From positions 1 to 40,759 of IMG/VR virus record IMGVR_UViG_3300042935_000644: a stretch of 40,759 nucleotides of DNA. One strand, 5' to 3'. The notes under the pieces were generated by a model. The model was not told the DNA's origin. It searched no databases and saw nothing but the letters and a program-made list of their open reading frames with translations. Position numbers and translations under genes: made by a program. The first letter of the stretch is position 1; the number at the start of each line of letters is the position of its first letter. Shown one piece after another: positions 1 through 40,759 of the stretch. The stretch is from a virus.

Positions 1-50
1 AACTTCATGAACGCTTTGTTGTACTTGTTGTACAAGTCTTCGGTTGTCAT
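1..50 (-). CDS. Partial hypothetical protein, N-terminus only
   Basis: The first 16 codons of a minus-strand gene run off the left edge; the peptide begins MTTEDLYNKYNKAFMK. The start is supported by a strong AAAGGAG ribosome site about 5 bases upstream of the ATG. Nothing more can be said about its function from this fragment. Confidence 0.65.
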   Translation of the reverse strand, partial: MTTEDLYNKYNKAFMK

Positions 51-91
51 TACTTGCTCCTTTGCTTGGTTGTTGTTTTGATTAGTTGTGA

Positions 92-553
92 TTACCAAGA
101 TGATTGGTAATGGAAATCCCAACTGTGATCCATTGTAAGGCAATTTTCCAAAATAGCAACTGTGTCCTCAAGATCACTGAAGTACAACTCATCGTAGTTA
201 GTTGAGCCGAAAAAGAAACCTTCTTGATTCGGGAGCAATTCTTCTGCTTTTGAGTGATCGGCAAGAACCTGTTTACACAAGTCAAGCAGTTCAGTCAATG
301 TTTCCCTGCTCACATAACTCTCACGGCAGTCATCCTCGCCATCTTGACAATTCTCAACGAAGTACTTGTGGATTTGGTTTGACTTGCGCCATTGACCGAC
401 TTTCATTTCAACAGAAATGCTTGGGCTGTCCTTAACTAGATGTTTGGAATCATCGCCAAGTGCCTCTTTCAGCATGGTGTAAACACCAGCCTTGCTAAAG
501 ACGTTGCTTTCGGATGTGTATTGCTTTGCGTGTAAGTACATATCTAATCCCAT
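92..553 (-). CDS. Hypothetical phage protein (MGLDMYL family)
   Basis: A 153-residue soluble protein. Its opening MGLDMYLHAKQY resembles a widespread family of small phage and bacterial proteins with the same N-terminus and no known function. The ATG follows an AAAGGAG site. The protein is acidic overall and shows no signal peptide or membrane segment. A cysteine-containing segment (NCQDGEDDCRE) lies near residue 70, but no metal-site spacing is obvious. It sits at the end of the left-hand cluster of small genes, 52 bases downstream of a 21-residue membrane micropeptide. The functional role is unknown. Confidence 0.8.
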   Translation of the reverse strand: MGLDMYLHAKQYTSESNVFSKAGVYTMLKEALGDDSKHLVKDSPSISVEMKVGQWRKSNQIHKYFVENCQDGEDDCRESYVSRETLTELLDLCKQVLADHSKAEELLPNQEGFFFGSTNYDELYFSDLEDTVAILENCLTMDHSWDFHYQSSW

Positions 554-605
554 GACTATCTCCTTTGTTGGTTGTGATTAATACATTACAGGGTTTTGGT
601 TGAAA

Positions 606-671
606 CTACTCCCATAGGAGCCACATTACAAGAATTGTTCCGGCAATGCATACAAATAATGCCAGTGTCAT
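606..671 (-). CDS. 21-residue membrane micropeptide
   Basis: The peptide is almost entirely one hydrophobic segment (begins MTLALFVCIAGT, ends MWLLWE). Its ATG overlaps the TGA of the preceding gene as ATGA, and a GGAGG site sits 6 bases upstream inside the end of that gene. This is the same coupling used by neighbouring genes. It would span the membrane once. No homologue is recognised; such short peptides may be lysis modulators or host-membrane effectors, but that is speculation. Confidence 0.55.
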   Translation of the reverse strand: MTLALFVCIAGTILVMWLLWE

Positions 672-835
672 TGTTCGCCTCCACAACGGCAGTTGCCATT
701 ACATGAAGCGAATTGTGTTTGCAGGCTGTCGTAACCATTCTCAGCGCACTTGACGCACCTCCATACATCCGAAGGTAGATCGGGTGCTGGACGAAAGTCG
801 TGGTTACATAGGATCACCGCTGTTGGTACGTTCAT
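668..835 (-). CDS. Small cysteine-rich zinc-finger-like protein
   Basis: A 55-residue protein starting MNVPTAVILCNHDF. The start codon overlaps the stop of the upstream gene (ATGA), with an AGGGAG site ahead of it; a longer in-frame start exists but would overlap the neighbour heavily. Cysteine and histidine pairs (C-x-H near residues 10-12, C-x2-C near 28-31, and a C-terminal CNGNCRC cluster) suggest metal binding. Its stop is coupled to the 21-residue membrane micropeptide. The function is unknown; binding of zinc and of a nucleic acid or protein partner is an inference from cysteine spacing only. Confidence 0.65.
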   Translation of the reverse strand: MNVPTAVILCNHDFRPAPDLPSDVWRCVKCAENGYDSLQTQFASCNGNCRCGGEQ

Positions 836-1035
836 TGTGTCGCTCCCTTGATGAACTCTTGTGCTTTGCTTTCGGACACTTCTTCTGCGTCCCACGCAAC
901 ATCAAATCCAGCGTCCTGACTGTACGTTGGTTGTTCAGGATTGCCCCAATTATCCATTGCTTCTTCTTTGCTGTTGGCTTCAACTAAGAACTCATGCTCA
1001 ATGCTTTGCGAAACCTTCACAATGTAGTAACTCAT
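832..1035 (-). CDS. Hypothetical small acidic protein
   Basis: A 67-residue protein beginning MSYYIVKVSQSIEHEF. The pattern of a short beta-strand start, an acidic middle (VEANSKEEAMDNW) and an aromatic core recalls small phage proteins in which strands flank one helix. It overlaps both neighbours through ATGA junctions, so it is part of a translationally coupled string. There is no signal peptide, cysteine cluster or enzyme motif. The function is unknown. Confidence 0.75.
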   Translation of the reverse strand: MSYYIVKVSQSIEHEFLVEANSKEEAMDNWGNPEQPTYSQDAGFDVAWDAEEVSESKAQEFIKGATQ

Positions 1036-1295
1036 GATGCATACTCCAGTTCATAAGCCTTGACAACGAAATCTTCGTGACTTGTAGACATGTATAGATT
1101 CATTAAACCTTTCAACTCATCAACTCCACCTTCACAGTAGAAGAAGATCCTGTCATCCCGTTGTCCGAGCGAATCAAAGTCTTCATTAATTTCGGGATCG
1201 TATTCTCCAAATGAGATGTATTGCTGTTCTTCAATTCCGGAGTCGTACCACTGAATGATGCAGTGCGCTCCTACTGGCTTGGTGTTATTGGACAT
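1032..1295 (-). CDS. Hypothetical protein
   Basis: An 87-residue acidic protein starting MSNNTKPVGAHCIIQW. I chose this ATG because a GGAGG site lies 6 bases upstream; a longer in-frame start would ignore that site and overlap the upstream gene in another frame. Its stop overlaps the next start (ATGA), and its start overlaps the last codons of the upstream 36-residue gene. No domain is recognised. Confidence 0.7.
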   Translation of the reverse strand: MSNNTKPVGAHCIIQWYDSGIEEQQYISFGEYDPEINEDFDSLGQRDDRIFFYCEGGVDELKGLMNLYMSTSHEDFVVKAYELEYAS

Positions 1296-1395
1296 TGTCT
1301 TCCTCCCAGTCAAGTAATGCGTAAGCCCATGCGTTGCAATCGGTGCATGGGCATTTTGGTTCATGTCCTTCAGGTTGCTGTGGTTGTGGTGTCAT
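1285..1395 (-). CDS. 36-residue cysteine-motif protein
   Basis: A short protein (MTPQPQQPEGHEPK, then CPCTDCNAW, then an acidic tail DWEEDNVQ). The CPC-x2-C cluster could bind zinc or an iron-sulfur cluster, or take part in redox chemistry. Its ATG overlaps the TGA of an 11-codon reading frame (ATGA), which carries the strong ribosome site for the pair. It ends 10 bases inside the next gene. The coding call rests on coupling and composition, not on recognised homology. Confidence 0.5.
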   Translation of the reverse strand: MTPQPQQPEGHEPKCPCTDCNAWAYALLDWEEDNVQ

Positions 1396-1427
1396 GACCA
1401 ACATTGTAGGCACATCGGAATGGACAT
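1392..1427 (-). CDS. 11-codon leader reading frame
   Basis: The frame encodes MSIPMCLQCWS. It has one of the strongest ribosome sites in the window (GGAAGGAGG, 5 bases before the ATG). It ends in an ATGA overlap with the 36-residue gene that follows, and it is the first open frame after an intrinsic terminator. It could be a coupling leader whose only job is to bring ribosomes to the next start, or a small C-x2-C peptide in its own right. Confidence 0.45.
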   Translation of the reverse strand: MSIPMCLQCWS

Positions 1428-1460
1428 TACAACCTCCTTCCAAACATTATTTTGTAAACA

Positions 1461-1501
1461 CAAAAGCCCCACACCCTGAAAGGATAAGGGAGTGTGGGGC
1501 T
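1461..1501 (-). terminator. Intrinsic terminator
   Basis: A perfect 10-bp stem (AGCCCCACAC at 1465-1474 pairing with 1492-1501) encloses a 17-base loop. Read on the minus strand it is followed by TTTTGTGTTT. It ends the transcript coming from the genes at 1572 and above. The 1502-1571 stretch between it and the previous stop codon holds no gene that I can see. Confidence 0.85.
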
Positions 1502-1571
1502 ATGCCTACCAACCACAGTAGGTTTGTGCTTTGCATCTGCTCCGTCTAGCGAAACAGATCAAATCTATGCA

Positions 1572-2003
1572 CTACTTGTGACTACGACCAAGTGCCGTGA
1601 CCGCAGTTTGTACTGCAATGAAGATGTTGTGAGATGTACCTAAGACTTGTGTTGGTTCTAATGGATCAACAATCTCAAACCACGGGTTCTCTAAATACTT
1701 AAACTTCTTCTTGTCTCCAACTAGTTCATCCAACTGTGCATCTGTAGTGATTCCCCACTGCCACAAATCTGCTTGATCAACCACTTCAATAGTTTCCTTC
1801 GCACGGATTTGCAAGCGAAGAATGCCTGCTACCCGAACTACATAACTGCGGTGCAGATTGTAAATATAAGCAACAGTTTTGTTATCTGAACCTACATACC
1901 ATTCTGCGCCAGTCTGCTCAGTGTTCGGAGCAACATTCCATGTAACCATTGGCAAGGACATTACAGAAGTATTTGTGAAGTTAATGTCTCCAGTAGATTT
2001 CAT
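1572..2003 (-). CDS. Hypothetical protein
   Basis: A 143-residue protein starting MKSTGDINFTNTSVM. The start overlaps the upstream stop (ATGA) and has a GAGGT site ahead of it; an internal ATG at residue 15 is a weaker alternative. The sequence is rich in beta-prone stretches (VAYIYNLHRSYVVRVAG) and aromatic residues, with no cysteines and no recognised catalytic motif. It is the last gene before a strong terminator. The function is unknown. Confidence 0.75.
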   Translation of the reverse strand: MKSTGDINFTNTSVMSLPMVTWNVAPNTEQTGAEWYVGSDNKTVAYIYNLHRSYVVRVAGILRLQIRAKETIEVVDQADLWQWGITTDAQLDELVGDKKKFKYLENPWFEIVDPLEPTQVLGTSHNIFIAVQTAVTALGRSHK

Positions 2004-2170
2004 ATACGGTTACCTCGCATCTCTGTCCAACTAAAATGGTTTTCTTCATCTTTTGGATCAAGTCCCATTTGTGAACACCATTCTGCATAGGTTGCATTGT
2101 CATTAAAAATCTTGATAGACGGCTTAATGCGGGGCGCAATTTGCCCTTCGGAATCAGAAATATTAGTCAT
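2000..2170 (-). CDS. Small hypothetical protein
   Basis: A 56-residue protein (begins MTNISDSEGQIAPR, ends TEMRGNRI). It is placed by its ATGA overlap with the following gene and by clean tiling with the gene before it, 9 bases away. The ribosome site (GTAGGTG) is weak. A single cysteine and a hydrophilic composition give no hint of function. Confidence 0.6.
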   Translation of the reverse strand: MTNISDSEGQIAPRIKPSIKIFNDNATYAEWCSQMGLDPKDEENHFSWTEMRGNRI

Positions 2171-2179
2171 AGCAAGCAC

Positions 2180-2350
2180 CTACCCGAATACGGCATCTCG
2201 GTAGATTTCTTCCATGTCTTCTTCTTCCTCTTCATCTTCGGGCTCATTTGGTTCCACATCTTCGGGATCTGTTTCATCCCTGATCTCACCAGCGGTACGA
2301 GCCTCATCAGCCATTTCCCACTCAATACCACTGTCAAAGTAGTGTTTCAC
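2180..2350 (-). CDS. Small highly acidic protein
   Basis: A 56-residue protein read from a GTG that overlaps the upstream TGA (GTGA). The middle is strongly acidic (DEEEEED near residues 39-45), giving a very low predicted isoelectric point. Small acidic phage proteins often mimic DNA or bind basic host proteins, for example as inhibitors of nucleases or polymerase, but no specific family is recognised here. A shorter ATG start at codon 13 is possible. Confidence 0.55.
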   Translation of the reverse strand: MKHYFDSGIEWEMADEARTAGEIRDETDPEDVEPNEPEDEEEEEDMEEIYRDAVFG

Positions 2351-2664
2351 AGTCCATCCTCATATTCATCACTGTACCTATCTACTTGCAGTGCAACAGA
2401 GCCATCATGTGGAAGTTTAGTAACAAAGTAGCCAATGCGATTGATATAAGCAAAACCACTAATAAGCCATGTTCCCTCATCACCATCTACCCACGTCCAA
2501 ACATTTTCGTCTGGTTGTGCGAGTACAAAATTAACCTCTTCACCGTAAGTCTCAAACATCAAACCATCCCAACTACCGTCAGGTGCAATGTGGTTTTTGA
2601 TTGGTTTGTATTTCTCTTCCCAATCATCTACTGCTTGAATCATTTCCTCTGTTACTTCAGACAT
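2347..2664 (-). CDS. Hypothetical protein
   Basis: A 105-residue acidic, tryptophan-rich protein starting MSEVTEEMIQAVDDW. The ATG follows GGAAAG, with the word TTGTAATG at the start codon. The C-terminal half alternates aromatic and hydrophobic residues in a beta-rich pattern (WLISGFAYINRIGYFV). There is no signal peptide. The stop is coupled to the next gene by GTGA. The function is unknown. Confidence 0.8.
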   Translation of the reverse strand: MSEVTEEMIQAVDDWEEKYKPIKNHIAPDGSWDGLMFETYGEEVNFVLAQPDENVWTWVDGDEGTWLISGFAYINRIGYFVTKLPHDGSVALQVDRYSDEYEDGL

Positions 2665-2693
2665 TACAAACTTTCCTTTCGTTTTGGTTGTGG

Positions 2694-2978
2694 TTAGGAG
2701 GCTATCGTGCCGAGATCGGATTCAACAACCCCAGTTTCAATCCATTCTAAGTCAATGCTGTACAAGAAGACAATATGACCTTCGGGCGCACGAAACTTCA
2801 CATGCACACCACAGCGTGATGCGTCATCATCTGCAACATCAACTAAGTCTTCGTCTACCCAGCCTAAATACTTCATTTGCAGAATCTCTTCAGGGCTGTA
2901 GTAAGAAGTCGTGTTAATGGCTGGTATCAACAACATCTCTTCAACTAAGTCTTTACGAACTACGTAATAACCGCTCAT
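2694..2978 (-). CDS. Hypothetical protein
   Basis: A 94-residue acidic protein starting MSGYYVVRKDLVEEM. A segment with repeated aspartates (VDVADDDASRCG) precedes a beta-rich tail. It starts 2 bases after the upstream stop, so it is in the same operon. No domain is recognised. Confidence 0.78.
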   Translation of the reverse strand: MSGYYVVRKDLVEEMLLIPAINTTSYYSPEEILQMKYLGWVDEDLVDVADDDASRCGVHVKFRAPEGHIVFLYSIDLEWIETGVVESDLGTIAS

Positions 2979-2980
2979 TG

Positions 2981-3163
2981 CTATTGTCCTTCCATTTCAA
3001 TAAGTGTTTCCATAACTTCCCAACCAAGTTCTATTGAACGGTCGTGCAGTCCTTTGGCGATTGTGCCTAACACCTCGTCACATTTCTCTTGTGACCAGTC
3101 AGGGCGCAACGATTGAACATCTTGCCATGACCACCTGATTACTACCATTTCATCTTCATTCAT
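2981..3163 (-). CDS. Small actinophage-type protein (RPDWSxEKCDEVL motif)
   Basis: A 60-residue protein starting MNEDEMVVIRWSWQDV. The start was chosen for its AAAGGAG site; an upstream ATG extension lacks one. The central phrase SLRPDWSQEKCDEVL, followed by a short helix, matches a pattern I recall from many short prophage and actinophage proteins of unknown function. The 64 bases upstream of the start contain no gene but hold one copy of the TGTAATG word. Confidence 0.75.
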   Translation of the reverse strand: MNEDEMVVIRWSWQDVQSLRPDWSQEKCDEVLGTIAKGLHDRSIELGWEVMETLIEMEGQ

Positions 3164-3227
3164 TGCTGTTCTCCTTTGTTTGGTTGTGGCTGGAATAGTA
3201 GTGTCAAGCACCGACCATTACAACCTT

Positions 3228-3677
3228 TTATTTAGATTTTTCTCCAGCCTTGCCACGCACAGCCTTTTGTAGGAATCCGTGCTTCCTTGCAAGCATGACC
3301 CTCTTCGCTGATGTGCTCTTAGAGATCTTGAAGGCTTTAGCAATATTTGGAATTGGTGGTACACCGTAGTTACAGGACTCTTTATAGATTCGGGCAACTT
3401 CTTGCAACACATTCTCTGATAAAGCAGAGCCCCTGTAAGAGCCACTCTCTTCAGTAGTCAATACTGGCTTGTCCGTTACATTCTTCCTAGCATTTTGGAC
3501 AAACTGCACAACTGGAACTTTTCGGTATGTTTCAATTGTTATTGGTGAACCGTCCAATGAGGTGATGCTGACATAACTAAACACCAAGTGACCAGCCATC
3601 TTGTCTAAGCCGACAGTGACTTCATATTCAGTTTTAGAAATAGGATCTTTCCAAACTTCAGTGTGTAACTTCCTCAT
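3228..3677 (-). CDS. Helix-turn-helix DNA-binding protein
   Basis: A 149-residue protein. The N-terminal half (from MRKLHTEVWKD) is beta-rich and unrecognised. The C-terminal half carries a probable helix-turn-helix: an amphipathic helix around residues 90-102 (VLQEVARIYKES), then PNIAKAFKISKSTSAKRV, in which the second helix would be the recognition helix, and a basic tail. This layout matches actinophage helix-turn-helix proteins in which the motif selects a binding site. Its start overlaps the stop of a WhiB gene (ATGA), so two putative regulators are co-translated. The target is unknown. Confidence 0.7.
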   Translation of the reverse strand: MRKLHTEVWKDPISKTEYEVTVGLDKMAGHLVFSYVSITSLDGSPITIETYRKVPVVQFVQNARKNVTDKPVLTTEESGSYRGSALSENVLQEVARIYKESCNYGVPPIPNIAKAFKISKSTSAKRVMLARKHGFLQKAVRGKAGEKSK

Positions 3678-3952
3678 GCAACCTTCTCTCTACGCAGGTT
3701 CCTGCGTCCTCGGTTGGTAGTCCCACCCCAAATACCAACTGCATGATTGTCTAACGCATATTGCAAACAACTTTGCTTTACTGAGCAGACATTACAGAAG
3801 TTTTCAATGACTTCTTTGTAATTGTGTGTGGAGCCAAACTCAATAAAGAAGTTATTGACATCGGAGCCAACGCAAGCCCCAAGTTTCATCCATTTGGGAT
3901 CTTCACGAAGAACTTCTCTGTAGTTGTGTCCACCATCAATCAAATCCGTCAT
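3674..3952 (-). CDS. whiB: WhiB-family Fe-S transcriptional regulator (short form)
   Basis: A 92-residue protein with the complete WhiB signature: C27, then C53-x2-C56-x5-C62, which bind a [4Fe-4S] cluster, followed by the GIWGG turn at 73-77 and a basic C-terminus (RGRRNLRREK) for DNA binding. Family members bind the primary sigma factor and reprogram transcription; phage versions can block host WhiB functions. I start at MTDLIDGG because a GGAGGAAG site precedes it. It is coupled on both sides, to a hypothetical protein upstream and to the helix-turn-helix gene downstream. It is strong evidence for an actinobacterial host. Confidence 0.92.
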   Translation of the reverse strand: MTDLIDGGHNYREVLREDPKWMKLGACVGSDVNNFFIEFGSTHNYKEVIENFCNVCSVKQSCLQYALDNHAVGIWGGTTNRGRRNLRREKVA

Positions 3953-4281
3953 TGTGCTTCCTCCATCTGCCAAAACCCAAACAATGCTCCGTCTGAGTCT
4001 GACGCACCAAACGTGCAACCTTCGGGAGAGATTGCATCCATCACGTTGTATAGGTGCTGAAGCAAAAATGATTCTTGCTCATAATCCCGTTCCGCATTTG
4101 GATTGATCATATTGAAAAGAACATCTTCCCAATCTTCTAAAATTGAATCCTTGATTTTGTTATCGTGCTCACCAATTACTGAGAGGAATACTTTTGCCAA
4201 ATCCTCGTTACGGAGTGTTCCCTCACTAACAACTTGGTTTACCCAAGTGTCTGCAAGAGGTTGGATATTCTCATACGACAT
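3949..4281 (-). CDS. Hypothetical protein
   Basis: A 110-residue acidic protein starting MSYENIQPLADTWVNQ, with an AAAGGAGC ribosome site before the ATG; a longer in-frame start lacks one. It is mainly helical by composition, with a C-terminal glycine and aromatic stretch (GALFGFWQMEE). Its stop is coupled to the WhiB start by ATGA, which suggests coordinated synthesis. No family is recognised. Confidence 0.78.
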   Translation of the reverse strand: MSYENIQPLADTWVNQVVSEGTLRNEDLAKVFLSVIGEHDNKIKDSILEDWEDVLFNMINPNAERDYEQESFLLQHLYNVMDAISPEGCTFGASDSDGALFGFWQMEEAQ

Positions 4282-4337
4282 TTGTTGCTCCTTTGGTAGG
4301 AGCATCACATTAGTGGTTGCGAATGGGTTCGGCAACC

Positions 4338-4496
4338 CTATTCTGAAATATTTTCTATTTCTTTTGCTGTGTAAAGCGGCAACACTTTATTCATGTGGGC
4401 ACACTTGTGAGTTGGATTTTCAGACAAATTAATAAACACCGTCAATTGCTCTGAGCAATGTGGGCACATGTATTTTGTCCCTGATTTTGAGGGCAT
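4338..4496 (-). CDS. Small zinc-ribbon-like protein
   Basis: A 52-residue protein starting MPSKSGTKYMCPHC. C11-x2-C14 and a later C-x2-H pair (THKCAHMNK) form a plausible zinc knuckle. The ATG follows AAGGAG and is embedded in TTTGTAATG. It lies 10 bases downstream of the secreted transglycosylase gene. The function is unknown. Confidence 0.7.
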   Translation of the reverse strand: MPSKSGTKYMCPHCSEQLTVFINLSENPTHKCAHMNKVLPLYTAKEIENISE

Positions 4497-4506
4497 TACA
4501 AACTCC

Positions 4507-5034
4507 TTAGTTCTGTGGATCCCACGGGCTCCAGCCCGCCACATCGTACAATAATTTACCAGCAACCAAGTTAGTTTTTGCATCCAATAGTGGTTCTTGT
4601 GTGCAAATATCCATTTCTTTACAAATCAAACCTGCATAATATTTGTGATCGGGTTTCCAATGGACTCCATTCAATTGGAGCAAACCACTGTCTGATCTAT
4701 GAGACCAATCAGATACACCCGTGACATTACAGGCTTTGTCCACGATGTCTCCGCCTATGCGGTTCGGGCATCCACCTGATTCTCGGAGGATAATGTGACC
4801 CAACTTTTTCCATGTGTCGGGAGCCCATCCTGCCTCAGAAGCCAAGCGTGGGAGCCAACTAATATCACCATGGGCATACACAATTGGAACAGGCTTATCT
4901 AACTGATCCACTGGTACGTAACTTACTTTTACTTTGGAACTTTGCTCTGAGGAAACTGTTGGTGCTACCGCTATTACTGTTGCCATTACTAGATTTGCAA
5001 TTAGTGTAGTGAGTGTCGCCGTAAGTTTGATCAT
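4507..5034 (-). CDS. Secreted transglycosylase SLT-like protein (candidate endolysin)
   Basis: A 175-residue protein with an N-terminal hydrophobic signal or anchor segment (residues 1-28, ending near APTVSSE). It then has a lysozyme-fold transglycosylase domain: the catalytic glutamate is likely E85 in IILRESGG, followed by SDSGLLQLNGVHW at 114-126, the SLT-type S-G-L-x-Q motif. Cysteines at 89 and 102 could form a disulfide outside the cell. It would cleave peptidoglycan glycan strands, either in lysis or in modifying the infected cell wall. It is the first gene after an intrinsic terminator, so it may have separate transcription or depend on read-through. No canonical amidase endolysin is visible in the window. 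Confidence 0.82.
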   Translation of the reverse strand: MIKLTATLTTLIANLVMATVIAVAPTVSSEQSSKVKVSYVPVDQLDKPVPIVYAHGDISWLPRLASEAGWAPDTWKKLGHIILRESGGCPNRIGGDIVDKACNVTGVSDWSHRSDSGLLQLNGVHWKPDHKYYAGLICKEMDICTQEPLLDAKTNLVAGKLLYDVAGWSPWDPQN

Positions 5035-5057
5035 CCATCATCCTTTGTTCGGGTAAT

Positions 5058-5099
5058 AAAAAAGCCCCATCACTGGGGCGGTTGTTCCTATTGGGAACA
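5058..5099 (-). terminator. Intrinsic terminator, with a second small hairpin
   Basis: GCCCC (5064-5068) pairs with GGGGC (5075-5079) around a 6-base loop, and on the minus strand it is followed by six T (5058-5063). Just before it in transcription order, TGTTCC/GGAACA (5083-5088 with 5094-5099) forms another hairpin. It ends transcription from the WhiB and deoxyribosyltransferase-like genes. Confidence 0.85.
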
Positions 5100-5117
5100 C
5101 CTATAGTTTACCTCAAA

Positions 5118-5528
5118 TTAGGCTCTCAGCAACCTCTGTAGCATAATTTTTAGATCTCCCAAGTCCTTACTGCTCTTGGGAATTACGCTGATGTCAATAT
5201 TTTTATTTATATTGTTGTGTGCATCAACACATTCGGAGCAATTACAACCTTGTCTGTATCGTGTAACAGTTCCATGTGCTGCAAAGTTTGTAACCTTATT
5301 TACCTTCTGTAACGGCGTTCTTTCTTGTGGTGTTAAACCACCCCACATACCGTAAGTTTCATTTATTCCTATTTCTTTGCATTCTTTCCAAACTGGACAG
5401 ACATTACAGACATTTTTAGCAATCGCGTAATACAGTTCAGGGTTGGGAGCATCAAATGGAGGAAACCATATATCTCCCGCACGATTTTTACATGCGGATT
5501 CGGACATCCAATCGGGAGGGGTTTTCAT
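5118..5528 (-). CDS. whiB: WhiB-family protein with a C-terminal Cys extension
   Basis: A 136-residue WhiB-like protein: cluster cysteines C13, C41-x2-C44-x5-C50, the GMWGG turn at 60-64, then a basic segment. Unlike the 92-residue WhiB at 3674-3952 it has an extension with HGTVTRYRQGCNCSEC (residues 85-100), a C-x-C-x2-C motif that I recall as an add-on in actinobacterial and phage proteins, probably metal-binding. The start is ATGA-coupled to the deoxyribosyltransferase-like gene upstream. It may act at the host sigma-factor interface like other WhiB proteins. The gene is followed directly by a terminator. Confidence 0.9.
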   Translation of the reverse strand: MKTPPDWMSESACKNRAGDIWFPPFDAPNPELYYAIAKNVCNVCPVWKECKEIGINETYGMWGGLTPQERTPLQKVNKVTNFAAHGTVTRYRQGCNCSECVDAHNNINKNIDISVIPKSSKDLGDLKIMLQRLLRA

Positions 5529-5959
5529 GCAATATCTTCATCAGACTCTACCCATGTAGTGAGGTCATCAAGCATGTAAAAAACTGGTATTCCTATACGC
5601 TCTGCTTCTTCTACTTCATCTATTGTCCCCGTAGAACTTTCGGAATCGTAAACCAAAACAGCATCACAACGTTTCAATACTTGGAAGCAATACTCATTCC
5701 AATGCTCTGCACTGTGTTGGTGACGTTGTTGCCAGTAGTAAGTTAGGCTCGGAATAACAGGAAGACATACGCCCGTGGTGTACAACTCTTCCGCCATGTC
5801 AATTGCTGCGTTGCAATTTTCCTCAAAGTCCTCATACACATATGGGCCAGCAATGTACACGTGCGGTAATACCACGTGGGCAAGTGATCTTAGAAACTCT
5901 TTGTTCACACCTTCTGCCACTATGTCTTCGGAGTAGTTTCTCAAATGGAAGCCTTTCAC
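5525..5959 (-). CDS. Nucleoside 2-deoxyribosyltransferase-like protein
   Basis: A 144-residue protein. The core carries the superfamily marks: VYIAGPY at 34-40 (nucleotide-binding start), WNEYCFQVLKRCDAVLVY at about 87-104, and SSTGTIDEVEEAERIGIPVF at 108-127, where the glutamate in T-x-x-E is the likely nucleophile region. Family members exchange bases on deoxynucleosides or hydrolyse them; phage members are often annotated DUF1937/DUF4406-like. It could salvage or alter nucleotides during replication. The start is GTG (5957-5959), preceded by AGGAA. It is coupled to the WhiB gene downstream. Confidence 0.75.
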   Translation of the reverse strand: MKGFHLRNYSEDIVAEGVNKEFLRSLAHVVLPHVYIAGPYVYEDFEENCNAAIDMAEELYTTGVCLPVIPSLTYYWQQRHQHSAEHWNEYCFQVLKRCDAVLVYDSESSTGTIDEVEEAERIGIPVFYMLDDLTTWVESDEDIA

Positions 5960-5960
5960 T

Positions 5961-6035
5961 CTAATTCCTATTCATATTAGAGCGAGCGACCAAATAAAAG
6001 CAAGCAAGTAAGATAACTATGAATCCCTTTGGCAT
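5961..6035 (-). CDS. 24-residue membrane micropeptide
   Basis: The peptide starts MPKGFIVILLACFYLV and ends SNMNRN: one membrane span with positive charges at both ends. Its ATG shares a base with the stop of the upstream membrane protein (TAATG), and a purine-rich site (GGAAGAGAG) sits upstream. It lies between two supported genes in an otherwise gap-free array. Its role is unknown. Confidence 0.5.
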   Translation of the reverse strand: MPKGFIVILLACFYLVARSNMNRN

Positions 6036-6256
6036 TAGTTTTCTCTCTTCCAGCGCATACCATTGCGGAAATACACAGTGGCGTAGCAGACAGCCATAAA
6101 GATAAACCCATATTGTTTGGTTTGTAGGGCAAACAATACCCAAAGTATTTCATTGGCTGTAAGGAAGAAAAAAGCAGTGGCTTGTTTCTTGCCCACATAC
6201 CACATACCAGTAACACCAAATATAGCCAATAGCCATGACCACGCCTGATTGCTCAT
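6035..6256 (-). CDS. Small actinophage-type membrane protein
   Basis: A 73-residue protein with about three hydrophobic segments (residues 7-20, 27-45 and 47-63) and a basic C-terminus (RNGMRWKREN). The order of GxTGxWxxGKK, a central W-x-LFA-x-Q-T-x-Q-x-GF stretch and the final RNxxRW resembles a common small membrane protein of actinobacteriophages with no assigned function. It is coupled to the 24-residue peptide by TAATG. It could be a holin-like or exclusion protein; neither is demonstrated. Confidence 0.75.
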   Translation of the reverse strand: MSNQAWSWLLAIFGVTGMWYVGKKQATAFFFLTANEILWVLFALQTKQYGFIFMAVCYATVYFRNGMRWKREN

Positions 6257-6300
6257 ATTGTACTCCTGTTGTTGAACGACTTAGTCCAACACTACTACAA

Positions 6301-6543
6301 CTATTTAGTTGTGGTATTCCAGTTGTACACGGCTTGGTGAAGAACACCCAAAACATCGTCAGGGTTCTCGTCTTCGTTCTCTAAGGCTTGGCAGTAACTA
6401 TTAGCCGCTTTGATGATGTTTTCAGCACTGGCGAGTTTCTTGGCGAAAGAATCAACCAATTGACGCAATGCCTGCTTGTCATCGTATGCACGAGCAAGAG
6501 ATACCTGTAAGTCTTGGATTACTGCAAACTCAAATGATTCCAT
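6301..6543 (-). CDS. Hypothetical helical protein
   Basis: An 80-residue protein starting MESFEFAVIQDLQVS. It is mostly alpha-helical, with heptad-like spacing in the first 50 residues (LARAYDDKQALRQLVDSFAK), so a small coiled coil is possible. The ribosome site is ATGAGG. A hairpin and a candidate promoter lie directly upstream. No family is recognised. Confidence 0.75.
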   Translation of the reverse strand: MESFEFAVIQDLQVSLARAYDDKQALRQLVDSFAKKLASAENIIKAANSYCQALENEDENPDDVLGVLHQAVYNWNTTTK

Positions 6544-6553
6544 AAAACCTCAT

Positions 6554-6587
6554 TTCATAGGTTATATACCAGCGTACAGCCTATGAA
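6554..6587 (-). promoter_or_regulatory. Intergenic hairpin with candidate extended -10 promoter
   Basis: One of the few real gaps between genes (6544-6595). TTCATAGG (6554-6561) pairs with CCTATGAA (6580-6587) around an 18-base loop. Read on the minus strand the loop contains TGGTATATA (TG at 6570-6571, TATATA at 6563-6568), an extended -10-like element. A TTGACA at 6594-6599 is about 25 bases away, too far for a standard -35. It could be a promoter for the 6301-6543 gene or an operator; evidence is limited. Confidence 0.35.
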
Positions 6588-6595
6588 TGGGCTTG

Positions 6596-8032
6596 TCAAG
6601 TGTCTTCAGACAAATCTAGGACATCTTGGTACATGGTGTTGGCTTGCTGGGGATTTAAGCCACCACTAGCCAATTGCCTAGACACATCACCAGCATTTTG
6701 CCCAAACAAGCGACTGAGTACGCCACTGCTACCTCTGGCTTCTACTTCCAAGCGAACCATGTCCCTAGTGTCACTTATGTCCTTGAACTTTTCAACAAGG
6801 TTAAACAGACGCTCCACTTCTCCTGAAAGTGCTGGGTCAAGACCCTGTCCTTCTAGTTCTTCAGCAAAGCGAGCGAAGAGTACACGACTTACTTGCATCT
6901 CCAATAATGCCCTCAATGCTGCCTGTAACTGATCCTTAGTTTTGATCTCTACAGGTAACTTAAATCCACACTCAGAATCTTGTCGGAATGCAGGACAACG
7001 TGCGCTGAGATAGCAACTATTGCATTGGCGCAAAAGTCCACTTTTATACGAGATTACAGGAACCTTTTCAACACCTAAACTTTCAATATCTTCTTCACCA
7101 GCAAGGGTTTTAGCCAATTGTGGGGTGAATTGTTCAATACCTATGACAGGTAGCAATACTTTGTCATCTTCGTGCCGCATCTCAGCACCCCGGATAGCAA
7201 TAGTTGACCCCCTCGGTGCCACATTTGGAACAGAAGCAGGATTGCTCGGATAGTTGATATCCGTGACACTTTCCGATAGACCAATTTCTTGCTCATCGTC
7301 CATTTCTTGAGGCTCATAGACCCCAAAAACAACCTTTTCCCACGCTTGCCAAGAAACAATTGCAAGCCTCGCAACCTCAGAGTTGTCATCCTGAATGATT
7401 GCATCGTAGTCAATCCCTAACTTAAGGATGTCTGCTCGGTGCTTCTTTCGGGACGAATCCTTTTGTTGGGCGGGGTATCGGCGTAAGCCATGACCGTCCC
7501 AAATCTGAGTTTCCCCATACCTAACTGCTGATGTCCATGAGCCAACAATTACCGAATCCCACGGCAACGCTGCAATAACATCGGGCTTAGAAGATAAGCC
7601 TATTAACTTGGCATCCCAACGCTGAATCAAGTTTCTAATGCGAGAAATGGTCTTACCATTTACTGCCTTGTCACTAATTGCTGCCCTTCCATGCTTTTGG
7701 CAAAGCCAAGCAAGGCGTTCCATATCATTAGGGTCATTCCATACAGGGATGTACCGCTCCCCCAGCCAAGTACCGTCATAATCGGGTCTCCCAATGACCA
7801 TTGCAATGTTTTCGTAGTGCTGGCGCACGAAATCGTCGTATCTACTGACATCCTCATCATTTTCAGATGTGTACAGAATGATCTCTCCCGATGGGAACAT
7901 TACAGACAAATCCAATTCCTTTTTCTTAGGAATGGGCAGGTGAGTAAGGTTTACAGCGTACTTCGTAACTCCCGATGCCTGTAATAACGACCTATGGGAT
8001 GCCTTTTCAGCATTGGCAAAATATACCTTCAC
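6596..8032 (-). CDS. Large phage protein with C-terminal Cys4 cluster, function unknown
   Basis: A 478-residue protein with a GTG start coupled to the upstream stop (GTGA). The first ~240 residues look like an alternating alpha/beta, possibly TIM-barrel, domain (opens MKVYFANAEKASH; strands such as YDAIIQDD and PWDSVIVGSW), loosely recalling tRNA-guanine-transglycosylase-like (DpdA) proteins. A linker follows. Residues 337-355 hold C-x2-C-x5-C-x8-C (CNSCYLSARC, then SEC), consistent with zinc or an Fe-S cluster, then a long helical domain (about 365-450). I recall similar two-part proteins in actinophages without known function. It is next to a possible HAD-fold gene. The transglycosylase idea is weak because the catalytic residues cannot be assigned. 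Confidence 0.7.
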   Translation of the reverse strand: MKVYFANAEKASHRSLLQASGVTKYAVNLTHLPIPKKKELDLSVMFPSGEIILYTSENDEDVSRYDDFVRQHYENIAMVIGRPDYDGTWLGERYIPVWNDPNDMERLAWLCQKHGRAAISDKAVNGKTISRIRNLIQRWDAKLIGLSSKPDVIAALPWDSVIVGSWTSAVRYGETQIWDGHGLRRYPAQQKDSSRKKHRADILKLGIDYDAIIQDDNSEVARLAIVSWQAWEKVVFGVYEPQEMDDEQEIGLSESVTDINYPSNPASVPNVAPRGSTIAIRGAEMRHEDDKVLLPVIGIEQFTPQLAKTLAGEEDIESLGVEKVPVISYKSGLLRQCNSCYLSARCPAFRQDSECGFKLPVEIKTKDQLQAALRALLEMQVSRVLFARFAEELEGQGLDPALSGEVERLFNLVEKFKDISDTRDMVRLEVEARGSSGVLSRLFGQNAGDVSRQLASGGLNPQQANTMYQDVLDLSEDT

Positions 8033-8514
8033 TCATTGTCTCCCACATTTTTATATAGAGATTGAACATCTAATTCATGTGCAAGGTCTGTCCAAATCTG
8101 GCGTTCTTTGGGCTTATTGTCTCGCCATTCTGGGCGAACAAAGTTGGGAAGACACACCAACAGGCTAGGAATACCATCTTGCATAACTAACGTAACCGCT
8201 TCAGGGCTCGTATCTACATACCAGTCAATCTTGCCATATACCGCATTTAAGTCACGAACACGGTCACGAAAGGATGTTGAACCTGTTCCCTTGACTGTGT
8301 CTGTGAGGGCAAACTTATAACCTTCCCTCTTTGCCCATGAGTTTAGCATGGTGGGGTCAGTATCACCACTACCTAAGATAATCATACGTCCGTGGTACCT
8401 TGCGTACAAGGCTTCGTAAAGTTTCTGACCGTCTGGAATAGGTTGGCGAGCACCTGGAACCATTGCTTTATCTGTTGCTGCATAAGCAAGCACATCAAAA
8501 GTGACAATAAGCAT
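8029..8514 (-). CDS. Possible HAD-fold-like phage protein
   Basis: A 161-residue protein. The ATG overlaps the upstream stop (TAATG), which excludes a longer in-frame start. The order LIVTFDVLAYA (residues 2-12), MIILGSGD, then WYVDTSPEAV resembles the motif order of haloacid-dehalogenase-fold phosphatases, but the usual D-x-D nucleophile pair is not evident, so it could be inactive or a different Rossmann-like fold. It is coupled by GTGA to the Cys4 protein that follows, so the two may work together. The function is unknown. Confidence 0.65.
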   Translation of the reverse strand: MLIVTFDVLAYAATDKAMVPGARQPIPDGQKLYEALYARYHGRMIILGSGDTDPTMLNSWAKREGYKFALTDTVKGTGSTSFRDRVRDLNAVYGKIDWYVDTSPEAVTLVMQDGIPSLLVCLPNFVRPEWRDNKPKERQIWTDLAHELDVQSLYKNVGDNE

Positions 8515-8972
8515 TAATCGTACATTCCCATTGCCGTGCGTTCTTTGTGGGCAACATACCCTGAACCTACTGGGCAATAGTGGCAAAGGTACTGACGGTT
8601 GGCTTTTGGTACACCTGCTTTGCGTCCAATAGTTTTAGAGTCATCTTCCCAATCAATACAACTACCTTTTGGTGCATTGTGGCGATGAAAGCATTTCAAG
8701 GCTTCTACTCTAAGATCATCACGAATCTCACGAACTTCAATTTCGTTCTTCATTAGTTCTTTTTTAATGCCTGTTTCACCGTCAAGGGCATCATAAGTGG
8801 CTTGGTCACACCGAAAGATCTGTGACATGTGTGCTTCAGGGCGTTGATCTTGTGCCTTACCAAGATGCATTTTGATAATCTCTTGCAACTCCATGTCATT
8901 ATCTGCGTTGCCATCATAATCACGCATTTTGTGCATGATTCCACAAGAGTTACATACTAAGAGTCTTGGCAT
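8514..8972 (-). CDS. Zinc-binding phage protein
   Basis: A 152-residue protein. It has an N-terminal C-x2-C (LLVCNSCGIMH, residues 5-14) and a C-terminal pattern CFHRH, then CIDWEDD, then YLCHYCPV, reminiscent of a cysteine/histidine domain in many actinophage proteins of unknown function. The middle is helical and acidic. Two metal sites are likely. It heads a three-gene coupled string (8972-6596). A role in nucleic-acid handling is plausible but unproven. Confidence 0.72.
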   Translation of the reverse strand: MPRLLVCNSCGIMHKMRDYDGNADNDMELQEIIKMHLGKAQDQRPEAHMSQIFRCDQATYDALDGETGIKKELMKNEIEVREIRDDLRVEALKCFHRHNAPKGSCIDWEDDSKTIGRKAGVPKANRQYLCHYCPVGSGYVAHKERTAMGMYD

Positions 8973-9020
8973 ATTGTGCTACTTTCTATAAACTTGTTAA
9001 TTTCCGTAGTCTAGCAGTTT

Positions 9021-9209
9021 TTAATCCTGATAATCGTCTGGGTTCAATCCTAACTTACGCAGAGCATCATCAATTTCTGATTCAGCCTTACCAAATTCAC
9101 CCTTTTTCTTAAACCCTTTAGCACTACCTGCTGGGTGAAACTGTTGTTGTTCCCCGCGTTTTGCTAATTTCTTACGGCGGAACTCCGCCATATCAATAAT
9201 GTCCCCCAC
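9021..9209 (-). CDS. Small basic hypothetical protein
   Basis: A 62-residue protein read from GTG (9207-9209) after AAAGG. It contains FRRKKLAKRG and, at its end, LRKLGLNPDDYQD. It resembles short phage proteins lying near structural genes. The function is unknown; it is the last gene of the small-protein chain. Confidence 0.7.
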   Translation of the reverse strand: MGDIIDMAEFRRKKLAKRGEQQQFHPAGSAKGFKKKGEFGKAESEIDDALRKLGLNPDDYQD

Positions 9210-9220
9210 ATTACAACCTT

Positions 9221-9424
9221 TTACAGGCTAATTACTGGGTCTTTTGCCTCAGCCAGTGGGCTTTTTGGAGTCAAATTGTATTGCGACTGCACCACCATTT
9301 GACGCTTTAGCGCAAAGCCTTCTTCTACATCGCCACCACGACTTGGGGTAAGCGACTTAAATGATCCATCGGTATAACCCATACGTAGATCAGCATTCTG
9401 TGAGCGAGATGTGTTTACAGCCAT
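9221..9424 (-). CDS. Small hypothetical protein
   Basis: A 67-residue protein starting MAVNTSRSQNADLRMG. It is polar and slightly basic, without cysteines or membrane segments. An AAGGTGG site precedes the ATG. It belongs to the chain of small proteins at 9021-15992. No family is recognised. Confidence 0.7.
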   Translation of the reverse strand: MAVNTSRSQNADLRMGYTDGSFKSLTPSRGGDVEEGFALKRQMVVQSQYNLTPKSPLAEAKDPVISL

Positions 9425-9440
9425 GATCTATTTTACCACC

Positions 9441-9731
9441 TTAGTTACCCATTGGGGTATGGTATGTATCTCCAGGAAGTTGGCGATACCACATACCGTC
9501 AGATTGAATATCCTCATGGACATGCTTACCGTCCCGAACCATGTAGTCAGGTAGTGCCAATTGTGCCTTCATATGCATGTCTCGTGCCATTCGTTCAGCA
9601 TCCATGTGTGCGGTTTCACCACGAAATGTTGCATGGTGCTTACCTTCTCGCATCACGACTGCTTCCATACCATCATCTTTAATGTGATGACCAATACCCA
9701 AACCTAAATACTTTGCTTCCCACGTACCCAT
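9441..9731 (-). CDS. Histidine/methionine-rich hypothetical protein
   Basis: A 96-residue protein starting MGTWEAKYLGLGIGHH. It is rich in His and Met (ERMARDMHMKAQ; GKHVHEDIQSDGMWY), so metal binding is conceivable. It starts 3 bases after the upstream stop. The function is unknown; context suggests a virion-associated or assembly role. Confidence 0.7.
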   Translation of the reverse strand: MGTWEAKYLGLGIGHHIKDDGMEAVVMREGKHHATFRGETAHMDAERMARDMHMKAQLALPDYMVRDGKHVHEDIQSDGMWYRQLPGDTYHTPMGN

Positions 9732-9734
9732 TAT

Positions 9735-10571
9735 CTACCGCTTTCCTAGTTTAGATGACCCAATTTTAGCAGGCTTGCCCATAGAAGCGCCAGTAACTGA
9801 ACCAAATGAGATGGCTGGTGCTCCTGGTTGTCCTGGACCTGCTGGAGCATGGGGCGAATTAATGCTTGTAGTTTGGCTCGCTTGACGAGCATCTGTTACG
9901 TTGGCTTGAATAGTTGGAGCACTTGTGTTGTTGCTGTAACCACCAACAGAAGGTTGTGCTTTTGGCGCTCTTGGCTGACGAGCCTTGCCACCAGCAACAC
10001 CTTGTTTAGCAACTCGTGCTTGCTGTTCTGGAGTTCCCTCTTTAGCAATAGATGATTGCAACCCACGGCGAGCCTTAGCAGTTTGAGCGTTTCGTGCCTT
10101 TTGAGCAGGAGACAACTGCTTACGCTGTGGTGTTTGTGCCATAGCACTGCTGTTGTTGGGGTTATAAGCGTTGAGGTTTTGACCACCAAGACCTTGTTGG
10201 TTGGCTGTCATACCAGAATTATCACCAAACCCAGTAAAGGCACCAATATTGATACTGTTATCTACAGTGTCACCACTTACTGCAGCGCCTTTCTTACCCC
10301 TTCTACGCCCACCACCGCCACCGCCAAAACCACCACGGTCATAAACATTGAGTGGATTTCCTCCTGAATACATGCTGTTCATTAGGTTTGCACCAAAACC
10401 ACCTTGTGCACCAGCAGCATTATTTGGCATGTTAGATGCACCAAAATCTTTGGAGACACCTGCAGCAGGAGCACTAAACTGTGGAACTGGTGCTGCTTGT
10501 CCTCGGTTTATCCTACCTGTAGCGTTATACAAGGGTTGAGGATTTTGAGCACCAAATCTGTTTGTAGGCAT
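9735..10571 (-). CDS. Disordered Gly/Ala/Pro-rich protein sharing a motif with the 684-residue protein
   Basis: A 278-residue low-complexity protein. It has an N-terminal region rich in Ala, Pro and Asn; a glycine run followed by RRRGKKG (about 80-95); then NQQGLGGQNLNAYN at 124-137, nearly identical to a motif in the protein at 11833-13887; then a basic Lys/Arg/Ala region and a Pro/Gly tail. The PTIQANVTD segment also resembles ATVQANVGD in the larger protein. This suggests an intrinsically disordered, nucleic-acid- or capsid-contacting protein. It contains no enzyme motif. Confidence 0.75.
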   Translation of the reverse strand: MPTNRFGAQNPQPLYNATGRINRGQAAPVPQFSAPAAGVSKDFGASNMPNNAAGAQGGFGANLMNSMYSGGNPLNVYDRGGFGGGGGGRRRGKKGAAVSGDTVDNSINIGAFTGFGDNSGMTANQQGLGGQNLNAYNPNNSSAMAQTPQRKQLSPAQKARNAQTAKARRGLQSSIAKEGTPEQQARVAKQGVAGGKARQPRAPKAQPSVGGYSNNTSAPTIQANVTDARQASQTTSINSPHAPAGPGQPGAPAISFGSVTGASMGKPAKIGSSKLGKR

Positions 10572-10577
10572 GGACTA

Positions 10578-10898
10578 TTATACCCAAAGACTCTGCATGG
10601 AATATCGCCCTGAACCACTGAACTTGTCATCATTCATTTGTGCTCGTTGGAACATAACGGGAGCACCAGAAACCCATGAACGGTAAGTCGGGGCATAACG
10701 GTCTACAGATAGCACGTCCATTACCTTTAGTTCCTGTTTAAGGAATCCTCTACGTTCTGGCATAAGTTGTTGAGGAACAATTGGGCGAGTAGCACGAATA
10801 GTGTCTAAATCAGAAATAGCGCTTTGCAGCGCAATATCAACCAGCATCTCTTCACGAGATTGCCAAGGTCTACGAGTTCTGAAGTTGTCTACGGGCAT
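10578..10898 (-). CDS. Hypothetical protein
   Basis: A 106-residue basic protein starting MPVDNFRTRRPWQSRE. A helical N-terminal half is followed by a Tyr/Ser-rich end. The ATG shares a base with the upstream stop (TAATG). It is more ordered in composition than its neighbours and lies between two of the disordered proteins. No family is recognised. Confidence 0.72.
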   Translation of the reverse strand: MPVDNFRTRRPWQSREEMLVDIALQSAISDLDTIRATRPIVPQQLMPERRGFLKQELKVMDVLSVDRYAPTYRSWVSGAPVMFQRAQMNDDKFSGSGRYSMQSLWV

Positions 10899-11188
10899 TA
10901 ATCTTCCATTTCTCCCATATACTTGCCTTCTGACATATTTTTTCTGATTTGTCCATGTGTCTCAGCAAATGCTTGCCTTTGCTCTTCTTCTTCTTCAGAT
11001 TCACTTGGGCCATTGAACCTATCGCCACTGGGATCAACTTGACTCCACATTGCTTGTTGTTCAGCAATGTCTTTCTGAACACGAGGATCATCACCAAAAC
11101 CAACACCGATTTCAGCGTACCTACTGCCTAATGCATCTTTAGTAACTTTACGGTTTGGGTGATGTCGTGTATCTTCGCCTTTAGGCAT
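10898..11188 (-). CDS. MPKGxDTRHHPNR-tagged small protein (copy 1)
   Basis: A 96-residue protein whose first 13 residues (MPKGEDTRHHPNR) match those of the gene before it in transcription order, apart from one residue. The rest differs: a central GFGDDPRVQKDIAEQQ stretch and an acidic run of glutamates near residue 65. It is TAATG-coupled on both sides. The shared N-terminal tag, not the body, defines the family. Confidence 0.75.
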   Translation of the reverse strand: MPKGEDTRHHPNRKVTKDALGSRYAEIGVGFGDDPRVQKDIAEQQAMWSQVDPSGDRFNGPSESEEEEEQRQAFAETHGQIRKNMSEGKYMGEMED

Positions 11189-11388
11189 TAGTAACTCTTT
11201 TCTGTTTCGCTAAATCCTGAATCTGGCTCTAAACCATCATTGCCACGGGCATCTTCCATCGCCTCATGTGCATCACGGTCATCTTTACCGTAATTAGGAC
11301 TAGTCATTGCAGCCATGTTTGCAATATCAAACGAAAATCGGCTTACTCCACGATTTGGGTGATGGCGAGTGTCTTTTCCTTTAGGCAT
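11188..11388 (-). CDS. MPKGxDTRHHPNR-tagged small protein (copy 2)
   Basis: A 66-residue protein starting MPKGKDTRHHPNRGVS. After the tag the sequence is short, polar and acidic (DDRDAHEAMEDARG). It is coupled by TAATG to both neighbours. The tag is basic and histidine-rich; the body is unrelated to copy 1. Confidence 0.75.
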   Translation of the reverse strand: MPKGKDTRHHPNRGVSRFSFDIANMAAMTSPNYGKDDRDAHEAMEDARGNDGLEPDSGFSETEKSY

Positions 11389-11564
11389 TATTCATCATCT
11401 CCGTACCATGTAGGTTGTGCCATTGGGTCATATCCCTTACTGCTTGGGAAAATCTTGTCAGCAAGTTTGTTCAAAGTAGAAGTTTCTGCCTTCTTACGCT
11501 TCCTAAAAGCATCTAAATTAACGATGCGAGCATCGTGATTACTAGTATCCTTACCTTTAGGCAT
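11388..11564 (-). CDS. MPKGKDT-tagged small protein (copy 3)
   Basis: A 58-residue protein, MPKGKDTSNHDAR at the N-terminus, then LDAFRKRKKAE and a C-terminal PTWYGDDE. It fills the gap between its neighbours exactly, with one-base TAATG overlaps at both ends. The first seven residues match copy 2; the His and Arg positions are partly kept. The reading frame is supported by tiling and by the shared tag. Confidence 0.68.
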   Translation of the reverse strand: MPKGKDTSNHDARIVNLDAFRKRKKAETSTLNKLADKIFPSSKGYDPMAQPTWYGDDE

Positions 11565-11833
11565 TACTTGTCTCCTGACGGAATTTCCTCATTAAGTTTA
11601 TCAGCATGGGCCTTTGCTTGCCATTCATGATCATATGGAACAATCCCTGCAGGGTTTACATGGGGCATTCTCCTCAACTTATCCCCCACATTCGGGGTGT
11701 ACCCAATAAACCATTGCATGCCTGATGAACGAGATTGGGTAAAATCGTTTTGTTGAGAGTTACTCCCACGATAATGGTGGTAACGACCTACCTGACGTTT
11801 TGCGTTATGGCGTTCGTCCTTACCACCCGACAT
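11564..11833 (-). CDS. GGKDERH-tagged small protein (divergent copy 4)
   Basis: An 89-residue protein starting MSGGKDERHNAKRQVGRYHHY, a divergent form of the MPKGKDTRHHPNR tag (G-K-D-x-R-H-x2-x-R preserved). The body is polar and Tyr/Gln/Ser-rich, ending EEIPSGDK. It directly follows the 684-residue disordered protein (shared base) and precedes copy 3. Confidence 0.72.
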   Translation of the reverse strand: MSGGKDERHNAKRQVGRYHHYRGSNSQQNDFTQSRSSGMQWFIGYTPNVGDKLRRMPHVNPAGIVPYDHEWQAKAHADKLNEEIPSGDK

Positions 11834-13887
11834 TACGGATTCTTTGTGCGGGGATTGGCTTTGGTGTTAGTTGGTCGGCTAGTACGGGCTGCGTTTGGCG
11901 CACGAACATGCGCTGCTGGACCACCTGTAGATAGGACGGTTGCATTCTTATTGGTAGAAGAAGCCTTACCAGATGTGCTGGCTACTGCTGGACTCCCTAC
12001 AGTGGCACCTTTTACATTTCCGTAAGTATTACCATCACCAACGTTTGCTTGAACCGTAGCGTAATTGTTGTTAATGGAACCAGTACCACCCTTACCAGGA
12101 GTTCCACCACCGCCACTGTTGTCGTTAAATGCGTTGATGTTCTGCCCGCCAAGACCTTGTTGGTTTACATTGTGACCACCTGCAAAGAACTGCGTCCGTG
12201 AGTACGAAGGGGCAGAAGAAACTGCTGCTGGTGCTGGTGGGGTAGACCTTGAGGTTGGCGCAGAAGCACTAGGTGCTGCTGCCATTGGTGCTGCTGGTTC
12301 TGAGGATTTAACATCGCCGCCAAAGAAGCCTTTAAATCGTGATGACATGCTTGGCTTACTCGTGGCGGATGGGGCAACACCCTTCACACCTAGGTCATCA
12401 TCAGAAATATCATAGAAAGTTGATTTACCTGTTGATTGAGTTGCTGTAGATGCTGCTGGATTAAATGGGCGAATGCTGCTTTCCCGATTTCTACGCATTT
12501 GATTTACTGCAGCAGTGCCTTTTGCTTGACTCTTAGTTCCTGTAATGGGTGAACCTTTACCTGTTTTATCTGTGTTTAGGATGTATGGTCCACCAGATTT
12601 CTTTTCAGTGTCTGCTTTAGCAGTAGTAGAAGGCTTAACTGCCATCTCTGCGTCTAATGCTGCATTTGCTGCTGATTCTTTAGCAGTAACTTCATCTGCT
12701 TTTGCATTGAACTCTGCATCTTCTTCAGCCGTAGGTACTCGTGGTAAAGCACTACCGTAACCACTTTTCTTTGACTTACTAAAACGATCTACGTCAACAA
12801 TGTTATTTGAACTGTCTGAACGAGGAACCTGTGCTGCTAAAACAGGCTCTGACTTTGGTGTTTCAGCAGCGGGTTCTGCTTTCTTAGCCTTACTTGGCTT
12901 TTCTTTTGGTGTTTCAGCAGGTGCCATACGTTCAACTGCCTGTGTCACTACATCTTTCTTCTTAGGTTCTGCCTTTTTCTTATTGCTTTTTTTAGCAGTA
13001 GGGGCGGATTCACGACCATCTTCAAGTTTGTAAGAACCACCAGCAGCAATAACATCTGAAAGTAGTTGGTCCATCTCTTCTGGCTTCATTGGCTTAGTTG
13101 CTTTTTTCTTATCTGCAGCAACTTGCTTAGGGGTAGCCCATTTGCCCCTTTTCCAATCTTTTTCACTTTGTGATGGGATATAGTCTGGTTCTTTTTTCTT
13201 AGATGCCACGGGCTTCTCCAATGATTGGGGTAATGCAGGTTCTTCTACTTTACCAGTTTTAGAAAGTTCATATGCTTTTTTTACGTTTTCTAATGAATCC
13301 GTAGAGTAATAGCCATCATCACCTAGTGTCTTTTGTTTAGAAGAATTATAATTTCGTACAGAAACTGTGTCAGTGCCAAGTTTATCCCCTACTGCCCATG
13401 GGCTTAATTGGTTACCTATCCACTCAGGGATTTTATTGGGTTGAGGAATACCAAAATCTTGCCCTAATATAGGTGCTTCCCCCACATCTATCCCGTAACT
13501 GTAGTAATCACCACCATATTCTCCAGGTTTTTTGGGTTCACCCTTTGAGTTTATTGGGCTCGGCCTATCAGAAGAGTTCATTGCCCATTGAAACGGCGTT
13601 ACTAGTCCTTTTTCTAAATAATCTGCTCTAGCATTCCATTCTTGACCAAGATAGTCATTACTATCATTTACCCCTTCCATAATCTCTTTTTGGGTATATT
13701 TGGGTTTTTTCTTTTTTGCCTCTGCCGCAGCAAGACCTGTTCTATGCTCTTTAATCCAAGTGTCGTGTTCTTGTGCTGAAAGACGATGCTGCATCCCCAA
13801 AATTTTGTTGGCTTCTGGGACATGTATAGGGTCAACGTTGAAGCGTGTAAGCCCCTCTAGTGGGTTATCTTTCTTCTTCTTAACCAC
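11833..13887 (-). CDS. Large intrinsically disordered protein
   Basis: A 684-residue protein read from GTG (13885-13887) with a GGAGATAA site. The N-terminal 200 residues are moderately ordered (opens MVKKKKDNPLEGLTRFN; W-rich stretches such as WIGNQLSPWAVGD). Residues about 230-570 are Lys/Ala/Pro/Ser-rich and low complexity. Residues 575-588 are NQQGLGGQNINAFN, shared with the 278-residue protein, followed by a Gly run and an Asn/Val/Gly stretch. It has no enzyme motif. Large disordered basic proteins of phages are often internal virion, scaffolding or DNA-associated proteins; which applies here is unknown. Confidence 0.8.
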   Translation of the reverse strand: MVKKKKDNPLEGLTRFNVDPIHVPEANKILGMQHRLSAQEHDTWIKEHRTGLAAAEAKKKKPKYTQKEIMEGVNDSNDYLGQEWNARADYLEKGLVTPFQWAMNSSDRPSPINSKGEPKKPGEYGGDYYSYGIDVGEAPILGQDFGIPQPNKIPEWIGNQLSPWAVGDKLGTDTVSVRNYNSSKQKTLGDDGYYSTDSLENVKKAYELSKTGKVEEPALPQSLEKPVASKKKEPDYIPSQSEKDWKRGKWATPKQVAADKKKATKPMKPEEMDQLLSDVIAAGGSYKLEDGRESAPTAKKSNKKKAEPKKKDVVTQAVERMAPAETPKEKPSKAKKAEPAAETPKSEPVLAAQVPRSDSSNNIVDVDRFSKSKKSGYGSALPRVPTAEEDAEFNAKADEVTAKESAANAALDAEMAVKPSTTAKADTEKKSGGPYILNTDKTGKGSPITGTKSQAKGTAAVNQMRRNRESSIRPFNPAASTATQSTGKSTFYDISDDDLGVKGVAPSATSKPSMSSRFKGFFGGDVKSSEPAAPMAAAPSASAPTSRSTPPAPAAVSSAPSYSRTQFFAGGHNVNQQGLGGQNINAFNDNSGGGGTPGKGGTGSINNNYATVQANVGDGNTYGNVKGATVGSPAVASTSGKASSTNKNATVLSTGGPAAHVRAPNAARTSRPTNTKANPRTKNP

Positions 13888-13890
13888 TAC

Positions 13891-14391
13891 TTATCTCCAA
13901 GTAGGGCGAAGAGAACTAAGTTTGGCACGGCGTTCAGCATCAATGTATTCAGCATTCTGACGCTCATCTACACGAGGGATACCTTTAGGCCCTACTTTGC
14001 CATCATTAGTCAAGACAACTGGGGCTGCTCCAGGGGGGGCGAACTTCTGACCACGGGATTCATAAGCAATACCAGTCCAAAGATTGAACTCATCGGGCCA
14101 AATATAGTCTCCTGCGTTAATGCGCTCACCCTTGTGTACACCACGTGAGTATTGGCGAGCATTCATTCTGCTCAATGAACCCAAAATCTTGTCTTGTCTA
14201 CGATTAGAAGACATTGTTCCAAGATAACCATCAGGATGGGCCGATTCTGGGGTAGAACGGTATCCAGCAAGTTGGTAATCTTTGTTATTGCGGAATACAG
14301 GGGCAGGACCAAACTGGGGCTGTGAACCTGCGCTAGGTGGTTCTGAAGGTGAATTCCAGTTATTAAAAGAGGTTTGAGAAGATCCAGCCAC
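13891..14391 (-). CDS. Hypothetical virion-like protein
   Basis: A 166-residue polar protein with a GTG start whose G is shared with the upstream TAG (TAGTG). The opening MAGSSQTSFNNWNSPSEP is disordered; the middle (KGERINAGDYIWPDEFNLWTG) looks more structured. The C-terminus RVDERQNAEYIDAERRAK is charged and slightly recalls the K-D-x-R-H tag style. No family is recognised. Confidence 0.72.
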   Translation of the reverse strand: MAGSSQTSFNNWNSPSEPPSAGSQPQFGPAPVFRNNKDYQLAGYRSTPESAHPDGYLGTMSSNRRQDKILGSLSRMNARQYSRGVHKGERINAGDYIWPDEFNLWTGIAYESRGQKFAPPGAAPVVLTNDGKVGPKGIPRVDERQNAEYIDAERRAKLSSLRPTWR

Positions 14392-14525
14392 TAGATGTTG
14401 CCAGCCATGCTTGAATTAGCAGTGGTTACAAAGCCACCTGCTGAACCAGCAACAGATGTAATGGGGCGTGGCTTTTCCTTTTTGACAACTTTTGTTTTCT
14501 TTGCTTTTTTCTTTACAGTAGCCAC
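14391..14525 (-). CDS. 44-residue basic protein
   Basis: It reads VATVKKKAKKTKVV at the N-terminus (GTG start) and ends NSSMAGNI. Both ends use TAGTG one-base overlaps, which makes the frame convincing despite the size. The lysine-rich start suggests nucleic-acid contact. The function is unknown. Confidence 0.62.
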   Translation of the reverse strand: MATVKKKAKKTKVVKKEKPRPITSVAGSAGGFVTTANSSMAGNI

Positions 14526-14785
14526 TAGCAATCCCACTTGCGTAAAGCCAAAGCCTTACGAGTTGGTTCTCCATTTGGTTTTTTCATTGGGCCTTCCATA
14601 CCACCCATTCTGGCACAGAAAGATTTGCGACGTGCAGCAGCCTTTGGAGACTTCTTGGCTTGTTCAGATGAAACAGGTGGTTTAAGGTTATGCCCCTCTT
14701 TTTTAGCAGAGGCACGACCTTTAGCGTTCAAACCACCTTCAGGGTTTTTGCCCTCTTTACGTTGCCATGCAGGTGACTTAGCCAT
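14525..14785 (-). CDS. DUF6321-like small phage protein
   Basis: An 86-residue basic protein with the phrase SPAWQRKEGKNPEGGLN followed by AKGRASAKKEGHNLKPPV, and later RRKSFCARMGGMEGPM, then a KALALRKW end. This pattern matches, as I recall, a family of short phage-encoded proteins (DUF6321) with no known function, usually near other small structural-region genes. The start is coupled to the upstream stop by TAATG. Confidence 0.68.
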   Translation of the reverse strand: MAKSPAWQRKEGKNPEGGLNAKGRASAKKEGHNLKPPVSSEQAKKSPKAAARRKSFCARMGGMEGPMKKPNGEPTRKALALRKWDC

Positions 14786-14946
14786 TATTTCTTTTTCTTT
14801 GCGACAGCCATGTTGTCAACTAGGTTTGGGTAAGAGCGTCCAGCAGCCTTAGCACGAGCCTTTGCTTCTGACTTTTGGTCAGGAGTCAACTTGCTGGATT
14901 TCTTTTTAGGATTAGGTTTGTCCCATACTTTCTTTTCTTTTGCCAC
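14785..14946 (-). CDS. 53-residue basic protein (AKAAGRSYPNLVDN motif)
   Basis: GTG start coupled as TAGTG; begins VAKEKKVWDKPNPKKK, then KLTPDQKSEAKARAKAAGRS and YPNLVDNMA, ending in four lysines after a valine-alanine pair. The KARAKAAGRxYPNLVDN phrase is one I recall in small phage proteins beside DUF6321-like genes. It is very basic and helical in the middle. The role is unknown. Confidence 0.66.
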   Translation of the reverse strand: MAKEKKVWDKPNPKKKSSKLTPDQKSEAKARAKAAGRSYPNLVDNMAVAKKKK

Positions 14947-15167
14947 TATTTCCACCTTTTCTTATTGTTTGGATCATTTGGGTTCAATGGTTTAGGATTA
15001 GGTTCCCAATCATAGGGCTTATCAGGAAGACCACCTGTTTTAGTTGGTGGCTTTTTTGGTGGTTTCTTTCCACCACCACCTGTGGCTGTGCGAGCACCAC
15101 CATCCATCCACTCTTTACTATTAAGTAAAGGGCCGTTAATTTCTCTTAATCGGTGACTGGTTGGCAC
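14946..15167 (-). CDS. Pro/Gly/Lys-rich disordered small protein
   Basis: A 73-residue protein with a GTG start (15165-15167). The N-terminus MPTSHRLREINGPL is followed by a Gly run and alternating KKPPKKPP, then Asn/Pro-rich DPNNKKRWK at the end. It is likely unstructured. It is linked to the next gene by a TAGTG overlap. No homologue is recognised. Confidence 0.68.
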   Translation of the reverse strand: MPTSHRLREINGPLLNSKEWMDGGARTATGGGGKKPPKKPPTKTGGLPDKPYDWEPNPKPLNPNDPNNKKRWK

Positions 15168-15177
15168 TTAATACCCA

Positions 15178-15417
15178 CTAACCGCCGTAGCGAAGGGTAT
15201 TTTCAATGGTTCTTTCAGCGTGAGGACCGAGATTATGTTGAATGTTTACAACAATCTTCCCTGAACCTGAAGGACGTGATGGGCGGACAATACCTTGTGG
15301 TGGAGTCCAATCAGAACCTTTGTTTGAAGCATGTGCTGCGTCATTTGATGCAGAAGCACTGCGACCACCATACCCCTGAGTATCTTTGTACTTAGAATGA
15401 CTACGAATGTATCCCAT
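15178..15417 (-). CDS. Hypothetical small protein
   Basis: A 79-residue protein starting MGYIRSHSKYKDTQG. The first half is disordered (Ser/Ala/Asn-rich). The second half, SGKIVVNIQHNLGPHAERTI, predicts one strand and one helix. It belongs to the small-protein chain; its function is unknown. Confidence 0.68.
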   Translation of the reverse strand: MGYIRSHSKYKDTQGYGGRSASASNDAAHASNKGSDWTPPQGIVRPSRPSGSGKIVVNIQHNLGPHAERTIENTLRYGG

Positions 15418-15419
15418 GA

Positions 15420-15992
15420 TTAGTAGCCTCCCTTTATCCGTTTGCGGTTTTTGCTTTGGCGATACGCTTGTTCACCCTTAGCACCACCTGCAAGGTATGA
15501 CGATTCACTACCAGATGGTGTTTCCGCAAAGGAATCACCGTCTTTAAGACCAAGCATTTTGTTATTTCCCATGCGCTTTGTTTCTGCTGCTTTAGCAATA
15601 TCAAACGATTGTCCTGCGGCTTTTGACTCAGCCATTACTTTAGGGCTGTTTACACTCTTCAAAGCCTTTGCAGTCTTCTTCTTATCTTTAAGAATTGACT
15701 TACCTTCTGGGGATGAAGGCTCATGGTATGTGGTGTACTCAGCACCAATTTTAATATTAGGTTTTTTTGGACCCATTGCATCGCCGCCACTTGGGTTGAC
15801 ATACCCAGAGTGTGGTCCTGATGCAGATGCAGCATCACGGTCTACACGGCGCTGAGTCATCGCCTGTGTAGTGTTTTGGCTGTCGTCACGAACTGTGTGA
15901 GTATCTGGCTTTGCACCTACTCGTGGCTTAAGTTGCCCACTGTTAGCGTAAGGAACAATACTGTTTACCTTGTCACGATTAAACCAGCCCAT
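15420..15992 (-). CDS. Disordered basic protein
   Basis: A 190-residue protein starting MGWFNRDKVNSIVPYA, with a GAGGTAAAC site before the ATG. It is Ser/Lys/Gly-rich throughout, with a lysine-rich centre (ILKDKKKTAKALKSVNSP) and a basic end (RQSKNRKRIKGGY). It has no cysteines or enzyme motifs. It is the first member of the disordered chain after the SpoVS-like gene. Confidence 0.72.
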   Translation of the reverse strand: MGWFNRDKVNSIVPYANSGQLKPRVGAKPDTHTVRDDSQNTTQAMTQRRVDRDAASASGPHSGYVNPSGGDAMGPKKPNIKIGAEYTTYHEPSSPEGKSILKDKKKTAKALKSVNSPKVMAESKAAGQSFDIAKAAETKRMGNNKMLGLKDGDSFAETPSGSESSYLAGGAKGEQAYRQSKNRKRIKGGY

Positions 15993-15995
15993 TGT

Positions 15996-16286
15996 TTACC
16001 TCACTACGGGTTTGAAGGATATAGCGGAGATACTCTCTCCATTCTCACCAATAATATCATCAAAGCCAATGACAAAAGACAAGTCAATTCCCCGTGGGGC
16101 GACAAAACCTCTTGCAATTGCACAGGCTTTGGCGGCTTGGTTTACAGCACTAGCGCCAATAGCCCTAATTTTAGGTAAGTGACCTGCCACGACCGATCTG
16201 GCAAGGATAGAACCAACACTTTGGGGGTTGCTTGATCCTGAGACTTTAAGGACATCATCTACTTTTGTGTTCAGTTCTTGAGACAT
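15996..16286 (-). CDS. SpoVS-like (Alba-fold) protein
   Basis: A 96-residue protein that aligns with stage V sporulation protein S over nearly its whole length: VLKVSGSSNPQSVGSILAR (12-30), then IRAIGASAVNQAAKACAIAR (40-59), then GFVAPRGIDL (60-69). SpoVS is a small dimeric Alba-like protein proposed to bind nucleic acid; in Bacillus it influences sporulation and septation. Here the host is probably an actinobacterium and the setting is a phage small-protein cluster, so a DNA- or RNA-binding role in the infected cell or virion is plausible. The ribosome site is AGGAG. Confidence 0.85.
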   Translation of the reverse strand: MSQELNTKVDDVLKVSGSSNPQSVGSILARSVVAGHLPKIRAIGASAVNQAAKACAIARGFVAPRGIDLSFVIGFDDIIGENGESISAISFKPVVR

Positions 16287-16328
16287 TTTGACTCCTAGTT
16301 AGGTAAACAGATGTCTCAATAATATCAT

Positions 16329-16694
16329 TTATGCATAACCAGCGCCGTGGAGCAAATCAAGCATGTCCTCTAGTCGCATTACAGCATAAGAATCACCTAC
16401 AGCAGCAGCGCCTTTTCCAGGGCGCTTTACCACCAGCAATGGAACACCCATATGCAGTTTCTCAGCCTGATGAACTGTGTCATTCAACCATTCACTCAAT
16501 TTAAACGCTTTTTGGTTCTTGGCTTGAATAGCAACTTCAGACAAAGTAAGCCTTTGAACTACTCCATGGATGTCCCCAGCATCATTTTCCCCAGCAAGAG
16601 CGGTTCTCCTTGCATTCTTAAAACCTTGTTCTTTGAGGTAATTAACTAGTAATGTCTCAAAAGTAGTGCCTTTGGCCTTATGTTTGTTTCCCAT
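16329..16694 (-). CDS. PD-(D/E)XK nuclease, Mrr/Hjc-like (Holliday junction resolvase type)
   Basis: A 121-residue protein. KGTTFETLLVNYL (8-20, with E13), GENDAGDIHG (35-44, with D41) and VAIQAKN (55-61) give the order E-D-QxK of small PD-(D/E)XK nucleases. The acidic residue before K60 is a glutamine (Q58), the D-QxK variant known from Mrr-like enzymes. Members cleave branched or foreign DNA. The start at MGNKHKAK was chosen over a longer in-frame start that would overlap the preceding gene. It is close to the RecA and Cas4-like genes, which fits resolution of recombination intermediates. Confidence 0.72.
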   Translation of the reverse strand: MGNKHKAKGTTFETLLVNYLKEQGFKNARRTALAGENDAGDIHGVVQRLTLSEVAIQAKNQKAFKLSEWLNDTVHQAEKLHMGVPLLVVKRPGKGAAAVGDSYAVMRLEDMLDLLHGAGYA

Positions 16695-16696
16695 AT

Positions 16697-16975
16697 TTAG
16701 ATAAATTCCAAGGGCATTACAATGATTGGAGTACGCTCGCCAACCCATGCGCCAAGGCAATTGTAACTAATGTACTCATCTGCCTCTTCCACGGTCATAC
16801 CATCCCTGTTAACGCATACTTCCATCATCTTGTCCCATGAGTAAACAGCCAGTAAAGGTTCGTTAATGCGTTGCGAAAAACCAATCAAGGCTTCATCAAA
16901 GCCAGTCATCAACAAAGCGTCTTCGCCCATTGCTTCTAAAGCCTCGTCAATACGCTCTCGTAGTGTTGAGTCCAT
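16697..16975 (-). CDS. Conserved phage hypothetical protein
   Basis: A 92-residue acidic protein. The phrase VNRDGMTVEEADEYISYN, followed by LGAWVGERTPIIV, is one I recall from many phage proteins of unknown function; it gives a helix-turn-helix-like hairpin followed by a strand. The start is coupled to the upstream stop (TAATG). No catalytic role is assigned. Confidence 0.75.
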   Translation of the reverse strand: MDSTLRERIDEALEAMGEDALLMTGFDEALIGFSQRINEPLLAVYSWDKMMEVCVNRDGMTVEEADEYISYNCLGAWVGERTPIIVMPLEFI

Positions 16976-17460
16976 TAAGGCATAAACCTATGCTGGCGAA
17001 GTTCTTTACCTGACATACCAATACGGCGTGACAACTCACGAGAAACTACTTGAGCGCCACGTTCACAGCGATCAAACACTGTGTCTACAAGTTTGCGGTA
17101 AGCACGTTTCTGCATATGAATTTCTATTTGATGGGTAATCCTGCTATCAACATCTCGTTTTGCTTTAGCAACCGTGACTAGGTCGCCTTTAGCCTTGTCA
17201 CCCCATTGCTCAATCAACACGTTTGATTGAAGGTACTCAAGGATGTTGCGTTCACGTTCTTCTGTAATCTCCGCTTGGACCAACTGTGCCTTTGCGTAAA
17301 CCAACCACGCCATGAAATCCGTGTACAACTCCATTAGATCGGAATCACCAATGTCTCCGATATTACGGGGTAGTTCAGGAAGAACTCCGCTTGGTTTTTT
17401 TGGTAACGGAAAGTTTTGAAGAAACAAATCCATCTCGGGTGTCTGTGTCATTACTGTCAT
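16975..17460 (-). CDS. Hypothetical protein overlapping the Cas4-like gene
   Basis: A 161-residue helical protein starting MTVMTQTPEMDLFLQN. I chose this ATG for its GGAGGAGTGAGG site; a start further upstream is possible. The middle (residues 45-140) is strongly helical and charged, with coiled-coil character (VYAKAQLVQAEITEERER), and the C-terminus is basic (LSRRIGMSGKELRQHRF). Its first 86 bases lie inside the 3' end of the Cas4-like gene in another frame. It may assist recombination, but no family is recognised. Confidence 0.7.
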   Translation of the reverse strand: MTVMTQTPEMDLFLQNFPLPKKPSGVLPELPRNIGDIGDSDLMELYTDFMAWLVYAKAQLVQAEITEERERNILEYLQSNVLIEQWGDKAKGDLVTVAKAKRDVDSRITHQIEIHMQKRAYRKLVDTVFDRCERGAQVVSRELSRRIGMSGKELRQHRFMP

Positions 17461-18328
17461 CCTCACTCCTCCAACATGTATTTTTATAAGAACAGAACTT
17501 GCAACCAAATGCTGACGAAGACTCAGCCCACATAGGTCTCATTGGGGGAATGTCTTGCTTTAATGCTGCCATCAATCGTTTGCAGTTGTCAAGCATGGGT
17601 TGAACTAGTTCAGGGGTAAACCCAACAACAAACTCTTTTACTTCTTGTGTAGGTTTCCATTCATACAAGAAGACCATCTCATGTACTCCCGTGCAATACA
17701 TGTAAAGCAATCCCTGTTTGATATGGCTTGGGAAAGGTTGTCTAATCTTCTTCCACAAGCCATCTAAAGTCAAGTTACCTTTTTGGTAATCTTTAAACAG
17801 ATCTGGCGCTTCAAACCGAACCGTACCTAAACCAATAGACTTGATTTCAATCAATGCACGGCCTTTAGCATCATTGATAATCCCATCAGCGTGACCAAGA
17901 ATCATGTGCTCTTCGTTGCTTAATGGTATTTCACGGTAAATAGGTTGAGCAGTAATACAGATTGGGCAAAATTGTGGGCTAACTCCCTCCCACTCATGTC
18001 TGCATCTGGCGTTAGAGCATTGCCAAAGCCCCTCCAACACTCCAGCATGGTTTAGCCATCCTTGCCACTTTGCATGAATGTAGTGACCTTCTGCAAACAC
18101 ATTAAGACGTTGAAAGGAAAAACTCTCAGGGTCTTTTGGGTGGTCTCTGATGGTGTACCAGTTAGCCCGAGGGCACCAATCACGCTTGGCTAATTCACTT
18201 GGGTGAATGTGGGCAGTGTCTCTAGTACTCTCACGAACAGCAGTATCTTTAAGAATTTGTACGGCTACTGTAGGTAGAACACGACCATTCATGGTGAGCA
18301 TTTTTAAATAGTCATTACGCTCACCCAT
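17375..18328 (-). CDS. Cas4/RecB-like PD-(D/E)XK exonuclease with Fe-S cluster
   Basis: A 317-residue nuclease. Likely catalytic residues: H85, D148 (in GHADG), E161-x-K163 (LIEIKS) and Q205-x3-Y209. C52 plus C276-x2-C279-x5-C285 give the four-cysteine Fe-S clasp of Cas4/AddB-type enzymes. C104, C109, C121 and C124 add a zinc-ribbon insertion absent from minimal Cas4 proteins. It would process DNA ends for recombination with the nearby RecA. There is no Cas gene or repeat array here, so a CRISPR role is not implied. The last 28 codons overlap the next gene. Confidence 0.85.
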   Translation of the reverse strand: MGERNDYLKMLTMNGRVLPTVAVQILKDTAVRESTRDTAHIHPSELAKRDWCPRANWYTIRDHPKDPESFSFQRLNVFAEGHYIHAKWQGWLNHAGVLEGLWQCSNARCRHEWEGVSPQFCPICITAQPIYREIPLSNEEHMILGHADGIINDAKGRALIEIKSIGLGTVRFEAPDLFKDYQKGNLTLDGLWKKIRQPFPSHIKQGLLYMYCTGVHEMVFLYEWKPTQEVKEFVVGFTPELVQPMLDNCKRLMAALKQDIPPMRPMWAESSSAFGCKFCSYKNTCWRSEDDSNDTDTRDGFVSSKLSVTKKTKRSSS

Positions 18329-18479
18329 ACTTATCCCACTTTTTAGTCTTAAATTCTTGCTTTAGATTGACCTGCATAGCATGTTGGTAATACTCTTTAG
18401 CACGAAGCACGTCTATTAAACGGTTTTTGTGATAGTTCTCTGCAAGACGTAGGCACTCTGCTAACTGTGTGTTATTCAC
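18321..18479 (-). CDS. Small basic helical protein
   Basis: A 52-residue protein read from GTG overlapping the upstream gene (the GTG lies in its last codons). It begins VNNTQLAECLRLAEN and ends KTKKWDKYG. The composition is helical and tyrosine/lysine-rich. It fills the space between two nuclease genes and overlaps the start of the Cas4-like gene by 8 bases. Its function is unknown. Confidence 0.6.
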   Translation of the reverse strand: MNNTQLAECLRLAENYHKNRLIDVLRAKEYYQHAMQVNLKQEFKTKKWDKYG

Positions 18480-18807
18480 CAATCATCTCCAAAAAGTCGT
18501 CCTCAGTGAGGATTACATAATTTCTATTAGCAAGGTCAAACTGTAAAATAGGAACCCGTTCTTCAGCAATTGCTCGTAAACGTAATTCCCTTAAATCTAA
18601 TTCTTTAATTGTAATCGTCTTCATGTTCTCTGTCAACTTATTTTCAATAAGAAAGTCATGGCTTCTTACGTCATTCTTACGAAGCCAACCAGCACCTGAC
18701 CGAGCATTACGAGAACCATTGTAGAGTTTTGCCGAACGCTTTTCTTGCTTTACGGATTTCTTTAATATTTTCTTTTGACGATCAGGGTCTTGACCAATTG
18801 TGGTCAC
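18472..18807 (-). CDS. Small PD-(D/E)XK nuclease-like protein
   Basis: A 111-residue protein. SGAGWLRKNDVRSHDFLIENK (residues 37-57) places D46 before E55-x-K57, the compact D...ExK arrangement found in a phage family of small restriction-fold proteins. After it come a helical stretch and the strand NYVILTEDDF (96-105). The N-terminus is very basic, suiting DNA binding. It may cut branched DNA or act as a recombination endonuclease. It is coupled to recA upstream by a 4-base overlap. Confidence 0.68.
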   Translation of the reverse strand: MTTIGQDPDRQKKILKKSVKQEKRSAKLYNGSRNARSGAGWLRKNDVRSHDFLIENKLTENMKTITIKELDLRELRLRAIAEERVPILQFDLANRNYVILTEDDFLEMIGE

Positions 18808-19826
18808 CTTGCAACTCCGTAATGCTTCTCAACTTTAGCAATCAAATCTTTCTGCATGCCAAGGTCTTCACGGAATGCATCAAGCATCTTGTCCTTACCT
18901 TGCCAACGACCTTCACCAAATGAGTAGTAAGCGCCAGCACGGGTAATGACCTCAATGGCAATACCAATGTTCAGCATGTCCTTAAGGGTGTCATAGTCAC
19001 CCTTTTCAAATCCTTGTGTTTGGGCAAAGTAAAAGTCAATAACTGCACTCTGATTGGGGCGGTAAGTCTTATTCTTAAGCGTGCGAGCCTTAATAGTTTG
19101 ACCTACAACTTCGTCCTTATCCTTTAACCACTCATCACGCTTAACTTCAACACGAGTAAAGTATGCAAAGTTCTTTGCTAGACCACCTGGAGTAGTACGT
19201 GGATCGCCCCACATAACACCAATCTTCTGCCTCCACTGGTTAATCATTAAGCCAGTGCATACACGTTCATCAACAATCAAAGAGCGCTTCTGTGCCTCTG
19301 AGGATTTGCGAAAGAACTTAGAGGTAAGGCGAGCACCTAGACCAACAGTAAACTCTTCCATTGTCTTTTCTGATTCATCCCCAGGAACTAACGCTGGAAG
19401 GGAGTCAATAACAATAAGGTCTACCGCACGATTAGCCATAACCCTAATCACAAGGTTGTATGCCTGCTCCATGATGTTAGTTTCAACAATCCACATGCGC
19501 TCTAGGTCAACACCAATTGACTCTGCATACTCAGGGACAAACTCCTCAGCAGCAATCCATAGACAAATAAACTCAGGATTTAGTTTTTGATTTTCTGCAA
19601 TGGTCTTAAACGCAAGAGCAGTTTTACCAGAGGACTCTTCACCAATGATCTCACTCCACTGGTTTACGGGCCAGCCGCCACCAAGCATGAGGTCGTATGA
19701 CAAGATGCCAGTAGACAACCTCTCTAGTTTTCCACGGGTATCACTACCCTTAACAATTGTCCCTAATCCGTACTGCTTGTTGACTGAGTTGACAATTGAA
19801 GAAAGGCTATCCCAATTTGTGTCCAT
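18804..19826 (-). CDS. recA: RecA-family recombinase
   Basis: A 340-residue protein, close to the bacterial RecA length. Walker A is GEESSGKTA at 62-70. The catalytic glutamate is probably E94 or E95 in WIAAEEFVPE. Walker B is LIVIDSLPAL (137-146). The segment TPGGLAKNFAYFTRVEVKR matches the RecA core. It would pair and exchange homologous strands in phage recombination or recombination-dependent replication. The start MDTNWDSL follows AGGAGAAA; a longer in-frame start is unlikely. It sits between a zinc-ribbon gene and two nuclease genes. Confidence 0.93.
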   Translation of the reverse strand: MDTNWDSLSSIVNSVNKQYGLGTIVKGSDTRGKLERLSTGILSYDLMLGGGWPVNQWSEIIGEESSGKTALAFKTIAENQKLNPEFICLWIAAEEFVPEYAESIGVDLERMWIVETNIMEQAYNLVIRVMANRAVDLIVIDSLPALVPGDESEKTMEEFTVGLGARLTSKFFRKSSEAQKRSLIVDERVCTGLMINQWRQKIGVMWGDPRTTPGGLAKNFAYFTRVEVKRDEWLKDKDEVVGQTIKARTLKNKTYRPNQSAVIDFYFAQTQGFEKGDYDTLKDMLNIGIAIEVITRAGAYYSFGEGRWQGKDKMLDAFREDLGMQKDLIAKVEKHYGVAR

Positions 19827-19839
19827 GTATTTCTCCTGT

Positions 19840-20208
19840 TCATGCTGACCAAGATATTTGATCCGCTTGTTCGTATAGTCCGTTCCAGCCACACTCAAAG
19901 CATCTCGGTGCAGGTACGTTACCACCTGCCGATGCATTTGCACGACTAAACACGTTTTTACTTCCACATCTTGGGCAAGACAAACCACCATCTAAACGTT
20001 GTGCTTCCCCACCCTTCCATGAGCGTAAAGCCGTACCCATGTCAACTTTTCCATCAGCATCAGGAACAGGTCTTGCTTGCTCTGATGCTTGAACTATTGC
20101 ACGAGCCTGTTGTTGTAGTGCTGGCAAAATATGATTAGGTGTAGTCGGCACCGCAGGTCTACGTTCTACTGTTTTATTGTTTAACTTGTTGTCCCACCAA
20201 CTAGCCAT
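19840..20208 (-). CDS. Zinc-ribbon protein
   Basis: A 122-residue protein. The C-terminal C78-x2-C81 (CPRCGSKNVFSR) and C103-x2-C106 (CFECGWNG) form a zinc ribbon; the first 60 residues are Pro/Gln-rich and flexible. I recall this C-terminal ribbon in many actinophage proteins of unknown role. Lying between polymerase and recA, it probably contacts nucleic acid or a replication protein. The ATG overlaps the upstream gene by 8 bases. Confidence 0.75.
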   Translation of the reverse strand: MASWWDNKLNNKTVERRPAVPTTPNHILPALQQQARAIVQASEQARPVPDADGKVDMGTALRSWKGGEAQRLDGGLSCPRCGSKNVFSRANASAGGNVPAPRCFECGWNGLYEQADQISWSA

Positions 20209-20587
20209 CGTAATCCATCTCCTCTTCCCAATCTAAAAAACTGTCAGGTGATATTAAAGCAATAACATTGTTCTCTAGCAACTTCTGAACAAGAGCCATC
20301 CCATATGACAGCAATACTGTCTTTGATCCGTCAACCATCCTAGTACTAGGTTTCTCATCTTCACCCATGGTAACTTCTAAAACTTCTGTAAACCAATTAA
20401 CTGCTTCTTCAACCTCATCGTACACACCAAAATCATGTAAAACATCCCATTGGGAGTTAATTAATTCGGATTCCATATCTTGTACTTCTTTAGATGGTGG
20501 TGTAAGACCCATATGTTGGGCCAGTTCTTGACCAGATGGTAATGAGAGCATTAAACAAAAGTTTCGTTTTTCACCGACAGATCTCAT
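20201..20587 (-). CDS. Hypothetical acidic protein downstream of DNA polymerase
   Basis: A 128-residue acidic protein. The ATG (MRSVGEKRNFCLMLS) overlaps the polymerase stop as ATGA. It is mainly helical, with a repeated aromatic/acidic pattern (VEEAVNWFTEVLEV) and an acidic end (FLDWEEEMDYDG). It may be a polymerase accessory protein judged by coupling alone; no family is recognised. Confidence 0.72.
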   Translation of the reverse strand: MRSVGEKRNFCLMLSLPSGQELAQHMGLTPPSKEVQDMESELINSQWDVLHDFGVYDEVEEAVNWFTEVLEVTMGEDEKPSTRMVDGSKTVLLSYGMALVQKLLENNVIALISPDSFLDWEEEMDYDG

Positions 20588-22635
20588 TTTCCTTTTGCCT
20601 CCGACCAACTAGTTGCTGCATGACAGGACACTTTAAGTGTTACTCCCATAATACTCCTGCCATGCCCCATTGCAGAAACTAACGTCTGCATTGCAGACTC
20701 TTCTTCTTCTTTAGGGGCAATAACCACAAGTTCGTCATGTACCTGTACCAGCATCTTGACATTGGTACCACTAAACGCTGCGTCCACGTCAATCATAGCC
20801 TGTTTACAAATGTCTGCGGCACTTCCTTGAATAATGGCGTTGATGGCTTGACGTTGGGCACGAGAAACATCAAATTGCCTAGTCAAGTTAAGACCAGGAA
20901 GCCTCCTACGCCTACCACTCAAGGTAGATACGTAGCCTGCCTTTGTACCTAAAGCAATGGCAACTTGCTTCCACTTGGTTAGGCCAGAGAAACTTTTATA
21001 GTAAGCGTTAAGAATCTCTTCAGCATGTTCATCAGAGATGCCTGTCGTCCTAGCCAGTTTTGCAGAGCCACCACCATAGGCAGTAAGGAAGTTCACACCC
21101 TTACCAATCTGGCGCTCCTCTGAAGTTACTTCTGACAAATCTTTCCTAAAGACTGCTGCCGCTGTAGCGGCGTGAATGTCCTCATTGTTTTTAAAAATGC
21201 GAAGTAACTGGGGGTCTTGACTAAACATCGCCATAACACGCAACTCAATTTGATCGTAGTCAGCAACTAACATGGTGTATCCCTCAGGCGGAACAAACAA
21301 CCCTCGGATGCTGGAGTCACGTGGAATGTTCTGCAAGTTTGGGTCATTGGATGACAACCTACCTGTAGCAGTTCGGTGCAGGTTATAGGAGGGGTGCAAC
21401 TTCCCGTTATTTAGTTTAGGGATCAAACCATCAACGTAAGTAGATTTTAACTTCTGTAGTTCAGAATATGAAAGCAGTAAAGGAACCAAAGGGTGATCCT
21501 CTCGTAACTTCTCTAGGGCTTCCATGTCTACGGATGGTGCACCTTTAGGTGTTTTCTTGTGGGGCTTCAAACCTAAACCACCATCACGCTTTTTGTTAAA
21601 CAAGTACTGTTGCTTGTCTTTATTGGAGTCAGGGTTAAACCCTGCGTAGGACATATCAGTAATTTCAAGCAAGCAATCACGTTGTTTAATCTCTAAATCT
21701 TTACGAAGGTCTTTGAGGGCACTGGTCTTTACCGTGATTCCCTCATCTTCCATGTTCATAATTACTCGCAAAACTTCCATATCTTGTTTAAGTGCTGGCA
21801 AAATAGATTCTGAGAGGCGCAACTTAGCCTTCAATTTGGTATACAGCAACCAAGTCCAACGAGCATCCAAATGCACGTAACGAGCCGCTTTATCAAAGGG
21901 AACCGTATCAATAACAGATCCTAACTTGCCTTCTTTTGCGTAAGCATCATGCCCATCAAAGTTACGCATAATTAGTTTCTTCAATGAAAACTCAGGGACA
22001 TTCTCATCTTCAAGGTGTTGGAGAATCATTGTGTCCATGTATGGACCTGGTGGTAGTTCTCCGTAGTACTTCTTAATAGAGCGAGCATCAAACTTTACGT
22101 TATGTCCTACCTTGATGAGGTCACTAAAGAAAATTGGGCGCAACGCCTCAAAGACCTCTGAACGAGACAGTTGTGGTGGTGCAGGCGAATACTCTCCAGG
22201 AATGACGTACTTAGCCTTAGCCATAGACTCGTTGCCGTTTTCTAGCAACTTACGATAGCCAGTTGGTGGAATGGTTGTACCATCGCCCCGTTGTTCAGGA
22301 ACAATAATGTCTCCTAATTTGTGGCCCATTGGTATTGCCCATGAGTGCCCTGCCGTAGCAATGCTGATCCAAAACACCTCATTACGAAGAGGGTCTAGGG
22401 CTAAGTCTTTTAAGTACCTAGAACGAATTGTTTCCGTTGAACTAGCAATTATGGCGCTCCCTGGGTTCTTGAGAGTTGCAATGTGTTCCTTACACTCTTT
22501 TTCAAAAAGTTTAAGAAAATCATCATGCCTCTCAAGAACCCCACGGGATTCCACGTCAAAAGCAAACTCTCCTGCTTTTGTTACTACTTCTACAAGGGTT
22601 GTCAACTGCTCTACGGTGTGCACCGTATGACGCAT
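20584..22635 (-). CDS. polA: Family A DNA polymerase (Pol I-like, with 3'-5' exonuclease)
   Basis: A 683-residue polymerase with two domains. The DnaQ-type proofreading domain has D27-x-E29 (FDVES), VGHNVKFDAR (176-185, D183) and YVHLD (253-257, D257). The polymerase domain has motif A VADYDQIELR with catalytic D459, motif B R508-x3-K512-x7-Y520, and motif C QVHDE with D634. The 5' nuclease domain of bacterial Pol I is absent, as in most phage versions. It copies phage DNA with the helicase and primase encoded upstream. The YDQIE variation in motif A replaces the usual Ser with Asp461. Confidence 0.96.
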   Translation of the reverse strand: MRHTVHTVEQLTTLVEVVTKAGEFAFDVESRGVLERHDDFLKLFEKECKEHIATLKNPGSAIIASSTETIRSRYLKDLALDPLRNEVFWISIATAGHSWAIPMGHKLGDIIVPEQRGDGTTIPPTGYRKLLENGNESMAKAKYVIPGEYSPAPPQLSRSEVFEALRPIFFSDLIKVGHNVKFDARSIKKYYGELPPGPYMDTMILQHLEDENVPEFSLKKLIMRNFDGHDAYAKEGKLGSVIDTVPFDKAARYVHLDARWTWLLYTKLKAKLRLSESILPALKQDMEVLRVIMNMEDEGITVKTSALKDLRKDLEIKQRDCLLEITDMSYAGFNPDSNKDKQQYLFNKKRDGGLGLKPHKKTPKGAPSVDMEALEKLREDHPLVPLLLSYSELQKLKSTYVDGLIPKLNNGKLHPSYNLHRTATGRLSSNDPNLQNIPRDSSIRGLFVPPEGYTMLVADYDQIELRVMAMFSQDPQLLRIFKNNEDIHAATAAAVFRKDLSEVTSEERQIGKGVNFLTAYGGGSAKLARTTGISDEHAEEILNAYYKSFSGLTKWKQVAIALGTKAGYVSTLSGRRRRLPGLNLTRQFDVSRAQRQAINAIIQGSAADICKQAMIDVDAAFSGTNVKMLVQVHDELVVIAPKEEEESAMQTLVSAMGHGRSIMGVTLKVSCHAATSWSEAKGK

Positions 22636-22640
22636 GTTAA

Positions 22641-23363
22641 CTACCTAGCGTCAAGCAGTTCAGTAGCAACTTCCAACAAGTCAGAGCGTGTTGGGATTTG
22701 GATGATGCTTGGGTCATAGGCGTTGTTTACCAAGACCTTCATACCGTCCTCTGTGATTGGAGTAAGTTTCCACTCTTCAAGGTCACGCTCACGAACCATC
22801 TGCAAGATGGTCTGTGTCTGTGCTCCCTTGCCAGTCTTGGAAACTGCCCAGTAATGCTTAGACAGTGGTCCTTGACGTGGGTCAAGATGGAAGTTCTTCA
22901 ACTGGTCAATCAACCGAACACCAACCTCAAACGACTTAACGACTGAGTCTTCTCCATTTGCAAGCAACGCAATGTTGAATGCAAACTTGGTGCTTGGGCG
23001 ATTACCTGCATCACATAGCGGGCAACCATTTGGGTCATCGTGCAAGCAAACAAATGACTTTTGGCCTTGACGACCATCAATCCAGTGTGTGCGAAATGAA
23101 GCGTATGGCTCATCTTCAAGAAACTTAATTACTTGTGTTTCCTCAAGAACCTTAAAACGCTGTGCGTAAGGTGATGCTGCTTCTTGAACACGATCTGCTG
23201 CACCCCAACCACGCTTAATGGTTCGGGCTGTTGCAACTCCTGTGCTGGCTGGTTCAAAACCAGTATCGGGCTTTGCCGTTACTGCTGGTTTTTCTGTAGG
23301 TGCCGTAGGAGTTGCAAACTCCTGTTCGTCATCTTCGTAATCATCATAGCGGTTCGTTGTCAT
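22641..23363 (-). CDS. Single-stranded DNA-binding protein (phage type)
   Basis: A 240-residue protein with an acidic disordered N-terminus (DDYEDDEQEF) and a basic-aromatic core. C106, H108, C114 and C117 (FVCLHDDPNGCPLC) form a zinc site in the position seen in gp32-like and actinophage SSB proteins. It directly precedes the polymerase, with a 5-base gap. Expected role: covering template DNA and coordinating polymerase and recombinase. SSB identity is inferred from the zinc loop and its neighbours. Confidence 0.75.
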   Translation of the reverse strand: MTTNRYDDYEDDEQEFATPTAPTEKPAVTAKPDTGFEPASTGVATARTIKRGWGAADRVQEAASPYAQRFKVLEETQVIKFLEDEPYASFRTHWIDGRQGQKSFVCLHDDPNGCPLCDAGNRPSTKFAFNIALLANGEDSVVKSFEVGVRLIDQLKNFHLDPRQGPLSKHYWAVSKTGKGAQTQTILQMVRERDLEEWKLTPITEDGMKVLVNNAYDPSIIQIPTRSDLLEVATELLDAR

Positions 23364-23395
23364 GTGTACTTTCTCTGCTTTCTGTTGTTTGTTTT

Positions 23396-23815
23396 TTACT
23401 TAGTCCATTGTTCTTTAATGTGCTTTTTAAAACCTGCCCAGTTTGCTTTATTGGGTTGGGGATTATCCAAACCAAAATGCTGTACTGAGTAGATAAGTAA
23501 CTCTACCTGCTTTCTGCTGTAAAGTCTACGACCCTTAGCAGTTTTTCCTGGAAGTTGTTGACCATAAGGTGCAGGTGCCCTAAAGGTCGCTGTCGGGATA
23601 AATCCCTTTGTTTCCCAAGATCTTATAGTTACCGCTTTGCGATTTAACGCTTTGGCAACCTCCCCCACCGTGTAAAAAGTTTGCTCTTCACCACGAATAG
23701 AATAGACAATAGGGTGCAACAAAGAAAAAGGATCTTCAATCCTTGTTGGCTTTCGCTTTTTCCTGTTTTTCGGAGGAGTTTTGCCAGGGTAATCATTTAA
23801 ACTTTCAGAGCCCAT
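23396..23815 (-). CDS. MerR-type helix-turn-helix regulator
   Basis: A 139-residue protein. The DNA-binding domain is at about 48-108: YTVGEVAKALNRKAVTIRSW (48-67), ETKGFIP, then GRRLYSRKQVELLIYS, matching the MerR N-terminal winged helix. A basic N-terminal arm (PKNRKKRKPTR) precedes it and there is no sensor domain after it. It may regulate the replication operon. It overlaps the preceding gene by 19 bases. Confidence 0.78.
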   Translation of the reverse strand: MGSESLNDYPGKTPPKNRKKRKPTRIEDPFSLLHPIVYSIRGEEQTFYTVGEVAKALNRKAVTIRSWETKGFIPTATFRAPAPYGQQLPGKTAKGRRLYSRKQVELLIYSVQHFGLDNPQPNKANWAGFKKHIKEQWTK

Positions 23816-24216
23816 GTTTCTTTCTCTACGTAAAAAGTCTTAATTGTTTCTTGGATGGCATCATTGTTCCATGCAAGACCAAGAAGTTTATCCTCACTGA
23901 GGACTTCAACAATTTCCCTCACAGTTTCCCAGTGACCATTCTGTTTTGCCCATGCCTCAGCAGCACTAGAATTAAACGACTTAGAAATCCTACGCTCACG
24001 CTTAAATTCTAAGTCACCCATATCAATCCAAAGGTTTCCCTTTTCGTCAGGCTGTCCATAGGTTACCAACATCTGTGTCAAATCAGCCTTTAAAGCATCA
24101 ACACGTTTCTGAGTCATTTCCAACATGTGTTTATGATTTTTATACTCATCCACAAGCATGCGGGTGTGCTGTTTATCAAAATCTGATGCTGGTGTTTCCC
24201 TTACAATTTGTGCCAT
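23797..24216 (-). CDS. Hypothetical helical protein
   Basis: A 139-residue protein. Residues 15-50 form a long helix with coiled-coil potential (MLVDEYKNHKHMLEMTQKRV). They are followed by a small strand-rich region (NLWIDMGDLEFKRERR) and a helical C-terminus. It is placed between the SNF2 helicase and the MerR-like regulator. No family is recognised; involvement in recombination is suggested only by neighbours. Confidence 0.72.
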   Translation of the reverse strand: MAQIVRETPASDFDKQHTRMLVDEYKNHKHMLEMTQKRVDALKADLTQMLVTYGQPDEKGNLWIDMGDLEFKRERRISKSFNSSAAEAWAKQNGHWETVREIVEVLSEDKLLGLAWNNDAIQETIKTFYVEKETWALKV

Positions 24217-24217
24217 G

Positions 24218-25762
24218 TTATACCTCCTTATGTCGTAGGAACTCTGAAAGAGCGCCTAAGTTTAATTGAAAACTTCCCTTGTTATCGTAACCACCATCAA
24301 TAAATGCTTTATTGATTCCTCGTTTTTCCTGCAACATTTCGTATTGCCTCTCTTCAATGCTACCTTTCATAACGAAGGAGACCACATTAACGTGTGGAAA
24401 CTCAGATGACAACCTAATGATTCTGGCTTCTCGTTGGTCTAGTTTGCCAGCACTCCATGGAAGGTCATAGGAGATAAGGTAATTGGCAATTGGTAGGTCA
24501 ACACCATAGCCACCTGCATCTGAGGAAAGAAATAGCCTGGTGTTTGGGTCGGTGGAAAACTCTTGTTTAGCCTTATCCCTATCCATCATGTCCATACCCC
24601 CCATAAATAGAACACTACGGGTGGTTGCTTTAGTTGCTTCTTGAATAAGGCGCAAATTGTTTTTAAAGAAAGAAAACAAAACAACTTTGTTCTTAGGATT
24701 TTCTTCTAAGACATCTGTAATGTACTGAACTACTGCATCAAGTTTAGGAGTATTAAAGTTATCTTGGATCAACCCTTGTGCTACTACTTGTGAAGCATGC
24801 TTGCTGCCTTGAGTGTTGCCGTCATCTAGGTACATTTCTGCAGACAACTTTACAAGCGCTGGGTTGTCACAGAACATACGTAGAGTAGTTAGGCGAGACA
24901 TAATATCTCCCTGTGCTTCCATGTTTTTATTGTTGCCGTAGTAATGGGCCCATAAATCAAAACCACGACCATGCTCAGTCATTGCTTTTTGAATAGCAGT
25001 CAATAGGTCTTCTGCTAACCTTCGGTAGGTTACTGCACCAAAGGAATCAAAAGGAACTGGAACTACTTGCTGAATTACTACAGGTAATTGGTCAGCAATA
25101 TCCTCACGAGTTTTACGGATCATTACATTTTCCATGCTGGTGTGTAATGACTTTAAATTTCTGTACCGTTTTGGTTTACCAAAGTGGTCACGCTCAATGA
25201 ATGTCCTGTCAAACACTTCAAACTTTCCAAGGATAGTTGGGTCAACAAACTCCATAATGGAGAACAACTCTTCTGGACGGTTCTCAATTGGTTGACCTGT
25301 TAGGGCAAACCTATAGTGGTATTTCTTTCCAAGGCGTTTGATTAGCCGTGAGCGCTTTGCTCTTGGGGTCTTAATCATGGTTGCTTCATCTACAACAATT
25401 GCATCAAACTTATGCTTTTCGTAGGAAGCAATGTCATTGGCAAGAGACTCAGGGTTGACAATAACGTACTGAGCACTTATGGCTGTTCTCCATAGTTTCT
25501 TCCTTGCAGCAATACCACCGTCAATAACAACACACGATGAGTCTGTAAACTTCTCAATCTCTCGTTTCCATTGGTACTTCAAAGAAGACGGTACGACAAT
25601 AAGTGTTTTACAAACCTCACCCATCACTTGCAAGTTTTCAATAGTTGCAATCGTAGTGATAGTCTTACCAGCACCCATCACAAGGGCCAAGAGCATTTGA
25701 CCACGGTCAACCATCTGTTCCGTGGCTTCTTCTTGAAAGGGGTATAACTTGCCCTTAAACAT
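24218..25762 (-). CDS. SNF2-like DNA helicase/translocase
   Basis: A 514-residue helicase. Motif I is VMGAGKT (28-34), motif II is VVDEAT (123-128), and motif III-like is ALTGQPIENRPEE. The second RecA domain ends with SSDAGGYGVDLPIANYLI and QREARIIRLS, where the final arginines match motif VI. This fits Swi2/Snf2 proteins such as phage-encoded UvsW-like or SNF2 translocases that remodel forks or protein-DNA complexes. An ATG start with a GGTGG site is preferred over a TTG one codon upstream. It overlaps the primase stop by 8 bases. Confidence 0.9.
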   Translation of the reverse strand: MFKGKLYPFQEEATEQMVDRGQMLLALVMGAGKTITTIATIENLQVMGEVCKTLIVVPSSLKYQWKREIEKFTDSSCVVIDGGIAARKKLWRTAISAQYVIVNPESLANDIASYEKHKFDAIVVDEATMIKTPRAKRSRLIKRLGKKYHYRFALTGQPIENRPEELFSIMEFVDPTILGKFEVFDRTFIERDHFGKPKRYRNLKSLHTSMENVMIRKTREDIADQLPVVIQQVVPVPFDSFGAVTYRRLAEDLLTAIQKAMTEHGRGFDLWAHYYGNNKNMEAQGDIMSRLTTLRMFCDNPALVKLSAEMYLDDGNTQGSKHASQVVAQGLIQDNFNTPKLDAVVQYITDVLEENPKNKVVLFSFFKNNLRLIQEATKATTRSVLFMGGMDMMDRDKAKQEFSTDPNTRLFLSSDAGGYGVDLPIANYLISYDLPWSAGKLDQREARIIRLSSEFPHVNVVSFVMKGSIEERQYEMLQEKRGINKAFIDGGYDNKGSFQLNLGALSEFLRHKEV

Positions 25763-26675
25763 CAAGCCACCAGGGGAATACTGAGGCTTGGCTAACTGCT
25801 GTAATTATTTGTGCGTGTGTCATTTCACCGATATCTTTTGCGTCCGTGTGTGCGTAGTGTAACCAGTTTACACCATGCCTGAATGCAGGTAACGCTTTTT
25901 GTAGTTTTTGGGCTGCAGAAATACCAGCAGAATCATTATCTAAAGCAATAATTAAACCGTCAAAGTGCTCTACAAGTAACCGTATCTGTTGTTTACTGAT
26001 GTGAGCACCATAGGAAGCGACACCACACACCCCAGAAACTACCGTAGCCAAACGTGCTGCATCCAAAGGTGACTCTACAAGTACACCAATCGTGCAATCT
26101 GCCTTATCAATACCAAACAATGTTTCAGACTTCTTTACACCGATGGGATAGTTACGAACCTGTGATGGTTGTTTTTCTTGCCAACCCAACAACTCCCCCA
26201 TAGGTGACACGATAGGTAAAATCCAAGCCTGCTTACCTTCATCAAACCTAATGCCATATTTTCGTGCCGAATCTCGGTCAATGCCCCGTGTGAACAACCA
26301 CTCGTCTGAAGGTGCGGGGAAAGAACTAAAAGACTTCCAATCAACTGTTGGCTTCTTTTCAAGGGGTGCAGTTGAGTTGAGCCTTTCTAAACCCTTAGCC
26401 ACAATAAAGGAGTGCACAGCAACAATAGAGTCAGACTCCCCAGTCAACTCAGAAACAAGTGAGGACAATGTCCCCTTAGCGCCACAGGAATAGCACAACC
26501 ATAAACCTGTGTGGGCATTCATAGACCACGAGGGTGATGCATCCTCCTTACCAACACGATTAAAGTGCACTGGGCAACGTGCAGAAATTTCGTTCTCACC
26601 GATACGCCGAACGTCCACACCTAAGTGCTGTAGCACATGTGCTACGTCAGTAATACCAGTTGTCTCGGTCATCAT
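25755..26675 (-). CDS. DNA primase (CHC2 zinc finger plus TOPRIM)
   Basis: A 306-residue primase. The zinc finger is C34-x2-H37 and C61-x2-C64 (ARCPVH; LWLCYSCGAKG). The TOPRIM domain has E201 in VLVESPLDAA and D246-x-D248 in IIALDNDSAG, the metal-binding residues. The C-terminal helicase domain of T7-type fusions is absent because a separate DnaB is encoded immediately upstream. It makes RNA primers on the lagging strand. Start at MMTETTG (26675; MTETTG at 26672 is equally possible), overlapping the helicase by 29 bases. Confidence 0.9.
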   Translation of the reverse strand: MMTETTGITDVAHVLQHLGVDVRRIGENEISARCPVHFNRVGKEDASPSWSMNAHTGLWLCYSCGAKGTLSSLVSELTGESDSIVAVHSFIVAKGLERLNSTAPLEKKPTVDWKSFSSFPAPSDEWLFTRGIDRDSARKYGIRFDEGKQAWILPIVSPMGELLGWQEKQPSQVRNYPIGVKKSETLFGIDKADCTIGVLVESPLDAARLATVVSGVCGVASYGAHISKQQIRLLVEHFDGLIIALDNDSAGISAAQKLQKALPAFRHGVNWLHYAHTDAKDIGEMTHAQIITAVSQASVFPWWLDV

Positions 26676-27912
26676 CTTTATCATCCCCTTCTTCTCCCAC
26701 TTCTGTAAAGTCCATGTTTGCCCAATCCCAGTTGATCCTAATTTCGCCAAGTGGTGCTGAACGAGCAAGGACGACACGAATGATTCCCTGATTCTCAATG
26801 TCAGGGTCAGACTCAACAGCAAGCACAAGGTCGGAGTCTTGGGCAAATGAAGAGGTGTAGCCAATAGAGTCTGCGGTTACCCTCCTGGACTTCTTGTTAC
26901 CCAACTTCCAAGACAAGACTTGAGTAGTACCTACAACAGGAATATCTTGGTTTTGGGCAAGGCGCTTTAATGCACGGGTGATATTGGTGAGCGCCTGTGG
27001 ACTACCTTTGGGCTCTCCTTGCTCATCGTCCATCAAGTACACACCGTCAATAAACAGAATGTCAGGTTGGTATTCCCGTACCTTTGCCGTAAGTGCGCTA
27101 ACGGTCGTAACAGATGCGGTGTCCTCGGTAATTACAAAAGGATGCATGTTCTTACGCATACGCAAGGTTTCACGAACCTTTTCAAACTCTTGGTCAGATA
27201 ATGACGCACGCAGAATATTGCTATATGGAACCTTAGCAACAATTGCGTCATAACGTGCTGCTTGCTCTTCGGCTGACATTTCAAAAGATACAAACAGTGG
27301 GCGCTTACCATGAATGTGTGCAGCATTAGCCATCATCAAAGTCATCAACGACTTACCCTTTTTGGCCTCACCAACAAAAGTAATCAACTGCTGAGGGCGG
27401 AGACCAGAAGTAATCCTGTCAAGACCTTGGATACCCGTAGGGATTCCACGAATAGCATTTGGCATTTTACGAAGTTCATCGTATTTGTCAACACGCTCTT
27501 CCCAAGTCTCAATTAAGTTGACATCTCGCAAGCGAGCAACATCAGCCCCAGCCTTCTGAACACCAGCCGCTAATATTTTAAATGCTTCAGTGGTATCCCC
27601 ACTTTGGATGGAAGGCATTGCCGCAGACATCGCTTCAACCAAGTTGCGATGGCGATATGTCGCATAGATTTCTGTAACAAGTGCGCTAAACGGTTCACCT
27701 TTAGCATCAAGAAACTTAATATCACCAAACTCTTGCTTGATAGCACGGGTGGTCGGAACCTCACCATGCTCCCTCCAAAAAGAAACCAACCATTCCCAAA
27801 CAATTGCCCACTCGGAAGTAAAGTGATGTGCTTTAACCCCATGCTTCATGGAGTACGAAAGGTCTTGCTCCTGAACTACTTTGCTAATTAATAGTTGTTC
27901 TGCACTAGCCAT
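26647..27912 (-). CDS. dnaB: DnaB-like replicative helicase
   Basis: A 421-residue helicase. A helical N-terminal domain (about 1-100) is followed by the RecA-like motor: GIPTGIQGLDRITSGL (156-171) leads to Walker A GEAKKGKS (181-188), then FVSFEMS with the catalytic E211, and Walker B ILFIDGVYL. This is a typical phage DnaB with a ring motor that unwinds the fork 5' to 3' on the lagging strand. The start ATG shares a base with the upstream stop (TGATG). It is loaded by the DnaC-like protein encoded at 28345-28986. Confidence 0.93.
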   Translation of the reverse strand: MASAEQLLISKVVQEQDLSYSMKHGVKAHHFTSEWAIVWEWLVSFWREHGEVPTTRAIKQEFGDIKFLDAKGEPFSALVTEIYATYRHRNLVEAMSAAMPSIQSGDTTEAFKILAAGVQKAGADVARLRDVNLIETWEERVDKYDELRKMPNAIRGIPTGIQGLDRITSGLRPQQLITFVGEAKKGKSLMTLMMANAAHIHGKRPLFVSFEMSAEEQAARYDAIVAKVPYSNILRASLSDQEFEKVRETLRMRKNMHPFVITEDTASVTTVSALTAKVREYQPDILFIDGVYLMDDEQGEPKGSPQALTNITRALKRLAQNQDIPVVGTTQVLSWKLGNKKSRRVTADSIGYTSSFAQDSDLVLAVESDPDIENQGIIRVVLARSAPLGEIRINWDWANMDFTEVGEEGDDKDDDRDNWYY

Positions 27913-28355
27913 CAGAGAGACCATGCGGTGTTCGTAGACACCACGGTTGCACGCATACCAATCACCTTCGCCTGTTCTTGATCTGCTGTGTATATCTTTG
28001 TAATACCCCTATTGAATTGCAATTCAAAAGCAAGGTCATTAATGTTATCAAATGAAACCACGTTCGTAGATATTCCCTTCTTTAATAGCCACCTGTCTAC
28101 TGCTTCCGCAAAGCCAGGGGGGAGCAGTGTATACACCTCCGTACCAACACCCAACCTGTGGATTGAATCACTTAGATGTTTAACAGGCAGTGTGTTTGTC
28201 TGCCACATCTTAAGATACGCATCCCACTTTTCACTTTTTAATAAATAACTAGCCTTAATTTTTTCAAGTTTTCCTGTTGGCTCAGAGGCAAGCACTCCCT
28301 CAAACATTGTTGCCTGCACACGAGGAGCATAGGAAGCAAGATCATTACCCTGCAT
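27912..28355 (-). CDS. Hypothetical protein between helicase loader and helicase
   Basis: A 147-residue protein; the ATG (MQGNDLASYAPRVQ) lies inside the loader's final codons. A possible degenerate HAD-like or Rossmann core is suggested by strand segments TEVYTLLPP, TNVVSFD and TKIYTAD spaced by helices, but the catalytic D-x-D is missing. It could be a replication accessory factor. A later start (MFEGVLASEP) is possible. Its coupling with DnaB (TGATG) suggests matched expression. Confidence 0.68.
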   Translation of the reverse strand: MQGNDLASYAPRVQATMFEGVLASEPTGKLEKIKASYLLKSEKWDAYLKMWQTNTLPVKHLSDSIHRLGVGTEVYTLLPPGFAEAVDRWLLKKGISTNVVSFDNINDLAFELQFNRGITKIYTADQEQAKVIGMRATVVSTNTAWSL

Positions 28356-28986
28356 GTTGTGTGACTCGGTAATCCTTTCCTTCAAACGGAATCTGTAATG
28401 TAGCATCTTGCAAAATAGATGCAAGTCGTGGGCCGTAATTAACGCCGATAGAAGCAATACTCATTTCAGAGGTAACAATCGTAATCAACTTCTGTTCGTA
28501 TCGGCTATTGAGCAAAGAAGAAACAGCGTTCTTAGTAAAGTCTGTTTTCTTCTCCCCACCAAGACCGTCTAGAACAACAATGTCAAAGACTGAGTTGATG
28601 TACTTCAGCAAGTACGGGTCACCATACTCGTCAGGGAGTTCCCCGTCAGAACGCAGTTCATCGTAGGTTGCCGCAATAAACTTCTCAGCGGTGATAAAGA
28701 AACCACCCAACTGATGCTTGTGTAACAACTCAGAAAGAAGCGCTGCTGCTAAATGGGTCTTCCCTGTTCCTGTAGCACCACAGAAATATAAACCTTCGCC
28801 GCTCTCTAGGTTTTCTTTGATGTTGGATGCCCATCCACGAATGGCTTGGGTAACACCCCAACTACCAACCTCATCATCGTAAGAGTCAATCGTTTTATCT
28901 AGGTACCTTTTTGGAATGTGAGCATTACTTACCCGCTCTTTTGGTGAACGGTTTCGCCAGTATCGTGGTCCATGCCAATCAGTCAT
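28345..28986 (-). CDS. DnaC-like AAA+ helicase loader
   Basis: A 213-residue ATPase. Walker A is GATGTGKTHLA (70-80) and Walker B is IVVLDGLG (136-143, D140). The following FTKNAVSSLLNSRYEQKL and TIVTSEMS correspond to the sensor region of DnaC/IstB proteins. It loads the DnaB ring on DNA opened by the initiator (lambda P is a functional analogue). The start MTDWHG is chosen for the GGAGAAG site; it overlaps the upstream stop. Immediate neighbours are the helicase and the initiator module. Confidence 0.9.
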   Translation of the reverse strand: MTDWHGPRYWRNRSPKERVSNAHIPKRYLDKTIDSYDDEVGSWGVTQAIRGWASNIKENLESGEGLYFCGATGTGKTHLAAALLSELLHKHQLGGFFITAEKFIAATYDELRSDGELPDEYGDPYLLKYINSVFDIVVLDGLGGEKKTDFTKNAVSSLLNSRYEQKLITIVTSEMSIASIGVNYGPRLASILQDATLQIPFEGKDYRVTQHAG

Positions 28987-29398
28987 GTAGGTACTTCTCC
29001 AATCGTGGGTCAAACTTAACCTGCTCAGAATCTACGGGAAGAATATCGGAAGTAATCCGTTTAAACAACCCTCCACGGCGACGAACAAATGCGAGCCAAG
29101 GAACTTCTTGATTTGTTAATGGCGTGCGCTTAATGTCTTCTGCAAACAAATCAATCATGCGGTAGATCTGATCAGTTGTTACCGATTTAGATAACATCTC
29201 TTTAAAAACCTTCATCAGAGCAGGTCCGTTTACAGGGGCGTTCAGCGTCATGTTTGTACTTGTAGTGACATCACGAAAATAACGCAGTACGTGGGTCAGT
29301 CCCGTTTTGTTCTTACTAGGGACAACTTGTGTGGGTTCATCCGCTCCTATCGGAGTGACATCCCAATCATCATTTTTCTTTTGGCGTGTAATGGGCAA
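28979..29398 (-). CDS. Hypothetical replication-region protein
   Basis: A 139-residue protein. The N-terminal 35 residues are polar and disordered (MPITRQKKNDDWDV). The rest is helical (ALMKVFKEMLSKSVTTDQIY; RMIDLFAEDIK), somewhat like the DnaD-type domains used by initiators, but this is not demonstrated. It lies between initiator and loader and is coupled to both sides by overlaps, so it may bridge them. Confidence 0.7.
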   Translation of the reverse strand: MPITRQKKNDDWDVTPIGADEPTQVVPSKNKTGLTHVLRYFRDVTTSTNMTLNAPVNGPALMKVFKEMLSKSVTTDQIYRMIDLFAEDIKRTPLTNQEVPWLAFVRRRGGLFKRITSDILPVDSEQVKFDPRLEKYLHD

Positions 29399-29519
29399 CC
29401 CTCACTTTTTTACCATCGGCTACGGGTTCCTCTGACAGTTCCCTGCCTTTAACTGTCCTGCCTTTTTCATCTAGGACTTGGACCTCGTGGTCCCACATCC
29501 ATTTCATAGTTCGTTTCAT
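29370..29519 (-). CDS. Small hypothetical protein
   Basis: A 49-residue protein starting MKRTMKWMWDHEVQVL, after an AGAAAGG site; a longer in-frame start would overlap the initiator gene. It ends in a basic strand (KKVRVAHYTPKEK) overlapping the next gene by 29 bases. Its function is unknown. Confidence 0.6.
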   Translation of the reverse strand: MKRTMKWMWDHEVQVLDEKGRTVKGRELSEEPVADGKKVRVAHYTPKEK

Positions 29520-29530
29520 AAATAACCTTT

Positions 29531-30037
29531 CTATTGGGGAGTTTTTAACTGACGTTGCCATCTAGGGTCTGACAAGAATAAAGCATCTTTCTTTTTCCTT
29601 TTCTGCTTCCCCTCTAGGTTAAGATTAATCTCTCTAGATTGGGTGTCAGCAGTGACACCCTCCGAGGGTGTCCCCAGTGACACCCCGCTAGTGTCACCAG
29701 TGACACTACTAATGGTGTCTCCAGTGACACTACTCCGAGTAATTGGGTTGTTGAAATCAACCCGATAAAGGTTTGTCATGTTCCTACCCGTCCTACTCTT
29801 TCGGACAGTCTTGATAACCGCCCCAGATGCTTCAATGCGGTTCATTGCCCGAATAACAGTCCTGCGGTCATAACCTGTTAGTTCTGCTAGGTGATCGTAG
29901 GACGTAGTGATTTCTTGCCGATCACCACTCATGTAGGTCAGGGCGTGGATTAGTACACACAGAGCCACCGCATCTTGACCTAGGTATTCCAAGACCCATC
30001 GTGGTACTGGTATGAATTGCCCATTTAACTTCGCCAT
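29531..30037 (-). CDS. Replication initiator-like winged-helix protein (lambda O analogue)
   Basis: A 168-residue protein. Residues about 8-95 form a winged-helix domain of the RepA/phage O-N type: VPRWVLEYLG, then the helix-turn-helix LAELTGYDRRTVIRAMNRIE (50-69) and a wing with RTGRNMTNLYRVDF. Residues 103-132 are an imperfect Ser-Val-Thr-Gly-Asp-Thr repeat because that DNA holds four iterons. The C-terminus is basic (GKQKRKKKDA). Such initiators bind iterons inside their own gene, then recruit the loader and helicase. The loader and helicase are encoded just downstream, as in lambda O-P. Confidence 0.82.
   Translation of the reverse strand: MAKLNGQFIPVPRWVLEYLGQDAVALCVLIHALTYMSGDRQEITTSYDHLAELTGYDRRTVIRAMNRIEASGAVIKTVRKSRTGRNMTNLYRVDFNNPITRSSVTGDTISSVTGDTSGVSLGTPSEGVTADTQSREINLNLEGKQKRKKKDALFLSDPRWQRQLKTPQ
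29571..29642. other. AT-rich, purine-skewed tract beside the iterons (candidate unwinding region)
   Basis: Directly next to the iterons, on the 3' side of the initiator gene, the minus strand is rich in A and G (runs such as GAAAAGGAAAAAGAAAG) and the plus strand in T and C. Lambda has an AT-rich, strand-skewed region in the same relative position, where the origin first opens. This is inferred from composition and position only; the tract is also coding (residues about 133-156 of the initiator). Confidence 0.5.
29643..29730. repeat. Four palindromic iterons, candidate replication origin
   Basis: Four copies of a 16-bp sequence GTGTC-N-S-CAGTGACAC lie at 29643-29658, 29668-29683, 29691-29706 and 29715-29730, starting 25, 23 and 24 bases apart. 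The third copy is a perfect palindrome with 7-bp arms (GTGTCAC-CA-GTGACAC); the other three keep the GTGACAC arm exactly and differ at one or two bases elsewhere. They sit inside the initiator gene. The repeat unit, spacing and location match lambda-type origins, where the initiator binds iterons within its own gene. Confidence 0.82.
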
Positions 30038-30184
30038 ATTTGCTTCCTTCTATTTGTCATGTTATAGTTCTTGTACGGGGTTCCCCTTCGCCCCCAGCCT
30101 TGCCTGCGTTTACGCAGGTGGATATGGCGCTTGTGGTAAGGGTGCTGGTGATTTCCCCTTCTTTGATCCAGCACCCCCCACGAG
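30038..30184 (-). promoter_or_regulatory. GC-rich intergenic region with two hairpins and a possible promoter
   Basis: 147 bases without a gene, unusual in this compact genome. A perfect 9-bp stem GGGTGCTGG (30140-30148) pairs with CCAGCACCC (30168-30176). CCTGCG (30103-30108) pairs with CGCAGG (30113-30118) around a 4-base loop. Neither has a T tract on the minus strand, so these are not ordinary terminators. TATAAC on the minus strand (30061-30066) could be a -10 element for the initiator operon, without a good -35. The rest shows no signal. Confidence 0.45.
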
Positions 30185-30802
30185 TTAATTCAAGAGGTTC
30201 TGTAAGGTTTTGATAGGTATGGCTCTTGCTTCCATAGAACCATCCACAAAGGTAACCACCAGTTGGACCATTGAGATCAGCCCTAAGTCCTCCTCAGAGA
30301 AAAGGGGTACTGGGATACCCAAATCCCTTTTGAGCGCATCCTGGGGGCTCCTAGGGGCCTCTACGGGCTCGTTAGCGTTGGGCTCATCGTCAGTTACCCA
30401 GATAGGCACCAAACCATTAGTCAAGTCCTGCAGCATCATCCCAAGCCTGTCTCCCTCAAAGATAATACTTTGGGTCATTTGGGTAGGGTTTTCTTGTTCG
30501 TCTGCGTCAAACAGTACAAGGATATGGGCTTTAGAGTTGATCTTCAGGGTGTCCAAGATCAAATCGTCTACTGCTATGACATTGGTAGCCGCTTGCATAA
30601 TGGTGGGGTGCACCCTGCCCGAAGCAAAGTAAACAGTAAAGTCCGCACCGTAGTCCACTAACCAATCCAATACCCGTGCTTGACCAGCAGTGGGCCTACC
30701 CGACCACATGTAGTGGAACTTTGCACCCTCTTTGACATCTCCCAAACCCGCTTCAATTACGTTTGCTGGAGCATTCCCCGTACCACCAATAATGTATTCC
30801 AT
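30185..30802 (-). CDS. Hypothetical protein
   Basis: A 205-residue acidic protein starting MEYIIGGTGNAPANVI after an AGGAAAC site. The first 130 residues alternate strands and helices in a Rossmann-like manner (ADFTVYFASGR; AHILVLFDADEQ). A Pro/Glu-rich linker follows (NANEPVEAPRSP), then a small C-terminal beta-rich part. It sits between tail genes and the replication block. No family is recognised. Confidence 0.72.
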   Translation of the reverse strand: MEYIIGGTGNAPANVIEAGLGDVKEGAKFHYMWSGRPTAGQARVLDWLVDYGADFTVYFASGRVHPTIMQAATNVIAVDDLILDTLKINSKAHILVLFDADEQENPTQMTQSIIFEGDRLGMMLQDLTNGLVPIWVTDDEPNANEPVEAPRSPQDALKRDLGIPVPLFSEEDLGLISMVQLVVTFVDGSMEARAIPIKTLQNLLN

Positions 30803-30825
30803 GTTGTTTCCTGTTCTTGGTATTG

Positions 30826-31080
30826 TTATTTGACTACTCGCCTACTTAACATGTCCCCTAAGAGGGTGAGTAAGCGTAGCAGAGAGTGTACTGTTCCTGC
30901 AAGGCTGGCTACTGCTAATCCTGTAATCCAACGATCAGGGAAATGTAAGATAAAAGTAGAGCCATAAGCCAAGACCACACCAAACAAAACTTTAACCCAA
31001 GGCATTGCTTCACGTGGGGAAAGTGCGTCTGCAATTTGAACCAGTTTGTATACGGCTAATGCACAAATTAAGTAATTCAT
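30826..31080 (-). CDS. Small multi-span membrane protein, possible holin
   Basis: An 84-residue protein with three hydrophobic stretches (about 1-17, 33-52 and 58-77) separated by short charged loops, ending in basic SRRVVK. The start shares a base with the upstream tail gene stop (TGATG) and has GGAAAG ahead. Size and topology fit a holin, and it follows the tail genes, but no lysin gene is adjacent, so this is only a guess. Confidence 0.62.
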   Translation of the reverse strand: MNYLICALAVYKLVQIADALSPREAMPWVKVLFGVVLAYGSTFILHFPDRWITGLAVASLAGTVHSLLRLLTLLGDMLSRRVVK

Positions 31081-32723
31081 CACGTCTTTCCAGGAATCCA
31101 ATCAAATTGTATTGTGTAATCAATGTTGGTATCAAGCAACATTGTTACAGGTAATAGTTGAGGTAGCAACCTAGTTATTGCATTATTTACTTTTTTCTTG
31201 TTTGTAGAATAAACGGAGTAAGAAGCATACGTGCTCCCTGACCAAGCGTGGTCAGAGAAATTGTCTTGGTAAACAAAACCACCAAAATCTGAAGAGCCGT
31301 TAAAGAACTCACCATACTTCCCAGGTTCTACCATCCATTGAGATACCGTGGTACTTTCACCTGGTTGGAGTGAAAAAATCATTACAGGGTACCGTGTTGT
31401 TGTTGTTGCCAGCACTGGCATTTTTATAACCAAACGGGAACTTGGTGTAAGTTCTTCAGATATACCACTTTCCTCAAGTTGAGACTCAGTATTCCAAGTT
31501 GTCCATGAGGCTGATGCTGACCATTGTGCACCATGGATAATGCCATCACCAACTACTTTGGCAGATGACCAGTACTCTACATCGGCTGCTACGGGAACTT
31601 CTACTAAAGAAGTTAAGGCAAACTGCACTGATGCCGAATCGGTATTAGTTACAATTAAGTTTTCACCAGATTTGGTAAAAGTGCAGGAGGCACTAGAGGA
31701 ACTAAATTCCCACTTCTTAGTGCCAGACTCAACAACAAACAAAGAGTCAGCAACTAAGTTTGCTTTCTCAGCGTAGACACGAAAAGTGTATCTGGGTGAA
31801 ACTGGTGACTCAACTACATCCACTTGGCAACCACTTAATGCGGTCATGTATTGTTTAATTGAACTGATTGTTCCCTTTTGTTGTCGGTAATAACCGATGT
31901 CTTGAAGTATTTGACGAAGGCGGGATGTTCCAATTTCTTTAGAAGTAACCTCCAAAGCAAACATATCAGCCAAGGCATCAATAGATTGGGATTCATTTAC
32001 CGATGGGTCATACTGTGTCATTACGCTATTTATTAAAGTTCTTGTTTTATCTAATTCAAAACTAAAGATACTTAAAAATCTAGATAATTGTCCACGACCT
32101 AAACCACTTGGGTCTAGATTTGCGCCAGCAGTGTCACCAACCCGATATTGTGCTGGGATTCTGTTCCAAAGTTGATCATATGAACCATAGTTTTTTGGAA
32201 TAAGTTCCTGTAATGTGGTCATTCTTTCGTACCAATTTACTCCTGTAATTCCTGCTCCATTTTGATTCCAATGGATAAACAAAGAATAATAAGCCCAAGT
32301 TTCTATACTATTTGTAGATAAACCTGTATGTTCAAATGCATAGTCAATATCAAAATACTTTTGCGTTTTTATGATTATTCCGTCTGCAACCGTTTCAGGA
32401 AACCCCGTAGGAGAATACACAATGACTATTTCAAACGGTTTTGTTTCTCCTTCTAAAATATTTAATTTATCTGTTAATGCTATTTCTGTCCAGTCTAATT
32501 TAACAGTGTCATAATCTGTAGCAGTTGCTGAAAAGGTAACAGTAGTTGTTAATTCAGCAACGGCTGCTACAAACGCATCTGCCCTTAGTGCAAAGTCTGA
32601 ATCTAGACGTGTTAACCCTGGAGGTGCGGTGGTTTCATCACCACGCACATACGAACCAAATGGGTTTGCATCGGGACTAGCAACAAGGTCTACACGCCTT
32701 AATTTAAAGGAAGAGTATGCCAT
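31080..32723 (-). CDS. Tail protein, gpI-like, with large C-terminal domain
   Basis: A 547-residue protein following baseplate J, where P2-like phages place gpI. A central part (about 165-310) has TLQELIPKNYG, then FLSIFSFELDKTRTLINS and LRQILQDIGYYRQQKGTISS, typical of phage tail protein I. The N-terminus is unrelated, and the C-terminal half is a beta-rich Ser/Thr domain that may be a carbohydrate-binding or fibre-attachment part. It probably joins tail fibres to the baseplate. It is coupled to the membrane protein gene downstream. Confidence 0.8.
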   Translation of the reverse strand: MAYSSFKLRRVDLVASPDANPFGSYVRGDETTAPPGLTRLDSDFALRADAFVAAVAELTTTVTFSATATDYDTVKLDWTEIALTDKLNILEGETKPFEIVIVYSPTGFPETVADGIIIKTQKYFDIDYAFEHTGLSTNSIETWAYYSLFIHWNQNGAGITGVNWYERMTTLQELIPKNYGSYDQLWNRIPAQYRVGDTAGANLDPSGLGRGQLSRFLSIFSFELDKTRTLINSVMTQYDPSVNESQSIDALADMFALEVTSKEIGTSRLRQILQDIGYYRQQKGTISSIKQYMTALSGCQVDVVESPVSPRYTFRVYAEKANLVADSLFVVESGTKKWEFSSSSASCTFTKSGENLIVTNTDSASVQFALTSLVEVPVAADVEYWSSAKVVGDGIIHGAQWSASASWTTWNTESQLEESGISEELTPSSRLVIKMPVLATTTTRYPVMIFSLQPGESTTVSQWMVEPGKYGEFFNGSSDFGGFVYQDNFSDHAWSGSTYASYSVYSTNKKKVNNAITRLLPQLLPVTMLLDTNIDYTIQFDWIPGKT

Positions 32724-32726
32724 TGC

Positions 32727-34526
32727 CTATACAACTCCACCACTTGAAGTAATGCTTAATTCTGAAAGCAAGAGCAAATTATTATCTCCTGCTTTAACAC
32801 CCTTGACTACAGGGCTTAGGCCAACAGTGTCAATTACTGAAGAACTACCAGTAGTAAACCTATCTACGGTTACATAATCTACACCTGGAACATCTATGAT
32901 GGCCCTATACAGGGTGCCTAGAGATATGGTTTGACCAAAAGTAACAGCATCAAAACTAAACAAAGATTTAATGGCAAGCGTAATTGCGTCTTCAACGCTT
33001 GCTTGTACTGATGTAGCCAAGACATTTACAGTAATACTTACTTTGACAAGATCTAAGGCAACGCTTGGCATAACTACTGTGTTGACACCAACCATTTGGC
33101 GTGGCTCAATATATGAGTAAATACCATCTCGGTAGTCAGTTTCAAGACTTAATGGGCTAGTTGTGGCGCTGGTTGCTAAAGTGCCATCGTAGGTTGCTTG
33201 AGCACCTAGTGCATAAATCTTTACTTGTGCATTTTGGTAAGTTGCAGAAGAGGATACAGATGCAGACGTAATGTTGGCTACGTTTAGGTCATACAACAAT
33301 GTAGACCCAGTAGACCCTGTCTTAACAATAAAAGTCCCATCAAAAATATCATCAACATCAAATACTGCAATAGTTTCACCGACAGATAAACCATGAGCGG
33401 TGTTTGTAGTCATTGTGGCTACGCTGGCACTTACGGATTTGTTTGTAATGTACCCAGTTTTAGCAACTGCTCCTGTTACCACGCTTGCGTTTGCTTTAAT
33501 AATGCCAGGGACACGTAAAGTTAAATCACGGTAATCTTGGATAGATACAGCACGATCTTGTGATCGGAATGATGCAGGTATGTTTACTTGTAGCGAGTTA
33601 ATGGTTTCACTATTTGTTCCACCGCTTGCTGCAAAGGTGTTTGGGGTAATATCAATACCATCATAAGGGGGGCCAAAAGCATTGGTTAATGACTCAAATT
33701 CAGTAATTGAGTTAGCATCAACATTTCCTGCAGAGCCACGAGACCTGCGATAACTTATTGTTATTACAGCATTTGTCGTTGGTATTTTTCCGTAAACACC
33801 ATTACCAAAAACCACAGTAGAAGTGTCATCTGCGTTTAAAACTATTGTATAGATGTTGTCTGTATTAGTTGCATCAATAAACCGATCTATTGGTGCATAA
33901 TTAACATTAGTACCACCAGCCCCTTCAGCAACAGAAACTTCTACTGAGGTTGCAACTACTCCTGTTTTGTTTAATGTAAACCTTTGTGAAGAAAGACCGT
34001 TGCTCGTATAAGTTTGTGTAAATAGTTCACCTTCTTGTAGGGTGACAGGTATCGTTGCTGACTTTGCATAAGTGGTGTATCCAAAGATACTTGTTCCAGT
34101 GTCATTGATAGCAATAGAACGTGTAGATGTAAAGACAACGGCATCAGCACCACTAATTAGTGGGTTTGCAACAAACCTTGTGTTCTTTGGTATAAGTATT
34201 GGCGTAGCATCCGTTGCTGCCGAGTTTGTTGCATTTAACGTAATAGTTGCTGTTGCTGCTGTTCTTCCAGTTGGTGTGTAGTCTAGAAGATTGGCAATTG
34301 CCATAATGCTGGATCGTTGTGTAGCAGTAGATAAGAACGCTTCTTGCGCTGCACGATCAACATAGTAATGGAGTATGTCTCCCATGTACGCCCAAAGGTC
34401 TACCAACAACATGCCAAAATCCGAAGCATCTCGTGATGTCCATTCGGGCAATACAGATTCTGCTCGGGCTAACAGGTCTGCTTTAATTGCAAAATAGTCC
34501 CGACTAGTGTAATCAAAAGTTGTCAT
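32727..34526 (-). CDS. Baseplate J-like wedge protein
   Basis: A 599-residue protein. The N-terminus FDYTSRDYFAIKADLLARA, then WTSRDASDFGMLLVDLWAYM and YYVDRAAQEAFLSTATQRSS, are the hallmarks of Mu gp47/P2 gpJ-type baseplate proteins. The middle has long beta-rich Thr/Ala/Asn repeats; the C-terminal end returns to the J fold (TLYRAIIDVPGVDYVTVD). It assembles the baseplate wedge around the hub. It overlaps gp25 by 4 bases. Confidence 0.9.
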   Translation of the reverse strand: MTTFDYTSRDYFAIKADLLARAESVLPEWTSRDASDFGMLLVDLWAYMGDILHYYVDRAAQEAFLSTATQRSSIMAIANLLDYTPTGRTAATATITLNATNSAATDATPILIPKNTRFVANPLISGADAVVFTSTRSIAINDTGTSIFGYTTYAKSATIPVTLQEGELFTQTYTSNGLSSQRFTLNKTGVVATSVEVSVAEGAGGTNVNYAPIDRFIDATNTDNIYTIVLNADDTSTVVFGNGVYGKIPTTNAVITISYRRSRGSAGNVDANSITEFESLTNAFGPPYDGIDITPNTFAASGGTNSETINSLQVNIPASFRSQDRAVSIQDYRDLTLRVPGIIKANASVVTGAVAKTGYITNKSVSASVATMTTNTAHGLSVGETIAVFDVDDIFDGTFIVKTGSTGSTLLYDLNVANITSASVSSSATYQNAQVKIYALGAQATYDGTLATSATTSPLSLETDYRDGIYSYIEPRQMVGVNTVVMPSVALDLVKVSITVNVLATSVQASVEDAITLAIKSLFSFDAVTFGQTISLGTLYRAIIDVPGVDYVTVDRFTTGSSSVIDTVGLSPVVKGVKAGDNNLLLLSELSITSSGGVV

Positions 34527-34933
34527 AAGTTCGTTTCCTCGGTAAGAGATAGTGGGGATACTAAATTAAATGCTGCACTAGTAACTTCATTGTTTGGTGG
34601 TACTACGTACAAAACTTCAATCATTTGGGTATTATCGGGGATATCTCCCCTTGATGTAGGGTTTACCAATCTAATATCCACAATGTTTACACCAGACACA
34701 TTAGTGAGTAAGCCGTCATGGAGTTCTCTTTTGTACTCACTAAACACTAACAAGTCATAGTTTTCAAAGACTAAAGTTTGACTGTTTCCACCATATGCTG
34801 GATTCATAGGTCTTTCAAACTCTTGTGTAAGTACATAGTCTCTTATCTTTTGCCCTATTTCTTTTTCAAGATCAGTTTCTTTAGATATCTTTCCAGACGT
34901 TGCAATAGAAAATGGTGTTTTAATAGTAGACAT
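34523..34933 (-). CDS. gp25/GPW-like baseplate wedge protein
   Basis: A 136-residue protein whose core matches the gp25-lysozyme-like family: IGQKIRDYVLTQEFERPMNP (residues about 26-45), then QTLVFENYD and a helix, then VDIRLVN. It joins the sheath end to the baseplate in contractile tails and is a strong marker for a myovirus. It sits between the spike and baseplate J, the usual order. Confidence 0.87.
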   Translation of the reverse strand: MSTIKTPFSIATSGKISKETDLEKEIGQKIRDYVLTQEFERPMNPAYGGNSQTLVFENYDLLVFSEYKRELHDGLLTNVSGVNIVDIRLVNPTSRGDIPDNTQMIEVLYVVPPNNEVTSAAFNLVSPLSLTEETNL

Positions 34934-34935
34934 AG

Positions 34936-35463
34936 TTACCTAAATATTCCTAAAAAAGAAGCGTCTTTGTATGATTGCAACTCACTGTCTGATGCTACAC
35001 CACCAAAAGTAAAAATAACATTGCTTCCAGTGGTAATGGACCCCGTGCTGGACATGCTCATAGTATCGGCACCATCAATGTTGATAGTCAGTAATGTTAT
35101 TGCTTCTGCGGCATAGTTTGCATTAGTTCCTACCCATTTATTAATGGCACTGTCCCACACAGGTACAGAACCAGATGAAGGTGTTGGTATGTCTACATCT
35201 GCTAAATCTGCTAAATCTGGTAAATCTACTACTGGATTATCAACCTGTACCCAAAAGATATTAGTAAAACTATCATCATCAGAAGTTACTACGATCTGTT
35301 CACCTACATTAGGTACATGCCAAACACCATTTGTTGCTTTTCGTCCCACACGTGAAATATCTAAAGCAGTGTCAGAACCAAATTTGGCAGGTATCCGCAC
35401 ACGAATATCACCAGTAGCGGCATTAGCCTGTGTAACAATTGCTCTATGGGTGTTAGTAGACAT
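34936..35463 (-). CDS. Baseplate spike protein with OB fold (gp5/gpV-like)
   Basis: A 175-residue protein starting MSTNTHRAIVTQANAAT, a start with an AAGGA site 10 bases upstream of the ATG; a longer frame would overlap the hub gene more. The first 90 residues look like the OB fold of phage spike proteins (DIRVRIPAKFG, WHVPNVGEQIVV, NIFWVQVDN). The remainder is Ser/Thr-rich with strands typical of spike extensions. It would form the membrane-piercing spike. It overlaps the hub gene by 11 bases. Confidence 0.8.
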   Translation of the reverse strand: MSTNTHRAIVTQANAATGDIRVRIPAKFGSDTALDISRVGRKATNGVWHVPNVGEQIVVTSDDDSFTNIFWVQVDNPVVDLPDLADLADVDIPTPSSGSVPVWDSAINKWVGTNANYAAEAITLLTINIDGADTMSMSSTGSITTGSNVIFTFGGVASDSELQSYKDASFLGIFR

Positions 35464-36616
35464 ATGAAAATTCCTTAGAGGTTTCCCATATTTTATTTTG
35501 TAACACTGGCTTAGGTGGGGCAATATATGATTTGCCTTCTTTTGTAAGCATTGGCGCTAAGTTAGTAGAATCAGTTTTAATATGTAAATAAGTTATGTAG
35601 TTTTCTACGTTAATTAAATGGCGTACATCTTGGACAATCCAGTAACCATCAAATTCAGAATTGTATTTACTAATCTCTACAATTGATCCTGGTAGTAGGG
35701 TAGAGATGCCAGACACAACAAGGTCTGCGTGGAACGGCAGTGATTTTTTAACATACCCTTCGGTAAGTTGCTTCAGCGTATTAATAGAGGTTGCTTGTAG
35801 TGTTATTTCTTGGGTAAACCTTCCATGAACTGGTTGGCCTAGCCCACTTGAGGCAGTAGCCCCTGAAACATTTTGAAGTGTTTTACCTTTGGGTGTTAGT
35901 GTTTTTAGTAAGTAGTTGTAACTATCACCATCAGGAGTTATGTCTCCAAAGGTTCCATTGAATTCCATAATTACACCAGGCACCCTTTTCTTACCATCGT
36001 CACCTTCTGGAGAGTGCAAAACTGTAGGTATCTGCCCTCGGTAGTAATTAGAAAATGGGTCATATATGTTTAGGTGGGCGTTTGATGCAGTTACGTAATA
36101 CCCCAATTTGTTAGCACTATCTACCAATACTTCCCAATCTGATTTGTTGCTTTGATCAATTACTGGAAAAACATAAGAGTTATTGGGAACTGAGTATGAA
36201 AAGTTGTACTTTGTTGCTAGTTTTTTTACTAAGGCTGGTAACGAAGTGTTCTTATACACAGCGCTTTTTGGAGGTTTCATTTCATAACTTGTTCCAAAGC
36301 AAACCACTTTTGCTTCTTGGATAAGGGAATCGTTAACAGAACCCATGCGGGAGTATGCGCCAATCTCTACATAAGCAACATACCCATTAAACTCTATTAC
36401 GTTAGCCGTATTGTTTCCAAAGGTAATTGTTACGGGAAGTCCACGGTAGGCAGTAACTGCGGCTGCAGGGAAACCTGAATAAGTAATGGTTGCAATGTCA
36501 TGTTTGTTTTCTGAATAAGATAACTCAACAGAGGCAACTTGGGAGTCAGGAACAGAACCACCAACAATGTCGGTAGTGATAATTGGGGCATCATTAAAAG
36601 GAAACCGAGTAATCAT
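35453..36616 (-). CDS. Baseplate hub protein (gpD/gp27-like)
   Basis: A 387-residue protein. The N-terminal region has strand pairs (VELSYSENKHDIATITYSGF; GLPVTITFGN; VIEFNGYVAYVEI) like the first domain of late control D/VgrG proteins. The middle (LVKKLATKYNFSYSVPNNSY) is the typical hub insertion. It sits between LysM and spike, which is the classical position. It forms the trimeric hub that connects tube and spike. Confidence 0.83.
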   Translation of the reverse strand: MITRFPFNDAPIITTDIVGGSVPDSQVASVELSYSENKHDIATITYSGFPAAAVTAYRGLPVTITFGNNTANVIEFNGYVAYVEIGAYSRMGSVNDSLIQEAKVVCFGTSYEMKPPKSAVYKNTSLPALVKKLATKYNFSYSVPNNSYVFPVIDQSNKSDWEVLVDSANKLGYYVTASNAHLNIYDPFSNYYRGQIPTVLHSPEGDDGKKRVPGVIMEFNGTFGDITPDGDSYNYLLKTLTPKGKTLQNVSGATASSGLGQPVHGRFTQEITLQATSINTLKQLTEGYVKKSLPFHADLVVSGISTLLPGSIVEISKYNSEFDGYWIVQDVRHLINVENYITYLHIKTDSTNLAPMLTKEGKSYIAPPKPVLQNKIWETSKEFSYVY

Positions 36617-36864
36617 ACGGGTATCCGTAGTTGTGTTCCAGGGGTGAGGTCCAATGGAAAACCCACTTGCGGATTTACATCAGCAATTCTCCACCATTGA
36701 CCTGGGTCATTAAACAATTTTGAAGCAAGTGACTCCATTGTGTCGCCTACCTGCACAGTGTATATAAATACAGATACGTCAGAAACTTCTTTTCTAGCAG
36801 CCGTAGTAATACCATCAGATAGGACAATGGGATTAAAGCCATAACGAGAAAGAACAGTAATCAT
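36613..36864 (-). CDS. LysM-domain baseplate protein (gp53/gpX-like)
   Basis: An 83-residue protein. The LysM fold occupies about 30-83: FIYTVQVGDTMESLASKLFN (33-52), WWRIADVNPQVGFP, PGTQLRIPV. In contractile systems this small protein follows the tube-like adapter and glues baseplate parts (gp53/Afp7 equivalent) rather than binding peptidoglycan. It overlaps both neighbours by 4 bases. Confidence 0.85.
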   Translation of the reverse strand: MITVLSRYGFNPIVLSDGITTAARKEVSDVSVFIYTVQVGDTMESLASKLFNDPGQWWRIADVNPQVGFPLDLTPGTQLRIPV

Positions 36865-38600
36865 ACTTTTCTTTCTTTCAGGCTTGGTGGGAATGCACCA
36901 ACTGTTAATGGGTTTAGTTTCATGCTTTCGTCGTACATTACAGTTGAACGCATCTGTATAATTTGTGGAAGTTGTATAGGGCTAATGCCTGGCCTTGCAC
37001 AGAAAGTGGTTATTTTAAGTTCTACGTTAAACTTGTCTTGTGTAAAGGGTCTTGGTAATAGCGTGTCCGCAATTTCCCATCTCCATACAGCATCTTCTCC
37101 CCTATTAGCAATTTTCCCGTAGTAAAGGGCATCATAACTTACTTGGGGCGGACTTACCACAGGACGTTCACTGTAATACACAGGATGATCATCAATTTTA
37201 ATAATGACTGGGCTACTTAGTGTTCCCCATTGTCCGTAGTTAATTGTTCCCACAGTAGGTGGTGGTCCACTTGCGTATGTTAAAGGAGCACCGCCAGCAG
37301 TAGTTGCTGCAGTAAGGCCCACAGTTCTAGAGTTAGTTGCATTTGTTACGTGAGAATCCCACCAAATTTTTAATTCCCCACTAAACGTAAAGGTGGCTTC
37401 CCCTGCTGCTTTTGCTTCTTTAACCATTGTGTCATAAAACGCTTGACCTGCTCTAGTTGTTTTTACGATAAAGTTTAATGTTTCGCTTGGTTCAGATGTT
37501 GAAAAAAAACTACTAACTTTTTTAACGCCACTTTGACCCGCTTGCCATACTGCATTATCAAGAAACCCACGTAAACCTGCTTTTGTTTGATCGTACAATA
37601 CCCTTTCGTTAGTACCTACTGCTGGTACGTCTGCTACACCAGGCGTTTCCAAATCCACTGTTTGTAGGTCTGTTAAGAATGTACTTTCTTGGACAAAACC
37701 AATATACAAAGCCTGCATCTGTATTGCTACTGAGCACTGCGTTGGTATGAAGGAACGAGTGTACTTATTAAAAGTAACTTGACTACTTGTAACAAATCCT
37801 TCAACCATCATCCAATTACTAAACACTACACGGATAGGTTGCGGAACTAAAAACGCTTTATTTCCAAGGTTTTCAACAAATGAATTCATTCTGTTCTTGT
37901 CATACACCGCAGTTTGAACCGTTTTATCTTTATCATTTTCGTCTACTTTTTCGTAAGTGTCTTCTTTTAAGGAGAGCGCAGAACCTGTAACTGCGTCAAC
38001 AACATCTTTTGAAAGACCAACACCTAAAATGTCGTCAAGAATCATTATGTCTGCAATAACCCCAAGTTGGGTAACCCATGCTGGGTTGTATGCATCTGTT
38101 ACAAAACTATCTATTGCAACTTCAAGTTCGTCGGTACTACCTACAATTGCAGGTTTTCCTTTCACCTGTTGCCCACCAGAAAGGTATGTACCACTATTTA
38201 CTTCTGCCTCACGGTTAAACAATAATTCAAAGGCATACCCTGCTTTTCCAGGTACGGGTTGGGCTAACTGTGCAGGTTCTTGGTTAAAAAACAATTGCAT
38301 ACTTGTATCCGATTGGATACTACGAGTAATGCTATCTGGGTTAAATTGGAAGAGACATTTCAAGTTATCTAAAACAGTTGGGTTATCGGTTCCATCTGCC
38401 GACCTTTTATAGAATTCAGTTAACCTACGAACATACCCACGCTTCACTGTGGGCAAACCAACAGTACCACTGGCGAAATCACTGTCATCTCTAGCACGGG
38501 GATAAAGGAATGCTGGGTTACTTTTATTACTTGCTTTTGCTTGAATTTTTGCCTGTGATTCAAGAACCTTCTTAGTTTTGGTTTTGTTGTTAACAGCCAT
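36861..38600 (-). CDS. Contractile-injection-system tube-like/baseplate adapter protein
   Basis: A 579-residue protein. The region CLFQFNPDSITRSIQSDTSM (about 86-105), then AYNPAWVTQLGVIADIMI and VVFSNWMMVEGFVTSSQVTF, matches the tube-like domain that precedes LysM proteins in contractile systems (as in Afp7-like adapters). The C-terminal 200 residues are an additional beta-rich domain. It likely links tube, hub and LysM protein. The identification relies on domain phrases and gene order. Confidence 0.75.
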   Translation of the reverse strand: MAVNNKTKTKKVLESQAKIQAKASNKSNPAFLYPRARDDSDFASGTVGLPTVKRGYVRRLTEFYKRSADGTDNPTVLDNLKCLFQFNPDSITRSIQSDTSMQLFFNQEPAQLAQPVPGKAGYAFELLFNREAEVNSGTYLSGGQQVKGKPAIVGSTDELEVAIDSFVTDAYNPAWVTQLGVIADIMILDDILGVGLSKDVVDAVTGSALSLKEDTYEKVDENDKDKTVQTAVYDKNRMNSFVENLGNKAFLVPQPIRVVFSNWMMVEGFVTSSQVTFNKYTRSFIPTQCSVAIQMQALYIGFVQESTFLTDLQTVDLETPGVADVPAVGTNERVLYDQTKAGLRGFLDNAVWQAGQSGVKKVSSFFSTSEPSETLNFIVKTTRAGQAFYDTMVKEAKAAGEATFTFSGELKIWWDSHVTNATNSRTVGLTAATTAGGAPLTYASGPPPTVGTINYGQWGTLSSPVIIKIDDHPVYYSERPVVSPPQVSYDALYYGKIANRGEDAVWRWEIADTLLPRPFTQDKFNVELKITTFCARPGISPIQLPQIIQMRSTVMYDESMKLNPLTVGAFPPSLKERKV

Positions 38601-40759
38601 TAGGCGTTCCTCAGCAATTCTTTTTTAAGTTCTCGTTCCATAATTTGGGCAATTTCTTGCGCCATCTTTCTTGCATCTTGTTGTGTACTGCCTGAAGAAG
38701 TTACATAAATGTTTGGAGCAATTGTAACATTAGTTCCACCCGACACTTGCACACTGGTGCTACCACGACTAGGGGTATTGAATGTTGGGTCACCTCTATC
38801 TACGCCTGCTGTCTTTGCAGCAACTTTTGTTTTCTGCATCCAACTATCAGTCTTAGCCATTGGTCCACCATCAGTGTTCCACGGCTTATAGTTACCATCC
38901 CCAAATTCAAGGCGTGCTGCTTTTATGTTAGTTCGTGGATCAAACAACTCTTCATTGCTTGAAATGCCATAACGTTCCCTACGCGCTGGACCCAAATCAC
39001 CAATCATGTTAATTTGGAAAAGACCGTAGGAACGATCTGGACCCTTGCCGTTGTATGCACCTGGTTGCCAGTTAGATTCTCGTCCTGCAATAGCCATCAT
39101 GTTCAAAAGGTGTTGTCCACGGAAACCACGTTTGTACATAAGTGTTGCGAGTTCTACAGGGTCCATTGCACCACCAGGACGAGCACCTGCTGATGGACTT
39201 GGTGGGGATGTGTTTTTACCAGTGCTTTGGGCGCTAACACTATGTGAGTCACTACCCGTGGCTCCACCCATTGCCTGACGATTCTTTGTAGAGATGCTGC
39301 TAATTTGTTCACCTAAGGACATGCCCTGAAAAGTAGAGTAAGTAGCACTTCCTCCTGCTGAATCTTTACCTACGTACTGGTCTCCAATAACATAGGCACC
39401 AGTGTCGGTTCCGCTAGATCCTTTAGAGGTTCCTGCAGGAGCACCCCATGGTGAACCTTGCTTTTCGTATTCCCATCTAGAGTTTGGTAGTTCTGCTGGT
39501 TGGATGTGCCATGGTTCTCCGTTAACAGCACCAAATGTCTTAAGACCAAAGCGGGCAGCATTTTCTTGCACCCAGTCCAAGTCACCAACAAGGTCTGCTG
39601 CAAGACCAATTTCGTGCATAGACTTTCCAGGAGGGGCGGCTGGAGCACCGCTGATGTGCTTGTACTGTTCCCCATTCCACTCAGCATCGCCCTCAGAGCC
39701 ATCTGTTACTTTCTTATAACGAGAAAGAAACAATTGTTTTTGTTGTCCTTCTGAACGAATACCTTCACCAATACCCACGTTAGGGTTTTCAGCAAACATC
39801 TTCATTAGTCGGGTTTTAAAAGTTGTGTTTAGCGGCGCAAAAGTAGAAGTAGTTGCTACTTGTGAAAGTGGTACTCGTTTCGTTGGTGAGCCATACCCCA
39901 TAGGTACACTCACTCCAGACCTTTGTTTTTCTTCTGGCATTGGGTCACCTGACATCAATGATCCGCCCAAAAACATCAGCGGTATGCCAAACGAAGAACC
40001 AATGCCTGTTATTGACGCAGCAGCGCCAAGACCAAATGCTGCTGCTCCACCAATTTTTCTTGCCATACCACCTTTAGTGGATACCCCTACTCCAATAAGT
40101 GGGGAGAGCGCTTCTTCAAGTCCACCCAAGGCTCTAGTTACTGCCTGGATTCCTTTTTCCATATCGGCGTAGTTATCTGCTTGACGCTTATAGAAGTTTT
40201 CATCTCTTCCTTCTTTTGTGCGGGCAGTCTCCTCTGCTTGGGTAGCAAAGTTGTCTTCAATGCCCATCATCTTTCGTTGTGCTTTGTTGGAAGGGTCATA
40301 CATTCCCTTCCCACCCTTCTTTTGATACGCAATATTAGAATCGGCATAGTCAAGAACCATGTCAATCATGTCTGGCGGAACACCCATTGATTCCAATCGT
40401 GTCCTTGTTACCGACCCAGATTGACGTGCTCCCTTAAGCACTCCAGCATTAGTTAAGCCAGAATTCTTTGTAATGTCCTTAATAACTTGGTCAATCCCAC
40501 GTTGTTGTCCACCTACTCCATAGATACCTGTTCCGAGCATCATTGTCATACGATTGTTTACTTCAGCGGAACTTAAGGTATTAACCATGTTTGCCATGTC
40601 ACCCGTAGAGTACGAGTAACCAGATAGGGCTCTTAGTCCAGCGATACCACTTGCTTGCTTAGATGCTTCTAAGCCCGTACTTGCTTGAAGTGAAAGTAAC
40701 GTATTGATTCCACCATACCCAAGGCGTTGGTCTTGTAGTGGTTTACGCATTTGGTGGTA
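38600..40759 (-). CDS. Tape measure protein, C-terminal part, with M15 peptidase and transglycosylase domains (partial)
   Basis: The frame stays open to the window edge (TAC CAC CAA ATG), so the true start is outside and only ~719 codons are seen. Counting from the first ATG, residues 225-265 are hydrophobic Gly/Ala-rich, as in tape measure membrane segments. Residues 330-420 are a VanY/M15-type D,D-carboxypeptidase: S-x-H-x6-D in KSMHEIGLAADLV and PWHIQ. Residues 550-610 are an SLT transglycosylase with E in AGRESNWQ and RSYGLFQINM. The C-terminus is a coiled coil (ARKMAQEIAQIMEREL). Both enzymes would open the cell wall at entry. Confidence 0.85.
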   Translation of the reverse strand, partial: YHQMRKPLQDQRLGYGGINTLLSLQASTGLEASKQASGIAGLRALSGYSYSTGDMANMVNTLSSAEVNNRMTMMLGTGIYGVGGQQRGIDQVIKDITKNSGLTNAGVLKGARQSGSVTRTRLESMGVPPDMIDMVLDYADSNIAYQKKGGKGMYDPSNKAQRKMMGIEDNFATQAEETARTKEGRDENFYKRQADNYADMEKGIQAVTRALGGLEEALSPLIGVGVSTKGGMARKIGGAAAFGLGAAASITGIGSSFGIPLMFLGGSLMSGDPMPEEKQRSGVSVPMGYGSPTKRVPLSQVATTSTFAPLNTTFKTRLMKMFAENPNVGIGEGIRSEGQQKQLFLSRYKKVTDGSEGDAEWNGEQYKHISGAPAAPPGKSMHEIGLAADLVGDLDWVQENAARFGLKTFGAVNGEPWHIQPAELPNSRWEYEKQGSPWGAPAGTSKGSSGTDTGAYVIGDQYVGKDSAGGSATYSTFQGMSLGEQISSISTKNRQAMGGATGSDSHSVSAQSTGKNTSPPSPSAGARPGGAMDPVELATLMYKRGFRGQHLLNMMAIAGRESNWQPGAYNGKGPDRSYGLFQINMIGDLGPARRERYGISSNEELFDPRTNIKAARLEFGDGNYKPWNTDGGPMAKTDSWMQKTKVAAKTAGVDRGDPTFNTPSRGSTSVQVSGGTNVTIAPNIYVTSSGSTQQDARKMAQEIAQIMERELKKELLRNA

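What the first reader, a model, noticed from the sequence alone, without database searches (positions are those of the whole stretch)
29571..30037. Lambda-O-like origin buried in a phage initiator gene
Seen: four 16-bp copies of GTGTCNSCAGTGACAC at 23-25 bp steps (29643-29730), one a perfect palindrome, followed on the 3' side of the gene by an AT-rich, A/G-skewed tract. The host gene encodes a winged-helix protein, and a DnaC-like loader and DnaB lie just downstream. Known: lambda O carries its own iterons and an adjacent AT-rich opening region, and O-P recruit DnaB. Inference: this is the phage replication origin, and the iterons shape the odd Ser-Val-Thr-Gly-Asp-Thr repeat in the protein. 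Such an architecture in a contractile, AT-rich actinophage appears unusual.
Basis: partly seen in the sequence, partly recalled or inferred. Interest (0 to 1): 0.85.

Follow-up and report, generated by a model that had tools for sequence, protein, structure and literature searches.

The report
Phage replication origin inside initiator gene
Four near-identical DNA boxes inside a phage's replication-starter gene are kept in every relative examined even where the protein changes, so they are very probably the phage's replication origin, as in phage lambda, and a conserved opposite-strand RNA appears to sit beside them.

Summary
The four repeats are real and beyond chance. In 48 of 48 distinct homologous genes (36-100% protein identity, collected by protein similarity) there is one array of four GTGWC-N6-GWCAC boxes (178 of 192 copies exact). 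Copies are read in different frames, synonymous change is almost absent in them, and the encoded linker varies freely. The N6 cores change in concert within an array. So selection is on DNA. The gene is an O-like winged-helix initiator followed by a DnaC-like loader, DnaB and primase; the 60 nt behind the boxes are AT- and purine-rich. I judge it a lambda-O-type in-gene origin: a known kind, in an uncultured phage group. Binding and origin activity are inferred. GC skew gives no support (monotone; nearly all genes on one strand). The 'perfect palindrome' is not perfect; an actinobacterial host is unproven.

Unexpected: on the opposite strand just upstream of the gene lie a conserved extended -10 promoter motif and a covarying hairpin RNA (no Rfam match), placed like lambda's pO/oop; transcription is not shown. 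The O gene of E. coli phage mEp010 carries the same half-sites with N5 spacing and offers a laboratory test.

The parts
29531..30037 (-). O-like winged-helix initiator gene, 168 aa
   Evidence: PHROG 270 E 3.3e-12, PHROG 391 E 9.6e-9, PHROG 678 E 4.1e-8; AlphaFold model
29643..29658 (+). iteron 4 in gene order: GTGTCAGCAGTGACAC
29668..29683 (+). iteron 3 in gene order, read in another frame than the others: GTGTCCCCAGTGACAC
29691..29706 (+). iteron 2 in gene order, most symmetric copy: GTGTCACCAGTGACAC
29715..29730 (+). iteron 1 in gene order: GTGTCTCCAGTGACAC
29583..29642 (-). AT/purine-rich tract behind the array (candidate opening region), low synonymous change
   Evidence: 62% AT, 72% purine; codons 134-145 synonymous difference 8 of 100
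28345..29013 (-). DnaC-like helicase loader
   Evidence: PHROG 50 E 1.5e-34
26647..27924 (-). DnaB-like replicative helicase
   Evidence: PHROG 19 E 2.8e-61
25755..26864 (-). DNA primase
   Evidence: PHROG 47 E 3.3e-42
30040..30068 (+). candidate opposed promoter TTGCTT-N17-TATAGT with extended -10 (TGTTATAGT at 30060-30068)
   Evidence: TGNTANNNT at this place in 44 of 48 genes; strict sigma-70 scan does not list it
30075..30185 (+). candidate opposite-strand RNA with three hairpins (30077-30094, 30097-30128, 30129-30185); ends inferred

Best explanation
The segment is the replication origin of the phage, embedded in the gene of its own initiator, in the manner of phage lambda's O gene. Proposed working: dimers of the winged-helix protein bind each GTGWC-N6-GWCAC box (four per array, 22-30 bp apart); the complex helps to open the adjacent AT/purine-rich tract on the 3' side of the gene; the short C-terminal tail, or the DnaC-like loader, brings in the phage's own DnaB and primase encoded just downstream. 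Shown: number, spacing, reading frames and DNA-level conservation of the boxes, the O-like winged-helix identity, the neighbouring loader, helicase and primase, the AT/purine bias. Inferred: that this protein binds the boxes, that the tract melts, and that replication starts here.
For: Initiators were collected by protein similarity; all 63 of 63 DnaB loci with at least 2.8 kb upstream have the gene, the other 12 of 75 are cut short. 48 of 48 distinct genes carry one array of four boxes; 178 of 192 copies exact, 8 with one and 6 with two mismatches. Reading frames of the copies follow four patterns over 19 clusters. Synonymous codon differences: array 4 of 246 same-residue pairs (0.016) against 316 of 902 (0.350) before it; second clade 43 of 644 (0.067) against 880 of 2459 (0.358); 0 of 10000 column permutations as low; amino-acid divergence is higher in the array, 0.180 against 0.067 and 0.233 against 0.090. 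The constraint runs on into the 12 codons behind the array: 8 of 100, 41 of 292, 0 of 242 in three clades, the last bin including the final array codon. N6 cores agree within arrays, 0.703 against 0.480 when copies are swapped between clusters, 0 of 5000. The 60 nt behind the array average 66% AT and 69% purine over 19 clusters, against 55% and 53% before it. O-like profiles. Asn at residue 57 goes with T at core position 1 in 48 of 48 copies, against 15 of 144 otherwise.
Against: No GC-skew inflection. No read depth, footprint or replication assay. The residue-57 link was picked by eye afterwards and rests on 2 independent changes (sign test p 0.5). Synonymous change is also reduced, less strongly, to the end of the gene (0.14-0.28 in most bins behind the array) and in codons 2-13 of the window's clade (0.133), so low change alone does not mark the tract. 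The C-terminal tail is short. The AT excess is moderate. The array folds well as RNA (z -5.40) and box positions 6/11 covary as pairs (111 observed, 79.6 expected of 192), as a hairpin would also predict.
Confidence: 0.82

Rival explanations
1. The boxes are an operator: the initiator binds its own gene to shut off transcription of the operon, and the origin lies elsewhere.
For: Symmetric 16-bp boxes with a 6-bp core suit a dimeric winged-helix repressor; a CRP-like HTH is among the weak Pfam matches.
Against: The array lies about 300 nt inside the gene and not at a promoter; four copies in all 48 genes; reduced synonymous change runs on into the AT-rich tract; loader and helicase follow. An operator role in addition is possible.
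Confidence: 0.08
2. The palindromes act as hairpins in the mRNA (or as cruciforms), for example as a translation or processing signal.
For: The array folds well as RNA, z -5.40; positions 6/11 covary; neighbouring copies can pair.
Against: Arm positions 4/13 vary without regard to pairing (122 of 192 complementary, 124.7 expected; A-A 53, T-T 13); conservation is of the half-site GTGWC.
Confidence: 0.05
3. The repeat is kept for the protein: a repeated Ser/Val-Thr-Gly-Asp-Thr linker.
For: The motif is visible in the protein of the window's clade.
Against: Copies are read in different frames, amino-acid change is higher in the array than elsewhere, and synonymous change is nearly absent.
Confidence: 0.01
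4. The boxes are a partition (centromere) site or another phage DNA signal such as a packaging site.
For: Iteron-like arrays also serve plasmid partition; TubR is among the fold matches.
Against: No partition ATPase or tubulin was recognised among the 30 window ORFs scanned with PHROGs (other ORFs not scanned); the gene matches initiator profiles.
Confidence: 0.04

Closest known systems
Phage lambda O protein and its origin (also Stx phages P27, 933W)
   Same: Origin inside the initiator gene; four iterons in lambda, O proteins as dimers; AT-rich tract beside the iterons (PMC7466680, passages); an opposed promoter pO in the replication region (PMC3985674, passages)
   Different: Other iteron sequence (recalled); DnaC-like loader instead of P; the phage's own DnaB and primase; short C-terminal tail; no binding shown. 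Lambda O itself was not compared here
Escherichia phage mEp010 protein O (PP180001)
   Same: Four GTGWC-N5-GWCAC boxes at steps 23, 22, 23 in the O gene, followed by 60 nt of 67% AT: the same half-site
   Different: 15-bp boxes (N5), longer O protein; reached through another O-like gene (L147); role of the boxes untested
Streptomyces phage BRock group (Borockvirus)
   Same: Top-listed cultured phages for DnaB (32%) and DNA polymerase (35%), among the best for the baseplate protein (28-29%); DnaC, DnaB, primase, helicase in the same order
   Different: No initiator homologue found among phage records (one search lists 4 weak hits, no Streptomyces phage) and no iteron array in the 2.5 kb around the loader
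Lambda oop RNA / pO promoter
   Same: Short opposite-strand unit directly upstream of the initiator gene
   Different: Three hairpins, no Rfam match; oop pairs with cII mRNA, target here unknown

Membership tests
lambda-O-type in-gene origin | several dyad iterons inside the initiator's own gene, between DNA-binding domain and C-terminus | tested here: met
   (48 of 48 genes, one array of four)
lambda-O-type in-gene origin | AT-rich tract adjacent to the iterons on the 3' side of the gene | tested here: met
   mean 66% AT behind the array against 55% before, 19 clusters; range 50-77%, so moderate
lambda-O-type in-gene origin | initiator with a DNA-binding domain of the O-like families | tested here: met
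   PHROG 391 and 678, O-like; winged helix in the model. Lambda O itself not compared
lambda-O-type in-gene origin | C-terminal domain that recruits the helicase loader | tested here: inconclusive
   short tail with one predicted helix 158-165 at low confidence
lambda-O-type in-gene origin | helicase loader encoded downstream | tested here: met
   DnaC-like loader, then DnaB; relation to lambda P not tested
lambda-O-type in-gene origin | initiator dimers bind the iterons and replication starts there | not testable with these tools
   needs footprint and origin assay
pO/oop-like opposed transcript | promoter opposed to the initiator gene, directly upstream of it | tested here: inconclusive
   TGNTANNNT in 44 of 48 genes, 34 of 48 with TTG 16-18 nt before it; strict promoter scan found none; transcription not testable
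known RNA family (Rfam 15) | match to a curated family | tested here: not met
   none in the window at gathering score, none in 29500-30400 at E up to 1

The most novel reading that the evidence does not exclude
A large group of uncultured phages carries the whole lambda type of origin control without lambda's sequences: an iteron origin inside the initiator gene plus an opposed pO-like promoter that makes a new three-hairpin RNA, whose CU-rich loops resemble the anti-Shine-Dalgarno end of 16S rRNA (recalled). This RNA, or the act of transcribing it, would set how much initiator is made or how the origin is transcribed. In addition the GTGWC half-site would be a recognition code shared by several O-like initiator families, including that of E. 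coli phage mEp010, and read in part by residue 57 of the recognition helix.
Probability: 0.5. Interest if true: 0.75.

Novelty: new variant of a known kind. Interest (0 to 1): 0.6.

Why it matters
It is an unusually clear natural experiment on a lambda-type origin: DNA and protein constraint can be told apart because copies lie in different reading frames, and the concerted core changes offer a way to read the initiator's recognition code. It predicts the origin of a phage group with no cultured member found here. It also points to a conserved opposite-strand RNA beside the initiator, at the place of lambda's pO/oop, whose part in lambda replication has long been argued (PMC3985674, passages). 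E. coli phage mEp010 makes the shared half-site testable in an ordinary laboratory strain.

Tried and rejected
GC skew as an origin test: monotone in the window and mostly so in the 97-kb relative. Nearly all long ORFs lie on one strand, so the test cannot decide.

RNA-hairpin reading of the iterons: positions 4/13 are independent, positions 6/11 are coupled; not excluded by folding alone.

Opposite-strand promoter: the strict sigma-70 scan found none in 29400-30900; the looser pattern TTGNNN-N16..18-TGNTANNNT occurs 9 times in the whole window, so a single instance is not rare; the motif was noticed in alignments first and counted afterwards. L081 lacks the box at the start codon called there. 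No intrinsic terminator was found on that strand, so the 3' end is unknown.

Structured RNA: MAFFT misaligned the stems between clades. I used the 14-sequence alignment A5, in effect two clades and L032, and a stem search by script. The search was guided by the loop motif and penalised other mismatches. The motif-free search preferred another hairpin in 9 of 29 distinct sequences (3 of these lack H1), and in several its score was matched by some of 20 shuffles (for example L100 13, L103 4). In one search the number of further pair types was below the shuffles (18 against 20.6; 497 of 500 as high), and pairs with two-sided change were not exceptional (68 of 500). No covariance model was built.

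Host: the genome-contig scan with DnaB gave one distant hit (Dehalococcoidia MAG, 24%). The initiator has only 4 weak matches among phage records. For the baseplate protein most matching records are cyanophages (158 of 248 Synechococcus), though Streptomyces phages are among the best.

Fold search: many winged-helix proteins with similar Z of 7-9, DnaD N-domain 2v79 and 4pql among them; none stands out.

Other O-like genes: Decurro and Toulouse have one box each, Pseudomonas phage U7 none, with other repeats; so the half-site is not universal. Of the 38 loci with tandem boxes outside this family, 10 enclosing ORFs were sent to PHROGs: 5 matched initiator families, 2 families of unknown function, 3 nothing.

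Literature: searches listed no paper that I recognised from title or abstract start as describing this origin or RNA (0 papers for actinophage + origin of replication + iterons). Most subscription papers are not held, so this does not show absence from print. Passages only were read of PMC7466680, PMC3985674 and PMC12197685.

Full report
OBSERVATION. Four exact copies of GTGTCNSCAGTGACAC stand at 29643, 29668, 29691 and 29715, steps 25, 23 and 24. At up to 3 mismatches the window has 11 matches against 1.79 +/- 1.26 in shuffles; at up to 2 there is none outside the array. They lie inside the minus-strand ORF 29531-30037. The 'perfect palindrome' is nearly so: 7-bp arms and a mismatched central pair.

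GENE AND NEIGHBOURS. The 168-aa product matches PHROG 270 (replication initiation protein, E 3.3e-12) and the O-like PHROGs 391 and 678; its Pfam helix-turn-helix matches are below the curated cut-offs. An AlphaFold model from 29 relatives (mean pLDDT 66.5) gives a winged helix to about residue 100, a stretch 101-152 under pLDDT 50 that the array and the tract behind it encode, and a short helix 158-165. Fold searches list many winged helices with similar scores. Downstream on the same strand come a DnaC-like loader, DnaB, primase and a helicase, then a DNA polymerase and a UvsX-like recombinase. A baseplate wedge protein supports a contractile tail. The best cultured matches for DnaB and polymerase are Streptomyces phages of the BRock group (32%, 35%), which are also among the best for the baseplate protein (28-29%), where most matching records are cyanophages. 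This hints at an actinobacterial host but does not prove one; a genome scan found none.

COMPARATIVE TEST. Relatives were fetched with the initiator (11 loci), the loader (20) and DnaB (75), not with the repeats; one of the six peptide patterns (DTQSREIN) touches the end of the array. All 63 of 63 DnaB loci with at least 2.8 kb upstream hold an initiator; the other 12 are cut short. Together the loci give 48 distinct gene sequences, 36-100% identical to the window protein. Each of the 48 has one array of four boxes GTGWC-N6-GWCAC; of 192 copies 178 are exact, 8 have one and 6 two mismatches, and eight genes have in addition stray two-mismatch sites outside the array. Five spacing schemes occur (24/23/25, 30/23/25, 22/24/24, 24/22/24, 26/22/24), and the frames of the copies follow four patterns over 19 clusters at 85% identity. 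In five of the six genes of the window's clade (L039 left out) synonymous codons differ in 4 of 246 same-residue pairs in the array, 316 of 902 before it, 54 of 294 behind it; in a second clade (8 genes) in 43 of 644, 880 of 2459 and 131 of 707. Amino-acid change is higher in the array (0.180 against 0.067; 0.233 against 0.090). None of 10000 permutations of codon columns was as low, in either clade. In 12-codon bins the suppression is strongest over the array and the bin behind it (8 of 100, 41 of 292, 0 of 242 in three clades; the last includes the final array codon). It is weaker but still present to the end of the gene, and codons 2-13 of the window's clade are also low (0.133). So the constraint on the boxes is on DNA. 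That it reaches the adjacent tract fits an origin better than a bare operator, without proving it.

WHO BINDS? The N6 core differs between lineages but is shared within an array (0.703 against 0.480 when copies are exchanged between clusters, 0 of 5000). Asn at residue 57, at the start of the recognition helix, goes with T at the first core base in 48 of 48 copies (12 genes); Asp or Gly goes with A in 70 of 76; Ser is mixed. I chose this residue by eye. On a tree made without residues 56-59 both traits change twice, together, which is only a hint (p 0.5). Symmetry counts are mixed: positions 4/13 are independent (122 of 192 paired, 124.7 expected), 6/11 are coupled (111, 79.6 expected). I read this as two half-sites bound by a symmetric dimer.

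WIDER SETTING. Of 116 loci analysed, some from contigs already in the set of 48, 78 have the boxes in an ORF matching the initiator profile and 71 with a profile of the winged helix alone (60 at E up to 1e-5). The pattern with reversed arms hit none. Ten ORFs of the other 38 were sent to PHROGs: 5 matched initiator families, 5 did not. In 19 longer contigs the listed exact boxes form no second array; the list was cut. Escherichia phage mEp010 has four GTGWC-N5-GWCAC boxes at steps 23, 22, 23 in its O gene, followed by 67% AT. Not every O-like gene has this half-site (Decurro, Toulouse, U7).

AN UNEXPECTED NEIGHBOUR. Between the initiator and the gene before it (30038-30184) lies a structured element. 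In 14 sequences 19 predicted pairs of the plus strand are 97.7% formed (shuffled 80.1%, slid versions 44-55%), the covariation score is 0.591 against 0.277 (0 of 500) and 54 cells change on both sides against 22.4 (0 of 500); pairs with two-sided change (11; 68 of 500) and further pair types (18; 497 of 500) are not exceptional, and the structure was derived from the same alignment. The main hairpin was found in 45 of 48 loci; its 24 distinct stems hold 254 Watson-Crick pairs, 36 A.C and 4 G.T on the gene strand. A.C there is G.U on the other strand, so the structured strand is probably the plus strand, opposite to the genes. The folds agree: z -4.94 on plus and -2.65 on minus in the window, -5.69 and -4.66 in L051, -5.09 and -4.05 in L060 (opposite strand first). 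An extended -10 motif TGNTANNNT on that strand stands near the initiator start in 44 of 48 genes (background 0.048 per 80 nt), in 34 with TTG 16-18 nt before it; the strict promoter scan lists none. In 62 ORFs of the pattern scan, some repeating the 48, the hairpin is present in 35, all 35 with the motif; of the 27 others 3 have the motif (split counted from its listing). L094, L077 and L090 lack both. The window's form of the hairpin is single-copy in the window and in the 97-kb contig. Rfam has no match. The place is that of lambda's pO promoter and oop RNA; pO activity bears on lambda replication while oop RNA itself seems of little importance for it (PMC3985674, passages). An effect of the CU-rich loops on translation is a guess.

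VERDICT. The array is very probably a lambda-O-type in-gene origin (0.82): a known kind, here in a large uncultured group and with clean evidence of selection on DNA. The opposite-strand RNA is the more novel part and is not yet shown to be transcribed.

Noticed in passing
window 30040-30185, + strand: Conserved opposite-strand promoter motif and hairpin RNA directly upstream of the initiator gene, no Rfam match; hairpin and motif are present or absent together in nearly all genes looked at.
   Followed up: yes
L237:1001-1993 (Escherichia phage mEp010 protein O): Four GTGWC-N5-GWCAC boxes at steps 23, 22, 23 with an AT-rich tract behind them: the same half-site in a cultured E. coli phage.
   Followed up: partly
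L112:853-2103 and similar ORFs in L114, L124, L130, L132, L143, L144, L191: A 417-440-aa initiator-like gene with eight GTGWC/GWCAC boxes (up to one mismatch, L112) and 73% AT behind them; no match among phage records.
   Followed up: partly
G013:C1:65606, G023:C1:946, G027:C1:47726: A solitary GTGTCGGTTGCGACAC recurs away from the initiator in several contigs, perhaps a conserved coding stretch or a second site.
   Followed up: no
L094 upstream of 4050: L094, L077 and L090 lack the opposite-strand RNA; L094 has TTGCAA-N18-TATAAT on the gene strand before the initiator.
   Followed up: partly
window 6596-8032, - strand: Queuine tRNA-ribosyltransferase-like gene (PHROG 887, E 5.6e-34).
   Followed up: no
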